Shown in pieces: positions 1 through 64,000 of a DNA stretch of 64,000 nt. Every line of letters begins with the position of its first letter. Position 1 is the stretch's first letter. Location: the NCBI GenBank assembly GCA_903941105.1, contig CAJANL010000192.1, forward strand, positions 1 to 64,000, in the 5' to 3' direction. The notes beneath the pieces were generated by a model. It ran no database searches, was not told the origin of the DNA, and worked only from the letters and a program-made list of their open reading frames with translations. A program made the translations under genes and the position numbers. The DNA comes from an uncultured Rhodospirillaceae bacterium (GTDB taxonomy: Bacteria > Pseudomonadota > Alphaproteobacteria > Rhodospirillales > Magnetospirillaceae).

Positions 1-52
1 GCTCAAAGTCTTCCAAGCCATCGTCATCGGCTGGAACGTCCGCGATGTGTGA
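1..52 (+). CDS. 3' end of an unidentified gene (partial)
   Basis: One frame reads LKVFQAIVIGWNVRDV and then a TGA stop at 50-52. It looks like a normal protein C-terminus, but only 16 residues are visible and the family cannot be recognised. The other two plus frames stay open into the repeat that follows, so this choice of frame is a judgement based on residue composition. The gene would start before the window. Confidence 0.3.
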   Translation, partial: LKVFQAIVIGWNVRDV

Positions 53-61
53 ATCGACTAG

Positions 62-186
62 CGCGAAGGCGGGGGTCAATGTTGGGGCAAGGACTGGCAT
101 TTGCCCCCATATGCTGTGCTGCCGGACGCATGGATTCCCGCCTTCGCGGGAATGACGAAAGGAAAGTTGAGTTTTTCCGCACCCTG
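62..186. repeat. Truncated copy of the composite inverted-repeat element
   Basis: These 125 bases match 39079-39203 at 124 of 125 positions by eye (one C/A difference near base 78). The copy holds most of an inner inverted-repeat unit (GCGAAGGCGGGGGTC ... CCCGCCTTCGCGGGAATGACG, ending at 157) and the right outer arm ending TTTTTCCGCACCCTG. Compared with the longer copy it lacks the left outer arm, the first few bases of the inner unit, and the terminal GCATCACACTCTA. The conserved part ends one base before the stop codon of the neighbouring histidine kinase gene. Confidence 0.85.
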
Positions 187-2181
187 CTAGATTCCGTCCC
201 CGGCCATCAGTTCGCCGACCACGCCGGCTCGGCGATGCGGTGGAAAGCAGACCGCCACCGTGGTGCCCTTGCCGGGGGCGGACTCGATGCTCAGCCGACC
301 GCCATGCAGTTCGGTCAGAGACTTGGCCAGCGGCAAACCCAGGCCGGTGCCCTCGAAGCGGCGGGCATAGCCGCTGTCGACTTGTCCGAAGGGAGCCAGC
401 GCCACCGCGATATCCTCGCTCCGCATGCCGATGCCGGTGTCGGTCACCCGGAAAACGATGCCGCTGTCATCGGAGAGGCCAGCCTCCAGGCTGACGGTGC
501 CGCCGGGAAGAGTGAACTTCACCGCATTGGACAGCAGGTTGAGCAAAATCTGCGTGACACGCCGTTCATCGGCGATGATGACCGGAAGGTCCCGCGGCAC
601 CATGTTGCATAATTCGACCTTGCCCTGTTCGGCCCGCACCAGTACCAGGCGCAGGCAGACATCGGCCGTCGCCGCCGGGTCTATCAGGTCATCCGTCAGT
701 TTGGCGGCGCCGGCCTCGATGGACGAAATGTCGAGGATGTCGTTGATCATCGACAGCAGGTGTTGGCCCGAGGCGTGGACATCGTTGGCGTATTCCAGAT
801 AGCGCGGTACTCCCACCGGCCCGAATAGCTGCTTGGAGATGATTTCGGAGAAGCCGAGGATGGCGTTCAGGGGGGTGCGCAGCTCGTGGCTCATGGCGGC
901 GAGGAATTCGGTCTTGGCGCGGTTGGCAGCCTCGGCCATCTGCACCGCTTCGCTCAGGCGGGTCTCGGCCAGCTTGCGGTGGGTGACGTCATGGGAAATG
1001 ATCATCACCTGATGGGCGCCATAGGGGGTCAGGGTGGTTTCGAACCACTGCTTGCCGCTCTTGTCCTCGAAATGGACCGCCTGGCCGCCGGCCAGCGCCT
1101 GATGGGCATGCTGGCGACGCCGCGATGCCGCATCGGGATGCATGAAATCGTAGACGTTCCTTCCCAACAGCTCGGCCTTTGTCGCGCTGCGCAGTCCGTT
1201 CACCGCGCCCTCGTTGAGGTCGAGGATGGTTCCCTTCTCGTCGATCATCAGGACGATCAGGCCGGGGGCGTCCAGCATGGCGCGGGCCACCGCCTCGCTG
1301 CGGCGCAGATCCGCCTCGGCCCGCTTGCGGGCGGTGACATCGATGAAAGTGCTGATGAAGCCCAGGCCGGGAATAGGGTTGCCGCGAACCTCGATGACGG
1401 TGCCGTCGGGCCGGACACGTTCGAATACGTGTGCCTGCATGCCTCGTGCCATCTCGACCCGCTGGCGGGCCAGTTCGCCGGGGTCACCGGGACCGTACTC
1501 GCCGCGCTCGGCATTATAGCGCATGAACGATTCGAACGGCGTGCCGGGGATGTTGAACTCCTTGGGCACCTGGGTCAGCTCGAAGAACCCGTCATTGGCC
1601 ACCACCAGGTTCATCTCGGTGTCGAACACGCACACCCCTTGCGGCATGTGCACCACGGTGGCCTTGAGGAATTCCGCCGACTTGCGGTAGCGCAATTCGC
1701 TACGGCGCAATTCATGGGTGCGCTCGGTGACGGTGCGGTCGAGGTCCTGATTGGCGTGCCGCAGCGCTTCGGCGGAGCGGTGGACGGCGGTGGTGTCGGT
1801 GTAGGTGGTGACGAAGCCACCGCCTTGCATGGGCGTGCCGATGATCTCGATAACGGTGCCATCGGGACGGATGCGCTCGAAACGATGCGCATGGAAGAGG
1901 CGTGCCAGGTCGATACGGATGCGGACGTGGTCATCGGCCTCGCCGTCACCATACTCGCCGCGTGCCGCGTTGAAGCGGAATAGCGCCTCGAGCGGAGTGC
2001 CCGGCTCGGCGAAGCGGTCGGGCAGGTCGAGCAGTTCCAAAAAGCGCCGGTTGGCCAGCACCAGATTGAGATGCCGATCGAACACGGATATCCCCTGCGC
2101 CAGATGCTCCATAGCATCCCGGACATAGGATAGTTCCTCGGACTCGTCCTCAGACGGGCGGGTAGTCCCGCTCTCGTTCAT
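187..2181 (-). CDS. Cytosolic PAS-PAS-PAS sensor histidine kinase
   Basis: Sensor kinase of 664 residues without an obvious membrane segment. Two PAS_7-like repeats (about 24-130 and 176-285) share a QG(I/V)xVFDxxxNLVxAN pattern. A third PAS lies at about 298-400, followed by HisKA with phospho-acceptor His432 in MSHELRTPLN and HATPase_c with N box LLSNAVKF and G boxes DTGIGM and GTGLGLP. The tandem PAS_7 arrangement is common in alphaproteobacterial orphan hybrid-type sensors; no receiver or response regulator is adjacent, so the signal and partner are unknown. ATG 2181 is preceded by AAGGGAGG five bases upstream; the frame stays open 21 codons further but has no ribosome site there. The stop codon sits exactly at the edge of a repeat. 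A short GGGAGT hairpin (2251-2268) separates it from uvrA. Confidence 0.9.
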   Translation of the reverse strand: MNESGTTRPSEDESEELSYVRDAMEHLAQGISVFDRHLNLVLANRRFLELLDLPDRFAEPGTPLEALFRFNAARGEYGDGEADDHVRIRIDLARLFHAHRFERIRPDGTVIEIIGTPMQGGGFVTTYTDTTAVHRSAEALRHANQDLDRTVTERTHELRRSELRYRKSAEFLKATVVHMPQGVCVFDTEMNLVVANDGFFELTQVPKEFNIPGTPFESFMRYNAERGEYGPGDPGELARQRVEMARGMQAHVFERVRPDGTVIEVRGNPIPGLGFISTFIDVTARKRAEADLRRSEAVARAMLDAPGLIVLMIDEKGTILDLNEGAVNGLRSATKAELLGRNVYDFMHPDAASRRRQHAHQALAGGQAVHFEDKSGKQWFETTLTPYGAHQVMIISHDVTHRKLAETRLSEAVQMAEAANRAKTEFLAAMSHELRTPLNAILGFSEIISKQLFGPVGVPRYLEYANDVHASGQHLLSMINDILDISSIEAGAAKLTDDLIDPAATADVCLRLVLVRAEQGKVELCNMVPRDLPVIIADERRVTQILLNLLSNAVKFTLPGGTVSLEAGLSDDSGIVFRVTDTGIGMRSEDIAVALAPFGQVDSGYARRFEGTGLGLPLAKSLTELHGGRLSIESAPGKGTTVAVCFPPHRRAGVVGELMAGDGI

Positions 2182-2269
2182 GCCGCCTCCCTTAGACGCA
2201 GCTGTGAGGAGAGTAGAGGAAATGACGGCGGGGGGGAACCACATTGTCCCACTCCCAACGGGGGGAGTT

Positions 2270-5134
<2,865 letters not shown>

Positions 5135-5282
5135 GGTCAGCCGCCGGATGTTAGAGGCATTCGAGAGGCGGATCAAATGGGGTTGACCTGCGTTCGGCAT
5201 CAAGGCCGCTGCGGCGGATGCACTTGACCTGGGGTGGCCGAAGGATATACACGGCTGGTAGGACCAATCGCGGTGGTGGAAC

Positions 5283-5690
5283 ATGGATATTCTCAAGTGG
5301 TCCGACGAGCTCAGCGTCGGCAGCGATGTCCTTGATGCCCACCACAAGCACCTGTTCGTGTTGCTGACCGAGATCGGCCGTGCCGCGCGCGGCGGTGGCG
5401 GCCTCGGCGTGGTGGTGGGAGTGTTGGCGGAACTCACCGACTACATCGCCTATCACTTCCGCGAGGAGGAGGCGATGATGGAAAAGGTCGCCTTTCCGTT
5501 GCTCGCCCAGCATCGCGCCTCGCACGAAGCCATCGCCATGAAGGTGCATGAGATGGCGGAGCGGGTGGATGTCGGCAATTTCAGGACGTTCGTGGCCGAA
5601 CTCCAGGCTTTTCTCGAAGAATGGCTGATCCACCACATCGAAATCGAGGATTTCGAATACAGGCCGTATATGGGCGTCCAGCCCGATTGA
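5283..5690 (+). CDS. Bacteriohemerythrin
   Basis: Single-domain, 135-residue hemerythrin, expected to bind O2 (or NO) at a non-heme di-iron site in the cytosol. All seven usual ligands can be placed: His21 (DAHHKHL), His58 and Glu62 ([10 protein letters not shown]), His77 and His81 (HRASHEAI), His118 and Asp123 (HHIEIED). Such proteins are numerous in magnetospirilla and other microaerophiles, where oxygen handling or delivery is the usual proposal. It begins at ATG 5283, divergent from uvrA, and is followed after 32 bases by the lplT-aas fusion gene; a shared transcript is possible but not shown. Confidence 0.95.
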
Positions 5691-5722
5691 CGGCGGCGCC
5701 GGGCGGGAGTACGCCATGGCTC

Positions 5723-8700
5723 ATGACCGTCCACAAGCCATTGACACTGCTGGCCAGCCGGCGCTTTGGGCCATTGTTCGCCACCCAGTTCCTGGGCGCG
5801 GCCAACGACAACCTGTTCAAGAATGCCCTGATCATCATGGTGGTGTTCCGCCTGGGGCAGGCCTCGGCCATTCCTCCGGCGGTGATGGTGACGCTGGCCG
5901 CCGGGGTGTTCATCCTGCCGTTCTTCCTGCTCTCGGCCACCGCCGGGCAGCTGGCCGACGCCCATGACAAGGCCCGCCTGATCCGGCTGGTCAAGCTGGC
6001 CGAAGTTGCCTTGATGGCCTCGGCGGCGGCAGGGTTCATATCGGAAAGTCTTGGACTGCTGATGGTGGTGCTGTTCGGGCTGGGAGTGCACTCCACCTTC
6101 TTCGGGCCGTTGAAATACGCCATCCTGCCCGATCACCTGGAGCCCGCCGATCTGGTGGCCGGCAACGCCCTGATCGAGGCCGGCACCTTCCTCGCCATCC
6201 TGATCGGTACCATCGCCGGCGGCCTGCTGATCCTGACGCCCCATGGCGAGTGGGTGGTGTCGGCGGCCGGGCTGACGGTGGCGGCCTTGGGGCTGGCCGC
6301 CAGCCGCCGCATCCCGGCAGCGCCCCCGGCCGAGGCCGGCGTCCCGGTGCGCTGGAACCTGATCTCCGAGACCGCCGCCATCATCCGTCTCGCCCGCGAG
6401 CGCCGCGACGTCCACCTCGCCATCCTGGGAATTTCCTGGTTCTGGCTGGTGGGCGCCACCTATCTGTCGCAATTCCCCGCCTTCGCCAAGGACCACCTCG
6501 GCGCCGGTAATCAGGTGGTGACGCTGTTCCTCACCCTGTTCTCGGTGGGTGTCGGGCTGGGCTCGCTGCTGTGCGCCCGGCTGCTCAAGGGCGAGATCAG
6601 CGCCCGCCATGTGCCGGCGGCGGCGCTTGGCATCGGCGTGTTCTCGCTCGACCTTGCCTGGGCGGCGGCGGGGGGCGAGGTTGGCCCCGAACTGGTCGGC
6701 GTGGCGGAATTCCTCGCCCGGCCGGGCAACTGGCGCATCGTCCTCGACCTGCTGGCGGTGTCGGTGCTGGGCGGGGTCTACTGCGTGCCGCTCTACGCCC
6801 TGGTCCAGGCCCGCAGCGAGCCCGGCAAGCGCGCCCGCGCCATCGCCGCCAACAACGTGCTCAACGCCGCCTTCATGACCGCCGCCTCGCTGGTCACCGC
6901 GCTGCTGCTGGCGGCGGGACTGCCGGTGGCGGGCGTGTTCGCCGTGCTGGGCACCGCCACCATGGCGGTGGCGGTGGCCATCTGCGGCCTGTTGCCCGAG
7001 ACCCTGCTGAAGGGACTGCTGCGCCGAGTGCTGCGGCTGGTCTTCCGCGTCGAGGTGTCGGGACTGCCGCATTATGCCGGGGTCGGCGAGCGGGCGCTGA
7101 TCGTCGCCAACCATGTCAGCTTCCTCGATGCGGTGCTGCTGGCGGTTTTCCTGCCGGGGCGGCCCAGCTTCGCCGTCAACACCCGCATCGCCAGCCGATG
7201 GTGGGTGGCTCCCTTCATGAAGATCGTCGATGCCGTGCCGCTCGACCCCATGAATCCCATGGCCATCCAGGCGCTGACCCGCGCGGTGGAGCAGGGGCGA
7301 CATTGCGTCATCTTCCCGGAGGGCCGCATTACCGTCACAGGCGCCCTGATGAAGGTTTATGACGGCCCCGGAATGATCGCCGACCGGGCCGCCGCCTCCG
7401 TGGTGCCGGTGCGCATCGACGGGGCGCAATACACCTTGTTCTCGCGCCTCAAGGGCAAGGTGCGGCGCCGCCTGTTCCCCAAGATCCGCCTTACGGTGCT
7501 GCCGCCGCGACGGCTGGAGTTGCCGCCGGAACTCAAGGGCAAGGCACGCCGCCGCGCCGCCGGGGTGATGATGTACGACATCATGTCCGAAATGATGTTC
7601 GCCACCACCCCCCTGGAGCGCACCCTGCCCGCGACCCTGATGGACATCGCGGCGGCGGCGGGTGCCGGCCGGCGCGTGTTGGAGGATGTGGATCGGCGGC
7701 CGGTGTCCTACCGCAAGGTGGTGCTCGGCGCCCTGGTGCTGGGCCGTCGGCTGGCGGGGATGTCGGCCAAGGGGGAGTGCGTCGGCGTGCTGCTGCCCAA
7801 CGCGGTGGGCTCGGTGGTGACGTTGTTCGCGCTGCAGATGTTCGGCCGCGTCCCGGCCATGCTCAACGTCACCGCCGGGGCGGCCAACCTGAATGCCGCC
7901 TGCACCGCCGCCCGTATCGTGACCGTACTGACTTCGCGGCGCTTTGTTGCTGTGGCACGGTTGGAAGGACTGGTGGCGGCGCTGGGGGAACGGGCGCGCA
8001 TTGTCTACCTCGATGACCTGCGTGGTGAGATCGGCGCCCTGGCGCGGCTGCGCGGCCTGCTGAGCCTGCCGTTCGCCCGCCGCATCCACGCCCGTCACGG
8101 CGGCCGCCCGAATGATGCGGCGGTGGTGCTGTTCACCTCGGGCTCGGAGGGCCAACCCAAGGGGGTGGTGCTGTCTCATCGCAACATCGTCGCCAACTGC
8201 GCCCAGGTGGCGGCGCGGGTGGATTTCACCCCCGCCGACCTGGTGTTCAACGCCCTGCCGCTGTTCCATTCCTTCGGGCTGACCGGCGGGCTGCTGCTGC
8301 CGCTGCTGTGGGGGGTGAGGGTGTTCCTTTATCCCAGTCCATTGCACTATCGCATCGTGCCCGAGCTGGTCTACGACACCAACGCCACCATCGTATTCGG
8401 TACCGATACCTTCCTCGCCGGCTATGCCCGAGTGGCACATTCCTACGACTTCCGCTCCATCCGCTACGTCTTTACCGGCGCCGAGAAGGTGAGGGGGGAG
8501 ACCCGGGCCGCCTGGATGGACAAGTTCGGTCTGCGCCTGCTGGAGGGCTACGGCACCACCGAGACGGCGCCGGTGCTGGCGGTCAACACCCCCAGCCACT
8601 TCCTGGCCGGTAGCGTCGGCCGCCTGCTGCCCGGCATTGACTGGCGGCTGGAGCCGGTGGCCGGCATCGAGCAGGGCGGCCGCCTTCACGTCAAGGGCGC

Positions 8701-9142
8701 CAATGTCATGCTGGGCTACCTCAAACCCGACCGGCCGGGGGACGTGCAGCCGCCGGCCGACGGCTGGTACGACACCGGCGACATCGTCACCGTCGACGAC
8801 AACGGGTTCGTCGTCATCCAGGGCCGCGCCAAGCGCTTCGCCAAGGTGGCGGGCGAGATGGTGTCGCTGGGGGCGGTGGAGGAGGCGGTGGCCGCCCTGT
8901 GGCCGGAGGGCCAGCATGCCGTGGTGGCGCTGCCCGACCCGCGCCGGGGCGAGCGGCTCGTTCTCGTCACCACCGCGGCCGCCGTCGACCGTGCCGCCCT
9001 GGCCGCCGGCTTCAAAGCGCGCCGACTGTCCGAACTGGCGCTGCCCCGCACCATTCTCAGCCGCGACGCCCTGCCGCTGTTGGGCACCGGTAAGACGGAC
9101 TACATCACCCTGTCGCGACAGGTGGCGGACGCCGAAGCGTAG
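5723..9142 (+). CDS. aas: LplT-Aas fusion: lysophospholipid transporter / 2-acyl-GPE acyltransferase / acyl-ACP synthetase
   Basis: A 1139-residue three-module protein. Residues 1 to about 410 form an MFS transporter of the LplT type (starts LLASRRFGPLFATQFLGAAND). Residues about 425-620 are a PlsC-type acyltransferase with catalytic HxxxxD (His464-Asp469) and FPEGR at 531-535. Residues about 640-1130 are an AMP-forming acyl-ACP synthetase with TSGSEGQPKG at 805-814, YGTTET and YDTGD. In E. coli LplT (397 aa) flips lysophosphatidylethanolamine inwards and Aas (719 aa) reacylates it; here both steps sit in one inner-membrane polypeptide, an arrangement known in alphaproteobacteria. ATG 5723 gives the conserved MFS N-terminus; a GGAG lies 13 bases upstream. 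Confidence 0.93.
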   Translation: MTVHKPLTLLASRRFGPLFATQFLGAANDNLFKNALIIMVVFRLGQASAIPPAVMVTLAAGVFILPFFLLSATAGQLADAHDKARLIRLVKLAEVALMASAAAGFISESLGLLMVVLFGLGVHSTFFGPLKYAILPDHLEPADLVAGNALIEAGTFLAILIGTIAGGLLILTPHGEWVVSAAGLTVAALGLAASRRIPAAPPAEAGVPVRWNLISETAAIIRLARERRDVHLAILGISWFWLVGATYLSQFPAFAKDHLGAGNQVVTLFLTLFSVGVGLGSLLCARLLKGEISARHVPAAALGIGVFSLDLAWAAAGGEVGPELVGVAEFLARPGNWRIVLDLLAVSVLGGVYCVPLYALVQARSEPGKRARAIAANNVLNAAFMTAASLVTALLLAAGLPVAGVFAVLGTATMAVAVAICGLLPETLLKGLLRRVLRLVFRVEVSGLPHYAGVGERALIVANHVSFLDAVLLAVFLPGRPSFAVNTRIASRWWVAPFMKIVDAVPLDPMNPMAIQALTRAVEQGRHCVIFPEGRITVTGALMKVYDGPGMIADRAAASVVPVRIDGAQYTLFSRLKGKVRRRLFPKIRLTVLPPRRLELPPELKGKARRRAAGVMMYDIMSEMMFATTPLERTLPATLMDIAAAAGAGRRVLEDVDRRPVSYRKVVLGALVLGRRLAGMSAKGECVGVLLPNAVGSVVTLFALQMFGRVPAMLNVTAGAANLNAACTAARIVTVLTSRRFVAVARLEGLVAALGERARIVYLDDLRGEIGALARLRGLLSLPFARRIHARHGGRPNDAAVVLFTSGSEGQPKGVVLSHRNIVANCAQVAARVDFTPADLVFNALPLFHSFGLTGGLLLPLLWGVRVFLYPSPLHYRIVPELVYDTNATIVFGTDTFLAGYARVAHSYDFRSIRYVFTGAEKVRGETRAAWMDKFGLRLLEGYGTTETAPVLAVNTPSHFLAGSVGRLLPGIDWRLEPVAGIEQGGRLHVKGANVMLGYLKPDRPGDVQPPADGWYDTGDIVTVDDNGFVVIQGRAKRFAKVAGEMVSLGAVEEAVAALWPEGQHAVVALPDPRRGERLVLVTTAAAVDRAALAAGFKARRLSELALPRTILSRDALPLLGTGKTDYITLSRQVADAEA

Positions 9143-9145
9143 CGC

Positions 9146-9183
9146 GTTGAATCACTGATTCAACGGGTCTATCCAACCCGTTG
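9146..9183 (+). other. Two overlapping, mutually exclusive hairpins
   Basis: GTTGAATC-ACT-GATTCAAC (9146-9164) and CAACGGGT-CTATCCA-ACCCGTTG (9161-9183) are both perfect 8-bp stems and share the CAAC at 9161-9164, so only one can form fully at a time. They follow four bases after the aas stop, in an unusually AT-rich 197-base spacer before the OmpA-like gene. No clear U-tract follows. They may be the 3' end structure of aas mRNA or a leader switch; the sequence does not decide. Confidence 0.5.
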
Positions 9184-9339
9184 ATCGGAAACGGCGATCA
9201 AGAAAATGCTGCGTTGATCCTATGGATTAACTTTAAGGGTTATTGGTGCAAAAAAGGACTCCATAAATATAAATCTCGACAGATTCTCCGGTTCTTGCGA
9301 TTCTAGGTGTTGCCTCGTCAACATTTGCGCGTTTTAAAC

Positions 9340-10377
9340 ATGAAGCTGCTTCGTCTGCTTTTCGCCTTGGTTGCCCTGTCCGCCATCTCCGCCTGCGCTT
9401 CTCCGATGCAGGTATCCGAGGTGCAGGCGGTAACGGCCGCGGTTGCGCCGATCGAGGGCTCCACCTTCGCCAAAGCTCTGTTCGAAGGCTACCAGCAGCG
9501 CGCCCGCCATGAGGCCGAGGTGGAGCACGAGTGGCGGCACGCCGTCATCTTCGCCCGCAAAGCCGCCCGCATCGCCACCGGCGAGATCGTCGCGCCGGAA
9601 GAGCTGTCGCAGTGGGACCTTCCCGAAGCAGCGGTGCCGCTTCTTGCCGACGCTCGCGCCCGGCTGATGGGCCATCTCGACCAGGGTGCCCGCGACCGGG
9701 TGCCCGAGGCCGCAGCCAAGGCCCAGGCCGCCTTCGACTGTTGGGTCGAGGAGGAGTGGGAGCGCGATACCGACACCGAGTGCAAGGACACCTTCCTTGC
9801 CACCGAGGGCCTGCTTCAGGCGCCCGTGGTCGTTACCGCGCCGGTGCCGGTGCCGCCGGCGGTGTTCGTGGTCACCTTCGACTTCGACAAGGACGAGATC
9901 AGGGCCGGAACCATGCAGACCCTTTGGGAGGTGGCGCAGACCGCCAAGGCTGCCCAGCCCCGCATCCTGCGTATCCACGGCCATGCCGACGCGGTCGGTG
10001 GCAAACGCTATAATCAGAAGTTGTCCGAGCGGCGGGCCAAAGCGGTGGCCAAACAGTTGTCCAAGCTGGGACTCGGGAGCGACGGCATCGAGATCAAGGG
10101 CTTCGGAAGGGACCGGCCGGCGGTCGCCGACAAGGGCCGCCAGGAGAGGAACCGCCGCGTCACCGTAGAGCTGGTATTCGAGAGCCCGAACGCTACCACG
10201 GCTGATGCCGCGGTGCCTTGCGCCCCCCTGGGGAAGATCATTCCGGCGCCGAGTGCCGACACACCGCCTGGGCGGCAGGATGCGGGCGGGACGCCCGCGC
10301 TCCAGGGTGAAGAGGCCGCAACCGCGCGCCCCCCGATCCTCTCCCGTTGGGAAAGAGGACCGGGAACGCTGGATTAG
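9340..10377 (+). CDS. OmpA-family lipoprotein
   Basis: 345-residue envelope protein. The N-terminus [19 protein letters not shown] ends in a lipobox (ISAC), predicting lipidation after signal peptidase II cleavage. The middle is a helical, charged region unlike any family recognised here. Residues about 175-285 form an OmpA-like peptidoglycan-binding domain ([49 protein letters not shown]). ATG 9340 is chosen because it starts the signal peptide. The last 60 or so codons are proline-, glycine- and arginine-rich and do not resemble the domain; they run into a hairpin and overlap the 3' end of ssb by four bases, so the tail may be a recent read-through extension. Confidence 0.85.
10337..10359. 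terminator. Hairpin between convergent OmpA-like gene and ssb
   Basis: TCCTCTCCC-GTT-GGG-AA-AGAGGA: a 9-bp stem with a two-base bulge, located at the meeting point of two convergent genes. It lacks a strong U-tract in either direction, so a bidirectional terminator role is only plausible. Confidence 0.35.
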
Positions 10378-10874
10378 AAGGGGATTTCGTCGTCGAGGTC
10401 CGCCGGGGGCTCCCAGCCCTGACCACCACCGCCACCTTGGCCACCCCGGGCACCGCCACCGCCGCCGCCGGACCGCTGTCCGCCGCCGCCCTGGTTGTAA
10501 TCTCCGCCGCCACCGCCGCCTTCACGGCCGCCCAGCAGGGTAAGCTCGCCGCGGAATTTGCCGATCACCACCTCGGTGGAGAACTTCTCCTGCCCCTGCT
10601 GATCGGTCCACTTACGGGTCTGCAGTGATCCCTCGACATAGACCGAGCTGCCCTTCTTCAGAAAGCGCTCGGCGACGTCGGCCAGGTTGGGGTTGAAGAT
10701 CACCACGCGGTGCCACTCGGTCTTCTCCTTGCGCTCGCCCGAGCTGCGGTCCTTCCAGGATTCCGAAGTGGCGATGTTAAGGTTGACGATCTTGGTGCCG
10801 TCCTGCGAGGTGCGGACTTCGGGATCGCGCCCCAGATTGCCGATGAGAATAACCTTGTTGACGCTGCCGGCCAT
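10374..10874 (-). CDS. ssb: Single-stranded DNA-binding protein
   Basis: 166-residue SSB. The OB fold occupies about 1-110 ([39 protein letters not shown]), followed by a glycine-rich linker and the acidic tip DDEIPF that recruits replication and repair partners. It acts as a tetramer on ssDNA in replication, recombination and repair. It is usually near uvrA in alphaproteobacteria; here uvrA lies about 5 kb away on the same strand. The start MAGSVNKV is conserved in the family. It is convergent with the OmpA-like gene, overlapping it by four bases. Confidence 0.97.
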
Positions 10875-10933
10875 GATCCCCGCCTCGCTCCCCTTGGGTG
10901 TATGAGGCGGGGACTCTACTTCGGCCGAACGGA

Positions 10934-11824
10934 CTAGTCGAGACTCTTGGCTGGGTATTTCCGACGGGGCTGTGTGCTGATGGAAACCGCCTTCTGCGCC
11001 GCCGCCAGGGCTTCGTCGCGGCGGCCCAGCTCGGCCAGGACATGGGCGAGGGACTCCAGGGCCAACCGGGGGTCCTTGGCCACCTCGGCCGAGGCACGGA
11101 AGGCATCCACCGCCCCTTGCGCGTCGCCCAACTGATAGAGGCTGGAGCCCAGCCCCATCAGCGCTTCACCATCGGCCGGCCACTGTGACAGGGCGGCGTC
11201 ATAGGACAGTACCGCTTCCCAGTGGCGACCTGCCTTCTCCAGCGCACGGGCCGCCTCGACGAAGGGCCGCTGTTGGGCGGTGGCCGGCAGATCGCCGGCC
11301 CGCACCACCACCAGGCCCCAATTGTCGGCATCGCTCCACAGCCGGTCGAGCAGCCGGATCGGCACGGCCTTGCCGGCCTCGGTGCCCGAATTGAGCAGCA
11401 CCGCGTGGGCGGTGTCGTCATAGCCCACCGCCACGGCGCAATGCCACAGCGGGCGGCTGGCGACTCCCAGGTTCTCCAGGACCAGCACCGGGTGGCCGGC
11501 CTTGAGTTCGGCCATCATCGCCTCGATTCCGCTGACCGGATAGGCAAAGCGGCCGTAGCGGCGGGCCGAGTCGGTCAGCCGCACGCGGGGGTCCTTGGTC
11601 TCGCCGAAGAACTGCCCTTCGAGCTGCGCCGGGGTGATCTCCACCCCCGACCAGCCCAGCATCATGGCCATGGCCGCCGGGCCGCAGCGGAAACCCTCCT
11701 GGCGATGGAAGGGAACGCCGCTGATGCGGGTATCGCCTTCCGCCCGCGCCTGCCCCTCCATGGCGCAGCCGCCCGCCAGCCCGAGGCACACCGACATTAC
11801 CGCCACCCTGCACAGCCCGCGCAT
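10934..11824 (-). CDS. Lipoprotein with C39-like cysteine peptidase domain and TPRs (PA2778-type)
   Basis: About 296 residues. A signal peptide ends in the lipobox GLAGGC (lipidated Cys20). The peptidase-like domain follows, with candidate catalytic Cys47 ([11 protein letters not shown]), His128 ([11 protein letters not shown]) and Asn145 (LLNSG), the order of C39 peptidases. The C-terminal third (about 185-280) is TPR-like ([21 protein letters not shown]). This layout matches the PA2778 family of predicted periplasmic cysteine peptidases, whose substrate is unknown. ATG 11824 is preferred over 11830 because GGAG is then eight bases upstream. The usual PA2779-type neighbour is absent. It lies upstream of ssb on the same strand, 59 bases away. 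Confidence 0.8.
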
Positions 11825-11988
11825 CGCCATATCTCCGTCCGAGTCGGCGCGATGTTAGCGCGGACCGGCGGCGCGGCCGTGGGCTCAACCGGAGAGCAGC
11901 CGGGTGGGGAATGCGGACTCCCCGTTTGCGCAGAAAGCTGCCCGTATGCGCGATAGTGGAGTGCGGGCGGTGATGGCTCGCGCCGGGA

Positions 11989-12387
11989 TCAGTGCCGGGC
12001 CTTGGACGGTGACGCCGGCAGGGTGCGGCCGAGCAGGGAGGACAGGGCCTGGACATAGGCGCCGGCCGCCTTGCGGTGCATGCGGAGGGAAACCTCCATG
12101 CCCTTGCCCATGCGGAAGCCGAGGATGACGTGCTCCTCGTCGGGCTCGGGACGCACGGTCCACAGTTCCACCGGAAAGATGGGGCCCTTGCCGGACAGCG
12201 GGCCGGTGTCGGGCTCGGCACGGGCGGTGGTCTGCTCGACCCAGGCCGCCAGCGGCGCCAACTGGTCGGCGGGCAGCCGAACCACCGTCTCGTCGCCGCC
12301 CTCGACGCGCAGCACCAACTCGATCTCGTCGGCGGTGTCGGAGACCCGCAGCGACACGACCTGATCGGCGGCAACAACCTTTTTCAT
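11989..12387 (-). CDS. Conserved-looking protein of unknown function
   Basis: 132 residues, soluble, no cysteine pair or membrane segment. The N-terminal half looks like a short beta-rich domain (VVSLRVSDTADEIELVLRV) and the second half contains ILGFRMGKGMEVSLRMHRKAAGAYVQAL, reminiscent of small housekeeping domains that follow a strand-helix pattern. Family not recognised. ATG 12387 has GGAGGGG upstream. It is divergent from gyrA and precedes the cysteine peptidase gene on the same strand by 164 bases. Codon use matches the neighbours, so it is probably a genuine gene. Confidence 0.65.
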   Translation of the reverse strand: MKKVVAADQVVSLRVSDTADEIELVLRVEGGDETVVRLPADQLAPLAAWVEQTTARAEPDTGPLSGKGPIFPVELWTVRPEPDEEHVILGFRMGKGMEVSLRMHRKAAGAYVQALSSLLGRTLPASPSKARH

Positions 12388-12529
12388 CGCGTCCGCCCCT
12401 CCAGTGACCCGCCGCCCATTATGCCAGGAACCAATGTTCCGGGAACCTTTTCAATCGTGGTTGCCAAAGCGCGGGGGAGTTGTGGGAAAACGCATCCCCG
12501 CATTCGCGGTGGCGGCTGCCGTGCGGCTG

Positions 12530-12558
12530 TTGTCGCACTGCACGATATCTGGTAGCGT
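12530..12558 (+). promoter_or_regulatory. Possible sigma-70 promoter for gyrA
   Basis: TTGTCG (12530-12535), 17-base spacer, TAGCGT (12553-12558), about 70 bases upstream of the chosen gyrA start. Matches to consensus are partial, so this is tentative. Confidence 0.3.
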
Positions 12559-12630
12559 GCGCCTCCATGGCTTGCCCTCGCGTTCTAGGGGTTGAGCCGC
12601 CAAAAGATCGGTTATTTCGGGGACAATTCG

Positions 12631-15300
12631 TTGACCACGCCTCCAACGTCGCCGCAGTTCGATATTACACCGGTCACCATCGAAGACGAAATGAAGCGCT
12701 CCTACCTCGATTACGCCATGAGCGTGATCGTGTCGCGAGCCCTTCCGGACGTCCGCGACGGATTGAAGCCGGTGCACCGGCGTATTCTCTACGCCATGAA
12801 AGAGAACGGCTACGACTACAACAAGCCGTTCCGTAAATCGGCGCGCATCGTCGGCGACGTGATGGGTAAGTACCACCCGCACGGCGATTCGGCGATCTAC
12901 GACGCCATGGTGCGCATGGCCCAGGATTTCTCGATGCGGCTGCAGCTCATCGACGGCCAGGGCAATTTCGGCTCCATGGACGGCGATCCGCCGGCCGCCA
13001 TGCGTTACACCGAGGCCCGGTTGGCGCGCGCGGCGCATTTCCTGATCGAGGATATCGACAAGGAAACCGTCGCCTTCCAGGCCAATTACGACGATTCGAC
13101 CCGCGAGCCCACCGTCCTGCCGGCCCGCTACCCCAACCTGCTGGTCAATGGCGCCGGCGGCATCGCGGTCGGCATGGCCACCAACATTCCGCCGCACAAT
13201 CTGGGCGAGGTGATCGACGCCTGCTGCGCCTATATCGACGATCCGGAGGTGACCCCGGAGCGCCTGATGGAGCTGGTGCCGGGTCCCGATTTCCCCACCG
13301 GCGGCACCATCCTCGGCCGATCCGGCATTCGCGCCGCCCAACTCACCGGGCGCGGCTCGGTGGTGATGCGCGGGCGCTGCCACGTCGAGGAGGTCCGCAA
13401 GGATCGAGAGGCCATCATCGTCACCGAGGTGCCCTATCAGGTCAACAAGGCGCGCATGCTCGAACAGATCGCCGAGCTGGTGCGCGACAAGAAGATCGAG
13501 GGCGTCTCCGACCTGCGCGACGAGTCCGACCGCGACGGCGTGCGGATGGTGATCGAAATCAAGCGCGACGCCATCGCCGAGGTGGTGCTGGCCCAGCTCT
13601 ACAAGTTCACCCCCTTGCAGACCAGCTTTGGCGTCAACTCGCTGGCCCTCAACGGCGGCCGGCCGGTGATGATGACGCTGAAGGACATCATCGTCGCCTT
13701 CATCGCCTTCCGCGAGGAAGTGATCACCAAGCGGACCATCTACGAGCTGGGCAAGGCGCGCGAGCGGGCGCACGTCTTGGTCGGTCTGGCCATCGCGGTG
13801 GCCAATATCGACGACGTGATCCGCCTGATCCGCGCCGCGCCCGATCCCGCCACCGCCCGCGAGCAGTTGATGGTGCGCGCCTGGCCGGCGGCCGACGTCG
13901 AGCCGCTGATCCTGCTGATCGACGAGCCGGGCCGCGGCATCATCGAGGGCCGCTACCAGCTGTCCGAGGTTCAGGCCAAGGCCATCCTCGACCTGCGCCT
14001 GCACCGCCTGACCGGGCTGGAGCGCGACAAGATCGGCGATGAGCTCAAGGATATCGGCATCCAGATCGAAGGCTTCCTGGAAATCCTGTCGTCGCGCCCC
14101 CGCCTGATGGAAGTGATGCGCGGCGAGCTTCTCGACATGCGGATGCAGTTCGCCACGCCGCGCCGCACCACCATCGAGGACAACGAGTTCGAGTCCGATA
14201 TCGAGGATCTGATCGCCCGCGAGGACATGGTGGTGACGGTGACCAACACCGGCTACATCAAGCGGGTGCCGCTGTCGGCCTATCGCGCCCAGAAGCGCGG
14301 CGGCAAGGGGCGCTCGGGGATGAACATCAAGGACGAGGATTTCCTCAGTCAGGTGTTCGTGGTCAACACCCACACGCCGGTGCTGTTCTTCTCCTCGACC
14401 GGCATCGCCTACAAGCTGAAGGTCTATCGGCTGCCGTTGGGCAACCCCCAGGCGCGCGGCAAGGCCATGGTCAACCTGCTGCCGCTGGGGGAGGGGGAGA
14501 CCATCTCCACCATCATGCCGCTGCCCGAGGACGAGGGCAGCTGGGGCGAACTGCACGTCATGTTCTCCACGTCGACCGGCGACGTGCGGCGCAACCTGCT
14601 GTCCGACTTCACCGAGGTCCGCGCCAACGGCAAGATCGCCATGAAGCTGGGCGAGGGCGAGCGCCTGATCTCGGTGCAGACCTGCTCCGAGACCGACGAC
14701 GTGCTGATCGCCACCCGCATGGGCAAGGCCATCCGCTTCGCCGTCCCCGAGGTCCGCGAATTCAAGAGCCGCGACTCCACCGGCGTGCGCGGCATCCGTC
14801 TCGACGACGACGAAGTCATCAGCATGTCCATCCTGAAGCATGTGGACTACGACTCCGAGACTCGCGACGCCTACCAGCGGGGCGAACTGGGCGCCGAGGA
14901 CACCGCCCGCATGGCCGCCGAGGAGCAGTTCATCCTCACCGTCACCGAAAACGGCTTCGGCAAGCGCACCTCGGCCTACGAGTACCGCATCACCGGACGC
15001 GGCGGCCAAGGTATCGCCAATATCGACATGACCAGGAAGACCGGCCCGGTGGTGGCCTCGTTCACCGTCGATCACGAGGATGACATCATGCTGGTGAGCG
15101 ACGGCGGCAAGCTGATCCGCATGCCGGTGGACGACATCCGCATCGCCGGGCGGCGGACCCAGGGGGTCACCCTGCTGCGCACCGCCGAGGGCGAGCGGGT
15201 GGTCTCGGCGGCGCGCCTGTGCGACATCGCCGCCTCCGGCGACGAGTCCGAGGACGACATCGAAGGCGGAGAGGACATGGTGGCGGGAGGCGAGGAATGA
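12631..15300 (+). CDS. gyrA: DNA gyrase subunit A
   Basis: 889-residue GyrA, the breaking-rejoining subunit of the gyrase A2B2 tetramer that introduces negative supercoils. Catalytic Tyr126 lies in AAMRYTEAR. The quinolone-resistance region [12 protein letters not shown] keeps Ser87 and Asp91 (E. coli 83 and 87), i.e. the susceptible residues. The GyrA box reads QKRGGKG, and the C-terminal beta-pinwheel is followed by an acidic tail ([12 protein letters not shown]). TTG 12631 is preferred because GGGGA lies seven bases upstream and the protein then begins [15 protein letters not shown]; an in-frame TTG at 12592 has no well-spaced ribosome site. Its stop overlaps the coaD start (ATGA). Confidence 0.96.
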
Positions 15301-15824
15301 AGGAACGGATCGGGCTTTATCCCGGCACCTTCGACCCCATCACCAACGGCCATCTCGACATCATCATGCGGGCGACCCGGGTGGTGGACCGCCTGATCGT
15401 CGGTGTCGCGGTCAACGCCGGCAAGGGGCCGTTGTTCGAGCTGGAGGAACGCACCGCCATGGTGCGCGAGGAGGTGGCCGCGGTCGAGCGTGCCACCGGC
15501 GCCGTCATGGAGGTCCGCCCGTTCGAGAACCTGCTGGTGGAGTTCGCCAAGTCGTCCGGAGCCAGCGTCATCATCCGCGGCCTGCGCGCGGTGTCCGACT
15601 TCGAGTACGAATTCCAGATGGCCGGCATGAACGCCCGCATCGCTCCCGACATGGAGACGGTGTTCCTGATGGCGTCGGAACGCTGCCAGTTCATCTCGTC
15701 GCGCTTCGTCAAGGAAATCGGCAAGCTGGGCGGCGATATCTCGCAATTCGTCAGCCCCCGCGTCAGGGCGGAACTGATCAAGAAATTCGGATTTGACTTT
15801 GGAGGACCAGGACTTGGACGCTGA
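15297..15824 (+). CDS. coaD: Phosphopantetheine adenylyltransferase
   Basis: 175-residue CoaD, the penultimate step of coenzyme A synthesis (4'-phosphopantetheine + ATP to dephospho-CoA + PPi). The nucleotidyltransferase signature [15 protein letters not shown] with the TxGH motif is at residues 7-21, and ISSRFVKE is the C-terminal family motif. The ATG at 15297 overlaps the gyrA stop by four bases and has GGAGGCGAGGA upstream, so it is translationally coupled to gyrA. Its 3' end overlaps the following cyclophilin gene by 11 bases. The length agrees with the family (about 160-175). Confidence 0.96.
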
Positions 15825-16293
15825 AAACACCCTTTACCTGGACCTTAAGGATGGCCGGGTGACCATCGAGCTGAAGCCCGACCTGGCCCCCAAGCACGTC
15901 GAACGCATCAAGGAACTGGTGCGCGAGGGTTTCTATGACGGGCTGAAGTTCCACCGCGTCATCGACGGCTTCATGGCGCAGACCGGCTGCCCCGAGGGCA
16001 ACGGCATGGGCGGCTCGGGCAGCAAGCTGAAGGCCGAGTTCAACAAGGCCGCCCATGTGCGCGGCACCTGCTCCATGGCACGCTCATCCGATCCGAACAG
16101 CGCCGATTCGCAGTTCTTCATCGCCTTCGACGACGCGCCCCATCTCGACCGCAAGTACACGGTGTGGGGCCAGGTGACGGACGGCATGGACCATGTCGAC
16201 GCCATCAAGAAGGGCAGGGCGGCCAATAACGGCAGCGTGTCCGATCCCGATTCCATCATCCGCCTGCAAGTGGCGGCCGACGCCAAGGAATGA
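15814..16293 (+). CDS. ppiB: Cytosolic peptidyl-prolyl cis-trans isomerase, cyclophilin type
   Basis: 159-residue cyclophilin without a signal peptide, catalysing proline isomerisation in the cytosol. Motifs: FHRVIDGFMAQTGCPEGNGMGGSG, RSSDPNSADSQFFIAF, and DRKYTVWGQV. The start is decided by the ribosome site: GGAGG sits eight bases before TTG 15814, inside the coaD 3' end; the frame also offers TTG 15793 with no such site. It overlaps coaD by 11 bases and is followed immediately by a second, exported cyclophilin that is clearly its paralog. Confidence 0.93.
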   Translation: MDAENTLYLDLKDGRVTIELKPDLAPKHVERIKELVREGFYDGLKFHRVIDGFMAQTGCPEGNGMGGSGSKLKAEFNKAAHVRGTCSMARSSDPNSADSQFFIAFDDAPHLDRKYTVWGQVTDGMDHVDAIKKGRAANNGSVSDPDSIIRLQVAADAKE

Positions 16294-16298
16294 GCCCC

Positions 16299-16850
16299 AT
16301 GATCCGCCTCAAGACCATCGCCTGCGCCGCCCTGGCGCTGCTGCTCGCCGCCGTCGCGCCGGCCCAGGCCGCCGATCCCGAGAACACCCTGATCATGGAG
16401 ACCGCCACCGGCAAGGTGGTGATGGAACTGCGTCCCGATCTGGCGCCCAAGCACGTCGCCCGCATCAAGGAACTGACCCGCAAGGGATTCTACGACGGCA
16501 CGCCGTTCCACCGCGTCATCGAGGGCTTCATGGCCCAGGGCGGCGATCCCACCGGCACCGGCACCGGCGGTTCGGGCACCATGATCCCGGCCGAGTTCTC
16601 CGGCGAGCATTTCGAGCGCGGCGTGGTGGGCATGGCCCGCTCGGCCAGCCCGAACAGTGCCGATTCGCAGTTCTTCATCATGCTGGCCACGGCCTCCAGC
16701 CTGGACGGTCGTTACACCGTGCTCGGCCGCGTCGTCGAGGGCATGGAGCATGTCGATCGCATCAAGAAGGGCGATCCCCGCGACAACGGTTCGGTCGCCA
16801 AGCCGGACAAGCTGGTTCGCATGCGGGTCGCCGCCGACGTCAAGCCCTGA
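16299..16850 (+). CDS. ppiA: Periplasmic peptidyl-prolyl cis-trans isomerase, cyclophilin type
   Basis: 183 residues: a cleavable signal peptide (MIRLKTIACAALALLLAAVAPAQA) followed by a cyclophilin domain closely related to the upstream gene (LAPKHVxRIKELxRxGFYDG, FHRVIEGFMAQGGDP, SASPNSADSQFFIML). It should fold proline-containing proteins in the periplasm. ATG 16299 has AAGGA nine bases upstream; ATG 16290, which overlaps the previous stop, would only add MSP. The pair looks like a tandem duplication separated by subcellular address. A strong hairpin follows the stop. Confidence 0.93.
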   Translation: MIRLKTIACAALALLLAAVAPAQAADPENTLIMETATGKVVMELRPDLAPKHVARIKELTRKGFYDGTPFHRVIEGFMAQGGDPTGTGTGGSGTMIPAEFSGEHFERGVVGMARSASPNSADSQFFIMLATASSLDGRYTVLGRVVEGMEHVDRIKKGDPRDNGSVAKPDKLVRMRVAADVKP

Positions 16851-16858
16851 TTGACTGA

Positions 16859-16889
16859 GGGCGCTCGCCTCCCTATGGTGAGCGCCCTT
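16859..16889 (+). terminator. Terminator hairpin after the gyrA-coaD-ppi operon
   Basis: GGGCGCTCGCC-TCCCTAT-GGTGAGCGCCC forms an 11-bp stem with one G-T pair and is followed by TT. It begins eight bases after the ppiA stop and ends before tRNA-Lys. The U-tract is short. Confidence 0.7.
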
Positions 16890-16898
16890 CCCAACGGG

Positions 16899-16975
16899 GG
16901 GCGCGTAGCTCAGCTGGTTAGAGCAACTGACTTTTAATCAGTAGGTCGTGGGTTCGAGTCCCACCGCGCTCACCA
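16899..16975 (+). tRNA. tRNA-Lys (anticodon TTT)
   Basis: A 77-base cloverleaf with encoded CCA. The acceptor stem GGGCGCG pairs with CGCGCTC, the D arm is GCTC/GAGC, the anticodon stem ACTGA/TCAGT encloses CTTTTAA with anticodon TTT at 16933-16935, and the T arm GTGGG-TTCGAGT-CCCAC is canonical. Five unrecognised genes follow it. Confidence 0.97.
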
Positions 16976-17011
16976 ATTATTCTCCCTTGGTAGCCATTTG
17001 GGATCGCGATC

Positions 17012-17359
17012 ATGGTTCGCATCCTGTCGTTGTCCGGCCTGTTGATGTGTCTGGCGACCGCCGAGGCCGCCGCCGCCGAGCCGCCGGTATGCTGGCTGGT
17101 GATGTATCGCTGGACCGACTACAACCAGCGCAGCGATCTTGGAACCTACACCATGGCCACCACCTCGCGCCTGTTCGGCACCCAGGATCGCCAGCGGGCG
17201 CAGGCCGATATCAATCTGGGATTGCCCAGGGCCACCACCGCCCGGGTGCTGGGAAGCTCGCAGGTCGAGTGCCCCGAGCGCCTGAAGGCCACCGATTGGC
17301 GGGACTACGTGCGCAATGGGCTGCGGCGGCGGCCGGGCAATGGTGACATGCGTTACTAG
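17012..17359 (+). CDS. Small secreted protein of unknown function
   Basis: 115 residues beginning with a signal peptide (MVRILSLSGLLMCLATAEAAAAE); the mature part is about 93 residues with two cysteines (PPVCWLVMYR and QVECPERL) that could form a disulfide. It is aromatic and basic (DYNQRSDLGTYTMATTSRLF; C-terminus RNGLRRRPGNG). Family not recognised. It begins 36 bases after tRNA-Lys, and ATG 17012 is the only start that gives a clean signal peptide. Being short and orphan it could be strain-specific. Confidence 0.6.
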   Translation: MVRILSLSGLLMCLATAEAAAAEPPVCWLVMYRWTDYNQRSDLGTYTMATTSRLFGTQDRQRAQADINLGLPRATTARVLGSSQVECPERLKATDWRDYVRNGLRRRPGNGDMRY

Positions 17360-17432
17360 CCGCTTGCCGAGAATTGACGCACGTCTGCAGCGCGGTTAGG
17401 TTCCCTGCAAGATCCAAACTGTCGGGGGCGAC

Positions 17433-17795
17433 ATGGCCGACGAAAGCGATACAGGCGACGACGCAGAAAAGAAAATCTACACCAAGGATGAATGCGCGGC
17501 CTTGGGGCGCGCCGCGTTTGATCTGGTGCAGAAGATTCGGATGCTAGGGCCGGTGCGGACACGGGTGGAGATCGCCAAGTTTTTCGGCACCGATCCGTCG
17601 CGCCTGTCCTTCGACCGCCTCAGCAATCTCGAACAGAAGTGCAAGCGGGCCGACATCTCGCGCGGCGGTATTTATATCGACCGTGGACTGGTCTATATCT
17701 GCACCATTCGGGAAAACGAGCTGGGCTACGTCATCGGGTACAATTTCATTTGCTCCACCGCCGACTGGAAGACCGGCAACGAGACCGTCAAATAG
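17433..17795 (+). CDS. Protein of unknown function
   Basis: 120 residues, cytosolic, acidic N-terminus (MADESDTGDDAEKK) followed by a helical segment (YTKDECAALGRAAFDLVQKI) and a likely beta-rich C-terminus (RGGIYIDRGLVYICTIRENELGYVIGYNF) with four cysteines in all. Family not recognised. It starts 73 bases after the small secreted protein gene and ends five bases before an inverted repeat that precedes the helix-turn-helix gene. Codon use is less GC-biased at the third position than in core genes nearby (AAG/AAA and ATT mixed), hinting at a recent arrival, but the length is too short for certainty. Confidence 0.6.
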   Translation: MADESDTGDDAEKKIYTKDECAALGRAAFDLVQKIRMLGPVRTRVEIAKFFGTDPSRLSFDRLSNLEQKCKRADISRGGIYIDRGLVYICTIRENELGYVIGYNFICSTADWKTGNETVK

Positions 17796-17799
17796 CTAC

Positions 17800-17835
17800 G
17801 GTTGACAACCCAACCGGAGCAACGCACTGTCAACC
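17800..17835. promoter_or_regulatory. Inverted repeat GGTTGACA / TGTCAACC, possible operator
   Basis: Perfect 8-bp arms at 17800-17807 and 17828-17835 separated by 20 bases (centres 28 bases apart), 22 bases before the start of a gene with a C-terminal helix-turn-helix. A third TTGACA lies at 17842-17847. The first arm also matches a -35 consensus. Autoregulation by the downstream protein is an inference. Confidence 0.45.
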
Positions 17836-17856
17836 ACCTCATTGACAGGAGTGGCG

Positions 17857-18807
17857 ATGGACTTGCTGGAGCTGATGGCGCCGGGACGCGAGGAAAAATC
17901 CCTCGACCGCCTGGAAGCGATGATCGCCCAGTACGAGACAGCCGAGGACGCCGTCCTGGGTGAGCAACTGGAACGCGCCGCCAATTTCTGCGATCTGGAG
18001 TGGGGCAGCTATCAGGCCGGGCTCGAAGCCTTGGCCCAGCGCATTGACGCCACCGCCGGCACGTCGGTCGAGGCGGCCTTGCGGTCGTTGCGCCTGCGCG
18101 AAGAGGGCGCCGAGCCCGGCACCATCATCCGCGGCGTGCGCGCCCGCCGCGAACGCGAACAGCGACAGTCCAGCGAGCGCAATGCCGTCGTCGCCCGCTA
18201 CGGCAGCGAGGAGGCGGCCAAGCAGCCGACCGCTTTCGAGCGGATGTTCATCGCCGCCGCCACACCGCTGGCCGAGCCGGACCCCGACGGAGCGGTCGAT
18301 CCCTTCGGACCGTTCGACGGCTGGCACCTGCCCTGGCACCCGGTTCCCGCCGGCCTCAAGGCGGCGGTGGCCGGGGCGCTTCCGTTGCCGGCGACGGTGG
18401 TCGATGCACGCACCGAGTGCCTGCAGTGGGAAACACGGCTGAAGGAACTGGAATTTGTCTTCGGCTGCCCCGGCGAGGGATCGCTGCCCACGCCTTGTGC
18501 CGCCCGCCGCAAGGTTGCCGAGGAGCTATGGCGTAACGGCCTGCCGGCGCACGGTCTGCCCGACGTGGCGGCGCGGCTGGAATACTGGGTCGGCCGTGGT
18601 GGCGACGACGGGCACGGCTATCGGGTGCTGGCCGCCGATATCCTGCGTCTGGCCGAGGCCAACCTTGCCGCCCGCCCGCCGGAGAGCAGCGGCGATCGTG
18701 CCCGCAAGCTCAAGGCCCGGCATCCCGAGTGGTCGTTGGCTCGCATCGGCCAGGAACTGGGCATCTCGCGCCAGGCGGTGCACAAGCACCTCAAGGCACG
18801 CGGCTGA
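17857..18807 (+). CDS. Protein with C-terminal helix-turn-helix, otherwise unknown
   Basis: 316 residues. The last 40 (ARKLKARHPEWSLARIGQELG, then ISRQAVHKHLKARG) form a good helix-turn-helix of the MarR/HTH_23-like or winged type; the rest is acidic and helical with no recognised enzyme motif. Several cysteines are scattered through the C-terminal half (ECLQWET, FGCPGEG, TPCAARRK). ATG 17857 is preferred to the in-frame TTG at 17842 because GGAG lies five bases upstream. The GGTTGACA/TGTCAACC repeat immediately upstream suggests self-regulation. Function could be a transcription factor or a DNA-associated protein of a small accessory locus; no partner gene is recognisable. Confidence 0.7.
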   Translation: MDLLELMAPGREEKSLDRLEAMIAQYETAEDAVLGEQLERAANFCDLEWGSYQAGLEALAQRIDATAGTSVEAALRSLRLREEGAEPGTIIRGVRARREREQRQSSERNAVVARYGSEEAAKQPTAFERMFIAAATPLAEPDPDGAVDPFGPFDGWHLPWHPVPAGLKAAVAGALPLPATVVDARTECLQWETRLKELEFVFGCPGEGSLPTPCAARRKVAEELWRNGLPAHGLPDVAARLEYWVGRGGDDGHGYRVLAADILRLAEANLAARPPESSGDRARKLKARHPEWSLARIGQELGISRQAVHKHLKARG

Positions 18808-18949
18808 TTGTCGCAGCTCCATGATGTATTAAGGCGATCACCCGAGGTTCTTATACCCCTGGCATCGAAAGGGACTCTATTGCACGCCTGCCGAACCACG
18901 GCCTGGCGCGGTAGGATACGGCAGATGAAATTGCCGGCCGAGGGTTGCC

Positions 18950-19135
18950 ATGATCAGGTGCCATGTTTGCGGACGGGACAGCGCCGATCACGCCCCGGAT
19001 TGCCGGCTGATCGATAACCTCCGCCGGTTCGACCGCGTCTATCGCCGTCTGGCGATCGAGGGGCGCAACGAGGCCCTGCAGGCCCGGCTGCTCGTCTATT
19101 TGAACCGGAGCCAGCTCACCGACACCGCAGCCTGA
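18950..19135 (+). CDS. Mini-protein with CxxC-HxxxC putative zinc site
   Basis: 61 residues: MIRCHVCGRDSADHAPDCRL forms a possible zinc knuckle (Cys4, Cys7, His14, Cys18), followed by a basic helix (DNLRRFDRVYRRLAIEGRNEALQARLLVYLNR). A GAGGGTTGCC precedes the ATG. It stands alone between two 90-140 base spacers. The helix resembles the short zinc-plus-helix proteins common in Rhodospirillales, but no family can be named. Confidence 0.5.
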   Translation: MIRCHVCGRDSADHAPDCRLIDNLRRFDRVYRRLAIEGRNEALQARLLVYLNRSQLTDTAA

Positions 19136-19224
19136 GCGATCGGCGGCTTATACGGAAGGAGTAGGCATCCTTCAATATCCCTTGGACGCAAGGGCCGCTA
19201 TGCTAAGGGTCATACCAATCGCAT

Positions 19225-19458
19225 ATGAGTAGCCCCGTCATGGCCTCCGAGCCCACTCCCGCCACCCCTCAACGCCGCTTGCCCCGCCATGTGATCGGAG
19301 CGATCAGTGCCGCCCTCGGCTTCGTCGGCGGTATCGCGACCCTGCTGGTGTTGCCCAAGCTGGGAGTGCCGCCCAAGGTCGCCGGTGCGATCGGCATGGT
19401 GGTCTGGCTGGCCTCCACCTGGCCGTTCTGGTGGTTCGGCGAGAAGGGGAAGAACTAG
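19225..19458 (+). CDS. Small two-span inner membrane protein
   Basis: 77 residues: a proline-rich, positive N-terminus, then two hydrophobic helices (VIGAISAALGFVGGIATLLVL and AGAIGMVVWLASTWPFWWF) and a KGKN end. Two starts are possible (ATG 19225 and ATG 19240), neither with a convincing ribosome site. It lies nine bases upstream of the EamA transporter gene and may be co-transcribed with it. Function not recognised. Confidence 0.55.
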   Translation: MSSPVMASEPTPATPQRRLPRHVIGAISAALGFVGGIATLLVLPKLGVPPKVAGAIGMVVWLASTWPFWWFGEKGKN

Positions 19459-19467
19459 GCCTTTCCC

Positions 19468-20346
19468 ATGCGGACATCCCTGACCTGGACCGCCGGCATG
19501 CCGGCGGTCTTCGTGCTGCTGTGGAGCACCGGGTTCATCGGTGCCAAGTTCGGCCTGCCCTATGCCGAGCCCTTCACCTTCCTGGCGTTGCGCTTCGCCC
19601 TGCTGCTGGTCATCCTCGGCATTGCGGTGCCCGCCTTGCGGGCGCCATGGCCGAGTATCCGCCTGGCGGGCCATCTGGCGGTATCGGGGCTGCTGGTGCA
19701 CGCCGTCTACCTCGTCGGTGTGTTCGGCGCCATCCACCGCGGCGTGCCGTCGGGATTGACGGCGCTGATCGTTGGCCTGCAGCCGCTGCTGACCGCCGTG
19801 GTGGTGGGGCCGGTGCTGGGGGAACGGGTGACGCCGCGGCAGTGGCTGGGCTTCCTGCTTGGGCTGGCCGGGGTGGCCATGGTGCTGTCGACCCGCCTGA
19901 CCGGCATCAGCTTCAGCGGATTCGGCTGGGACGGTGTCGTCTTCGCCCTGGCGGCGCTGCTGGGCATCACCGCCGGCACCCTCTACCAGAAGCGGTTCTG
20001 TACCGGCATGGATCTGCGCAGTGGCACCCTGGTGCAGTATGCGGCGGCTCTGGTGCTGCTGACTCCGGCGGCGCTGATGTTCGAGAACCTGGATATCCGC
20101 TGGAGTTGGGCTTTCGTGTTCGCCCTCGGCTGGCTGGTGCTGGTGCTGTCCTTGGGCGCCATCATGCTGCTGATGACGCTGATCCGGCTGGGTGAGGCGG
20201 CCAAGGTCGCCAGCCTGTTCTATCTGGTGCCGCCGGTGACGGCGCTGATGGCCTTTCTGCTGTTCGACGAGGCCCTGAATCCGCTCGCCCTGATGGGGAT
20301 GGCGACGGCCGCCGCCGGGGTGGCGCTGGTGGTGCGTCGGGGGTAG
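19468..20346 (+). CDS. EamA-family (DMT superfamily) transporter
   Basis: 292 residues with ten predicted membrane helices and the two EamA repeats (WSTGFIGAKFGLPYAEPFTFLALRFALLL in the first; the second starts near WDGVVFALAALLGITAGTLYQ). The glycine- and proline-containing end of each repeat (LGERVTPRQWLGFLLGLAGVAMV and LFDEALNPLALMGMATAAAGVALV) is typical. Members export amino acids or other metabolites; the substrate cannot be told. It follows the mini membrane protein by nine bases and precedes the HD-GYP gene by 33. Confidence 0.88.
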   Translation: MRTSLTWTAGMPAVFVLLWSTGFIGAKFGLPYAEPFTFLALRFALLLVILGIAVPALRAPWPSIRLAGHLAVSGLLVHAVYLVGVFGAIHRGVPSGLTALIVGLQPLLTAVVVGPVLGERVTPRQWLGFLLGLAGVAMVLSTRLTGISFSGFGWDGVVFALAALLGITAGTLYQKRFCTGMDLRSGTLVQYAAALVLLTPAALMFENLDIRWSWAFVFALGWLVLVLSLGAIMLLMTLIRLGEAAKVASLFYLVPPVTALMAFLLFDEALNPLALMGMATAAAGVALVVRRG

Positions 20347-20379
20347 ATTGAGGCGGTTGTCACCGGAGCGAGGCCCACC

Positions 20380-21213
20380 ATGAAGCTCGACCTCGACAAG
20401 CGCTTGCTGACTTCCCTGATGATCATGGGCTCGGTGGTGGAGGCGCGCGACGCCTATACCGGCGGCCATCTGTGGCGGGTGGCGCAGTTCTCGCGCCTGT
20501 TGGCCCGTGGCGCCGGCATGGATGAACATCAGGTGTTCCTGATGGCGCTGGGCGGTTACCTGCATGATCTCGGCAAGGTGGGGGTGCCGGATTCGGTGCT
20601 CAACAAGGCAGGCGCGCTGACCGACGAGGAATACGCCGTCATCCGCACCCATCCCGCCACGGGCCGCGCCATGCTGCAGGAGCACCCGCTGGCGCCACTG
20701 GCGCTCGACGCCATCACCTACCACCACGAGCGGCCCGACGGACGCGGCTATCCCGATGGGCTCGACGGCGACGCCATTCCGCTGGTGGCCAATGTGGTGG
20801 CCATCGCCGACACCTTTGACGCCATGACCAGCACGCGGCCCTATCGCCGCGGCATGCCGGTGGAGCGCGCCGTCGAGCTGTTGGCCAGCGAGGGCGGCCG
20901 CCAGCTCGATGCCCATCTGTTGGGGCATTTCCTCATCCTGGCGCGGGCAGGGGAGCTCGACCACGTGGTCGGCCACAGCCTGACCGGCCACCGACTGGCG
21001 GACTGCCCGTATTGCGGCCCGATCATCCCCACCCATGAGGTGGCGAATGGTGACTTGCACGCCTGCCGCGCTTGCAGCGGTGTGTTCCGGCTACACCGCA
21101 AGGGCGAGGATTGGGTGGTGGAGGAAACCGGCGACCACGCCGCCCTCGCCGACCTCAGGCCGGAACCGGACCGGGCGCCCATCGGGGAACTGATACGGGA
21201 ACTGGCGGGGTAG
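20380..21213 (+). CDS. HD-GYP phosphodiesterase with C-terminal zinc ribbon
   Basis: 277 residues. Residues about 15-175 are an HD-GYP domain with the metal-binding HDLGK (His62-Asp63...Lys66) and the signature HHERPDGRGYP (115-125), so hydrolysis of cyclic di-GMP is expected. There is no receiver or PAS domain before it; the protein starts directly at the catalytic helices. After the domain, Cys209-Pro-Tyr-Cys212 and Cys229-Arg-Ala-Cys232 make a zinc-ribbon-like module, followed by a short acidic tail. The added module is unusual for this family and might sense metal or redox or bind a partner. It is convergent with the LysE gene (10-base spacer). Confidence 0.88.
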   Translation: MKLDLDKRLLTSLMIMGSVVEARDAYTGGHLWRVAQFSRLLARGAGMDEHQVFLMALGGYLHDLGKVGVPDSVLNKAGALTDEEYAVIRTHPATGRAMLQEHPLAPLALDAITYHHERPDGRGYPDGLDGDAIPLVANVVAIADTFDAMTSTRPYRRGMPVERAVELLASEGGRQLDAHLLGHFLILARAGELDHVVGHSLTGHRLADCPYCGPIIPTHEVANGDLHACRACSGVFRLHRKGEDWVVEETGDHAALADLRPEPDRAPIGELIRELAG

Positions 21214-21223
21214 GGGGCGGAGC

Positions 21224-21811
21224 TCAGTACACGGCGGTGATGGCCGAGCCCGCGAAGATCATTGCGAAGGCCGCGAGTCCCAGGGCGGCGGCGCGCCAGA
21301 CGCGCCGAGGCGTCGCCAGGGGGCCGGCGGAGCGGGTGATCATCGCGCCCATGCCGATCCATCCGATCGCGGCAAAGCCAACAAGGCCGCAAAACCCGAG
21401 GAGCCATGGCACCCTTTGAATGATGGGGCCTTGGGGGAAGATGCCGAATGCGAAAACCAGCGCTTTGGGGTTGACCAGCGTCGTCGTGAAAACCCGACCA
21501 AAGGAAATGGGCGTATTCACCGCCGTGAACCCCGATCCGGACTCGCGCCAGAGTCCCAGGGCGCAAAGGGCGAGCCACAGGCTGGCCGCCAGCTTCAAGG
21601 CGAGCATCGCTCCGGGCTGCTGGGCGATGACGGGTCCGGACAGGGTATTGAGGACGGTGATGGAAACGAGATAGCCGCCGAGTTCGGCGGGCATCAGTCG
21701 TAGCGAGCCACGAACACCGACGGAAGCCCCCGAGGCGGCCAGCAGGGTGTTGGTGGGACCCGGCGCGGCGAGAACGGCCAGGGTGGCCAGCGCGAAAAAG
21801 ATCGGCTCCAT
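21224..21811 (-). CDS. LysE/RhtB-family amino acid exporter
   Basis: 195 residues with six hydrophobic helices and the family motif near the N-terminus (APGPTNTLLAASGASVGVRGSLRL), plus TTTLVNPKALVFAFGIFPQ in the middle. LysE-family proteins export amino acids such as lysine, threonine or homoserine; the substrate here is not evident. It is convergent with the HD-GYP gene and lies downstream of the argE-associated small gene on the same strand. Confidence 0.85.
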   Translation of the reverse strand: MEPIFFALATLAVLAAPGPTNTLLAASGASVGVRGSLRLMPAELGGYLVSITVLNTLSGPVIAQQPGAMLALKLAASLWLALCALGLWRESGSGFTAVNTPISFGRVFTTTLVNPKALVFAFGIFPQGPIIQRVPWLLGFCGLVGFAAIGWIGMGAMITRSAGPLATPRRVWRAAALGLAAFAMIFAGSAITAVY

Positions 21812-21853
21812 GGGGCGGCGTGTCTTCGGGCTGCTGGCTACGGAAGGATCGAA

Positions 21854-22111
21854 CTATATGAGAAACACGCCTTCAGCAAGGGGCAAGCCGCCGCCCGTCC
21901 GGGCTCCAGCGTTCCATCCCCCCCGTGCGGACGTATTCTTCCAAAGCAGGAACCACTCGCCGTCGGAGGCACCGTCGAAGGGCGGATGAGGGGCGAAGGG
22001 CGGATGGTGCACCGGTTTGGCGAACAGCGGCGTGTTGCAGCGCGGGCACAAGGCCAGCGAACCATCGGCATAGAGAAAACGTTCCGCCGCGGTTCCGGCA
22101 TCCATTCTCAT
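21854..22111 (-). CDS. Small protein of unknown function, coupled to argE
   Basis: About 85 residues. The first half carries one CxxC (SLALCPRCNTPLFAKP) like half of a zinc ribbon; the second half is low-complexity (HHPPFAPHPPFDGASDGEWF, then SARGGWNAGARTGGG) and may be an extension. ATG 22111 lies four bases after the argE stop (22115-22117) and a GTG at 22114 would touch it, so translation is probably coupled. An imperfect direct repeat (GAAGGGCGGATG twice around 21977-22006) lies inside the coding stretch. Evidence is moderate. Confidence 0.45.
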   Translation of the reverse strand: MRMDAGTAAERFLYADGSLALCPRCNTPLFAKPVHHPPFAPHPPFDGASDGEWFLLWKNTSARGGWNAGARTGGGLPLAEGVFLI

Positions 22112-22114
22112 CAC

Positions 22115-23290
22115 CTATCTCTCCGTCATCCAGTCCATCACCCGCCGCAGGAAGGCCTCGCATTGGATCAGTTGTTCGATCTCGATATATTCGTCGGGCT
22201 TGTGGGCCTGGAGGATGTTGCCGGGGCCGCACACCACCGCCGGAATCTCCGCTCGCTGGAACAGGCCGGCCTCGGTGGTGAACGACACTTTGGCGCAGTC
22301 ATTGCTGCCCGACAGGACCGAGGCCAGCCGCACCGCGTCATCGTCGGGAGTGAGACCCAAGCCCGGCGTGGTGTTCCACTCCTCGAACATCACGCCGGAA
22401 GCCTCTGACACTGCAAGCATTTCCGGTATCATATCCTGCGCCCAGCCACGAACCTCGGCCATCAACGTCTCGACGTCGTGGTCGGGCAGGTTACGAAATT
22501 CGAACTCGAAGGTGCAGTCCTTGGGAACGATGTTGAGCGCGGTGCCGCCGGTCATCATCCCGGTGTGGACGGTGGTGTAGGGCGGGTCGTAGCCGGGGTC
22601 GAAAGGGCCATGCTCGCGCAGGCGCCGTTGCATGGCGCGAAGCCGCGTCACCATCTCGGCGGCGATCTCGACGGCATTGACGCCGCGATGGTTGAGGGCG
22701 GAATGGCACTCGTGGCCATGCACCGCACAGCGAACACTTTTTTTACCCTTGTGGCCGATGATCGTTTTCATTTGCGTGGGTTCACCGACGATGCACAGGC
22801 GGGGGCGAACCGGGAGATGGACGAGATCGGCGATCAGGCGGCGCACGCCGACACAGCCGATTTCCTCATCATAGGAGAAGGCAAAGTGCACCGGAACGGC
22901 CAACCGGCGGGCGGCGAACTCGGGCGCCAGCGCCAGGCAGGCGGCGATGAAGCCTTTCATGTCGGCCGAGCCGCGGCCGTAGAGCCGGCCGTCGCGCTCG
23001 TTCAGGCGGAAGGGATCACTGCTCCAGTCCTGGCCGGTGACGGGAACGACATCGGTATGGCCGGACAGTACTATTCCGGGGCGGTCGTCGGGGCCGATCG
23101 TGGCGAAAAGGTTGGCCTTGCGTCGATCGTCGTCGTAGGTCAACCGTATTTGAGCACCCAGGGCGGCGAGATCGTCCGCCACGGCTTCGATGATTTGTAG
23201 ATTTGATTTGCTGCTGGTAGAATCCATTCCAACCAGTTTTTCCAGAATGGCTTGGCTGGCTGGACGGTTATTGACGGGCTGCGTCGGCAA
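22115..23290 (-). CDS. argE: Acetylornithine deacetylase
   Basis: 391-residue M20-family metallo-hydrolase that removes the acetyl group from N-acetylornithine in arginine synthesis. The di-zinc site motifs are visible: SGHTDVVPV (metal His/Asp region), GRGSADMKG (bridging Asp), DEEIGCVG (catalytic Glu-Glu), GEPTQM and the C-terminal AHKPDEY. The length agrees with ArgE (about 385). Related DapE enzymes are the main alternative, but the CVGVRRL and IVGEPTQMK context favours ArgE. It is divergent from the type I secretion operon across a 220-base spacer in which no firm promoter was seen. Confidence 0.92.
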   Translation of the reverse strand: MPTQPVNNRPASQAILEKLVGMDSTSSKSNLQIIEAVADDLAALGAQIRLTYDDDRRKANLFATIGPDDRPGIVLSGHTDVVPVTGQDWSSDPFRLNERDGRLYGRGSADMKGFIAACLALAPEFAARRLAVPVHFAFSYDEEIGCVGVRRLIADLVHLPVRPRLCIVGEPTQMKTIIGHKGKKSVRCAVHGHECHSALNHRGVNAVEIAAEMVTRLRAMQRRLREHGPFDPGYDPPYTTVHTGMMTGGTALNIVPKDCTFEFEFRNLPDHDVETLMAEVRGWAQDMIPEMLAVSEASGVMFEEWNTTPGLGLTPDDDAVRLASVLSGSNDCAKVSFTTEAGLFQRAEIPAVVCGPGNILQAHKPDEYIEIEQLIQCEAFLRRVMDWMTER

Positions 23291-23510
23291 GGTGTGGCTC
23301 GCAGGTTGATGTTACCGGGACGGCGGCCGGGTTCTCACTGATGATAGGACGGCCGGCACAGGGGTGCCAGCCCGTGTCGGAATATTATGAAATTGACCAC
23401 TACTTCGTTGGCGCAAATGCGTTATACCAGTAACGGGAATCGCGTCGGGATGCGCGTCGGGCGGGACAAATGGCAGTGAGCATCTGGCTTGACCCTTGCG
23501 GGGCCGGACG

Positions 23511-25259
23511 ATGAGTGACGACAAAGCTTCGGCCGCGAGCAATGCCGCCGGGGACGCGCCGTTCAGCATCAGCGGCATGTCGACGCTGAAGGAGAACCTG
23601 TTCGACCTGGCGTTGTCGTCGGTGTTCCTGAACGTGCTCGGCCTGGCGTTGCCCATGTCGCTGCTGCAGGTCTATGACCGCATCCTGCCCAACAAGTCCA
23701 CCGGCACCATGGTCCTGCTGATGGGCGGCGTGCTGGGCGCCATCTTCTTCGAATCCACCATCAATTTCTGCCGCTCCTACATCACCGGTTGGATCGGCGC
23801 CCGCTTCGAGCACAAGGCCGGCTGCACCGCCCTCGACAAACTGATGATGACGAGCATCGACTCGTTCGAGAAAGAGGGCTCGGGCGCCCATCTCGAACGC
23901 ATGGGTTCGCTGGGCACGGTGCGCGACTTCTATGCCGGCCAGGCCATGCTGACGCTGATGGACCTGCCCTTTGCCGTGCTCTACCTCACCCTGGTGGCGC
24001 TGATGGGTGGCATGCTGGTGGTGGTGCCGATCATCCTGCTGGTGCTGTTCGGGGTCTCGGCCATGATGGTGGGGACCCGTCTGCGCGAGTCGCTGCAAAA
24101 GCGCATGGTCGCCGACGATCGCCGTTTCAACTTCCTCATCGAGGTGCTGGGCGGCATCCACAGCGTCAAGTCCTTCGCCATGGAAGCGCAGATGGTGCGG
24201 CGCTACGAGCGCCTGCAGGAAGGCTGCGCCGAGGGCAATTACGAGGTGACGCTGAAAAGCTCGACGGCGCTGGGAGTGTCGTCGTTCTTCTCGCAGGCCA
24301 CCATGATCGCGGTGGCGGCGTTCGGCAGCATGATCGTCATCAACGGCGACATGACCACCGGCGGCCTGGCGGCCTGCTCCATGCTGGCTGGCCGCGCCAT
24401 GAGCCCGCTTCAGAAGGCACTGTCGGTGTGGACGCGCTTCCAGACCTTCCTGCTGGCCCGCGAGCGGCTGACCAAGCTGTTCGACATGAAGGCCGAGGCG
24501 CCGAAATCCCTGCCGCGATTGACCACGGTGAAGGGCCGCCTGGAACTGCGCGATGTCAGCTTCCGCTATGGCGAGAAGCTGCCGTTCATCGTCAAGGAGA
24601 ACTCCATCGACATTCGCGACGGCGAATGCATCGCCATTGCCGGCGGCAACGGCAGCGGCAAGACTACCCTGCTCACCGTGATGCAGGGGGCGTTGCGGCC
24701 CACCCAGGGCTCAGTGCTGGTGGACGGCGTCGACCTTACCGGCTACGAGCCGCAGAGCGTGCGCGACCGCATTGCCTATCTGCCGCAGTCGGGCGTGCTG
24801 TTCCAGGGCACCATCCTGCAGAACATCACCATGTTCCGCCCCGAGTTCGACGACGCCGCGGTCGAGACCGCGGCACTGTTGGGGCTGGATGAGGTGGTGG
24901 CCACCATGGCCATGGGCTTCGACACCTCGGTGGGCGACGGCGCCTATGACTCGCTGCCACGCGGCATCAAGCAGCGCATCGCCATCGCCCGTTCACTGGT
25001 CCACAATCCCCGCATCGTACTGTTCGACGAGGCCAACACGGCGGTGGATTCCGCCGGCGACAACTTTCTCCGGGTGTGGCTGGAGCGGGCCAAGGGCAAG
25101 CGCACCCTGGTGCTGGTGACGCCGCGTCCGTCGCTGTCCAAGATGGCCGATCGGATATTCGATCTCACCGACGGCCATCTGGTGCCCAGGGCGCCGCGCG
25201 AGGAACGTCCCCCGGTAGCGCCGCCCGCCGCCATGCTGCCACAAGGGGGGGCGGCATGA
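23511..25259 (+). CDS. Type I secretion ABC transporter subunit 1, degenerate ATPase motifs
   Basis: 582-residue half-exporter: six membrane helices (about 25-320), then the ATPase. Walker A GGNGSGKT (378-385) and Walker B RIVLFDE (501-507) are intact, but the signature normally LSGGQ reads LPRGI (482-486) and the switch histidine after Walker B is Pro538 (VLVTPRPSL). It has no C39 peptidase region. The partner gene overlaps by four bases (ATGA). Together with HlyD this should form the inner-membrane part of a one-step secretion system; the outer membrane TolC component and the exported protein are not in the window. ATG 23511 is chosen over a TTG five codons earlier. Confidence 0.88.
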   Translation: MSDDKASAASNAAGDAPFSISGMSTLKENLFDLALSSVFLNVLGLALPMSLLQVYDRILPNKSTGTMVLLMGGVLGAIFFESTINFCRSYITGWIGARFEHKAGCTALDKLMMTSIDSFEKEGSGAHLERMGSLGTVRDFYAGQAMLTLMDLPFAVLYLTLVALMGGMLVVVPIILLVLFGVSAMMVGTRLRESLQKRMVADDRRFNFLIEVLGGIHSVKSFAMEAQMVRRYERLQEGCAEGNYEVTLKSSTALGVSSFFSQATMIAVAAFGSMIVINGDMTTGGLAACSMLAGRAMSPLQKALSVWTRFQTFLLARERLTKLFDMKAEAPKSLPRLTTVKGRLELRDVSFRYGEKLPFIVKENSIDIRDGECIAIAGGNGSGKTTLLTVMQGALRPTQGSVLVDGVDLTGYEPQSVRDRIAYLPQSGVLFQGTILQNITMFRPEFDDAAVETAALLGLDEVVATMAMGFDTSVGDGAYDSLPRGIKQRIAIARSLVHNPRIVLFDEANTAVDSAGDNFLRVWLERAKGKRTLVLVTPRPSLSKMADRIFDLTDGHLVPRAPREERPPVAPPAAMLPQGGAA

Positions 25260-27430
25260 ACCAGCTGGTGCCCTCCGCCGCCGTTCCGGCCGCCAAGGCC
25301 TCTGCCCATGCCATCGAGATGTATGAGCAGCAGATGGCGCAGGCGGCACTGGGCGGCTTCACCGCCGGTTCCGACCTTGCCGCCTGCCTGCTGCCGTTGC
25401 TGAAGGCGCTGGGGTGGAAGGGTGATCCCCGCCACGTCGCCGAGTCGCTGCCGCATTTCGCCAACGATCTCGACCTCACCGGCCTACGCAATGTCATGGC
25501 CAATCTGAACTACTCCAGCCGGCCGGAACGGGTGACGCTGGATAGTCTCGACCCCCGGTTGCTGCCGTGCCTGTTCCTGCCCGACAACAGTCAGGCCCTG
25601 GTGGTGCAGAAGCTGGAGGACGGCCACGCCACCGTGTTCGACAGCGGCGAAGGACGCAGCAATTCCGTGGCGGTGGCGGGGATGAAGGGCACCGCCTATT
25701 TCTTCTCGAAACTGTCGCCCGACGCCAACCCCAATCGCCAAGGCTGGTTCCGCAGTGTCATCGAGCGTTTCCGGCCGCTGTTCTGGCAGGCCTTCCTGGT
25801 GACGCTGCTGCTCAACTTGTTCTCGTTGTCGACGCCGCTGTTCGTCATGGCGGTCTATGACAAGGTGATCGCCACCGGATCACTGCCCATGCTGGTGGCG
25901 CTGTCCATCGGCGTCGCCATGGCCCTGGTGGCCGACACCGTGCTGCGCGAGGTGCGCGCCCGCATCCTCGCCTTCGTCGGCGCTCGGCTCGATAACATCA
26001 TGGGTAACAACATCTTCCAACACATCCTGTCGCTGCCCCCGGGCTTCACCGAGCGCGCCACCATCGGCGCCCAAGTGGCCCGCATCAAGGATTTCGAGAG
26101 CGTGCGGGAGTTCTTCACCGGGCCGCTGGCAACGGTGTTCATGGAGCTGCCCTTCGCCATCTTCTACTTCGCCATCATCGGCATGCTGGGCGGCATCCTG
26201 GCGCTGGTGCCGGTGATCGCCACTCTGCTGTTCATCGTTCTGGGCTTCCTGGTGCTGCCGGTGGTGCGCAAGAACGTCGGCGTCGCGTCCCGTGCCGGTG
26301 CCCGCCGCCAGGAATTCCTGGTGGAGACGTTGGGAAAGATGCGTGCCGTCAAGTTGGGCGCGGGCGAGCACACCTGGGTCAACCGCTATCGCGAGATGTC
26401 GGCCCGCGCCGCCTATGGCGGCTTCAAGAACGGCGTCTTCGCCAGCCTGATCACGCTGGGCGCCAATATGCTGATCATGATCTCCGGCCTGGCCACCATC
26501 ATGATCGGCGTTCTGGGCGTCATTGACGGCACCATGACCATCGGCGGCCTGATTGCCGCCATGATGCTGGTGTGGCGGGTGCTGTCGCCGTTGCAGACCG
26601 GCTTCACCCTGATCCAGCGCATCGAGCAGGTGCGCGGCTCGATCCGCCAGATCGACGGCCTGATGCAACTGAAGCCCGAGCGCGACCCCAAGGCGATGGT
26701 GCAGCCCCTGAAGAACGTCAAGGGCCGCGTCGTCTTCTCGCGGGTGTCGCTGCGCTATACCAACGATGCCGACCCCGCCTTGGTCGGTGTCTCGTTCGAG
26801 GTCGAGCCGGGCGAGGTGGTGGCGGTGACCGGGCGCAACGGTTCGGGCAAGTCCACCATCCTCAAGGTGCTGCTGGGTCTCTATGCGCCGCAGGCCGGCA
26901 GCGTCCGCATCGACGCCGCCGACATCCGCCAGATCGACCCGGTCGAGATGCGTCACGCCATGGCCTATGTGCCGCAGGTGTGCAACCTGTTCTTCGGCTC
27001 CATCGCCCAGAACCTGCGGCTGGCCAACCCCACCGCCACCAATGCCGACATCCGCTGGGCCTGCGAGCTTGCCGACGTCTGGGACCAGATCATGGCCTTG
27101 CCGCGCGGCATCGAAACCCGCGTCGGCGACGGCAGCACCGACCATCTGCCCACCAGCTTCGTGCAGCAGTTGTCGCTGGCCCGTGCCTACCTCAAGCGTG
27201 CCCCATTGATGCTGTTCGATGAGCCGGTCAACGGCCTCGACTTCGAGGGTGACCGCACCTTCATGCAGGCGGTGGAGACCTTCCGCGGCCAGTCGACCAT
27301 CTTCATGGTCACCCACCGCCCCAGCCACCTGCGCATCGCCGACCGCATCCTCGTCTTCGACGGCGGTTACCTTCGCCTCGCCGGACCGGCCGACGAGGTG
27401 AGGGCCCGCATACCCCCGGATCTCATATGA
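25256..27430 (+). CDS. Type I secretion ABC transporter subunit 2 with N-terminal C39-like domain
   Basis: 724 residues. Residues about 20-155 resemble the C39-like (inactive) domain of LapB/HlyB-type exporters: the fold pattern (LLPLLKALGWKGDPRHVAESLP; LLPCLFLPDNSQALVVQKLEDGHATVFD) is present but no catalytic cysteine stands in the usual place. The membrane domain spans about 170-460. The ATPase has Walker A GRNGSGKST (526-534), Walker B LMLFDEP (651-657) and a normal switch His687, but its signature reads LPTSF (631-635). It overlaps both neighbours by four bases. Probably it forms a heterodimer with the preceding subunit; the C39-like domain would bind the substrate before export. Confidence 0.88.
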   Translation: MNQLVPSAAVPAAKASAHAIEMYEQQMAQAALGGFTAGSDLAACLLPLLKALGWKGDPRHVAESLPHFANDLDLTGLRNVMANLNYSSRPERVTLDSLDPRLLPCLFLPDNSQALVVQKLEDGHATVFDSGEGRSNSVAVAGMKGTAYFFSKLSPDANPNRQGWFRSVIERFRPLFWQAFLVTLLLNLFSLSTPLFVMAVYDKVIATGSLPMLVALSIGVAMALVADTVLREVRARILAFVGARLDNIMGNNIFQHILSLPPGFTERATIGAQVARIKDFESVREFFTGPLATVFMELPFAIFYFAIIGMLGGILALVPVIATLLFIVLGFLVLPVVRKNVGVASRAGARRQEFLVETLGKMRAVKLGAGEHTWVNRYREMSARAAYGGFKNGVFASLITLGANMLIMISGLATIMIGVLGVIDGTMTIGGLIAAMMLVWRVLSPLQTGFTLIQRIEQVRGSIRQIDGLMQLKPERDPKAMVQPLKNVKGRVVFSRVSLRYTNDADPALVGVSFEVEPGEVVAVTGRNGSGKSTILKVLLGLYAPQAGSVRIDAADIRQIDPVEMRHAMAYVPQVCNLFFGSIAQNLRLANPTATNADIRWACELADVWDQIMALPRGIETRVGDGSTDHLPTSFVQQLSLARAYLKRAPLMLFDEPVNGLDFEGDRTFMQAVETFRGQSTIFMVTHRPSHLRIADRILVFDGGYLRLAGPADEVRARIPPDLI

Positions 27431-28818
27431 GCAGCCAGAGCCTCGTTCCCACGCCCGATCCGAGCAATCTGCCCGTCGCCGCCCAGCCGGCCCGGCCGCC
27501 GGTCAAGATGTCCAGCCGCCAGACCCGCCACCTTGCCCAGGCGGTGGTGCTTGAGGAAAGCGGTACGGCGCCGCTGGTGCGCTTCACCATGTTCGTCACC
27601 AGCATGGCGACCATGGCCTTTGTGGTATGGTCCTCGCTCACCAACGTTCCCGAAGTGGCGACTTCGGAGGGCACGGTGGTTCCCACCGGAGCCGTGCAGC
27701 AGGTGCAGCACCTGGAGGGCGGCATCGTCCAGGAGATCCTTTATCGGGAAGGCGACACCGTCGAAAGTGGCGCCATCATCGTCAAGTTGAACCCGGCCCA
27801 GGCGCTGGCCGATCTTGAACAGTCCCGCGCCCGCGAGGCTACCCTGTTGATCAAGTCCGAGCGCCTGCGCGCCTTTTCCGAGGAGCGCCAGCCCGACTTC
27901 AGCTTCATCGGCCACGGCTACGAACGGCTGCTCGCCGACAACCTGTCCATCTTCACCTCGCAGATCCAATCGCGGGAGAGCGCGCGGGCGGTCATCCTAT
28001 CCCAGATCGAACAGAAGCGCGCCGACCTCGCCTTGCTGGAGGGGCAGCAGAAGGGCCTCGCCGAGCAGGCCGACGCCCTGGGCGAGGAAATGAAGATGCG
28101 CGAGGAACTGATTGCCCGCGGTCTGATTTCCCGCGTCGTCTATCTCGACAACAAGCGCGAGCTGGCCCGGGTCAAGGGCGAGGTGGCGCGCATGGTCGGC
28201 CAGATCGTCACCGCCCGCGAGGCGTTGTCCGAGATGAGCAGCCGCCTACAGGACAGCAAGTCCACCCTGCAACGCCAGACCATGGATGAACTGGGCGTCA
28301 CCATCGGTGAACTGGCCCAGGTGCAGGAAAGCCTGGGACGGCTGGAGGATCGGGTCCGGCGCCTCGACGTCATCTCGCCGGTGCGCGGCGTCATCAAGGG
28401 ACTCTCGGTAAAGAATCCCGGCGCGGTGGTCCAGCCGGGCGGCATGGTCTGCGAGATGGTGCCGGTCAACACCGCCATGAAGATCGACGCCAAGGTGCAG
28501 ACCCGCGATGTCGGCCACCTCAAGGTCGGCCAGCCGGTGAAGGTCAAGGTCACCACCTACGACTTCGCCCGCTATGGCGCCGCCAACGGCGTTCTCAGCC
28601 AGATTTCAGCCACCACCTTCCTTGACGAGAAGGGGCAGCCCTACTTCAAGGCCATCATCGACCTGGAGAACAACTACGTCGGCGACATTCCGGGCAAGTT
28701 CACCATCCATCCCGGCATGACGGTGAGCGCCGAGATCATCACCGGCGACAAGACGCTGCTCCAGTACATGCTGAAGCCCATCTTCACCTCGCTGCAGCAG
28801 TCGTTCCACGAGAGATAG
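27427..28818 (+). CDS. HlyD-family membrane fusion protein of the type I secretion system
   Basis: 463 residues: cytosolic proline-rich N-terminus, a single membrane helix (about 53-70), a biotinyl-lipoyl-like hairpin (HLEGGIVQEILYREGDTVESGAIIVKL), a long coiled coil (about 130-310, E/Q/R-rich) and the HlyD C-terminal beta domain (DVISPVRGVIKGL, GDIPGKFTIHPGMTVSAEIITG). It should bridge the ABC pair to an outer membrane TolC-type channel. Its start overlaps the upstream ABC stop (ATGA), so the three genes form one coupled operon. The 3' end overlaps the convergent methyltransferase gene by 35 bases. Confidence 0.93.
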   Translation: MSSQSLVPTPDPSNLPVAAQPARPPVKMSSRQTRHLAQAVVLEESGTAPLVRFTMFVTSMATMAFVVWSSLTNVPEVATSEGTVVPTGAVQQVQHLEGGIVQEILYREGDTVESGAIIVKLNPAQALADLEQSRAREATLLIKSERLRAFSEERQPDFSFIGHGYERLLADNLSIFTSQIQSRESARAVILSQIEQKRADLALLEGQQKGLAEQADALGEEMKMREELIARGLISRVVYLDNKRELARVKGEVARMVGQIVTAREALSEMSSRLQDSKSTLQRQTMDELGVTIGELAQVQESLGRLEDRVRRLDVISPVRGVIKGLSVKNPGAVVQPGGMVCEMVPVNTAMKIDAKVQTRDVGHLKVGQPVKVKVTTYDFARYGAANGVLSQISATTFLDEKGQPYFKAIIDLENNYVGDIPGKFTIHPGMTVSAEIITGDKTLLQYMLKPIFTSLQQSFHER

Positions 28819-29314
28819 GGGGAAGGCGGGCACGCCCCGCCAGCGTTTCGTCCTCCACCCTGATCCGATGGGCGAGCAAGGCGCCATTGGCCGCCGAGAA
28901 GGCGACGGCGATGTCCCAGGCCCCGAACACCAGCGGCACCACCGCGATCTCACCCGCCGCCACCAGATAGTTGGGGTGGCGGAGGAAGCGGTAGGGGCCG
29001 CGGCGGACCAGCGGCAGTGCTGCCCGGGTAATGATGCGGGTGGTCCAGAACCGTCCCAGGCTGGCCATCACCCACACCCTCGCCGCCAGCAGCAGGCCGA
29101 ACAGTACCAGCGGTGCCGTCTCGACGGGCGCCTCGGTCGGGATGGCCAGCGCCATGCTGGTGATCCAGGCGACATGCAGCAGCACGAACAGCGGGTAGTG
29201 CGCCGCTCCCACCTCGACCGCTCCTGCCGCCAGCAGCCGGGCGGTGTTGCGTCGCGCCAGCCACAACTCGCCAAGACGTTCGACGATCACCAGGGCGAGG
29301 ACAAGCAGACTCAC
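28784..29314 (-). CDS. Isoprenylcysteine carboxyl methyltransferase-family protein
   Basis: 176-residue membrane methyltransferase with four to five hydrophobic helices and the family motif RRGPYRFLRHPNYLVAAGEI near the C-terminus, which binds S-adenosylmethionine. It begins at GTG 29314, overlapping the stop of the type III polyketide synthase (GTGA), so the two are translationally coupled. Such pairs in other bacteria O-methylate the phenolic or pyrone product of the synthase (compare srsB next to srsA in Streptomyces). A role in methylating this cluster's product is inferred from context, not from the sequence itself. The C-terminus overlaps the HlyD gene by 35 bases on the opposite strand. 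Confidence 0.82.
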   Translation of the reverse strand: MSLLVLALVIVERLGELWLARRNTARLLAAGAVEVGAAHYPLFVLLHVAWITSMALAIPTEAPVETAPLVLFGLLLAARVWVMASLGRFWTTRIITRAALPLVRRGPYRFLRHPNYLVAAGEIAVVPLVFGAWDIAVAFSAANGALLAHRIRVEDETLAGRARLPPISRGTTAAAR

Positions 29315-30342
29315 GCCCGTTCCATCAGCATGAACCCCGCGGTGAATCCCGGCCCCAGCGCCCCCAGCAGGGTCCGGCGGGGCAGGGGGTGGGCCATCAG
29401 CCGCTCCAGCACGAACAGCAGCGTCGCCGCCGACATGTTGCCGTATTCGGCCAGCACCTCGCGCTCGATCACCAGCCGGCCGGGGGCGAGGCCCAGCGCC
29501 GCTTCCAGCGCCGCGACAACCTTGGTGCCGCCCGGGTGCAGGGCGAACCCGTCCATGTCGGCCAGACTCATGCCCTGCCGCCCCAGCCAGAGGTCGAGGG
29601 CATCGCGGTAGCGGTTCCGCACCAGGGTTGGAATATCCTGCGAGAACAGGACGCCGAAGCCATCGTCCTCGATGCGCCACCCCATGACGTCCAGCGTGTC
29701 CGGCCAGGTGTGCTCGCCCCAGGCGGTGAGGCGCGGCCCCTCGCCCCGGCAGGACAGGATCGCGGAGCCGGCACCGTCGCCGAACAGGGCGGTGGCGACA
29801 ATGTTGCTTTTCGAGCTGTCGCCGACCCGGACGGTCAGGCCGCAGGGCTCGACCACCACCAGCAGCACCCGTGAGCCGGGCTCGGCTTTGGCCAGGGCGG
29901 CGGCGCGGGCCAGCCCCAGCAGGCCGCCGCCGCACCCCAGCCCGAACACCGGCAGGCGGATGACGTCGGGGCGCAGCCGTAGCCGTTGCATCAGCAGGGC
30001 GTCGAGGCTGGGGGTACAGACCCCCGAGGTGGTCACCGCCACCACCGCGTCAACCTGATCGGTTGACAGGCTAGCGCGGCGAATTGCCTCGATTGTCGCC
30101 GTGGCGGCCAGGTCGACGGCGTGTTCGACGAACAGCCGGGAGCGTTCTTCCCAGCCATGCGGCAGGGCGTACCAGTCGGCCGGCACGCAAGAGCGGCGGC
30201 GTTCGATACCGGCATTGGCGAAAATGGGCAACAGCCGTTCCGCCTCGGCGCCGAACCGCGCCCGTGCGAACGCGGTCACCGTCTGGCGGTCGAGCACGTG
30301 GGGCGGGGTGGCGGTGGCGAGCGACAGAAGGCGGGGCTGCAT
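29311..30342 (-). CDS. Type III polyketide synthase (chalcone/stilbene synthase family)
   Basis: 343 residues with the thiolase-fold catalytic triad Cys137 (FGLGCGGGLLGLA), His269 (ALHPGG) and Asn302 (YGNMSAAT). The enzyme condenses a fatty acyl or other starter with malonyl-CoA units to an alkylresorcinol, alkylpyrone or phloroglucinol-type product; the product type cannot be read from the residues. GPGFTAGFMLMERA at the end is the usual family ending. It is coupled to a downstream isoprenylcysteine-type methyltransferase, making a compact two-gene operon. Divergent from the DUF502 gene. The length is slightly shorter than plant chalcone synthase (about 390) and matches bacterial members. 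Confidence 0.9.
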   Translation of the reverse strand: MQPRLLSLATATPPHVLDRQTVTAFARARFGAEAERLLPIFANAGIERRRSCVPADWYALPHGWEERSRLFVEHAVDLAATATIEAIRRASLSTDQVDAVVAVTTSGVCTPSLDALLMQRLRLRPDVIRLPVFGLGCGGGLLGLARAAALAKAEPGSRVLLVVVEPCGLTVRVGDSSKSNIVATALFGDGAGSAILSCRGEGPRLTAWGEHTWPDTLDVMGWRIEDDGFGVLFSQDIPTLVRNRYRDALDLWLGRQGMSLADMDGFALHPGGTKVVAALEAALGLAPGRLVIEREVLAEYGNMSAATLLFVLERLMAHPLPRRTLLGALGPGFTAGFMLMERA

Positions 30343-30448
30343 TCACCCCATGTGGCTACGCATCCCCTCATTGGGAAAGCCCGGCGGAAAGGGGTAGGGC
30401 GGAGGTTGGCGGTTGCGGCCGCGCTTTGGGTGGACCATCCTCTCGGCC

Positions 30449-31147
30449 ATGGAAATGCCCCCCGCCAGTCCGCCCGAACACGACGGCCTCCACATGCGCC
30501 TCGCCGCCCGCCTGCGCGCCTATTTCTTCGCCGGCGTGCTGATCACCGCACCGATCTCCATCACCATCTATATCGCCTGGCAATTCATCGCCTTCGTCGA
30601 TGACCGGGTATCGCCACTGATCCCTCCGACGCTCAACCCCCAGAATTGGGGGGTTCCCGGCTTCGGGTTGGTGGTGGTGGTGGCGGTGCTGACCCTGATC
30701 GGCGCCACCATGGCCGGATTCGCCGGCCGCCTGTTCATCCGCCTGTCCGAGGCGGTACTGGAACGCACCCCGGTCATCCGCGGCATCTATTCGGCGGTCA
30801 AGCAGGTGTTCGAGACGGTGCTGGCGCAGAAGGCCAATGCCTTCCGCGAAGTCGTGCTGGTGGAATATCCACGGCCCGGCATCTGGACGCTGGGCTTCAT
30901 TACCGGTGCCACCAACGGCGAGGTCGGCGATTGTTTCGAAGAGGAAATGGTCAACGTCTTCGTTCCCACCACCCCCAATCCCACCTCGGGATTCCTGCTG
31001 TTCCTGCCGCGCCGCGAGGTTCGCGTCCTCGCCATGACGGTGGAGGAGGGGCTGAAGATGGTGGTATCCACCGGCATCATCACCCCCGCCGATCAGCGTC
31101 AGCCCGAACGCAGCGTCCTCACCGCCGCGTCGCGCTCGAACAGGTAG
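30449..31147 (+). CDS. DUF502-family inner membrane protein
   Basis: About 232 residues with two membrane helices (YFFAGVLITAPISITIYIAW and [22 protein letters not shown]), then a conserved soluble domain (RTPVIRGIYSAVKQVFETV; VEYPRPGIWTLGFITG; VFVPTTPNPTSGFLLFLPR) characteristic of DUF502. Its role is unknown; members are often found next to recG in alphaproteobacteria, as here. ATG 30449 gives the N-terminus MEMPPASPPEHDG; the start is uncertain within a few codons. The 3' end overlaps recG by 49 bases on the opposite strand. Confidence 0.85.
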   Translation: MEMPPASPPEHDGLHMRLAARLRAYFFAGVLITAPISITIYIAWQFIAFVDDRVSPLIPPTLNPQNWGVPGFGLVVVVAVLTLIGATMAGFAGRLFIRLSEAVLERTPVIRGIYSAVKQVFETVLAQKANAFREVVLVEYPRPGIWTLGFITGATNGEVGDCFEEEMVNVFVPTTPNPTSGFLLFLPRREVRVLAMTVEEGLKMVVSTGIITPADQRQPERSVLTAASRSNR

Positions 31148-33180
31148 AGCAGCACCCGCAACGCTTCGCCGCGCGGGCTCTTCAGTTCGGGGTCACGCCG
31201 CAGCATCAGCTGGGCGTCGTCGCGTGCTGCCGCCAGCAACTCGCCATGCAGGGTGAGGTCGGCGAGGCGGAACTCGGGCAGGCCGCTCTGGCGGGTGCCC
31301 AGCACCTCGCCGCCGCCGCGCAGGCGGAGGTCCTCCTCGGCGATGCGGAAGCCGTCCTCGGTGGCGCGCATGGTCTCCAGCCGGGCCTTGGCGGTCTCGG
31401 TCAGCGGCTGGTCATAGAGCAGCAGGCAACTCGACGGCTTGTCGCCGCGTCCCACCCGGCCGCGTAACTGGTGCAGTTGGGCGAGGCCGAACCGCTCGGC
31501 GTGCTCGATGACCATGACGGTGGCCTCGGGAACGTCGACTCCGACCTCGATCACCGTGGTGGCCACTAGGATGTCGCGCGTGCCGGCGGCGAACTCCGCC
31601 ATCACCGCGTCCTTGGCCGGGCCTTTCATGCGGCCGTGCACCAGTCCTACCCGTTCGCCGAACACCTCGCTCAGGTGGCGGTGGCGCTCCTCGGCGGCGG
31701 CGAGATCCGAGGTCTCCGACTCCTCCACCAGCGGGCACACCCAATAGACCCGGTTACCGGCCGCGACCGCGCGTCCCACCGCGCCCACCACGTCCTCCAT
31801 GCGTCCCAGCGGCACGATGCGGGTGTCGATGGGGCGGCGGCCCGGCGGCTTTTCGTCGAGGCGCGAGGCGTCCATGTCGCCATAGGCGGTCAGCAGCAGG
31901 GTGCGCGGGATGGGCGTCGCCGTCATCACCAGCACGTCTACCGCCCCGCCCTTGGCCGCCAGCTCCAGGCGCTGGTGGACGCCGAAGCGGTGCTGCTCGT
32001 CGATCACCGCTAGGCCGAGGTCGCGGAATGCCACCTCCTCCTGAAACAGGGCGTGGGTGCCCACCACGAGATGAACCGAGCCATCCTCCAGCCCCTCCAG
32101 GATGGCGGCGCGAGCCTTGCCCTTGTCGCGCCCCGTCAGCAGCGCCACCCGAAGGCCGGCAGCCCCGGCCAGCGGCTGGATGGTCGCCATGTGCTGGCGG
32201 GCGAGGATTTCGGTGGGCGCCATCAGGGCTGCTTGCGCGCCGCATTCCACCGCGCTCAGCATGGCCAGCAGCGCCACCACCGTCTTGCCGCTGCCGACAT
32301 CGCCCTGCAGCAGCCGCAGCATGCGCATGGGTTCCGCCATGTCGGCGTCGATCTCGGCCAGGGCGCGGCTCTGCGCTCCGGTCAGCGAGAAGGGCAGGGC
32401 GGCCATCACCTTGGCGCGCAAGGCCCCGTCGCCTCGCAGCACGCGGCCCTTCAGCCGCCGCATATGGGCCCGCACCATGGCCAGGGCGAGCTGGTTGGCC
32501 AGCAGTTCATCATAGGCCAGGCGGCGCCGGACCGGCCCGTCCTCCAGCACCTCGCGCTCGGCCTCGGGGTGGTGCAGGGTGTGCAGCGCTGTCCGCCAGC
32601 CCGGCCAGCCTTCCCGCGCCAGCCAGGCCGGGTCCTGCCATTCCGGCAGCTCGGGGGCGCGGTCGAGGGCGGCGCGCACCACCTTGGTCACCTGGCGGAC
32701 GGTGAGGCCGGCGGTGAGCGGGTAGACCGGCTCCACCGCCATCACCGCATCCTTTTCCTCCACCGGTACCATGTGGTCGGGATGGGTGATCTGGATTTCG
32801 TTGTTGAAATGCTCGACGGTGCCGCTGACCACCCGCCACTCGCCCTCGGGCAGTTGCCTGCGCAGCCAGTCCTCGCGGCCGTGGAAGAACACCAGATGCA
32901 GGAAGCCGGTCTCGTCGACGCAGCGCACCCGGTAGGGCCGCTTGGGGCCGCTCGACGGCATATGCGCATCCACCTGCACCGTCAGTGTGGCCACCCGGCC
33001 GGCGGGAGCCTCGGCGATCTTCGGGCTGAAGCGGCGGTCGACCACACCCGAGGGGCGGTGCCACAGCAGGTCCACCACCATGGGACCGGCGAGGCGTTCC
33101 CACAGCGGCGCCAAGCGCGGTCCCACTCCGGGCAGCGCTGTGACGGGGACGAACAGGGGAAACAAGGCTTGCGGGCGCAT
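31099..33180 (-). CDS. recG: ATP-dependent DNA helicase RecG
   Basis: 693-residue RecG, which remodels stalled replication forks and Holliday junctions. The N-terminal wedge/OB region (FVPVTALPGVGPRLAPLWERL) precedes the helicase core with Walker A GDVGSGKT, the DExH-type box DEQHRFGVHQRL, TATPIPRTLLLTAYGDMD, and motif VGRGDKPSSCLL. ATG 33180 (MRPQALFPLF) gives the standard length; the open frame upstream is non-homologous. It is divergent from sdhE (54-base spacer) and convergent with DUF502. The recG-sdhE-mfd order is common in Rhodospirillales and supports the assignment. Confidence 0.96.
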   Translation of the reverse strand: MRPQALFPLFVPVTALPGVGPRLAPLWERLAGPMVVDLLWHRPSGVVDRRFSPKIAEAPAGRVATLTVQVDAHMPSSGPKRPYRVRCVDETGFLHLVFFHGREDWLRRQLPEGEWRVVSGTVEHFNNEIQITHPDHMVPVEEKDAVMAVEPVYPLTAGLTVRQVTKVVRAALDRAPELPEWQDPAWLAREGWPGWRTALHTLHHPEAEREVLEDGPVRRRLAYDELLANQLALAMVRAHMRRLKGRVLRGDGALRAKVMAALPFSLTGAQSRALAEIDADMAEPMRMLRLLQGDVGSGKTVVALLAMLSAVECGAQAALMAPTEILARQHMATIQPLAGAAGLRVALLTGRDKGKARAAILEGLEDGSVHLVVGTHALFQEEVAFRDLGLAVIDEQHRFGVHQRLELAAKGGAVDVLVMTATPIPRTLLLTAYGDMDASRLDEKPPGRRPIDTRIVPLGRMEDVVGAVGRAVAAGNRVYWVCPLVEESETSDLAAAEERHRHLSEVFGERVGLVHGRMKGPAKDAVMAEFAAGTRDILVATTVIEVGVDVPEATVMVIEHAERFGLAQLHQLRGRVGRGDKPSSCLLLYDQPLTETAKARLETMRATEDGFRIAEEDLRLRGGGEVLGTRQSGLPEFRLADLTLHGELLAAARDDAQLMLRRDPELKSPRGEALRVLLYLFERDAAVRTLRSG

Positions 33181-33234
33181 GTGGACGAAAGCTGGTGGCT
33201 GACAGATGGGCGGAGACGTTCTATATCCTAGCCC

Positions 33235-33501
33235 ATGAGCGACACCAGATTGAAGCGACTGCTGTTCCGTTCCCACTACATGGGGTCCAACGAGAACGAC
33301 ATCCTGTTCGGCGGCTTCGCCGAGCGGAGCCTCGCCATGCTCTCGCCCGAGCAGCTCGACCGCTTCGAGCGGCTGCTGGCCGAGAACGACACCGACCTGT
33401 TCAACTGGATCACCGGCAAGGAACCGGTGCCGGCGCAGTTCGACCACGACGTGATGGCCATGCTCAGGCATTTCGTCCAGCACGAAGCCGCAAGCCGTTG
33501 A
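33235..33501 (+). CDS. sdhE: Succinate dehydrogenase assembly factor SdhE
   Basis: 88-residue YgfY/Sdh5-family protein that promotes covalent FAD attachment to SdhA. The family core SHYMGSNENDILFGGFAERSL and WITGKEPVP are visible. The signature usually written RGxxE reads MGSNE here (Met16 where arginine is usual), which is worth checking against close relatives. It is divergent from recG and followed by a 107-bp inverted-repeat element before mfd. Confidence 0.9.
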   Translation: MSDTRLKRLLFRSHYMGSNENDILFGGFAERSLAMLSPEQLDRFERLLAENDTDLFNWITGKEPVPAQFDHDVMAMLRHFVQHEAASR

Positions 33502-33514
33502 AACTCCTTGATTC

Positions 33515-33621
33515 CGTCATGCCCGCGAAAGCGGGTATCCATCGGCCCGTCCGATCGAGCGCGACGATAGCGCTAGAGGCCGCCCCCGGCATGGCCCCCC
33601 GCTTTCGCGGGGGTGATGACG
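33515..33621. repeat. 107-bp inverted-repeat element between sdhE and mfd
   Basis: The left end CGTCATGCCCGCGAAAGCGGG and the right end CCCGCTTTCGCGGGGGTGATGACG are imperfect reverse complements. The length (107) and the end design match the 105-bp inner unit of the element at 39070-39174, but the middle differs. It resembles the short palindromic GTCAT-CCCGCGAA-GCGGG intergenic repeats scattered in many proteobacterial genomes. It ends 16 bases before the mfd start and could act as a transcript end structure. Confidence 0.75.
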
Positions 33622-33636
33622 TTTTGGACTTATGAC

Positions 33637-37086
<3,450 letters not shown>

Positions 37087-37126
37087 GAACCATGTGTAGC
37101 GGCACACTCAGGACTCGAATGACACC

Positions 37127-38335
37127 ATGAGATATCCCAAGCCCCCGACCGTCATCCCGCTGGACAATATCCTGCCCGACGAGCCCCTGCTGATGATGGG
37201 GGCAGGCCCGGTGCCGATTCCCCCCAAGGTGGCGCAGGCCAACTCCATCATCATCAACCACCTGGGTGACACCATGAACGCCGTGGTGGATCAGGTGAAG
37301 ATCATGGCGCGCTATGTCTTCCAGACCAACTCCGACCATGTCATGGGCGTGGCCGGGCCGGCCTCGGCCGCCATGGAGATGGCCATGGCCAATCTGGTGG
37401 AGCCGGGCACCCGGGTGCTGTCGGTGTGCAACGGCCTGTTCAGCCGCCGCCTGGCCGAAATGGCGGGGCGAGTAGGCGGCGAGGTCGAGCGTCTCGACGT
37501 GCCCGAGCGCCAGTCCGCCAGCCCCGAGGCGGTGGAAGCGCGGCTGAAATCCGGCGGCTTCGATGTGCTGACCGTGGTCCAGGGCGAGACCTCCAACACG
37601 GTATGGAACCACGAGCTGGTGGAAATCTGCCGCTTGGGCAAGGCCTATGGCTGCATGGTGGTGGTGGACGCCGTTTGCACCCTGTCCACCATGCCCATGG
37701 AAATGGATGACTGGGCGGTGGACGCCGTCATCACCGGTGGACAGAAGGGCCTGTCCTCCATCCCGGGTGTCTCGTTGATCGCTTTTTCCGAGGAAGCGTG
37801 GCAACGCATCACCAAGCGCAACGCCCCCATGGCCCATTGGTGCCTTGATGCCCGGCTGGCCGACCAGTTCTGGAACAAGAAATCCTATCACTATACCGCA
37901 CCGGTGTCGGGCATCCTGGCCCTGCACGAGGCGCTGCGCCTGATCCTCGACGAGACGCTGCCCCGGCGCTTCCGCCGTCACGCCCAGTGTTCCGAGGCAC
38001 TGCAGGCCGGCATCGAGGGCATGGGACTGGACCTGCTGATCCCGGCGCCGGCACGGCTGAACTCGGTGGTGGGCATCACCGTTCCCGAGGGGCTCTCGCC
38101 CGATCAGATCCGCCACATCATGTCGCAAGTCCACAAGGTGGAGATCTCGGGCGCCTTCGGACTCAATATCCTGCGTATCGGCCAGATGGGCGAGCAGAGC
38201 CGCGCCCACAATCTGTTCCGCACCGTGCACGCCCTGGGTTCGGCCATGCGGGCCGCCGGCGGCAAGATCGACCTGCCTACCGGAATGGCCGCCATGGAAA
38301 GGGTGCTGGCCGGTGCCGCCACGCCGGTGGTGTGA
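37127..38335 (+). CDS. Class V aminotransferase (alanine/serine-glyoxylate type)
   Basis: 402-residue PLP enzyme. The PLP lysine is Lys207 in VITGGQKGLSS, the PLP-ring Asp in VVVDAVCTLSTMPMEMDDW, and GETSNTVWNHELVEI corresponds to the substrate loop. The AGPVPIPPKV start is typical of the alanine-glyoxylate / serine-glyoxylate family, which also includes pyridoxamine-pyruvate transaminase; the specific substrate cannot be set from sequence. It begins 41 bases after mfd on the same strand and is convergent with the DsbA-like gene. Confidence 0.85.
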   Translation: MRYPKPPTVIPLDNILPDEPLLMMGAGPVPIPPKVAQANSIIINHLGDTMNAVVDQVKIMARYVFQTNSDHVMGVAGPASAAMEMAMANLVEPGTRVLSVCNGLFSRRLAEMAGRVGGEVERLDVPERQSASPEAVEARLKSGGFDVLTVVQGETSNTVWNHELVEICRLGKAYGCMVVVDAVCTLSTMPMEMDDWAVDAVITGGQKGLSSIPGVSLIAFSEEAWQRITKRNAPMAHWCLDARLADQFWNKKSYHYTAPVSGILALHEALRLILDETLPRRFRRHAQCSEALQAGIEGMGLDLLIPAPARLNSVVGITVPEGLSPDQIRHIMSQVHKVEISGAFGLNILRIGQMGEQSRAHNLFRTVHALGSAMRAAGGKIDLPTGMAAMERVLAGAATPVV

Positions 38336-38341
38336 CGGCGG

Positions 38342-38989
38342 TCAGCTCAGCACCGCTTCCGTTTCGCTTTCCCGCACGATGTCGATCAATCGCAGCAGGA
38401 TGTCTGGTTCCTGCGCCCCGGCGAGGGCGTAGCTGCCGTCGAGGATGACGCAGGGGACACCATTGACGCCCATACGGTGAGCCCGGGCGTTGTCGTTCAT
38501 CACCGCATTGATGTCGGTGTCGGAATAGAGATAGCGGGCGGTGTCCTGCTCGGGCAGGCCCAGGCCGGCGGCGATATCCAGCAACACCTCGATATCGCCG
38601 ATGTCCCGGCCTTGGCTGAAATAGGCGGCATAAAGCGCCTCCACCGCTTCCGGTTCCCGCCCCAGTGACCGGGCGAAGCGGATCAGGCGGTGAGAATTCA
38701 GCGAATTGGGCGTGCGCAGGATGCGATCGAACGAGAACTCGATGCCTTCCGCCTTGCCCGCCGCAGCGACCGCGCCGTGGATGCGCTGCACCCGTGCCTG
38801 CCCGCCGAATTTGCGGTCGAGATAGGCGCGCCGTTCGACGCCGTCCAGCGGGATGTCAGGGTTCAGCAGGAAGGGACGCCAGACGATGTCGACGCGGGCA
38901 TTCGGCCGCGCCTTCAGCGCGCGCTCGAAGCGGCGCTTGCCGACATAGCACCAGGGGCAGACGGTGTCGAAGATGAACTCGATCCGCAA
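38342..38989 (-). CDS. DsbA-family (FrnE-like) thiol oxidoreductase
   Basis: 215 residues, cytosolic (no signal peptide), thioredoxin fold with an inserted helical domain. The redox motif Cys11-Pro-Trp-Cys14 is near the start (FDTVCPWCYVGKRRF) and the cis-proline region is VNGVPCVILDG. This pattern belongs to the 2-hydroxychromene-2-carboxylate isomerase / FrnE branch of the DsbA family; FrnE members act in oxidative-stress protection. The substrate here is unknown. Its start is 24 bases from the MITE-like element. Confidence 0.88.
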   Translation of the reverse strand: MRIEFIFDTVCPWCYVGKRRFERALKARPNARVDIVWRPFLLNPDIPLDGVERRAYLDRKFGGQARVQRIHGAVAAAGKAEGIEFSFDRILRTPNSLNSHRLIRFARSLGREPEAVEALYAAYFSQGRDIGDIEVLLDIAAGLGLPEQDTARYLYSDTDINAVMNDNARAHRMGVNGVPCVILDGSYALAGAQEPDILLRLIDIVRESETEAVLS

Positions 38990-39013
38990 GCGTTTCCCCT
39001 TCCAGCCCGACTC

Positions 39014-39223
39014 TAGAGTGTGATGCCTTTAACAGGGTGCGGAAAAACTTTTCCCACCATCCTTCATCTCGTCACCCCCGCGAAGGCGGGGGTCCATGTT
39101 GGGGCAAGGACTGGCATTTGCCCCCATATGCTGTGCTGCCGGACGCATGGATTCCCGCCTTCGCGGGAATGACGAAAGGAAAGTTGAGTTTTTCCGCACC
39201 CTGTTAATTTGCATCACACTCTA
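39014..39223. mobile_element. 210-bp MITE-like element with long terminal inverted repeats
   Basis: The ends are TAGAGTGTGATGC (39014-39026) and GCATCACACTCTA (39211-39223); inside them a second pair AACAGGGTGCGGAAAAACT (39031-39049) and its exact complement (39187-39205). The short spacers between the two arms differ (4 and 5 bases). The outermost TA on each side may be a target duplication, as in IS630/Tc1-type elements. Nested inside is a 105-bp unit (39070-39174) with its own inverted ends of the GTCA-CCCCGCGAAGGCGGG type. No coding capacity. 39079-39203 is repeated at 62-186. Confidence 0.75.
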
Positions 39224-39287
39224 ATTCCTTATGTTTGCCCTCGCCGGGCGCAGGCATCCGCCCACGTCAGGTATGACGCACGCCGCT

Positions 39288-40595
39288 CTAGTCGAGATTC
39301 TGGTGGGCGCGGGCTACCAGCTTGGCCATGTCGTCACCGAGGCGGGCATCGGTACAGCCGACCTGCACCCACACCTTGACCGGTTGATAGACTTCGCGCA
39401 CAGCGAAATCGGTGTAGGCGAGCACACCGGCGATACGGTGCATTACCACCTCGGCCTCGGCCAGGGGGGTGTCGGGCAGCGCCACGACGAACTTGTTCCT
39501 GTCGTAATGCGCAGTGACGTCCTCGGCTCGCAGCAGCCCACCGATCCACTGCGACAGTTGCAGCGTCAGGTGTTCGCCGGCATCGTCGCCGAATTGGCGG
39601 CGGACGCCGTCCAGATTGGGGACGTAGAAGAACACCACCGTCAGGTGCCGGTCATGGTTCAAGGCGATATCGAGGCGGTTCTGCAGATACTTGTCGAAGA
39701 AGGCGCGCGAATAGGACCCGGTGGCGGGATCGCGGGTGGCCGGGGTCAGGCTGTCGAACATGGCGCCGCGAATGCTCCAGCGCAGTTGCTGGCGCCGCAC
39801 CAGGGTCAGCACCGCGGCGCGCAACTCCGCCGTATCGGTGGGGCGGAAGAACACCCGCGAGGCACCGCGCCGGTAGGCATCCACCGCGGAGACGCCGGAA
39901 TCCACCACCAGAACCATGGGCAGGTTGAACAGGCGCGGGTTGTTGCGGACCTGCGAGCAGAAGTCGAGCATACCCTCGGCGTCCGGCCCAACGCACATCA
40001 CTGCCGCATCGAACGGGCGCCGGGTCAACATCTCCTCGGCCTCGTAGAGGTTGCCGGGGGCCACCACTTCGGCCTCGGCACCCAACAGCGCCAGAATGCC
40101 GTCGTTGTCGGAGCCGATCAGCAGGATTGAGGGGCGCTCACCCTGCGATGGTTTCACCCGGTCGCGCGCGTGGACACCGAACTGGCGGGCGACGATGGCG
40201 CGCTGACGCAGTTCGGAGTGCATGGTCGCAAGCCGCACCAGCGGGCGCAGGCGGGCGAATAGTTCGGCATCGTCGATGTCCCAGCCGATGACCCCGTCGA
40301 GCCCGGCGTCGAGGGCACGGACTGTGCTGGTGGCCTGGTCATCCCTTGCCAGAATGACTACGGGAATATCGGCGGTGCTGGGATCGGCCTTCAGGGCCTG
40401 GCCCAGGGTGATGGGATCACCACCCGGCTCGCCGATCAGCACCAGATCCGGCCGGTCGGCCTCGGCCTGGGCCAAGCCCTGGTGGGCGGCGGTCGAAACG
40501 CTGGTGTGATAGCCGTTGCGCTCCAGCCGTTCCGCCAACGCATCGGCCTCCGAACGATCACCATGGACGACGATGACGTTAGCCAGCCGGATCAT
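39288..40595 (-). CDS. REC-REC-GGDEF protein with degenerate signature residues
   Basis: 435 residues: two receiver-like domains (about 3-125 and 155-270) followed by a GGDEF-type domain (about 280-430), the PleD/PopA layout. All diagnostic residues are altered: the phosphoacceptor of REC1 is Gly55 (DLVLIGEP), that of REC2 is Cys201 (DAAVMCVGP), and the GGDEF loop reads YDRNKF (364-369). Cyclic di-GMP synthesis and phosphotransfer are therefore unlikely; a c-di-GMP-binding, localisation or scaffold role like that of Caulobacter PopA is an inference. ATG 40595 has GGGGGT upstream. It lies alone between the MITE-like element and the mini-protein pair. Confidence 0.82.
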   Translation of the reverse strand: MIRLANVIVVHGDRSEADALAERLERNGYHTSVSTAAHQGLAQAEADRPDLVLIGEPGGDPITLGQALKADPSTADIPVVILARDDQATSTVRALDAGLDGVIGWDIDDAELFARLRPLVRLATMHSELRQRAIVARQFGVHARDRVKPSQGERPSILLIGSDNDGILALLGAEAEVVAPGNLYEAEEMLTRRPFDAAVMCVGPDAEGMLDFCSQVRNNPRLFNLPMVLVVDSGVSAVDAYRRGASRVFFRPTDTAELRAAVLTLVRRQQLRWSIRGAMFDSLTPATRDPATGSYSRAFFDKYLQNRLDIALNHDRHLTVVFFYVPNLDGVRRQFGDDAGEHLTLQLSQWIGGLLRAEDVTAHYDRNKFVVALPDTPLAEAEVVMHRIAGVLAYTDFAVREVYQPVKVWVQVGCTDARLGDDMAKLVARAHQNLD

Positions 40596-40712
40596 TCTTG
40601 TTACCCCCAAATGGTGTCGCTCGAAAGTGTTACCATAATACGGAACTGGCCGCCCCCATAAGGGGAGATTCGGGGGGGCCGCGATTCAGGCAGGGGCGAG
40701 GTCGGGGGGGCT

Positions 40713-40928
40713 CTATTTGTCTCCGGCTGGCTCGCAAGCGAGTGGCTGGAACAGGGCACGGTCGGCCAGGGCGCACACCGAGATGGTGATGTGCTCGGAA
40801 TAGAGCTGCTTGCTGACAAGCTGGGCATGAGCATCCATTATTCTCATGACAGTCCAGATTTTCCGGCTGCCCCCGGTCTTGACAAAGCAATCACCGACCT
40901 GGATGAGCGGTGCTTTTCTCCTGAACAT
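40713..40928 (-). CDS. Mini-protein, paralog A of a tandem pair
   Basis: 71 residues (MFRRKAPLIQVGDCFVKTGG ... ISVCALADRALFQPLACEP). Shares with the upstream gene the pattern MF(R/K)R(K/T)xPxx(Q/R)(V/L)G(D/E)xFVK, a Trp-Val/Lys-Val strand, and a final ISVxALxDxxL(F/Y)xP. It looks like a small beta-barrel. ATG 40928 has AAGGGA eight bases upstream and lies 16 bases after the stop of paralog B, so the two are probably one operon. Family not recognised. Confidence 0.65.
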   Translation of the reverse strand: MFRRKAPLIQVGDCFVKTGGSRKIWTVMRIMDAHAQLVSKQLYSEHITISVCALADRALFQPLACEPAGDK

Positions 40929-40944
40929 TTGCTTTTTCCCTTGA

Positions 40945-41172
40945 TCAGGCCGGTCCGGCGACCGGGCCATACAGAGTCATGTCGGTAAGGGCGGAAACGG
41001 AGATGATCCGTGTTTCGCGGCGCTGGCCGTCGTTTTCGATCTGGGCATGAGGAATGCCGATGGCCGTTGTCCACAGGCGCGTCACCTTCCACGCCCGCCC
41101 GAGAGGATCGTCCGCCTTCACGAATCGTTCGCCGAGCCGCACGGATGGAGTCCTGCGCTTGAACATCATCAT
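40945..41172 (-). CDS. Mini-protein, paralog B of a tandem pair
   Basis: 75 residues (MMMFKRRTPSVRLGERFVKA ... IISVSALTDMTLYGPVAGPA), clearly related to paralog A along its whole length. The start has three consecutive ATG codons (41172, 41169, 41166) with GGAGG five bases before the first. It seems beta-rich, with a Trp in the middle strand (RAWKVTRLW) and a basic loop (DGQRRETRI). A regulatory or nucleic-acid-binding barrel is possible, but nothing proves it. It lies downstream of the histidine kinase gene on the same strand, across a 175-base spacer. Confidence 0.65.
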   Translation of the reverse strand: MMMFKRRTPSVRLGERFVKADDPLGRAWKVTRLWTTAIGIPHAQIENDGQRRETRIISVSALTDMTLYGPVAGPA

Positions 41173-41297
41173 TTTCGCCTCCCTGTCCCTGGGGCTGGTC
41201 GCACCGCTCGACAAGGCAATTGTCGCCGTTGCGGCGCGTCCTGGGGTGTGAGGATTTTGGGGTGGTGGCGGAGGAGGGGAGCGAGGGCGTCTCGATC

Positions 41298-41343
41298 TCT
41301 CATTAATAATCAATGAGATACCGGGATCCTTATTGGATTCCGG
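41298..41343 (-). terminator. Two adjacent hairpins after the histidine kinase gene
   Basis: CCGGGATCC-TTATT-GGATTCCGG (41321-41343, 9 bp with one G-T pair) and TCTCATT-AATAATC-AATGAGA (41298-41318, 7 bp) sit just downstream of the kinase stop on its own strand. No U-tract is present; a processing or termination role is likely but not proven. Confidence 0.4.
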
Positions 41344-41347
41344 GACC

Positions 41348-42653
<1,306 letters not shown>

Positions 42654-42673
<20 letters not shown>

Positions 42674-43493
42674 GCAGCACCTCGGATGGAATGGCACCGA
42701 GCAAGCGGAGCGCTTGCCGCCCCTCGTCCGAACGGGTGAAGGCAATGAAACGGGCCGCCGCCGGTGACGGGGCCGCAGGCAGCAGCAGGCAGACCCCGAA
42801 GGTGAACGGATAGGATCCGTCCTTGATGGTGGCGATGCTCGGCGGGATGCCGTCCAGGGTCAGGATATGGAGCTTGGGCCTTTCCGCCATCATCTGCAGC
42901 AATGACGCCGAGGTGAGCGAGCCGGCAATGCTTTCCGCCAGGGCGATGTTTTCCTGGTCCGTCGTCCCGACCGGGATGCCACGGCGGGTGGCGAGCTTGG
43001 CCATTGCCTCGGACATCCCCGGCACTTCGCGGCGCAAAAGGGCCATTTCCATGCTGACTTGCGACCGATTGATGATCTTCAGCGGCAGGCCATCGGACCA
43101 CACCGGGGCCGGATCGTCGAAAATGGCGGGGAGATGATCGCGCTTGAGCCCTTCCGGTTGAGGATGGGAGCTGATGAACACCAAGGCGGTCTTCATGCAA
43201 CTCGCTTCGTGGATGCCGCGCTGCCGTTCGAGTGGGGTGAGGGGACGGGCTGCGATGGCGACCTCGATGGCGCCGTCGGCAAGCGCATCGATTCCGCCAT
43301 TGGATCCCAGGCTGGGCAGCACCCGAAGCGAAACCCCCGGCTCCCGCTTCACGAACATGCCGCCGAGGATGCTCATCGCCTTCAAGCCCATGCCGGTACC
43401 GCCGAACCGGATCACCTCGTCGGCACGGGCGAAATCAATAGCGGCAAAGGACACTAGGCCGGTAATAGCCAGCACCGCACGCCATTGTTTCAT
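42654..43493 (-). CDS. Periplasmic phosphate-type substrate-binding protein (PstS-like)
   Basis: 280 residues with a signal peptide (MKQWRAVLAITGLVSFAAIDFARA) and a type-2 periplasmic binding fold (IRFGGTGMGLKAMSILGGMF; VKREPGVSLRVLPSLGSNGGIDAL; TTDQENIALAESI; YPFTFGVCLLLP). It belongs to the PBP-like family that includes PstS, but no ABC transporter genes are nearby; instead it overlaps a histidine kinase gene, which suggests a sensory rather than uptake role. ATG 43493 starts the signal peptide; ATG 43517 upstream has an ill-spaced ribosome site. The ligand is unknown. Confidence 0.8.
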
Positions 43494-43671
43494 TGGTCCC
43501 AATCCATTAACGTTCATTCCTGCCGATTTGATGGTATCCCTAATGGCTGTGCCAGTGGAATGACGAAATGCGTATCCGAAAGATGGAGGGTGCCGTCGTT
43601 CTTGCGCTCTTTTGCCGTCGGCACGGGCAAAAGTATATGTCCGCACCGGTAACAGGAGGCTGAGAGCGCGG

Positions 43672-44763
43672 ATGGCTTATCATCTCTGGGTTGCATTGAG
43701 TCCGCACGGCTATGGCCACGCCGCCATGACCGCGCCGGTGGTGGCGGAACTGCGGCGGCGGCGACCGGGGCTCGCCCTCACCATTCAGACGGCCCTGCCG
43801 CGTGATTTCCTGGCAACCCGCTACGGCAGCGACTTCACCCATGTGACCGACATCCCCGATTTCGGCCTGCGCATGACCTCGGCCACCGGCGTCGACCTCG
43901 ACGCCACCGCCGCCGAGTACGGCCGCCTGCACGCCGACTGGCCGGCGGTGGTCGAGCGTGAAACGGAACGGTTGGTCGCCGCCGCACCGGATCTGGTGCT
44001 GGCCAACGTGCCCTATGTCACCATCGCCGCGGCGGCGCGGGCGGGCATTCCGGTGGCGGGCTACAGTTCGCTGGAGTGGAGCGGCATCTACGCCCACTAC
44101 CTGGGCGACCGCCCCGAGTCCGCCACCATCGCCGCCCAGATGCTGGAGGCCTATAACGCGGGCGACGTGTTCCTGCAGGTCACCCCCGCCATGCCGATGC
44201 CACGTCTCGCTAAATTGAAGCGTATCGGCCCGGTGGCGCGGCGCGGCGACGATCGGCGGAGCGAATTGCGCCGGCGTTTCGGGACGGGCAGGGTGGGGCT
44301 GGTGGCCTTTGGCGGCATCGACCATGCGCTCGACTGGTCGCGCTGGCCGCGTCTCGACGGCTGGACCTGGCTGACCACGCTGGAACGCCCGGATCGCGGC
44401 GACGTGCTGGGCTGGGAAGCGGCGGGAATGGGCTTTGCCGACCTTATCGCTTCGGTCGAGGTGGTGGTGACCAAGCCGGGCTACGGCACCTTCACCGAGG
44501 CCGCCCTGGCGGAAACGCCGGTTCTCTACATCCCCAGGCCGGATTGGCCGGAATCGCCGCATCTCGACCGCTGGCTGGAGGGGCATACCCGAGCCCTGGC
44601 CGTTCCGCTCGACGCTCTGTTCGGCGACCGGCTGGAAACTCAACTGCGCACGTTGTTTTCGCTGCCGGGCCGGCCGCTTGCCTCGCCTTCCGGCATCGAT
44701 GAGGCGGTCGAAACGCTCGAATCCATGTTGGATGGCAACCGCGTTCACTGCGGATGCAGTTGA
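43672..44763 (+). CDS. Glycosyltransferase-like protein (GT-B fold, MurG-type)
   Basis: 363 residues. SPHGYGHAAMTAPVVAELRRR near the N-terminus is the glycine-rich loop of GT-B transferases of the MurG/GT28 type and of the related N-terminal domain of sugar kinases. The nucleotide-sugar part is later: VVVTKPGYGTFTEAALAETPVLYIPR. The acceptor and sugar are unknown. AGGAGG lies about 13 bases before ATG 43672. It is divergent from the binding-protein gene. A strong hairpin follows. Confidence 0.75.
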   Translation: MAYHLWVALSPHGYGHAAMTAPVVAELRRRRPGLALTIQTALPRDFLATRYGSDFTHVTDIPDFGLRMTSATGVDLDATAAEYGRLHADWPAVVERETERLVAAAPDLVLANVPYVTIAAAARAGIPVAGYSSLEWSGIYAHYLGDRPESATIAAQMLEAYNAGDVFLQVTPAMPMPRLAKLKRIGPVARRGDDRRSELRRRFGTGRVGLVAFGGIDHALDWSRWPRLDGWTWLTTLERPDRGDVLGWEAAGMGFADLIASVEVVVTKPGYGTFTEAALAETPVLYIPRPDWPESPHLDRWLEGHTRALAVPLDALFGDRLETQLRTLFSLPGRPLASPSGIDEAVETLESMLDGNRVHCGCS

Positions 44764-44896
44764 CGGCCGGCGGATTTGTCACGTGGAGGCATCGAAAATT
44801 GCCGTGAGATGCCCATCTCAGGGGTACGGCCACGTCGGTGACCGTGTCGGGCGGCTTCCGTCATTCTCCTCTCCGGAGGTGTGCCCCATCCTAAAC

Positions 44897-44931
44897 GGGG
44901 CGGATTCCCTATGGAATCCGCCCCGCTTCTT
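44897..44931 (+). terminator. Strong hairpin upstream of cutA
   Basis: GGGGCGGATTCC-CTAT-GGAATCCGCCCC is a perfect 12-bp stem followed by GCTTCTTTC. It lies 133 bases after the glycosyltransferase stop and 18 bases before cutA. It is best read as the terminator of the upstream gene, though cutA would then need a promoter inside or after it; an attenuator for cutA is the alternative. Confidence 0.65.
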
Positions 44932-44948
44932 TCAAAGAGGAGGCTTCC

Positions 44949-45263
44949 ATGAGTTGCAGCCTGATCTACGTCACCGCCGGATCACGCGACGAGGCCCTCA
45001 AGGTCGGGCGCGGCTTGGTGGCAGCCCGGTTGGCCGCCTGCGCCAACGTGCTGGACGGGGCGACCTCGATCTATTGGTGGCAGGGCACCCTGCAGCAGGA
45101 AGGAGAGGCCGTGCTGGTGGCCAAGACCCGCACCGAGTTGGTGCCGGCGGTCATCGCCAAGGTGCGTGAACTGCACAGCTACAGCTGCCCCTGCGTGGTG
45201 GCGCTGCCCATCACCGACGGCAATCCTGCCTTCCTGGAGTGGATCACGGCGGAGACGACCTGA
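44949..45263 (+). CDS. cutA: Divalent cation tolerance protein CutA
   Basis: 104-residue CutA1, a trimeric PII-like protein linked with tolerance to copper and other divalent metals. Family motifs LIYVTAGSRDEALKVGRGLVAARLAACANV, SIYWWQGTLQQEGEAVLVAKT and LHSYSCPCVVALPI are clear. GAGGAGG sits upstream of ATG 44949. Its stop (45261-45263) directly abuts the ispDF stop on the other strand, with no base between. The strong hairpin just upstream could influence its expression. Confidence 0.95.
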   Translation: MSCSLIYVTAGSRDEALKVGRGLVAARLAACANVLDGATSIYWWQGTLQQEGEAVLVAKTRTELVPAVIAKVRELHSYSCPCVVALPITDGNPAFLEWITAETT

Positions 45264-46412
45264 TCACGGCAGCCATACCGTCGCAGTGGCCTGGGCGGCG
45301 ATGCCCTCGCGGCGGCCGGTGAAGCCCAAGCCCTCGGTGGTGGTGGCCTTGATGCTGACCCGGTTCTGCGAAATTCCGAGGATTTCTGCCACCCGGGCCG
45401 CCATGGCGCCGCGATGGGGGCCGACCTTGGGGCGCTCGCAGATGATGGTGAGGTCGAGATGGACCACCCGACCGCCCAAGGCGCTCAGCAGCCCGGCGGC
45501 GTGGGCCAGGAACAGGTGTGAGGCGGCGCCCTTCCAACGGTCGTCCGTGGGCGGGAAGTGGTGTCCGATATCCCCGGCGGCGATGGCGCCCAGCACGGCG
45601 TCGGTGGCCGCGTGCAGCGCCACGTCGGCATCGGAATGCCCGTCCAGCGCCGCGTCGTGCGGCACCGGCACGCCGCATAGCCATAGCCCCGTTCCCGGCA
45701 CGAAACGATGGACGTCGAAACCGCTGCCGGTGCGGGTCTCGCCCGGGCCGCCGAATGCCCGCCGGGCGCGGTCGAGATCGGCCAGGGTGGTGATCTTGAA
45801 GTTGTCCTCCGAGCCGGTCACCAGCGCCACCGCCAGCCCGGCGCGCTCGGCCACCGAGGCATCGTCGGTCAGTTCGCAGCCGGCGGCGGCGCGGTGGGCT
45901 TCGAGAATGTCGCCATAGCGGAAGCCTTGCGGCGTCTGGGCACGGTAGAGGTTGACCCGCTCGACGGTGGCTGCCACCAGCCCATGGCGGCCGTGTTTCA
46001 GGGTGTCGGCGACGGCGATGGCGGGAATGGCGCCGGGATGCTGTTCCAGGGCGCCGATCACCCGGCCGATGGTGCCGGCATCGACGAACGGGCGGGCGCC
46101 GTCATGGATCAGCACGGCGTCGGGAGCCAGGTCGGCCAGGCTCTCCAGCCCGAGCCGCACGCTGTCCTGCCGGCTGGCGCCGCCGTCCACCGGCTCCAGC
46201 AGCCCCAGCCCGGCGGCGGCAAGATCGTAGAAGGGGCGATCATCGGGATGAATGACGCAACGAACCGCGTCGATGCCGGGATTGGTGGCCAAGACGGCCA
46301 GGGTGTGGCGCAGCACCGGCCGCCCTCCCAGGTCGAGATACTGCTTGGGCATTTCGCCGCCGAGCCGCCGCCCGCGCCCCGCCGCCACCACCAACGCCAC
46401 GCACTTGACCAT
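45264..46412 (-). CDS. ispDF: Bifunctional IspD/IspF: 2-C-methyl-D-erythritol 4-phosphate cytidylyltransferase / MECDP synthase
   Basis: 382-residue fusion for two non-consecutive steps of the MEP isoprenoid pathway. The IspD part (1 to about 225) has [30 protein letters not shown] and TPQGFRYG. The IspF part (about 226-382) has GSGFDVHRF (metal-binding Asp and His), [18 protein letters not shown] and [20 protein letters not shown]. The fusion is typical of alphaproteobacteria. ATG 46412 is preceded by GGGGAG at good spacing; the open frame upstream is not conserved protein. Convergent with cutA. Confidence 0.96.
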
Positions 46413-46550
46413 ATCGCTCCCCTCGGGTTGACCCTTCCGCCCCTGCCGCAGGCGGGGAAGGGAGGTCCTGCCTGATAGGCTACGGGGCCACCGACCATTT
46501 GCCAAGAGACTGGTCTTTGCCGCGCCGCAAAGGATGGTATAGTCCGGCCC

Positions 46551-47360
46551 ATGTCCATCGTGCTCAACATCTCCGCCCTGGCGGCCCTGGTGGCGGCGGC
46601 TTTCGTGCCCATGCGGCAGGGAGCCTCGCGTGATGGCGCCTTCTGGGCTGTGGTCGTCCTGGCAGTGGTTGGACCGGCCGCCTGGGCCGCCTCCATGATG
46701 GTGGGGCAGGCCTGGCAGACCAGCCTGTCGCTGGCCCTGCTGGTCAGCATCGCCGCCAGCGCTGCCCTCTTCGCCGTGGTGGCTGCGGTTTCGCCCCAGG
46801 CCTGGCGGCTGGCGCCGCTGCTGATGCCCTATCTGGCCGGGCTTGGCGTGGTTGCGTCGCTGTCGCAGGGGCTGGAGCGGGCGGCCAAGCCGCTGGCCGG
46901 CGGCGCCCCGGCCGCCTGGCTTGACCTGCACATCGTTATCGGCGTGCTGACCTATGCCCTGCTGACCCTGGCGGCGGTGGCCTCGTTGGGGGCCTTCCTG
47001 CAGGAGCGGGCACTGAAGCGGAAATCGCCCACCCAGCTGACCCGGATGCTGCCCAGCGTCGCCGATGGCGAGCGCCTCGGCGGTGCCCTGTTGCTGGCCT
47101 CCGAGGTGGTGCTGGGCCTGGGGCTCGCCACCGGCATGGGCACGCTTCATTTCGAGACCGGCGCCTTGTGGAAGCTTGACCACAAGACGCTGCTGTCGTT
47201 GCTGGCCTTCCTGTTGATCGGCCTGCTGCTGATCGGCCATCGGGTGTGCGGCGTGCGCGGTCGTGCCGCCGCCCGGGTTGTGCTGGTGGCCTATCTACTG
47301 CTGACGCTGGCCTATCCCGGAGTGAAGTTCGTCACCCAGGTGTTGTCACCCGGTCAGTAG
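46551..47360 (+). CDS. CcsA/YpjD-type cytochrome c assembly-family membrane protein
   Basis: 269 residues, nearly all hydrophobic, with eight predicted membrane helices. The central [24 protein letters not shown] and [25 protein letters not shown] resemble the CcsA/HemX/YpjD family, which handles haem or stabilises cytochrome biogenesis enzymes. The role of YpjD-type members is not settled. It precedes dusB by 69 bases on the same strand and is divergent from ispDF. Confidence 0.82.
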
Positions 47361-47429
47361 CCCTGATTGCCTCCTCTTCGAGCAGATTCGCCGTTGCCTT
47401 GGGCGGTGATCTGCATAATAAATGCGCAT

Positions 47430-48437
47430 ATGCTGCACACACTCCGTAATCCCGTCCGGATCGGTCCGCTCACCCTGGATGACCCCGTCATTCTCGCCCC
47501 CATGTCCGGGGTGACCGATATGCCGTTCCGCCGTCTGGTCAAGAGCATGGGCGCCGGGCTGGTGGTGTCCGAGATGATCGCCAGCGCCGCCATGGTGCGC
47601 AAGAACCGCCAGACCATGCGCATGGCGGCCGCCGCCCCCGAAGAGGGGCCGATGGCGGTACAGCTGGCCGGCTGCGAGCCCCAGGTGATGGCCGATGCCG
47701 CCCGGCTCAACCAGGATCTGGGCGCCGCCATCGTCGACATCAACATGGGGTGCCCGGTGAAGAAGGTGGCGCTGAAGGGCGAGGCCGGCTCGGCCTTGAT
47801 GCGCAACGAGAATCTTGCCGGCCGGCTGATGGAGGCCACCGTCAGGGCCGTCCAGGTGCCGGTGACGCTGAAGATGCGCATGGGCTGGGACCACAACAGC
47901 CTCAATGCCCCCAGTCTGGCGCGCGTCGCCGAGCAGAGCGGCATCCGCATGGTGACGGTGCACGGCCGCACCCGCCAGCAGTTCTACTCCGGCACCGCCG
48001 ACTGGAGCTTCGTACGCCAGGTCAAGGAGGCGGTGTCCATCCCGGTGATCGTCAATGGCGACATCGAGAGCATCGACGACGCCGTGCGCGCCCTTGAGGA
48101 GTCGGGCGCCGATGGGGTGATGATCGGCCGCGCCTGCTATGGCCGGCCATGGCTGCCGGGGCAGGTCGCCCATTACCTGCGGACCGGCGAACGGCTGCCC
48201 GAGCCCGGGCTTGAGCAGCGCCTCGCCATCCTGCTGGCCCATTACGAGGCCATGCTGGTCCATTATGGAGCTGATGGCGGCATGCGCATGGCCCGCAAGC
48301 ATGTCGCGTGGTATTCCAAGGGCTTGGCCGGCTCGGCCGAGTTCCGCGCCGAGGTCAATCGCCTGACCGATCCCGAGGCGGTGCGCCGTGCCATCGTCGC
48401 CTTCTGGACCCCCTTGCTGGATCGGGCCGCGGCATGA
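47430..48437 (+). CDS. dusB: tRNA dihydrouridine synthase B (NifR3)
   Basis: 335-residue flavoenzyme reducing uridines in the tRNA D-loop. Motifs: [14 protein letters not shown] (FMN-binding start), [24 protein letters not shown] with catalytic Cys, [19 protein letters not shown] and GRACYGRPW. The gene is called nifR3 when it heads the ntrBC operon of alphaproteobacteria, as here; ATG 47430 is used. Its stop overlaps the ntrB start (ATGA). It opens the long plus-strand run that ends at the inositol-monophosphatase gene. Confidence 0.96.
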
Positions 48438-49554
48438 TCGGCACGACCTCCACCCTGCCGCTCCGCCGTGGCACGGTCACGCCGCCCCCCGACGCCGCGG
48501 TGGTGCTGGGCGCCCTGGCCGCGGCGGTGGTGGCGGTGGACGAGAGCGGTCTCATCCGGTTCGCCAACGGTGCCGCCGAGCAGCTGTTCAGCTCCAGTGC
48601 CGCCTATCTGTGCGGTCAGCCGATCACCGAGTTTCTGCCCCCCGACTGCCCGATCCTGTCGCTGATCGCCCAGGCCCGCGACAACTCCCTGTCGGTGGCG
48701 GAGCACGGCGTGGCGTTGGACACCCCGCGCACCGGCCACCGCATCGTCACGGTCCAGGTGGCGCACATCAGCGAGATGCCCGGCTGCGTCGTCGTCTCGT
48801 TGGTGGAACAATCCATGGCGCTGAAGATCGGCGCCCAGCTCAACAGCCGCAACGCCGCCCGCTCGGTCACCGCCATGGCCGCCATCCTGGCGCATGAGAT
48901 CAAGAACCCGCTGTCGGGCATTCGTGGCGCGGCGCAACTCCTGGAGCAGAACGCCTGCGAGGACGACCGCATCCTCACCCGCCTGATCTGCGACGAAGCC
49001 GACCGTATCGTCGCCCTGGTGGACCGCATGGATGTGTTCACCGACAAGCCCGGCGTCGAGCGAGGCGCGGTCAATATCCATCGCGTGCTGGAGCATGTGC
49101 GGCGAATCGCCCAGGCCGGCTTCGGCCGCAATGTCCGCATCGTCGAGGCCTACGATCCCTCGCTGCCCTCGGTGCTGGGCGACCGCGACCAACTGGTGCA
49201 GGTGTTCCTCAATCTGGTGAAGAATGCCGCCGAGGCGGTGCCGCCCGATGGTGGCGAGATCGTCATCGCCACCGCCTATCAGCACGGCATCCGCCTGGCG
49301 GTGCCGGGCAGCGACTCGCGCCGGCATCTGCCGCTGATGGTGACCATCCAGGATAACGGTCCGGGAATTCCCGACGATATCAGGCCGCACCTGTTCGATG
49401 CCTTCGTCACCACCAAGACTTCGGGCACCGGGCTGGGCCTGGCGCTGGTGGCCAAGATCATCGGTGACCATGGCGGTATCGTCGAATTCGACAGCCAGCC
49501 CAGGAAGACGGTGTTCCGGGTATTGTTGCCCATGGTTCAGAACGGGGATGATTC

Positions 49555-49558
<4 letters not shown>
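48434..49558 (+). CDS. ntrB: Nitrogen regulation sensor histidine kinase NtrB
   Basis: 374-residue cytosolic kinase of the nitrogen two-component system. A PAS domain (about 20-120; [17 protein letters not shown]) precedes HisKA with phospho-acceptor His154 ([22 protein letters not shown]) and HATPase_c ([29 protein letters not shown]). In relatives NtrB is controlled by the PII protein and phosphorylates or dephosphorylates NtrC according to glutamine status. It overlaps dusB upstream and ntrC downstream by four bases each (ATGA), which fits co-translation with its cognate regulator. Confidence 0.95.
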
Positions 49559-51006
<1,448 letters not shown>

Positions 51007-51026
51007 CCATGGAGCGCGGAGACTGA

Positions 51027-53261
51027 ATGGCCGTCGAGCGCCGCCGGATCGCAGTCAGGCTGAAGCTGTGGGCGCGCCGGGTCGAGCTGTCGCGGCGGCT
51101 GGCCTATGCGCTGACGCTGGCCGTCATTCCCTCGGTCATCGCCACCGTGATGGCCATGACCGTTTCGGTGCCCAACGGCCCCGATCCCCGCGCCGTGATG
51201 TCGTTGCTGCTGCTCGACTGCGTCCTGCTGCTGCTGCTGGGCGTGGTGGTGGGCGTGCGGGTGGTCGACATCATCCGCGCCCATCGCCGCGGTTCCTCGG
51301 GCTCGCGGCTGCACCTGCGCTTCATGGTGCTGTTCGCCCTGGTGGCGGTGACGCCGGCCATCCTGATGTCGGTGGGCTCGACGGTGTTCTTCCGCTACGG
51401 CATCGAGAGCTGGTTCTCCGACCGGGTGCGCACCGCGCTGGAAGCCTCGCTGGAGGTGGCGCACGCCTACCTTGAGGAGCACAAGCAGATCATCGGCGGC
51501 GATGCCCTGGCCATGGCCAACGACATCAACCGCGAGGGGCCGCTGCTGATGCGCTCGGCCACCCAGTTCAACTCGTTCATCGCCACCCAGGCCGCCATCC
51601 GCGGCCTCACCGAGGCCATCGTGTTCGACCGGCAGGGGCGCATCCTGGCCCGGTCGGGGCTGGTCTTCTCCATTGAAACCAGCGTGACGCAGATTCCCAT
51701 CTGGGCCTTCGACCGGGTGCGGGCCGGCGAGGTGGCGGTGCTCACCGGAACCGAGGACGACCGTGTCCGCGCCCTGGTGCAGTTGCAGGGCGTCTTCGGC
51801 GAGGCCTATCTCTATGTCGGTCGCCTGGTGGACGCCAAGGTGCTGGGCCACATGGAACAGACCTCCGCCGCGGTGGCCGAGTACGAACGCCTGGAAGGCC
51901 GCCGCTCCGGGCTGGAGACCGCATTCTCGCTGGTGTTCGCCGTGGTGGCGTTGCTGGTGCTGCTGGCGGCGGTGTGGGTCGGCCTGACCATGGCGACGCG
52001 GCTCGCCAACCCTATCGCACGGCTGATCGATGGCGCCGAGCGGGTGCGCAGCGGTAATTTCGAGGATCGCGTCCAGGAGGCCGCGGACCCCGAGGTGGGA
52101 GCGCTGACCCGTGCCTTCAATCGCATGACGGAACAGCTCTCCGACCAGCGGCGCGAGTTGGTGGAGGCCAATCGCGAGCTGGATGAACGTCGCCGCTTCA
52201 CCGAGACGGTGCTGTCCGGCGTCTCGGCCGGCGTCATCGGCCTCGACCGCCACGGCAACATCCACCTGCCCAACCGCTCCGCCATGGAATTGCTGGGCAT
52301 GTCGGCCGAGGGCATGACTGGGCGTCCATTGGCCGAGGCAGTCCCCGAACTCGGCGATGCCGTCGAGGAATGCCGCCGCCGTCCCGACAAGCTGGTGCAG
52401 CACGAGGTGCGCCTGGCCCCGCCCGGCGGTCGTGCCCGCAGCCTGCTGGTGCGCGTCGCCGCCGAAAGCCTGGCGGGGGAGATCATCGGCTATGTCGTCA
52501 CTTTCGACGATATCACCGAACTGGTCTCCGCCCAGCGCAAGGCCGCCTGGGCCGACGTGGCGCGCCGCATCGCCCATGAGATCAAGAACCCGCTGACGCC
52601 GATCCAGCTTTCCGCCGAACGGCTAAAACGTAAGTATCTCAAGGAGATACAGAGCGATCCCAAGACATACGTCGATCTGATCGAGACCATTGTGCGTCAG
52701 GTCGGTGATATCGGCCGCATGGTGGACGAGTTCTCGTCCTTCGCCCGCATGCCGGCGCCGCAGATGAAGCCCGAGGATCTTGCGGATCTGTGCCGCCAAG
52801 CCTTGTTCTTGCAGCGCAACGGTTATCCCGAAGTGATGTTCGAGGGCTCGCTGCCGGAGGGCAAGGTGCCGATCACCTGCGATGGCCGCCTCATCGGTCA
52901 GGCATTGACCAATCTGCTGAAGAATGCGGTGGAGGCCATCCAGGGCCGTGACGGCGCGGACCGGCCGCCCGGCCGCGTCGGGCTTGTCTTGCGTTCCGAA
53001 GGCAGCGGCATCGTCGTCGAGGTCGAGGACAACGGCAAGGGCCTGCCGACCGACAACCGCGAGCGGCTGACCGAACCCTATGTCACGACCCGGAGCAAGG
53101 GCACCGGATTAGGCCTTGCCATCGTCAAGAAAATCATGGAAGACCATGGCGGTGATCTTTACTTGGAGGACGCGCCCGGAGGCGGTGCCCGTGTCGGCCT
53201 GATCTTCCGCGAGGCCGAGCCATCCCCTCCCCCCGAACAGATGGCAACCCATGGCGCATGA
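51027..53261 (+). CDS. ntrY: Nitrogen regulation sensor histidine kinase NtrY
   Basis: 744-residue membrane kinase. Two helices near residues 25-75 and one near 100 precede a periplasmic region, a further helix at about 295-320 leads to HAMP (RLANPIARLIDGAERV), then PAS, HisKA with phospho-acceptor His517 ([21 protein letters not shown]) and HATPase_c (NLLKNAVEA, DNGKGLP, GTGLGLAIVKKI). In Azospirillum, Brucella and Rhodobacter relatives NtrYX responds to nitrogen or redox/oxygen status and cross-talks with NtrBC. It follows ntrC by 20 bases and overlaps ntrX by 11 bases. Confidence 0.95.
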   Translation: MAVERRRIAVRLKLWARRVELSRRLAYALTLAVIPSVIATVMAMTVSVPNGPDPRAVMSLLLLDCVLLLLLGVVVGVRVVDIIRAHRRGSSGSRLHLRFMVLFALVAVTPAILMSVGSTVFFRYGIESWFSDRVRTALEASLEVAHAYLEEHKQIIGGDALAMANDINREGPLLMRSATQFNSFIATQAAIRGLTEAIVFDRQGRILARSGLVFSIETSVTQIPIWAFDRVRAGEVAVLTGTEDDRVRALVQLQGVFGEAYLYVGRLVDAKVLGHMEQTSAAVAEYERLEGRRSGLETAFSLVFAVVALLVLLAAVWVGLTMATRLANPIARLIDGAERVRSGNFEDRVQEAADPEVGALTRAFNRMTEQLSDQRRELVEANRELDERRRFTETVLSGVSAGVIGLDRHGNIHLPNRSAMELLGMSAEGMTGRPLAEAVPELGDAVEECRRRPDKLVQHEVRLAPPGGRARSLLVRVAAESLAGEIIGYVVTFDDITELVSAQRKAAWADVARRIAHEIKNPLTPIQLSAERLKRKYLKEIQSDPKTYVDLIETIVRQVGDIGRMVDEFSSFARMPAPQMKPEDLADLCRQALFLQRNGYPEVMFEGSLPEGKVPITCDGRLIGQALTNLLKNAVEAIQGRDGADRPPGRVGLVLRSEGSGIVVEVEDNGKGLPTDNRERLTEPYVTTRSKGTGLGLAIVKKIMEDHGGDLYLEDAPGGGARVGLIFREAEPSPPPEQMATHGA

Positions 53262-54651
53262 CATCCTGATCGTCGATGACGAGGCCGATATTCGTGCCCT
53301 CATCGCTGGAATTCTCGAAGACGACGGCTTCACCACCCGGCAGGCGGCCAACGCCGACGCGGCGCTGGAGGCCATTGGCGTCCGCCGGCCCAGCCTGGTG
53401 ATCCAGGACATCTGGTTGCAGGGCTCGCGGCTCGACGGCCTGGAGATCCTGGCGGCGATCAAGCGCGAGACGCCGGAAGTGCCGGTGGTGATGATTTCCG
53501 GCCACGGCAACATCGAGACCGCCGTCCAGGCCATCAAGGTCGGCGCCTACGACTTCATCGAGAAGCCGTTCAAGGCCGACCGGCTGATGCTGGTGGTCGA
53601 CCGCGCCATCGAGGCCGCCCGCCTGCGTCGCGAAAACGAGGAACTGCGCCTGCGCGCCGGCGCCGCCGACGAGATCGTCGGCAACTCCCCGCTGATCCTG
53701 CAGGTGCGGCAGGGGATCGACAAGGTAGCGCCGACCAATTCCCGGGTACTGATCGCCGGCCCGGCCGGCTCGGGCAAGGAGGTGGCCGCCCGGCTCATCC
53801 ATGCCCGCTCACGCCGCGCCGACGGTCCCTTCGTGGTGCTGAACTGCGCCGCCATGCATCCCGACCGCATGGAGGTCGAGCTGTTCGGCACCGAGCACGG
53901 CGCCGACGGCCACGACAGCCCGCGCAAGATCGGCACCTTCGAGCAGGCCCACGGCGGCACCCTGCTGCTCGACGAAGTGGCCGACATGCCGATGGAGACC
54001 CAGGGCAAGATCGTCCGCGTGTTGCAGGACCAGACTTTCGAACGGGTGGGCGGCGTCAAGCGGGTCGAGGTCGACGTCCGCGTCATCGCCAGTTCCAACC
54101 GTGACCTCCAGGCGGAAATGGCCGCCGGTCGGTTGCGCGAGGATCTCTATTACCGGCTGAACGTGGTGCCCATCAAGGTGCCGTCATTGCGCGAGCGCAA
54201 GGAAGACATCCCGCTGCTTGCCCGCCATTTCATGGAAAACGCTGCCCGGGGCGCCGGAGTGCAGCCGCGGCCGCTGGGCGAGGACGCCCTGGTCGCCCTG
54301 CAGGCCTATGACTGGCCCGGCAACGTGCGCCAGCTCAAGAATGCCATGGACTGGGTATTGATCATGGCGCCGGGCGACAGCCGCGAACCGGTGCGGGCCG
54401 ACATGCTGCCGGCCGAGATCGGCGCCATCACCCCGGCGGTGCTGCGCTGGGACAAGTCGAGCGAGATCATGACCCTGCCGCTGCGCGAGGCGCGCGAGCT
54501 GTTCGAGCGGGAATACCTGCTGGCCCAGGTCAACCGGTTCGCCGGCAACATTTCCCGCACCGCCACCTTCGTCGGCATGGAACGCTCGGCCCTGCACCGC
54601 AAGCTCAAGCTGCTGGGCGTCAATACCGACGAAAAGGACAAGGGGCGGTGA
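53251..54651 (+). CDS. ntrX: Nitrogen regulation response regulator NtrX
   Basis: 466 residues: receiver with phosphoacceptor Asp53 (LVIQDIWLQGSRLDG), AAA+ domain with Walker A GPAGSGKE and Walker B LLLDEVADMP, and a Fis-type helix-turn-helix (NISRTATFVGMERSALHRKL). At the place where NtrC has GAFTGA this protein reads GTEHGADGHDSPRKIG, so the sigma-54-contacting loop is missing. That fits reports that NtrX-type regulators can work with sigma-70. It overlaps ntrY by 11 bases. Its stop TGA shares a base with the ATG of a 22-codon micro-ORF. Confidence 0.94.
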   Translation: MAHDILIVDDEADIRALIAGILEDDGFTTRQAANADAALEAIGVRRPSLVIQDIWLQGSRLDGLEILAAIKRETPEVPVVMISGHGNIETAVQAIKVGAYDFIEKPFKADRLMLVVDRAIEAARLRRENEELRLRAGAADEIVGNSPLILQVRQGIDKVAPTNSRVLIAGPAGSGKEVAARLIHARSRRADGPFVVLNCAAMHPDRMEVELFGTEHGADGHDSPRKIGTFEQAHGGTLLLDEVADMPMETQGKIVRVLQDQTFERVGGVKRVEVDVRVIASSNRDLQAEMAAGRLREDLYYRLNVVPIKVPSLRERKEDIPLLARHFMENAARGAGVQPRPLGEDALVALQAYDWPGNVRQLKNAMDWVLIMAPGDSREPVRADMLPAEIGAITPAVLRWDKSSEIMTLPLREARELFEREYLLAQVNRFAGNISRTATFVGMERSALHRKLKLLGVNTDEKDKGR

Positions 54652-54719
54652 TGCGTCCGCGATACTTGGCCAAGCGCGCGGAGGCGCGCGCCCGGCGACT
54701 GAGGGACAACAAAGAATGA
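54651..54719 (+). CDS. 22-residue arginine-rich micro-ORF bridging ntrX and trkA
   Basis: Reads MRPRYLAKRAEARARRLRDNKE and stop. Its ATG overlaps the ntrX stop by one base (TGATG), and its stop overlaps the trkA ATG by four bases (ATGA). It could be a coupling ORF that carries ribosomes from ntrX to trkA, a small basic peptide, or chance; GGGGCGG upstream is a possible ribosome site. Too short for family assignment. Confidence 0.4.
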   Translation: MRPRYLAKRAEARARRLRDNKE

Positions 54720-56092
54720 AAGTCATCGTCTGCGGCGCCGGGCAGGTCGGCTTCAATATCGCCCACTATCTGGCGGGCGAGAACAATGACGTCACCGTCA
54801 TCGACCAGCGCCCCGAGCTGATCCGCAAGATCAGCGACACGCTCGATGTTCAGGCCATCCTCGGCTACGCCTCGCATCCCTCGGTGCTGGAGCAGGCCGG
54901 AGCCGCCGACGCCGACATGATCATCGCGGTGACCCACGCCGACGAGGTCAACATGGTGGCCTGCCAGGTGGCGCACTCGCTGTTCAACGTGCCGACCAAG
55001 ATCGCCCGGGTGCGCAGCCAGAGCTATCTGCAGCCGATCTGGTCCAACCTGTTCAGCCGCGACCATCTGCCCATCGACGTCATCATCAGCCCCGAGATCG
55101 AGGTGGCGCGCGCCATTACCCGCCGGCTACAGGTGCCGGGAGCCATCGACGTCATCCCGCTGGCCGGCGACAAGGTGCGGCTGATCGGGGTGCGCTGCGA
55201 CGAGCACTGCCCGCTGATCAATACGCCGCTGCGCCAGCTGACGGTGCTGTTCCCCGACCTCAACATCGTCATCATCGGCGTGGTGCGCGAAGGCAAGGCC
55301 ATCATCCCCTCGGCCGAGGATCAGATGGTGGAGGGCGACGAGGTCTATTTCGTGGTCGACAGCGACCATGTCGAGCGGGCGCTGTCCGCCTTTGGCCGCG
55401 AGGATCAGGAGGCCCGCCGCATCGTCATTTTCGGCGGCGGCAATATCGGCCTGTTCCTGGCGCAGCAGATCGAGGCCGAGCTGCCCGGCACCAACATCAA
55501 GATCATCGAGGCCGACAAGGACCGTGCCGAGTTCGTCGCCAAGACCCTGCACCGCACCGTGGTGCTGCACGGCGACGCCCTTGATCCCGAGATTCTGCAC
55601 GAGGCCTCGGTCAGTGCCGCCGAGACGGTGGTGGCGGTGACCAACGACGACGAGACCAACATCCTGGCCGCCCTGCTGGCCAAGCGCTATGGCAGCCGCC
55701 GGGCGGTAACGCTGATCAACAAGACCACCTACAACGCCCTGATGGGACCCTTGGGCATCGATGTGGTGGTGAGCCCGCGCGCCATCACGGTGTCCAACAT
55801 CCTCCAGCATGTCCGGCGCGGCCGCATCCACGCCGTCCACTCGCTGCACGAGGGCTTCGGCGAGCTGATCGAGGCCGACGCCCTGGAGACCTCCAGCCTC
55901 GTCGGCAAGCCGCTGCGCGAGGTCAAGCTGCCGGCCGGGGTGCTGCTGGGGGCGGTGGTGCGCGAAGGCCAGGTCATCAGCCCGCGCGGCAGCACCGTGG
56001 TCCAGGCCGGCGACCGCGTCATCCTGTTCGCCGCTGCCGAGGCGGTCAAGAAGGTGGAAAAGATGTTCTCGGTGCGGCTGGAGTATTTCTAG
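54716..56092 (+). CDS. trkA: Trk system potassium uptake regulatory protein TrkA
   Basis: 458-residue peripheral membrane protein that gates TrkH/TrkG channels by NAD(H) binding. Two RCK/KTN domains each have a Rossmann signature (GAGQVGFNIAHYL at the start, GGGNIGLFLAQQI at about 240), followed by TrkA_C domains (IDVIPLAGDKVRLIGVRC; GFGELIEADALETSSLVGK; VVQAGDRVILFAA). The association with ntrYX is conserved in alphaproteobacteria. No trkH is visible in the window. Its start overlaps the micro-ORF. Confidence 0.95.
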   Translation: MKVIVCGAGQVGFNIAHYLAGENNDVTVIDQRPELIRKISDTLDVQAILGYASHPSVLEQAGAADADMIIAVTHADEVNMVACQVAHSLFNVPTKIARVRSQSYLQPIWSNLFSRDHLPIDVIISPEIEVARAITRRLQVPGAIDVIPLAGDKVRLIGVRCDEHCPLINTPLRQLTVLFPDLNIVIIGVVREGKAIIPSAEDQMVEGDEVYFVVDSDHVERALSAFGREDQEARRIVIFGGGNIGLFLAQQIEAELPGTNIKIIEADKDRAEFVAKTLHRTVVLHGDALDPEILHEASVSAAETVVAVTNDDETNILAALLAKRYGSRRAVTLINKTTYNALMGPLGIDVVVSPRAITVSNILQHVRRGRIHAVHSLHEGFGELIEADALETSSLVGKPLREVKLPAGVLLGAVVREGQVISPRGSTVVQAGDRVILFAAAEAVKKVEKMFSVRLEYF

Positions 56093-56093
56093 G

Positions 56094-56945
56094 GTGACCC
56101 GCATCGTCTATGTCGATGGCCAGTACCTCCATCATTCGCTGGCGGGCCTCCATGTCGAGGATCGCGGCACCCAGTTCGCCGATGCCGTCTACGAGGTGGT
56201 GGCCATCCGCAGCGGCCGGCCCTGCCATCTCGATCAGCACCTCGACCGCCTGGGCCGCTCGCTGGCGGCGCTGAGCATCGGCTGGCCGGTACCGCGCCGG
56301 GTGCTGCCGCACATCGTCGCCGAGGTGGTCCGCCGCAATCGTTTGGGGGACGGCGTCGCCTATCTCCAGGTCTCGCGCGGTGCCGCCCATCGCAACCATG
56401 CCTTTCCGGCCGACACCCCGCCGTCGCTGGTGGTCAGCGCCTGGCGCCAGCCGGGCCCCTCGGCCGTCCAGGTGGGGCAGGGGGTCGCGGTCGTTACGGC
56501 CCCGGACCAGCGTTGGAAACGTCCCGACATCAAGACCGTCTGCCTGCTGGCCAACGTGCTGGCCCGTCAGGCGGCCAAGGAGGCTGGCGCCTACGAGGTC
56601 TGGCTGGTGGACGAGGCGCGCGGCGTCGTCACCGAAGGCTCAGCCTCCAACGCCTATCTGGTCGATGGGCGGGGCAGGGTGGTGACCCATCCCGACGACG
56701 GCCATGTGCTCGCCGGCATCACTCGCTGCAACATCCTCAAACTCGCCGCCGAGGCAGGCATCGCGGTAGAGGAGCGCCCCTTCACCGTGGCAGAGGCCAT
56801 GGCTGCACGGGAAGCTTTCATTTCCGGAACGACCGCCACGGTCCTTCCGGTCACCCGCATCGACGGCCGCCCGGTGGGCTCGGGGCAGCCCGGCCCGGTG
56901 ACGTTGCGCCTACGTGCCCTTTATCAGGATCTGCGCCCCTCGTGA
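56094..56945 (+). CDS. dat: D-amino-acid-transaminase-like aminotransferase (class IV)
   Basis: 283-residue PLP enzyme of fold type IV. The start YVDGQYLHHSLAGLHVEDRGTQFADAVYEVV, the PLP lysine in KRPDIKTVCLLANVLARQ and the EGSASNAYLVD loop fit D-alanine/D-amino-acid transaminase; branched-chain aminotransferase is the alternative but lacks several typical residues. GTG 56094 is used and follows the trkA stop by one base. Located in the ntr-trkA-hfq run, as in other alphaproteobacteria. It would supply D-amino acids for peptidoglycan or degrade them. Confidence 0.85.
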   Translation: MTRIVYVDGQYLHHSLAGLHVEDRGTQFADAVYEVVAIRSGRPCHLDQHLDRLGRSLAALSIGWPVPRRVLPHIVAEVVRRNRLGDGVAYLQVSRGAAHRNHAFPADTPPSLVVSAWRQPGPSAVQVGQGVAVVTAPDQRWKRPDIKTVCLLANVLARQAAKEAGAYEVWLVDEARGVVTEGSASNAYLVDGRGRVVTHPDDGHVLAGITRCNILKLAAEAGIAVEERPFTVAEAMAAREAFISGTTATVLPVTRIDGRPVGSGQPGPVTLRLRALYQDLRPS

Positions 56946-57619
56946 CCCCCATCGCTCGCCCCCGCGCCCTGGTCTTCGACTGGGACAACACCCTGGTGGA
57001 TTCCTGGGAGTGCATCCAGGAGTCCTACAACCTGATGTTCCGCCATTTCGCCATGCCGGAATGGAGCATGGCCGAGACCCAGGCCAATGTGGCGGCCAGC
57101 ATGCGCGACACCTTTCCGGCCATGTTCGGAGACCGCTGGGAAGAGGCGCGCGACGTGTTCTCCGCCGGCTTCGAGGCCATCCACCTCGCGCATCTCAAGC
57201 CGCTGCCCGGTGCCGGTGAGATGCTGGCGACGCTGAAACAGGCGGGGCTCGCCCTCGCCGTGGTCAGCAACAAGCGCGGCAAATTCCTGCGCACCGAGGC
57301 CGAGGCGTTAGGCTGGACCGGCCTGTTCGACGGCCTGGTGGGAGCCAACGACGCCGAGGCCGACAAACCCGACGCGGCTCCTGTCCACATGGCCCTGGCC
57401 AGCTCGGGGGTCGTGCCGGGGGCCGAGGTGTGGTTCGTCGGCGACACCCCCATCGACATGCACTGCGCCATCAATGCCGGATGCGTCCCAATCCTGCTGC
57501 GCGCCCTGCCGCCGCAGCCCGGTGAATTCGACGCCCATCCGCCGGTTCGCCACCTTCTCGACTGTGGCGATTTGGCTGGGCTTGTCCTGGAACTATCGGT
57601 TCCCATATCCCCCATTTGA
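56942..57619 (+). CDS. HAD-family phosphatase
   Basis: 225 residues with the HAD motifs: nucleophile VFDWDNTLVDS (motif I), SNKRG (motif II), K in EADKPDAAPV (motif III) and GDTPIDMHCAINAG (motif IV). It resembles phosphoglycolate phosphatase-like hydrolases (Gph), but the substrate is not certain. GTG 56942 overlaps the preceding stop (GTGA). It ends 84 bases before hfq, with a stable hairpin in between. Confidence 0.85.
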   Translation: MTPIARPRALVFDWDNTLVDSWECIQESYNLMFRHFAMPEWSMAETQANVAASMRDTFPAMFGDRWEEARDVFSAGFEAIHLAHLKPLPGAGEMLATLKQAGLALAVVSNKRGKFLRTEAEALGWTGLFDGLVGANDAEADKPDAAPVHMALASSGVVPGAEVWFVGDTPIDMHCAINAGCVPILLRALPPQPGEFDAHPPVRHLLDCGDLAGLVLELSVPISPI

Positions 57620-57635
57620 TGGTAACGAGGGTTCC

Positions 57636-57654
57636 GGAAGGGGAATACCCTTCC
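57636..57654 (+). terminator. Hairpin between the HAD gene and hfq
   Basis: GGAAGGG-GAATA-CCCTTCC is a perfect 7-bp stem, 17 bases after the HAD stop and about 50 bases before hfq. No U-tract follows, so it may be a weak terminator or part of the hfq leader. Confidence 0.4.
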
Positions 57655-57702
57655 TAACAAACTCAACGCGCCAAACCAGGCTAATAAGAACGGATTCAAC
57701 CC

Positions 57703-57957
57703 ATGTCCGCGGAAAAATCGCAAAACGTGCAGGATGTCTTTCTCAATTACATCCGCAAGAACAAGACCCCCGTGACCGTATTTCTGGTGAATGGTGTCAA
57801 GCTGCAGGGTATCGTTACCTGGTTCGATAATTTCTCGGTGCTGCTGCGCCGCGACGGACATACCCAACTGGTCTACAAACACGCCATTTCGACGGTGATG
57901 CCGTCGACCCCGGTCCAGCTGTTCGAGCCCCCCATCAAGGAAGGCGGCGAAGAGTAA
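57703..57957 (+). CDS. hfq: RNA chaperone Hfq
   Basis: 84-residue Hfq, a hexameric Sm-like RNA chaperone that pairs small RNAs with mRNAs. Sm1 ([40 protein letters not shown]) and Sm2 ([10 protein letters not shown]) are intact. The C-terminal tail is short ([14 protein letters not shown]), as in alphaproteobacteria. The next gene is hflX, starting one base after the stop; hfq-hflX is a conserved pair. Confidence 0.98.
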
Positions 57958-57958
57958 C

Positions 57959-59278
57959 GTGGCCAGCGAACCGGTCGGCACGCAAGGGTCGTCCCGCCAA
58001 CGCGCCATGGTGCTTCATCCGGCGATGAAGGCCGCCGAGGGCGGCCTGCGCCTGCCCGAGGCGCGCCTGGCCGAGGCCATCGGCCTAGCCCGGGCCATCG
58101 ACCTCGACATCGTGCTGTCCGAAGTGGTGCCGGTGTCGCGGCCGCGTCCCGCCACCCTGATGGGTATGGGCGCCGTCGAGCGGCTGGCCATCGAGGTGGA
58201 GAGCCACGACATCGGCGTCGCGGTGGTGGACGGCCATCTGTCCCCGGTGCAGCAGCGCAACCTGGAACGGGAATGGAAGTGCAAGGTCATCGACCGCACC
58301 GGCCTGATCCTGGAAATTTTCGGCGAGCGGGCCCGCACCCGTGAAGGCTCGCTGCAGGTGGAACTGGCGGCGCTGAGCTACCAGCGCTCACGGCTGGTGC
58401 GGTCGTGGACCCATCTGGAGCGCCAGCGCGGCGGCTTCGGCTTCCTGGGCGGCCCCGGCGAGACCCAGATCGAGGCCGACCGCCGCATGATCGGCGAGCG
58501 CATCGTCAAGCTCAAGCGCGAGCTGGACGAGGTCAAGCGCACCCGCGAACTGCATCGCAAGGCACGCCGCCGCGTGCCCTATCCGGTGGTGGCCCTGGTG
58601 GGCTATACCAACGCCGGCAAGTCCACCTTGTTCAACCGGGTGACGCGGTCCGAGGTGCTGGCCAAGGACATGCTGTTCGCCACGCTCGACCCCACCATGC
58701 GGTCGCTGACCCTGCCGTCCGGGCGCACCGTGATCCTGTCCGACACGGTGGGCTTCGTCTCCGACCTGCCGCACGAGTTGGTGGCGGCCTTCCGCGCCAC
58801 CCTCGAAGAGGTGTTGGGGGCCGACGTGGTGATCCATGTCCGCGACGTCTCCCACCCGGATTCCGAGGCCCAGGCCGAAGACGTCGAGGCGGTGCTGGGC
58901 GAGCTGGGTATGGCAGAGGCCGTGCACAAGGGTTTGGTCGAGGCGCTCAACAAGGTTGATTTGATGCCCGAGGTCAAACGCGACATCCTGCTCAATCAGG
59001 CCCGCCGTCGGCCCGATTGCCTGCCGGTGTCGTCGGTGACCGGCGAAGGGCTCGACGCCCTGCTGGCCTGCATCGACCGCCGCCTTGCCACCGGGCGCGA
59101 GACGGTGGACCTGTCGCTGCCGCTGAGCGACGGCGCCGGCATCTCGTGGCTCTATCAGCACGGCGAGGTGATGGCGCGGCGCGACAGCGACGAGACCGCC
59201 TTCCTGCGCGTCCGCCTCGACCCCGCCGATGCCAAGCGGTTCCAGCAGCGGCAGGCGGAGGGGAGGGACCCCGCGTGA
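57959..59278 (+). CDS. hflX: Ribosome-associated GTPase HflX
   Basis: 439 residues. The HflX N-terminal domain (about 10-175; PRPATLMGMGAVERL, LVDGHLSPVQQRNLE-like region, GPGETQIEADRRMI) is followed by a GTPase domain with G1 GYTNAGKSTLFN, G3 DTVGF and G4 NKVD. HflX dissociates or rescues stalled ribosomes under stress. GTG 57959 follows the hfq stop by one base. Its own stop overlaps the next start (GTGA). The product ends with GRDPA. Confidence 0.95.
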   Translation: MASEPVGTQGSSRQRAMVLHPAMKAAEGGLRLPEARLAEAIGLARAIDLDIVLSEVVPVSRPRPATLMGMGAVERLAIEVESHDIGVAVVDGHLSPVQQRNLEREWKCKVIDRTGLILEIFGERARTREGSLQVELAALSYQRSRLVRSWTHLERQRGGFGFLGGPGETQIEADRRMIGERIVKLKRELDEVKRTRELHRKARRRVPYPVVALVGYTNAGKSTLFNRVTRSEVLAKDMLFATLDPTMRSLTLPSGRTVILSDTVGFVSDLPHELVAAFRATLEEVLGADVVIHVRDVSHPDSEAQAEDVEAVLGELGMAEAVHKGLVEALNKVDLMPEVKRDILLNQARRRPDCLPVSSVTGEGLDALLACIDRRLATGRETVDLSLPLSDGAGISWLYQHGEVMARRDSDETAFLRVRLDPADAKRFQQRQAEGRDPA

Positions 59279-60036
59279 TCCCCGATCTCGACACCGTCGC
59301 CGCCATCATCCGCGAGGCGGCCGAGACCGAGGTACTGCCACGTTTCCGCCACCTCGCCGCGGCGCAGATTCGCGAGAAGAAGCCCGGGCAAATCGTCACC
59401 GAGGCCGATGTCGAGGCGGAGCGTGTTCTGGCACGACGCCTCACCGAATTGTTCCCCGCCGCCGTGGTGGGTGAGGAATCGGTCGACGCCGATCCCACCT
59501 TGTTGCGGGCGCTGGAGCATCCCGGGCCGGTCTGGGTGATCGATCCGGTGGACGGCACCGCCAATTTTGCCCAGGGCCATGCCCGCTTCGCCATGATCAT
59601 CGCCCTGGTGGTGGACGGCCGCACGGTGGCGGGCTGGATTCACGACCCCGTTCCCGACCGCACCGTCATGGCGGCGCTGGGGCAGGGGGCCTGGCTGGGC
59701 GAGACCCGCCTGTCGGTGCTGACCGAGGTGCCGCTGGCCGAGATGAACGGCTCGGTCAAGCGCAAGGGGCCGGTAGCGGCTCGGGTCGCCACGGTGGGAC
59801 GCAAGGGCAGCGCCGCCCACGACTATCTCGATCTGGTGACCGGACAACTCCACTTCGCCCACTTCAACCGGCTGATGCCATGGGACCATGCCGCCGGTGT
59901 CCTGATCCACGCCGAGGCCGGCGGCTGGGCCTGCCTGACCGACGGCCGTCCCTATCGCCCGGTGGCCGAGTCCGGCTCCCTGCTGCTGGCCCCCGGTCCG
60001 GCGAGCTGGCGCGAACTCAGCCTGCTGGTGGAGTAG
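59275..60036 (+). CDS. Inositol-monophosphatase-family protein
   Basis: 253-residue Mg-dependent phosphatase of the SuhB/CysQ/HisN superfamily. The metal-binding motifs VGEESV (Glu), IDPVDGTANFAQGHARF and WDHAAGVLIHAEAGG are clear. Specificity (inositol phosphate, 3'-phosphoadenosine phosphate or histidinol phosphate) cannot be told. GTG 59275 overlaps the hflX stop and has GGAGGGGAGGG upstream. It closes the plus-strand run; a hairpin and an AT-rich stretch follow before the convergent SDR gene. Confidence 0.88.
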   Translation: MIPDLDTVAAIIREAAETEVLPRFRHLAAAQIREKKPGQIVTEADVEAERVLARRLTELFPAAVVGEESVDADPTLLRALEHPGPVWVIDPVDGTANFAQGHARFAMIIALVVDGRTVAGWIHDPVPDRTVMAALGQGAWLGETRLSVLTEVPLAEMNGSVKRKGPVAARVATVGRKGSAAHDYLDLVTGQLHFAHFNRLMPWDHAAGVLIHAEAGGWACLTDGRPYRPVAESGSLLLAPGPASWRELSLLVE

Positions 60037-60092
60037 GGGGCGTCACGCCGTCAGACGTCTCGAAGGATGGCCATGATGTCGCGTATGAGCGA

Positions 60093-60125
60093 TGTTTCAC
60101 GCCGTACCGCCGCGCCCGTGAAACA
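60093..60125. terminator. Hairpin between convergent genes
   Basis: TGTTTCACG (60093-60101) and CGTGAAACA (60117-60125) are perfect 9-bp arms around a 15-base loop. An AT-rich stretch (about 60121-60165) follows. Suitable as a terminator for the inositol-monophosphatase run, though the T-rich part is interrupted. Confidence 0.4.
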
Positions 60126-60223
60126 ATATATCCTGTTGAATTTACAACAATAATTACCGCGTCGGCAGGGACTTGGCGGACTTTATTCCTGAAGAAAAGC
60201 AGCAAACGTTCTAGCCTCCCGCT

Positions 60224-60994
60224 CTACCCCTCGCGGTGGATGGCCCAACCGGCCGGAGCCTGGCAGGTGGGGAGCATTTCGATACGGCTGATATTGACGT
60301 GGGCCGGCTGTGACGCAGCCCAGAGCACTGATTCTGCAATATCTTCTGCCGTCAGCGGTTGGGTGCCGCGATAGACCTTGTCGGCCTTGTCGGTGTCACC
60401 GTGAAAGCGCACCAGCGAAAATTCGCTGCCGCCGCACAAGCCGGGCTCGATGCAGGTGACGCGCACCCGCGTCTTGACCAGATCGGCCAGCAGGTTGGCG
60501 GAGAACTGTGCCACCGCCGCCTTGGTGGCGCCGTACAGGTTGCCGCCGGGATAGGGCATCGAGCCGGCGGTCGAGCCCATGTTGATGATGTGGCCGCGAT
60601 TGCGCTCGACCATGCCCGGCAGCACGGCGTGGGTCACATACATCAGCCCCTTGAGGTTGGTGTCGACCATGTCTTCCCAGTCGTCGAGGCTGGCGGCATG
60701 GGCCGGCTCGATCCCCAGCGCCAGACCGGCATTGTTGACCAGCAGGTCGAGGTCACGGACGGCCGCCGGCAGGGTGGCGATGGCCGCCTCCACCGCCCGG
60801 CGGTCGCGGACGTCCAGCATCACCGGGTGGAGGTTGGCCCCCAGCTCGGTCCGCAGGGCATCGAGCCGATCACGCCGCCGGCCGCAGGCGACGACGCGGG
60901 CGCCTTCCGCCGCAAAACGGCGGGCGATGGCGGCACCGAAACCGGCGGTGGCACCGGTGACCAGGACGACGCGGTTGCTCCAGACTCCACTCAT
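60224..60994 (-). CDS. Short-chain dehydrogenase/reductase (YdfG-like)
   Basis: 256 residues with TGATAGFG (cofactor loop), NNAGLA, catalytic Ser in NMGSTAGS and YGATK (Tyr/Lys). The C-terminus (RGTQPLTAEDIAESVLWAASQPAHVNISRIEMLPTCQ) matches the YdfG group, NADP-dependent 3-hydroxy acid dehydrogenases acting on serine and related compounds. Cytosolic. ATG 60994 overlaps the stop of the lipoprotein gene (ATGA). Last gene of the minus-strand run. Confidence 0.9.
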   Translation of the reverse strand: MSGVWSNRVVLVTGATAGFGAAIARRFAAEGARVVACGRRRDRLDALRTELGANLHPVMLDVRDRRAVEAAIATLPAAVRDLDLLVNNAGLALGIEPAHAASLDDWEDMVDTNLKGLMYVTHAVLPGMVERNRGHIINMGSTAGSMPYPGGNLYGATKAAVAQFSANLLADLVKTRVRVTCIEPGLCGGSEFSLVRFHGDTDKADKVYRGTQPLTAEDIAESVLWAASQPAHVNISRIEMLPTCQAPAGWAIHREG

Positions 60995-61632
60995 TGTTTG
61001 GCACTCTTGGGTTCGGGTAGCGGCCGCGACGGATCGGGATCGCGGACGAAAAGGAAGCGCGGCACCGGCGAAAAGGTGTTCTCGATCTTCCAGATGTAGA
61101 CGTTGTAGCGGCCGAACGGGCGCACCTCGGCCGCATTGTGTTCGAGGATGTTGGCGTCGGTGGTCAGGCGGAACTCGCCCTGGATGCTGACGTTCATCTG
61201 CGACATGCGTTGGGCATCGCTCGGTTTGGGCGAACTGGCGGCGACGACGATGGCACCGTTCTCATGCGATTTCAGGCTGAGGAGGCGGGCGTCGCGGCGG
61301 ATCAGCGCCACCAGTTGCACCTTGCCGAGCCGCCCCTCGCGCTCGTAGCGGACGCCGAAGCGGCCCTTGCCCTTGGGGACGATCTCCTTGAAAGCGACGT
61401 CGCGTACCAGATCGCGGCGGATGTTCTCCAGACGCTCGGCCTCGTCATCCGGCTTGATGTTGCCGCGGGCGTATTCGTGCAGGGTGGGGACGTGCAGCAG
61501 GTCGCCGTCGAAAGACAATGAATAGTCACCGAAGCGCGATAGGCGAAGCTCGGCCTTGAACTTGTCGGGGATGTAGCAGGACGACAGCAGAAAGACGAGG
61601 CCCAGCACCCCGAGGCGACCCAACCAGTTCAT
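60991..61632 (-). CDS. Lipoprotein of unknown function
   Basis: 213 residues. The signal peptide MNWLGRLGVLGLVFLLSSC ends in a lipobox (LSSC), so it should be lipid-anchored. The mature part is basic and beta-rich (KAELRLSRFGDYSLSFDGDLL; RYEREGRLGKVQLVALI; GEFRLTTDANILEHNAAEV; FGRYNVYIWKIEN). The family is not recognised, though similar lipoproteins are conserved next to mazG in related genomes as far as can be recalled. ATG 61632 has GGGGGAGCGGG upstream. It is 11 bases from the mazG stop and overlaps the SDR start. Confidence 0.78.
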   Translation of the reverse strand: MNWLGRLGVLGLVFLLSSCYIPDKFKAELRLSRFGDYSLSFDGDLLHVPTLHEYARGNIKPDDEAERLENIRRDLVRDVAFKEIVPKGKGRFGVRYEREGRLGKVQLVALIRRDARLLSLKSHENGAIVVAASSPKPSDAQRMSQMNVSIQGEFRLTTDANILEHNAAEVRPFGRYNVYIWKIENTFSPVPRFLFVRDPDPSRPLPEPKSAKQ

Positions 61633-61643
61633 CCCGCTCCCCC

Positions 61644-62432
61644 TCAACTACCCCGTTCCGCCTGCTTGGCGGCGTTCCATAGGGCCTCCATCTCGTCCAG
61701 CGAGGCGGTCGCGGGCGAACGCCCGGCGGCGGCGAGGCCGGCCTCGATATGGCGGAAGCGGCGATCGAACTTGCCATTGGCCCGTTTCAGCGCCCGTTCC
61801 GGATCGATATTGAGCTTGCGGGCGAGGTTGACGCAAGCGAAGAGAACGTCGCCCATTTCGTCCTCCAGCCGGTCTTGCGGTGCCTCCATCGCCATCTCGA
61901 CGCCGATCTCGGCGATCTCTTCCTCGATCTTGGCCAGCACGTCGGCGGCGGCGGCCCAGTCGAAGCCGACCCGGGCGGCACGCTTCTGCAACTTCACGGC
62001 CCGCGTCATCGGCGGCAGGGTGCGGGCGACGCCGTCGAGCACGCTTTCCTGCCGCTTGGCCTCCCGCTCGGCCGCCTTGGTTTCTTCCCAGGCCTCGACC
62101 TGCTGCGCGGTGTTGCGGATGGCGGCGTCGGCGAAGACATGCGGGTGGCGACGCTCCATCTTGTCGGCGATGGCCTGGGCGATGGCGTCGAAATCAAAGC
62201 CGCCCTGCTCGTGCGACATCTGGGCGTAGAACACCACCTGGAACAGCAGGTCGCCCAACTCGTCCTTCAGCGCCGCCATGTCGCCGTGCTCGATGGCCTC
62301 GGCGACTTCATAAGCTTCCTCAATGGTGTAGGGCGCGATGGTGGCGAAGGTCTGCTCGCGGTCCCAGGGGCAGCCGGCCTGGGGATCGCGCAGACGGGCC
62401 ATCACCTCCAGCAGGCGGTCGATGGGCCGCAT
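61644..62432 (-). CDS. mazG: Nucleoside triphosphate pyrophosphohydrolase MazG
   Basis: 262 residues with two MazG repeats. The first has the metal-binding EEAYEVAEAIE and KDELGDLLFQVVFYAQM; the second KIEEEIAEIGVEM and EDEMGDVLFACVNLARKL. It hydrolyses NTPs to NMP and PPi, cleaning the nucleotide pool and limiting (p)ppGpp effects in some bacteria. ATG 62432 overlaps the stop of the upstream glycosyltransferase gene (ATGA); a GTG four codons earlier is possible. N-terminal RLRDPQAGCPWDREQTF is the family hallmark. Confidence 0.95.
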   Translation of the reverse strand: MRPIDRLLEVMARLRDPQAGCPWDREQTFATIAPYTIEEAYEVAEAIEHGDMAALKDELGDLLFQVVFYAQMSHEQGGFDFDAIAQAIADKMERRHPHVFADAAIRNTAQQVEAWEETKAAEREAKRQESVLDGVARTLPPMTRAVKLQKRAARVGFDWAAAADVLAKIEEEIAEIGVEMAMEAPQDRLEDEMGDVLFACVNLARKLNIDPERALKRANGKFDRRFRHIEAGLAAAGRSPATASLDEMEALWNAAKQAERGS

Positions 62433-64000
62433 CAGCCGCACCACCGGCGCCAGGCGTCGCGGTAGGCCTGCTCCAGCCCACCGCAGAAGCCTGCGGCGTC
62501 ACACAGCGGCGAGGCGGCCATGCGCGGCCGCAGATCGCGGCGCAGGGCGGCCCGGCGCGACGGGGCGGCGGCGAGGGCTGCGGCCATATCCACATAGGCC
62601 TCGCGGGTCTCGGCGATCAGCTCCGGCACCCCCACGGCGGTGAGCAGGCTGGCGCCGACGCGGGCGGCGTGACGGTCGCCGCGCAGTGCCACCAGCGGCA
62701 CGCCCATCCACAACGCCTCGCAGGTGGTGGTGGTGCCGTTGTAGGGGAAGGGGTCGAGTGCGACGTCGATGCGGTTGTAGAGCCCGAGATGCCCGCTACG
62801 GTCGGCCACCCAGCCCAGCAGATCCAGTCGTGCCGAGTCAATGCCATGGGCGGCGAAGGCGCCGGCGATGCGGTCGCGGATGGCCGCATCGTCGAGCTGC
62901 TGGCTCTTCAGCATCAGCCGCGAGCCGGGCACCCGCGCCAGGATGGTGGCCCAGGTGGCGAGGGTGGACGGCGTCACCTTCTGGAGTTTGTTGAACGAGC
63001 CGAACACCACCGTCCCGTCCTCCGGCCGCGCCATCGGATCGGGAGCGGGTGAGGGGGGCTGGTAGCACAGGAAGCAGCCGGGTAGCCGCAGCAGTCCCTC
63101 CGACGCCAGATCGTCGCCGGCACCGGTCGGGTCGGTGATGGCGTCGACCATGCGCCAGTCCATGGCCGCCAGTCCGGTGGAATTGGGATAGCCGATCCAG
63201 CTCATCTGCACCGGCGACGGCCGGCGGGCGAACAGCGGCAGGCGGTTGCTGCCGGTATGGCCGGCCAGATCCACCAGGATGTCGATGCCGTCGGCGCGGA
63301 TCATCGCCTCGGCGGCGTCGTCGTCCAGGGTTGAGATGTCGCGCCAGTGGTGCGCGACCGCCTTTAGCCGGCGGGTGGCGTTGTCCTCGCCGGGACGGCA
63401 GGCATAGGCGAAGACCTCCACCGTCGCCGAGTCGTGGGCGGCCAGCACCGGCTCGATGAAATAACTCACCGAATGAGCCCGGAAATCAGGCGAGACGTAG
63501 CCGATCTTCAAGCGACGTCCGGCGTCCGGGGAATTGTCATGGGGCAGGGCGGGCAGGGCGGCGTATCGAGCCCCCCAGGCGCCGTGCTCGACGGCGATTT
63601 CGGCGGGCGTCTTGGTATCTGAATAATTCAAATAGAACAAGAAATTGGACCACGCTTCGTGACTTGTCGGATCAAGTTCGACGGCGCGACGGTAACAGGC
63701 CTCGGCCTCGCTCAGGCGGGTCTGGGCTTCGAGGATGGTGCCCAGCGTATAGGTGGCTTCGAGGAAGTCGGGGCGCAGGGCCAGGGCCTGCCGGGCATGG
63801 GCTTCCGCCTCGCTGACCCGCGTGGCGGCAACCACATTGGCCAGATTGCACAGCGCTTCGGGATACTCGGCGCGCAGCGCCAGGGCACGGGACAGCGGCG
63901 CCTCGGCCGCTTTGGTATCGCCGGCTCCCTTCAGGGCGCAACCGAGGTTGTAGTGGGCCTCGGCGGAGTTGGGCCCCAGCCGGACGGCCTCGCGGAAATG
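62432..64000 (-). CDS. TPR / GT41 (OGT-like, SPINDLY-type) glycosyltransferase, 5' end beyond the window
   Basis: At least 522 residues are visible; no start lies in the window, because TPR repeats continue to the edge (HFREAVRLGPNSAEAHYNLG, then CALKGAGDTKAAEAPLSRAL). The second half is the GT41 catalytic region: KIGYVSPDFRAHSVSYFIEP, IDILVDLAGHTGSNRLPLFARR, PVQMSWIGYPNSTGLAAMDW, FGSFNKLQKVTPSTL and DPFPYNGTTTTCEALWMGVP. Bacterial members transfer N-acetylglucosamine or other sugars to protein side chains, including flagellin, or to carbohydrates; the acceptor is unknown. It overlaps mazG by one base pair set (ATGA). Confidence 0.9.
   Translation of the reverse strand, partial: HFREAVRLGPNSAEAHYNLGCALKGAGDTKAAEAPLSRALALRAEYPEALCNLANVVAATRVSEAEAHARQALALRPDFLEATYTLGTILEAQTRLSEAEACYRRAVELDPTSHEAWSNFLFYLNYSDTKTPAEIAVEHGAWGARYAALPALPHDNSPDAGRRLKIGYVSPDFRAHSVSYFIEPVLAAHDSATVEVFAYACRPGEDNATRRLKAVAHHWRDISTLDDDAAEAMIRADGIDILVDLAGHTGSNRLPLFARRPSPVQMSWIGYPNSTGLAAMDWRMVDAITDPTGAGDDLASEGLLRLPGCFLCYQPPSPAPDPMARPEDGTVVFGSFNKLQKVTPSTLATWATILARVPGSRLMLKSQQLDDAAIRDRIAGAFAAHGIDSARLDLLGWVADRSGHLGLYNRIDVALDPFPYNGTTTTCEALWMGVPLVALRGDRHAARVGASLLTAVGVPELIAETREAYVDMAAALAAAPSRRAALRRDLRPRMAASPLCDAAGFCGGLEQAYRDAWRRWCG

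Follow-up and report, generated by a model that had tools for sequence, protein, structure and literature searches.

Two small adjacent genes, here called A and B, encode members of a real and widespread protein family which lacks a name: barrels of about 70 residues, found as several scattered copies in magnetotactic-type bacteria and some of their relatives. All coordinates refer to the window, that is, the whole 64,000-nucleotide stretch of DNA that was analysed. The reading we prefer, with a probability of about 0.4, is that A and B are expressed and belong to a lineage-expanded set of alphaproteobacterial SH3/Tudor-like barrel adaptors which dock on a partner protein.

Both open reading frames were confirmed on the minus strand where the initial annotation had reported two adjacent, related mini-genes. 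Gene A (40713-40928, 71 aa) was identified as a divergent family member by translation, profile search and alignment, while gene B (40945-41172, 75 aa, MMMFKRRTPSVRLGERFVK...ISVSALTDMTLYGPVAGPA) was identified by translation, homologs, profile search and structural model. The patterns said to be shared by the two proteins were also present, as VGDCFVK and ISVCALADRAL in A and as LGERFVK and ISVSALTDMTL in B. The local alignment of A with B scored 88, while 2000 shuffled versions of A gave 21.2 on average (sd 3.8, maximum 43), and judged from their sequences the two proteins are homologous to each other. B starts with three ATG codons, as described before (ATGATGATG), and these are preceded by ...acaGGGAGGcgaaa, with a good GGAGG that resembles a ribosome-binding site in sequence (41173-41185, minus strand). 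Upstream of A, there is a Shine-Dalgarno-like stretch, aaGGGAaaaagcaa. The GC content at third codon positions was 0.75 in B and 0.71 in A, and the overall GC content of A was 0.565, lower than that of its neighbours.

The pair lies between a sensor histidine kinase gene (41348-42745, minus strand; Pfam HisKA and HATPase_c) upstream of B and a gene for a PleD-like protein (39288-40610, minus strand) downstream of A, the start codons of both flanking genes being uncertain. The four genes are thus on one strand, with gaps of 175, 16 and 102 bp in the direction of reading. The initial annotation had described the downstream neighbour as a degenerate REC-REC-GGDEF gene; both flanks were as described, and the GGDEF signature is indeed degenerate, since it reads ...YDRNKF..., while Pfam detected one REC domain and the second rests on a full-length PleD model. 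The 16 bp between the stop codon of B and the start codon of A suggest that the two genes are probably co-transcribed, possibly together with the flanking kinase and PleD-like genes, and a scan for consensus promoters and terminators around A and B gave nothing decisive. Beyond the PleD-like gene there is a further gene on the minus strand (38342-38989), which we take to be FrnE/DsbA-like. The intergenic stretch at 39029-39217 is ORF-like and similar to a dispersed repeat; the same frame is found again, with 74% identity, beside another member of the barrel family (L051:4976-5113).

The searches for homologs returned about 120 proteins related to A and B from other Alphaproteobacteria, among them proteins of Telmatospirillum, Phaeospirillum and Paramagnetospirillum. 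With B alone as the BLAST query and an E threshold of 0.01, 37 of 61 genomes yielded homologs. A profile (A1) was then built from 25 sequences (P0001, P0002 and 23 of 33 loci), a selection from which near-duplicates, L019 (truncated), L033 (internal stop) and the loci that hold A and B were excluded; it matched A at E 5.9e-22 and B at E 1.9e-30, both being among its 25 seeds. This profile detected the family in at least 52 of 289 genomes of the class, and in a sample of the phylum with 397 genomes a 66-member profile detected it in at least 12, each of them listed as belonging to the same class or to a nearer group. Both counts are lower bounds, because 20 and 14 candidates per genome were scored in the two runs, respectively. 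When all candidates were scored, 10 members were counted in the complete genome of a relative (G018), 6 in G006, 5 in the genome of the window and 4 in G027. The copies in the genome of the window are A, B and one each on contigs C210, C137 and C13.

The description of the family as unknown also held, since neither A nor B matched Pfam or NCBIfam, and no PHROGs model matched them. Among the 25 members, Pfam gave four chance families, each with a single member (best E 0.047), PHROGs gave four models with one member each (best E 0.023, the level of chance), and NCBIfam gave chance matches to single members (best E 0.075). No Pfam match to a cold-shock or ribosomal family was found in these 25 members. 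As no model of the three collections covers the family, it is probably annotated only as hypothetical, and no description of it was found in the open-access literature searched. Several other leads were rejected. The PDB profile matches to DUF6379, PYL1 and Replication factor A had E values of 0.69 or more and were taken as chance, and a Streptomyces locus (L070) was a chance match of 20 residues. Apparent domain fusions, in open frames of 226 to 581 residues around some matches, were non-coding upstream extensions in high-GC DNA. A phage or plasmid origin was also rejected, with no tblastn match of B in the phage or plasmid collection and a best PHROGs E value of 0.023; among viral structures, the best BFVD match (E 1.5e-3) was an unnamed phage protein.

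To describe the conserved core, 119 members were aligned, 93 from the bacterial family of the source organism (A and B included) and 26 from elsewhere. The core common to the members is G-D/E-x-F/Y-x-K, W-x-V, H-A-x-L and S-x-x-x-L-x-D. Position 28 was W in 116 and F in 3 of the 119 members, position 42 was H in 115 members and Y in the other 4, and L62 and D64 were kept in 117 and 109, respectively. In the columns that 118 rows fill, G14 was found in 113, K19 in 94, and position 17 was F in 100 and Y in 16. Both A and B keep G14, F17, K19, W28, H42, L62 and D64; in A, the beta2-beta3 turn is shorter by five residues and one residue is missing before the W.

The structure of B was predicted with AlphaFold2 from eight sequences, with a mean pLDDT of 83.9 and 45 of the 75 residues at 90 or more, while the single-sequence model was weak (pLDDT 69). 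The small barrel proposed in the initial annotation was borne out by the model, in which B is a five-stranded SH3/Tudor-like barrel with predicted strands at 16-19, 27-35, 41-47, 54-58 and 68-70 and a short helix at 59-62. About 55 residues are ordered in the model, and the N-terminal tail is predicted to be disordered, flexible and basic. The fold is ordinary, and SH3-like barrels are very common. With the B model as query, Foldseek found no match in the PDB at E 0.001 or better. VIA-align returned a flat list headed by the Tudor domain of human ERCC6L2 (Z 6.6), followed by VapX and RapA (both 6.5), TraI (6.4), PcrA (6.3), DUF1653 and UvrD (both 6.2) and CdnL (5.6); by the tool's own note the listed matches are ties, and the best Z of 6.6 is below the level that the tool calls telling. 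No specific structural relative of B stood above Z 6.6. CarD was ranked at the top only with the single-sequence model, and this rank was therefore not relied on.

Among these matches, RNA-polymerase-docking Tudor-like domains recur (RapA, PcrA, UvrD and CdnL). In PMC5397179, the PcrA domain is described as resembling those of RapA, CarD and Mfd, and PcrA and Mfd as sharing no apparent sequence homology in that domain; sequence divergence between such polymerase interaction domains is known from this paper. According to PMC4182748, the Tudor-like module of CdnL, which is five-stranded, binds the beta subunit of RNA polymerase. From the recurrence of these domains in the fold list, together with what the two papers state, we inferred an adaptor as the first choice. 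Each paralog would be a small adaptor whose barrel docks on a partner protein, by analogy with the docking of the Tudor-like domains of PcrA/UvrD, Mfd, CarD/CdnL and RapA on RNA polymerase. The likeliest partners would be the transcription machinery or regulators, and separate paralogs may serve separate regulatory inputs.

The comparison with the polymerase interaction domains (CarD/CdnL N-domain, Mfd RID, PcrA/UvrD C-domain and RapA N-domain) shows likeness as well as difference. The B model has the same bacterial five-stranded barrel of 50 to 60 residues, to which these domains align at Z 5.6-6.5, and the barrel of the CarD_CdnL_TRCF type is recognisable in it (CdnL, Z 5.6 over 65 residues), although such a five-stranded Tudor-like barrel is common to many unrelated families. 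In contrast to these domains, the members of the present family stand alone, with neither a helicase nor a C-terminal helical domain, and there are many paralogs per genome. None of the 25 members matched CarD_CdnL_TRCF (PF02559) at E up to 10, and hhalign of the family against the Mfd domain encoded in the window gave a probability of 1.4. A narrower form of the docking idea holds that the barrels are free-standing polymerase-docking modules, the paralogs competing with or replacing Mfd, CdnL or UvrD at a site on the polymerase as interchangeable modulators, some of them under the control of a divergent LuxR-type regulator. We consider this quite improbable. Against the adaptor reading in general, the human Tudor domain, VapX, TraI and DUF1653 tie with the RNA-polymerase-docking rows in VIA-align.

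Other small bacterial SH3-like domains were also compared. DUF1653 (3be3), like others of this kind, is also a stand-alone barrel of the same size (Z 6.2 over 64 aligned residues), but the identity over the aligned residues was 8% and no Pfam match was found. A relationship to the DfrB/R67-type dihydrofolate reductases, tetrameric SH3-like enzymes, was considered as well. R67 had one of the highest target-normalised TM-scores in the Foldseek list (0.64-0.66), and PMC9835603 describes a similar length and a small SH3-like barrel behind a disordered tail, as is predicted for B. However, the E value of the Foldseek match was 0.18, the VQIY active-site motif was present in none of the 119 members, and no DfrB chain appeared among the profile matches at E up to 10. 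We regard a DfrB relative as extremely improbable.

The initial annotation had offered nucleic acid or a second messenger as the ligand of the barrel. For nucleic acid, this would mean RNA or DNA chaperones similar to KOW, PWWP or Sm-type barrels, making contact through the basic tail and the face of the barrel. The whole-protein pI is in keeping with such a role, with a median of 9.5, values above 8 in 84% of the 119 members, 10.8 for B and 9.3 for A; moreover, PWWP and ribosomal barrels were among the Foldseek rows, and some members lie near exonuclease-domain genes. But the charge is mostly in the N-terminal tail, with a median net charge of +2 compared to +1 in the barrel core, and homologous neighbouring ORFs also had a median pI of 8.1, a control that may include shadow frames. 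None of the 25 members matched any nucleic-acid family of Pfam. Because of the position of the charge and the pI of the neighbours, nucleic-acid binding is not favoured over protein binding. With a core charge of +1 the earlier suggestion gained no support, and we consider it unlikely.

The genomic context bears on two further explanations. In the first, B and A are dedicated accessory proteins which bind and modulate the adjacent kinase or the PleD-like protein from within one operon. This agrees with the arrangement of the four genes on one strand with short gaps, and other members are found no more than 70 bp downstream of genes for one HK-REC hybrid, for one REC-cyclase and for GGDEF proteins; the partners, however, vary between genera. 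Of 37 genomes searched, 25 had a match to the PleD-like gene with an E value of 1e-60 or lower. The co-occurrence with this GGDEF-like gene, whose examination had been proposed, showed no link: the window alone, of these 25 genomes, has a member nearby, and in the other 24 the PleD-like gene was not near any member found by BLAST. Where the two shared a contig, they were 24 kb (G013) and 28 kb (G020) apart. As in the window, the PleD-like gene adjoins the FrnE-like gene in all nine orthologous loci examined, and A, B and the kinase are absent beside it in all nine; in one of them (L202) the upstream sequence is only 86 bp long. These results indicate that the window carries a local rearrangement upstream of a conserved gene pair. 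The PleD-like protein with its degenerate GGDEF domain is kept as a core gene, while the arrangement of A and B with the kinase and the PleD-like gene is local to this lineage. Orthologs of the PleD-like protein that do without adjoining A, B and kinase argue against dedicated accessory proteins.

In the second explanation, the barrel is a second-messenger receptor, for example for c-di-GMP, as the adjacent degenerate GGDEF protein in the window could suggest. The PilZ motif is RxxxR...(D/N)xSxxG. Such a motif was present in 0 of the 119 members, a Pfam search of 25 members gave no PilZ match at E up to 10, and the family is not linked to the GGDEF-like gene elsewhere. The second-messenger part of the initial annotation thus found no backing, and we judge it very improbable.

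To evaluate the association with signalling more generally, genes for HK, REC and GGDEF proteins were marked with purpose-built HMMs. In the bacterial family of the source organism, a signalling gene lay within 1 kb of 27 of 93 members (27 of 95 if two matches that were dropped as fragments are counted; 6 of the 93 have less than 1 kb of sequence on one side). When the members were clustered at 50, 60 and 70% identity, the proportion was 29, 35 and 32%, respectively. The control, 20 regions of related genomes, gave 13.9% of random positions, with a mean by region of 17.4% and an sd of 19%. Proximity to signalling genes is therefore about twofold more frequent for members than for random positions, which, with so noisy a control, is suggestive only. 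An enrichment of this size also speaks against dedicated accessory proteins, which we find rather unlikely on the whole. Outside the bacterial family, 3 of 26 members had a signalling gene within 1 kb, and in G018 all 10 members were more than about 5 kb from any REC domain; adjacency to REC as a general rule was rejected on these two counts. In the Paramagnetospirillum-type genomes G018 (L057:4020-7841, L071, L073 and L076) and G024 (L109-L111), a unit of a barrel gene and a histidine kinase gene downstream of it occurs several times. Some copies of the unit also have a GGDEF gene directly upstream of the barrel gene, and two copies share about 95% identity along more than 5 kb.

Firmer patterns than this general enrichment were found in two subfamilies, which concern paralogs and not A and B. 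A divergent response regulator lies upstream of 6 of the 15 C210-type members (six genera) and of 4 of the 12 C137-type members (four genera), at distances of 32-878 bp, and the two regulators put through Pfam were both REC-GerE. Besides, in 10 loci from seven genera the C137-type gene has, downstream on the same strand, a gene for a conserved protein of about 240 residues, and no Pfam family was above the cut-off in two examples of it. Inspection by eye suggests a membrane anchor, a coiled coil and two conserved cysteines in this protein; one of the 10 loci (L051:4731-5996, C137) is in the genome of the window. Barrel genes divergent from LuxR-type regulators were noted at L050:5253-6273 and L051:3604-4940, the two regulator types being about 40-50% identical. 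The closest paralogs of the C137 regulator in the genome of the window (84% on C246 and 67% on C25) are on contigs that carry no family member, so the co-duplication of barrel and LuxR-type regulator is not supported. In two genera, C210-type genes are divergent from a further gene, within 730 bp in 8 loci; at L100:4249-6378, this gene ends in an RNase_T exonuclease domain, with only sub-threshold PAS matches upstream.

The history of the pair was examined with trees. In the 118-row tree, A was a long branch whose position was not resolved, and B grouped with three Telmatospirillum-type proteins (86/82), a placement which was repeated in the 34-row tree (89/79). Forcing A with B in the 34-row tree cost 7.6 log-likelihood units (p-AU 0.094). 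The tandem duplication assumed in the initial annotation is thus not supported by the tree, nor is it rejected, and with these values a recent duplication is neither shown nor excluded. Among the 91 loci surveyed, an adjacent pair of members was found in the window only, and the sole other locus with two members (L057) has them 2.6 kb apart in opposite orientation.

The terminal branch of A has a length of 1.4 changes per site, and A has no close ortholog, with a best identity of about 46-47%. This divergence, the deletion in the beta2-beta3 turn and the low GC content of 0.565 could mean that B is the working protein and A a decaying copy which is being lost. On the other hand, A has an intact frame, codon-position bias and a Shine-Dalgarno-like stretch, it retains every residue of the core (G, F, K, W, H-A, L and D), and the family profile matches it at E 5.9e-22. 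We therefore consider decay of A improbable.

As for its significance, this is a conserved multi-copy family of about 70 residues in magnetotactic and phototrophic relatives. With 4-10 paralogs per genome and one predicted fold, it offers a compact test set for bacterial stand-alone Tudor-like barrels. If the barrels bind RNA polymerase or regulators, they would represent a new layer of transcription control. And should the narrower polymerase-docking reading be true, a signalling-rich bacterium would gain several interchangeable transcription modulators.
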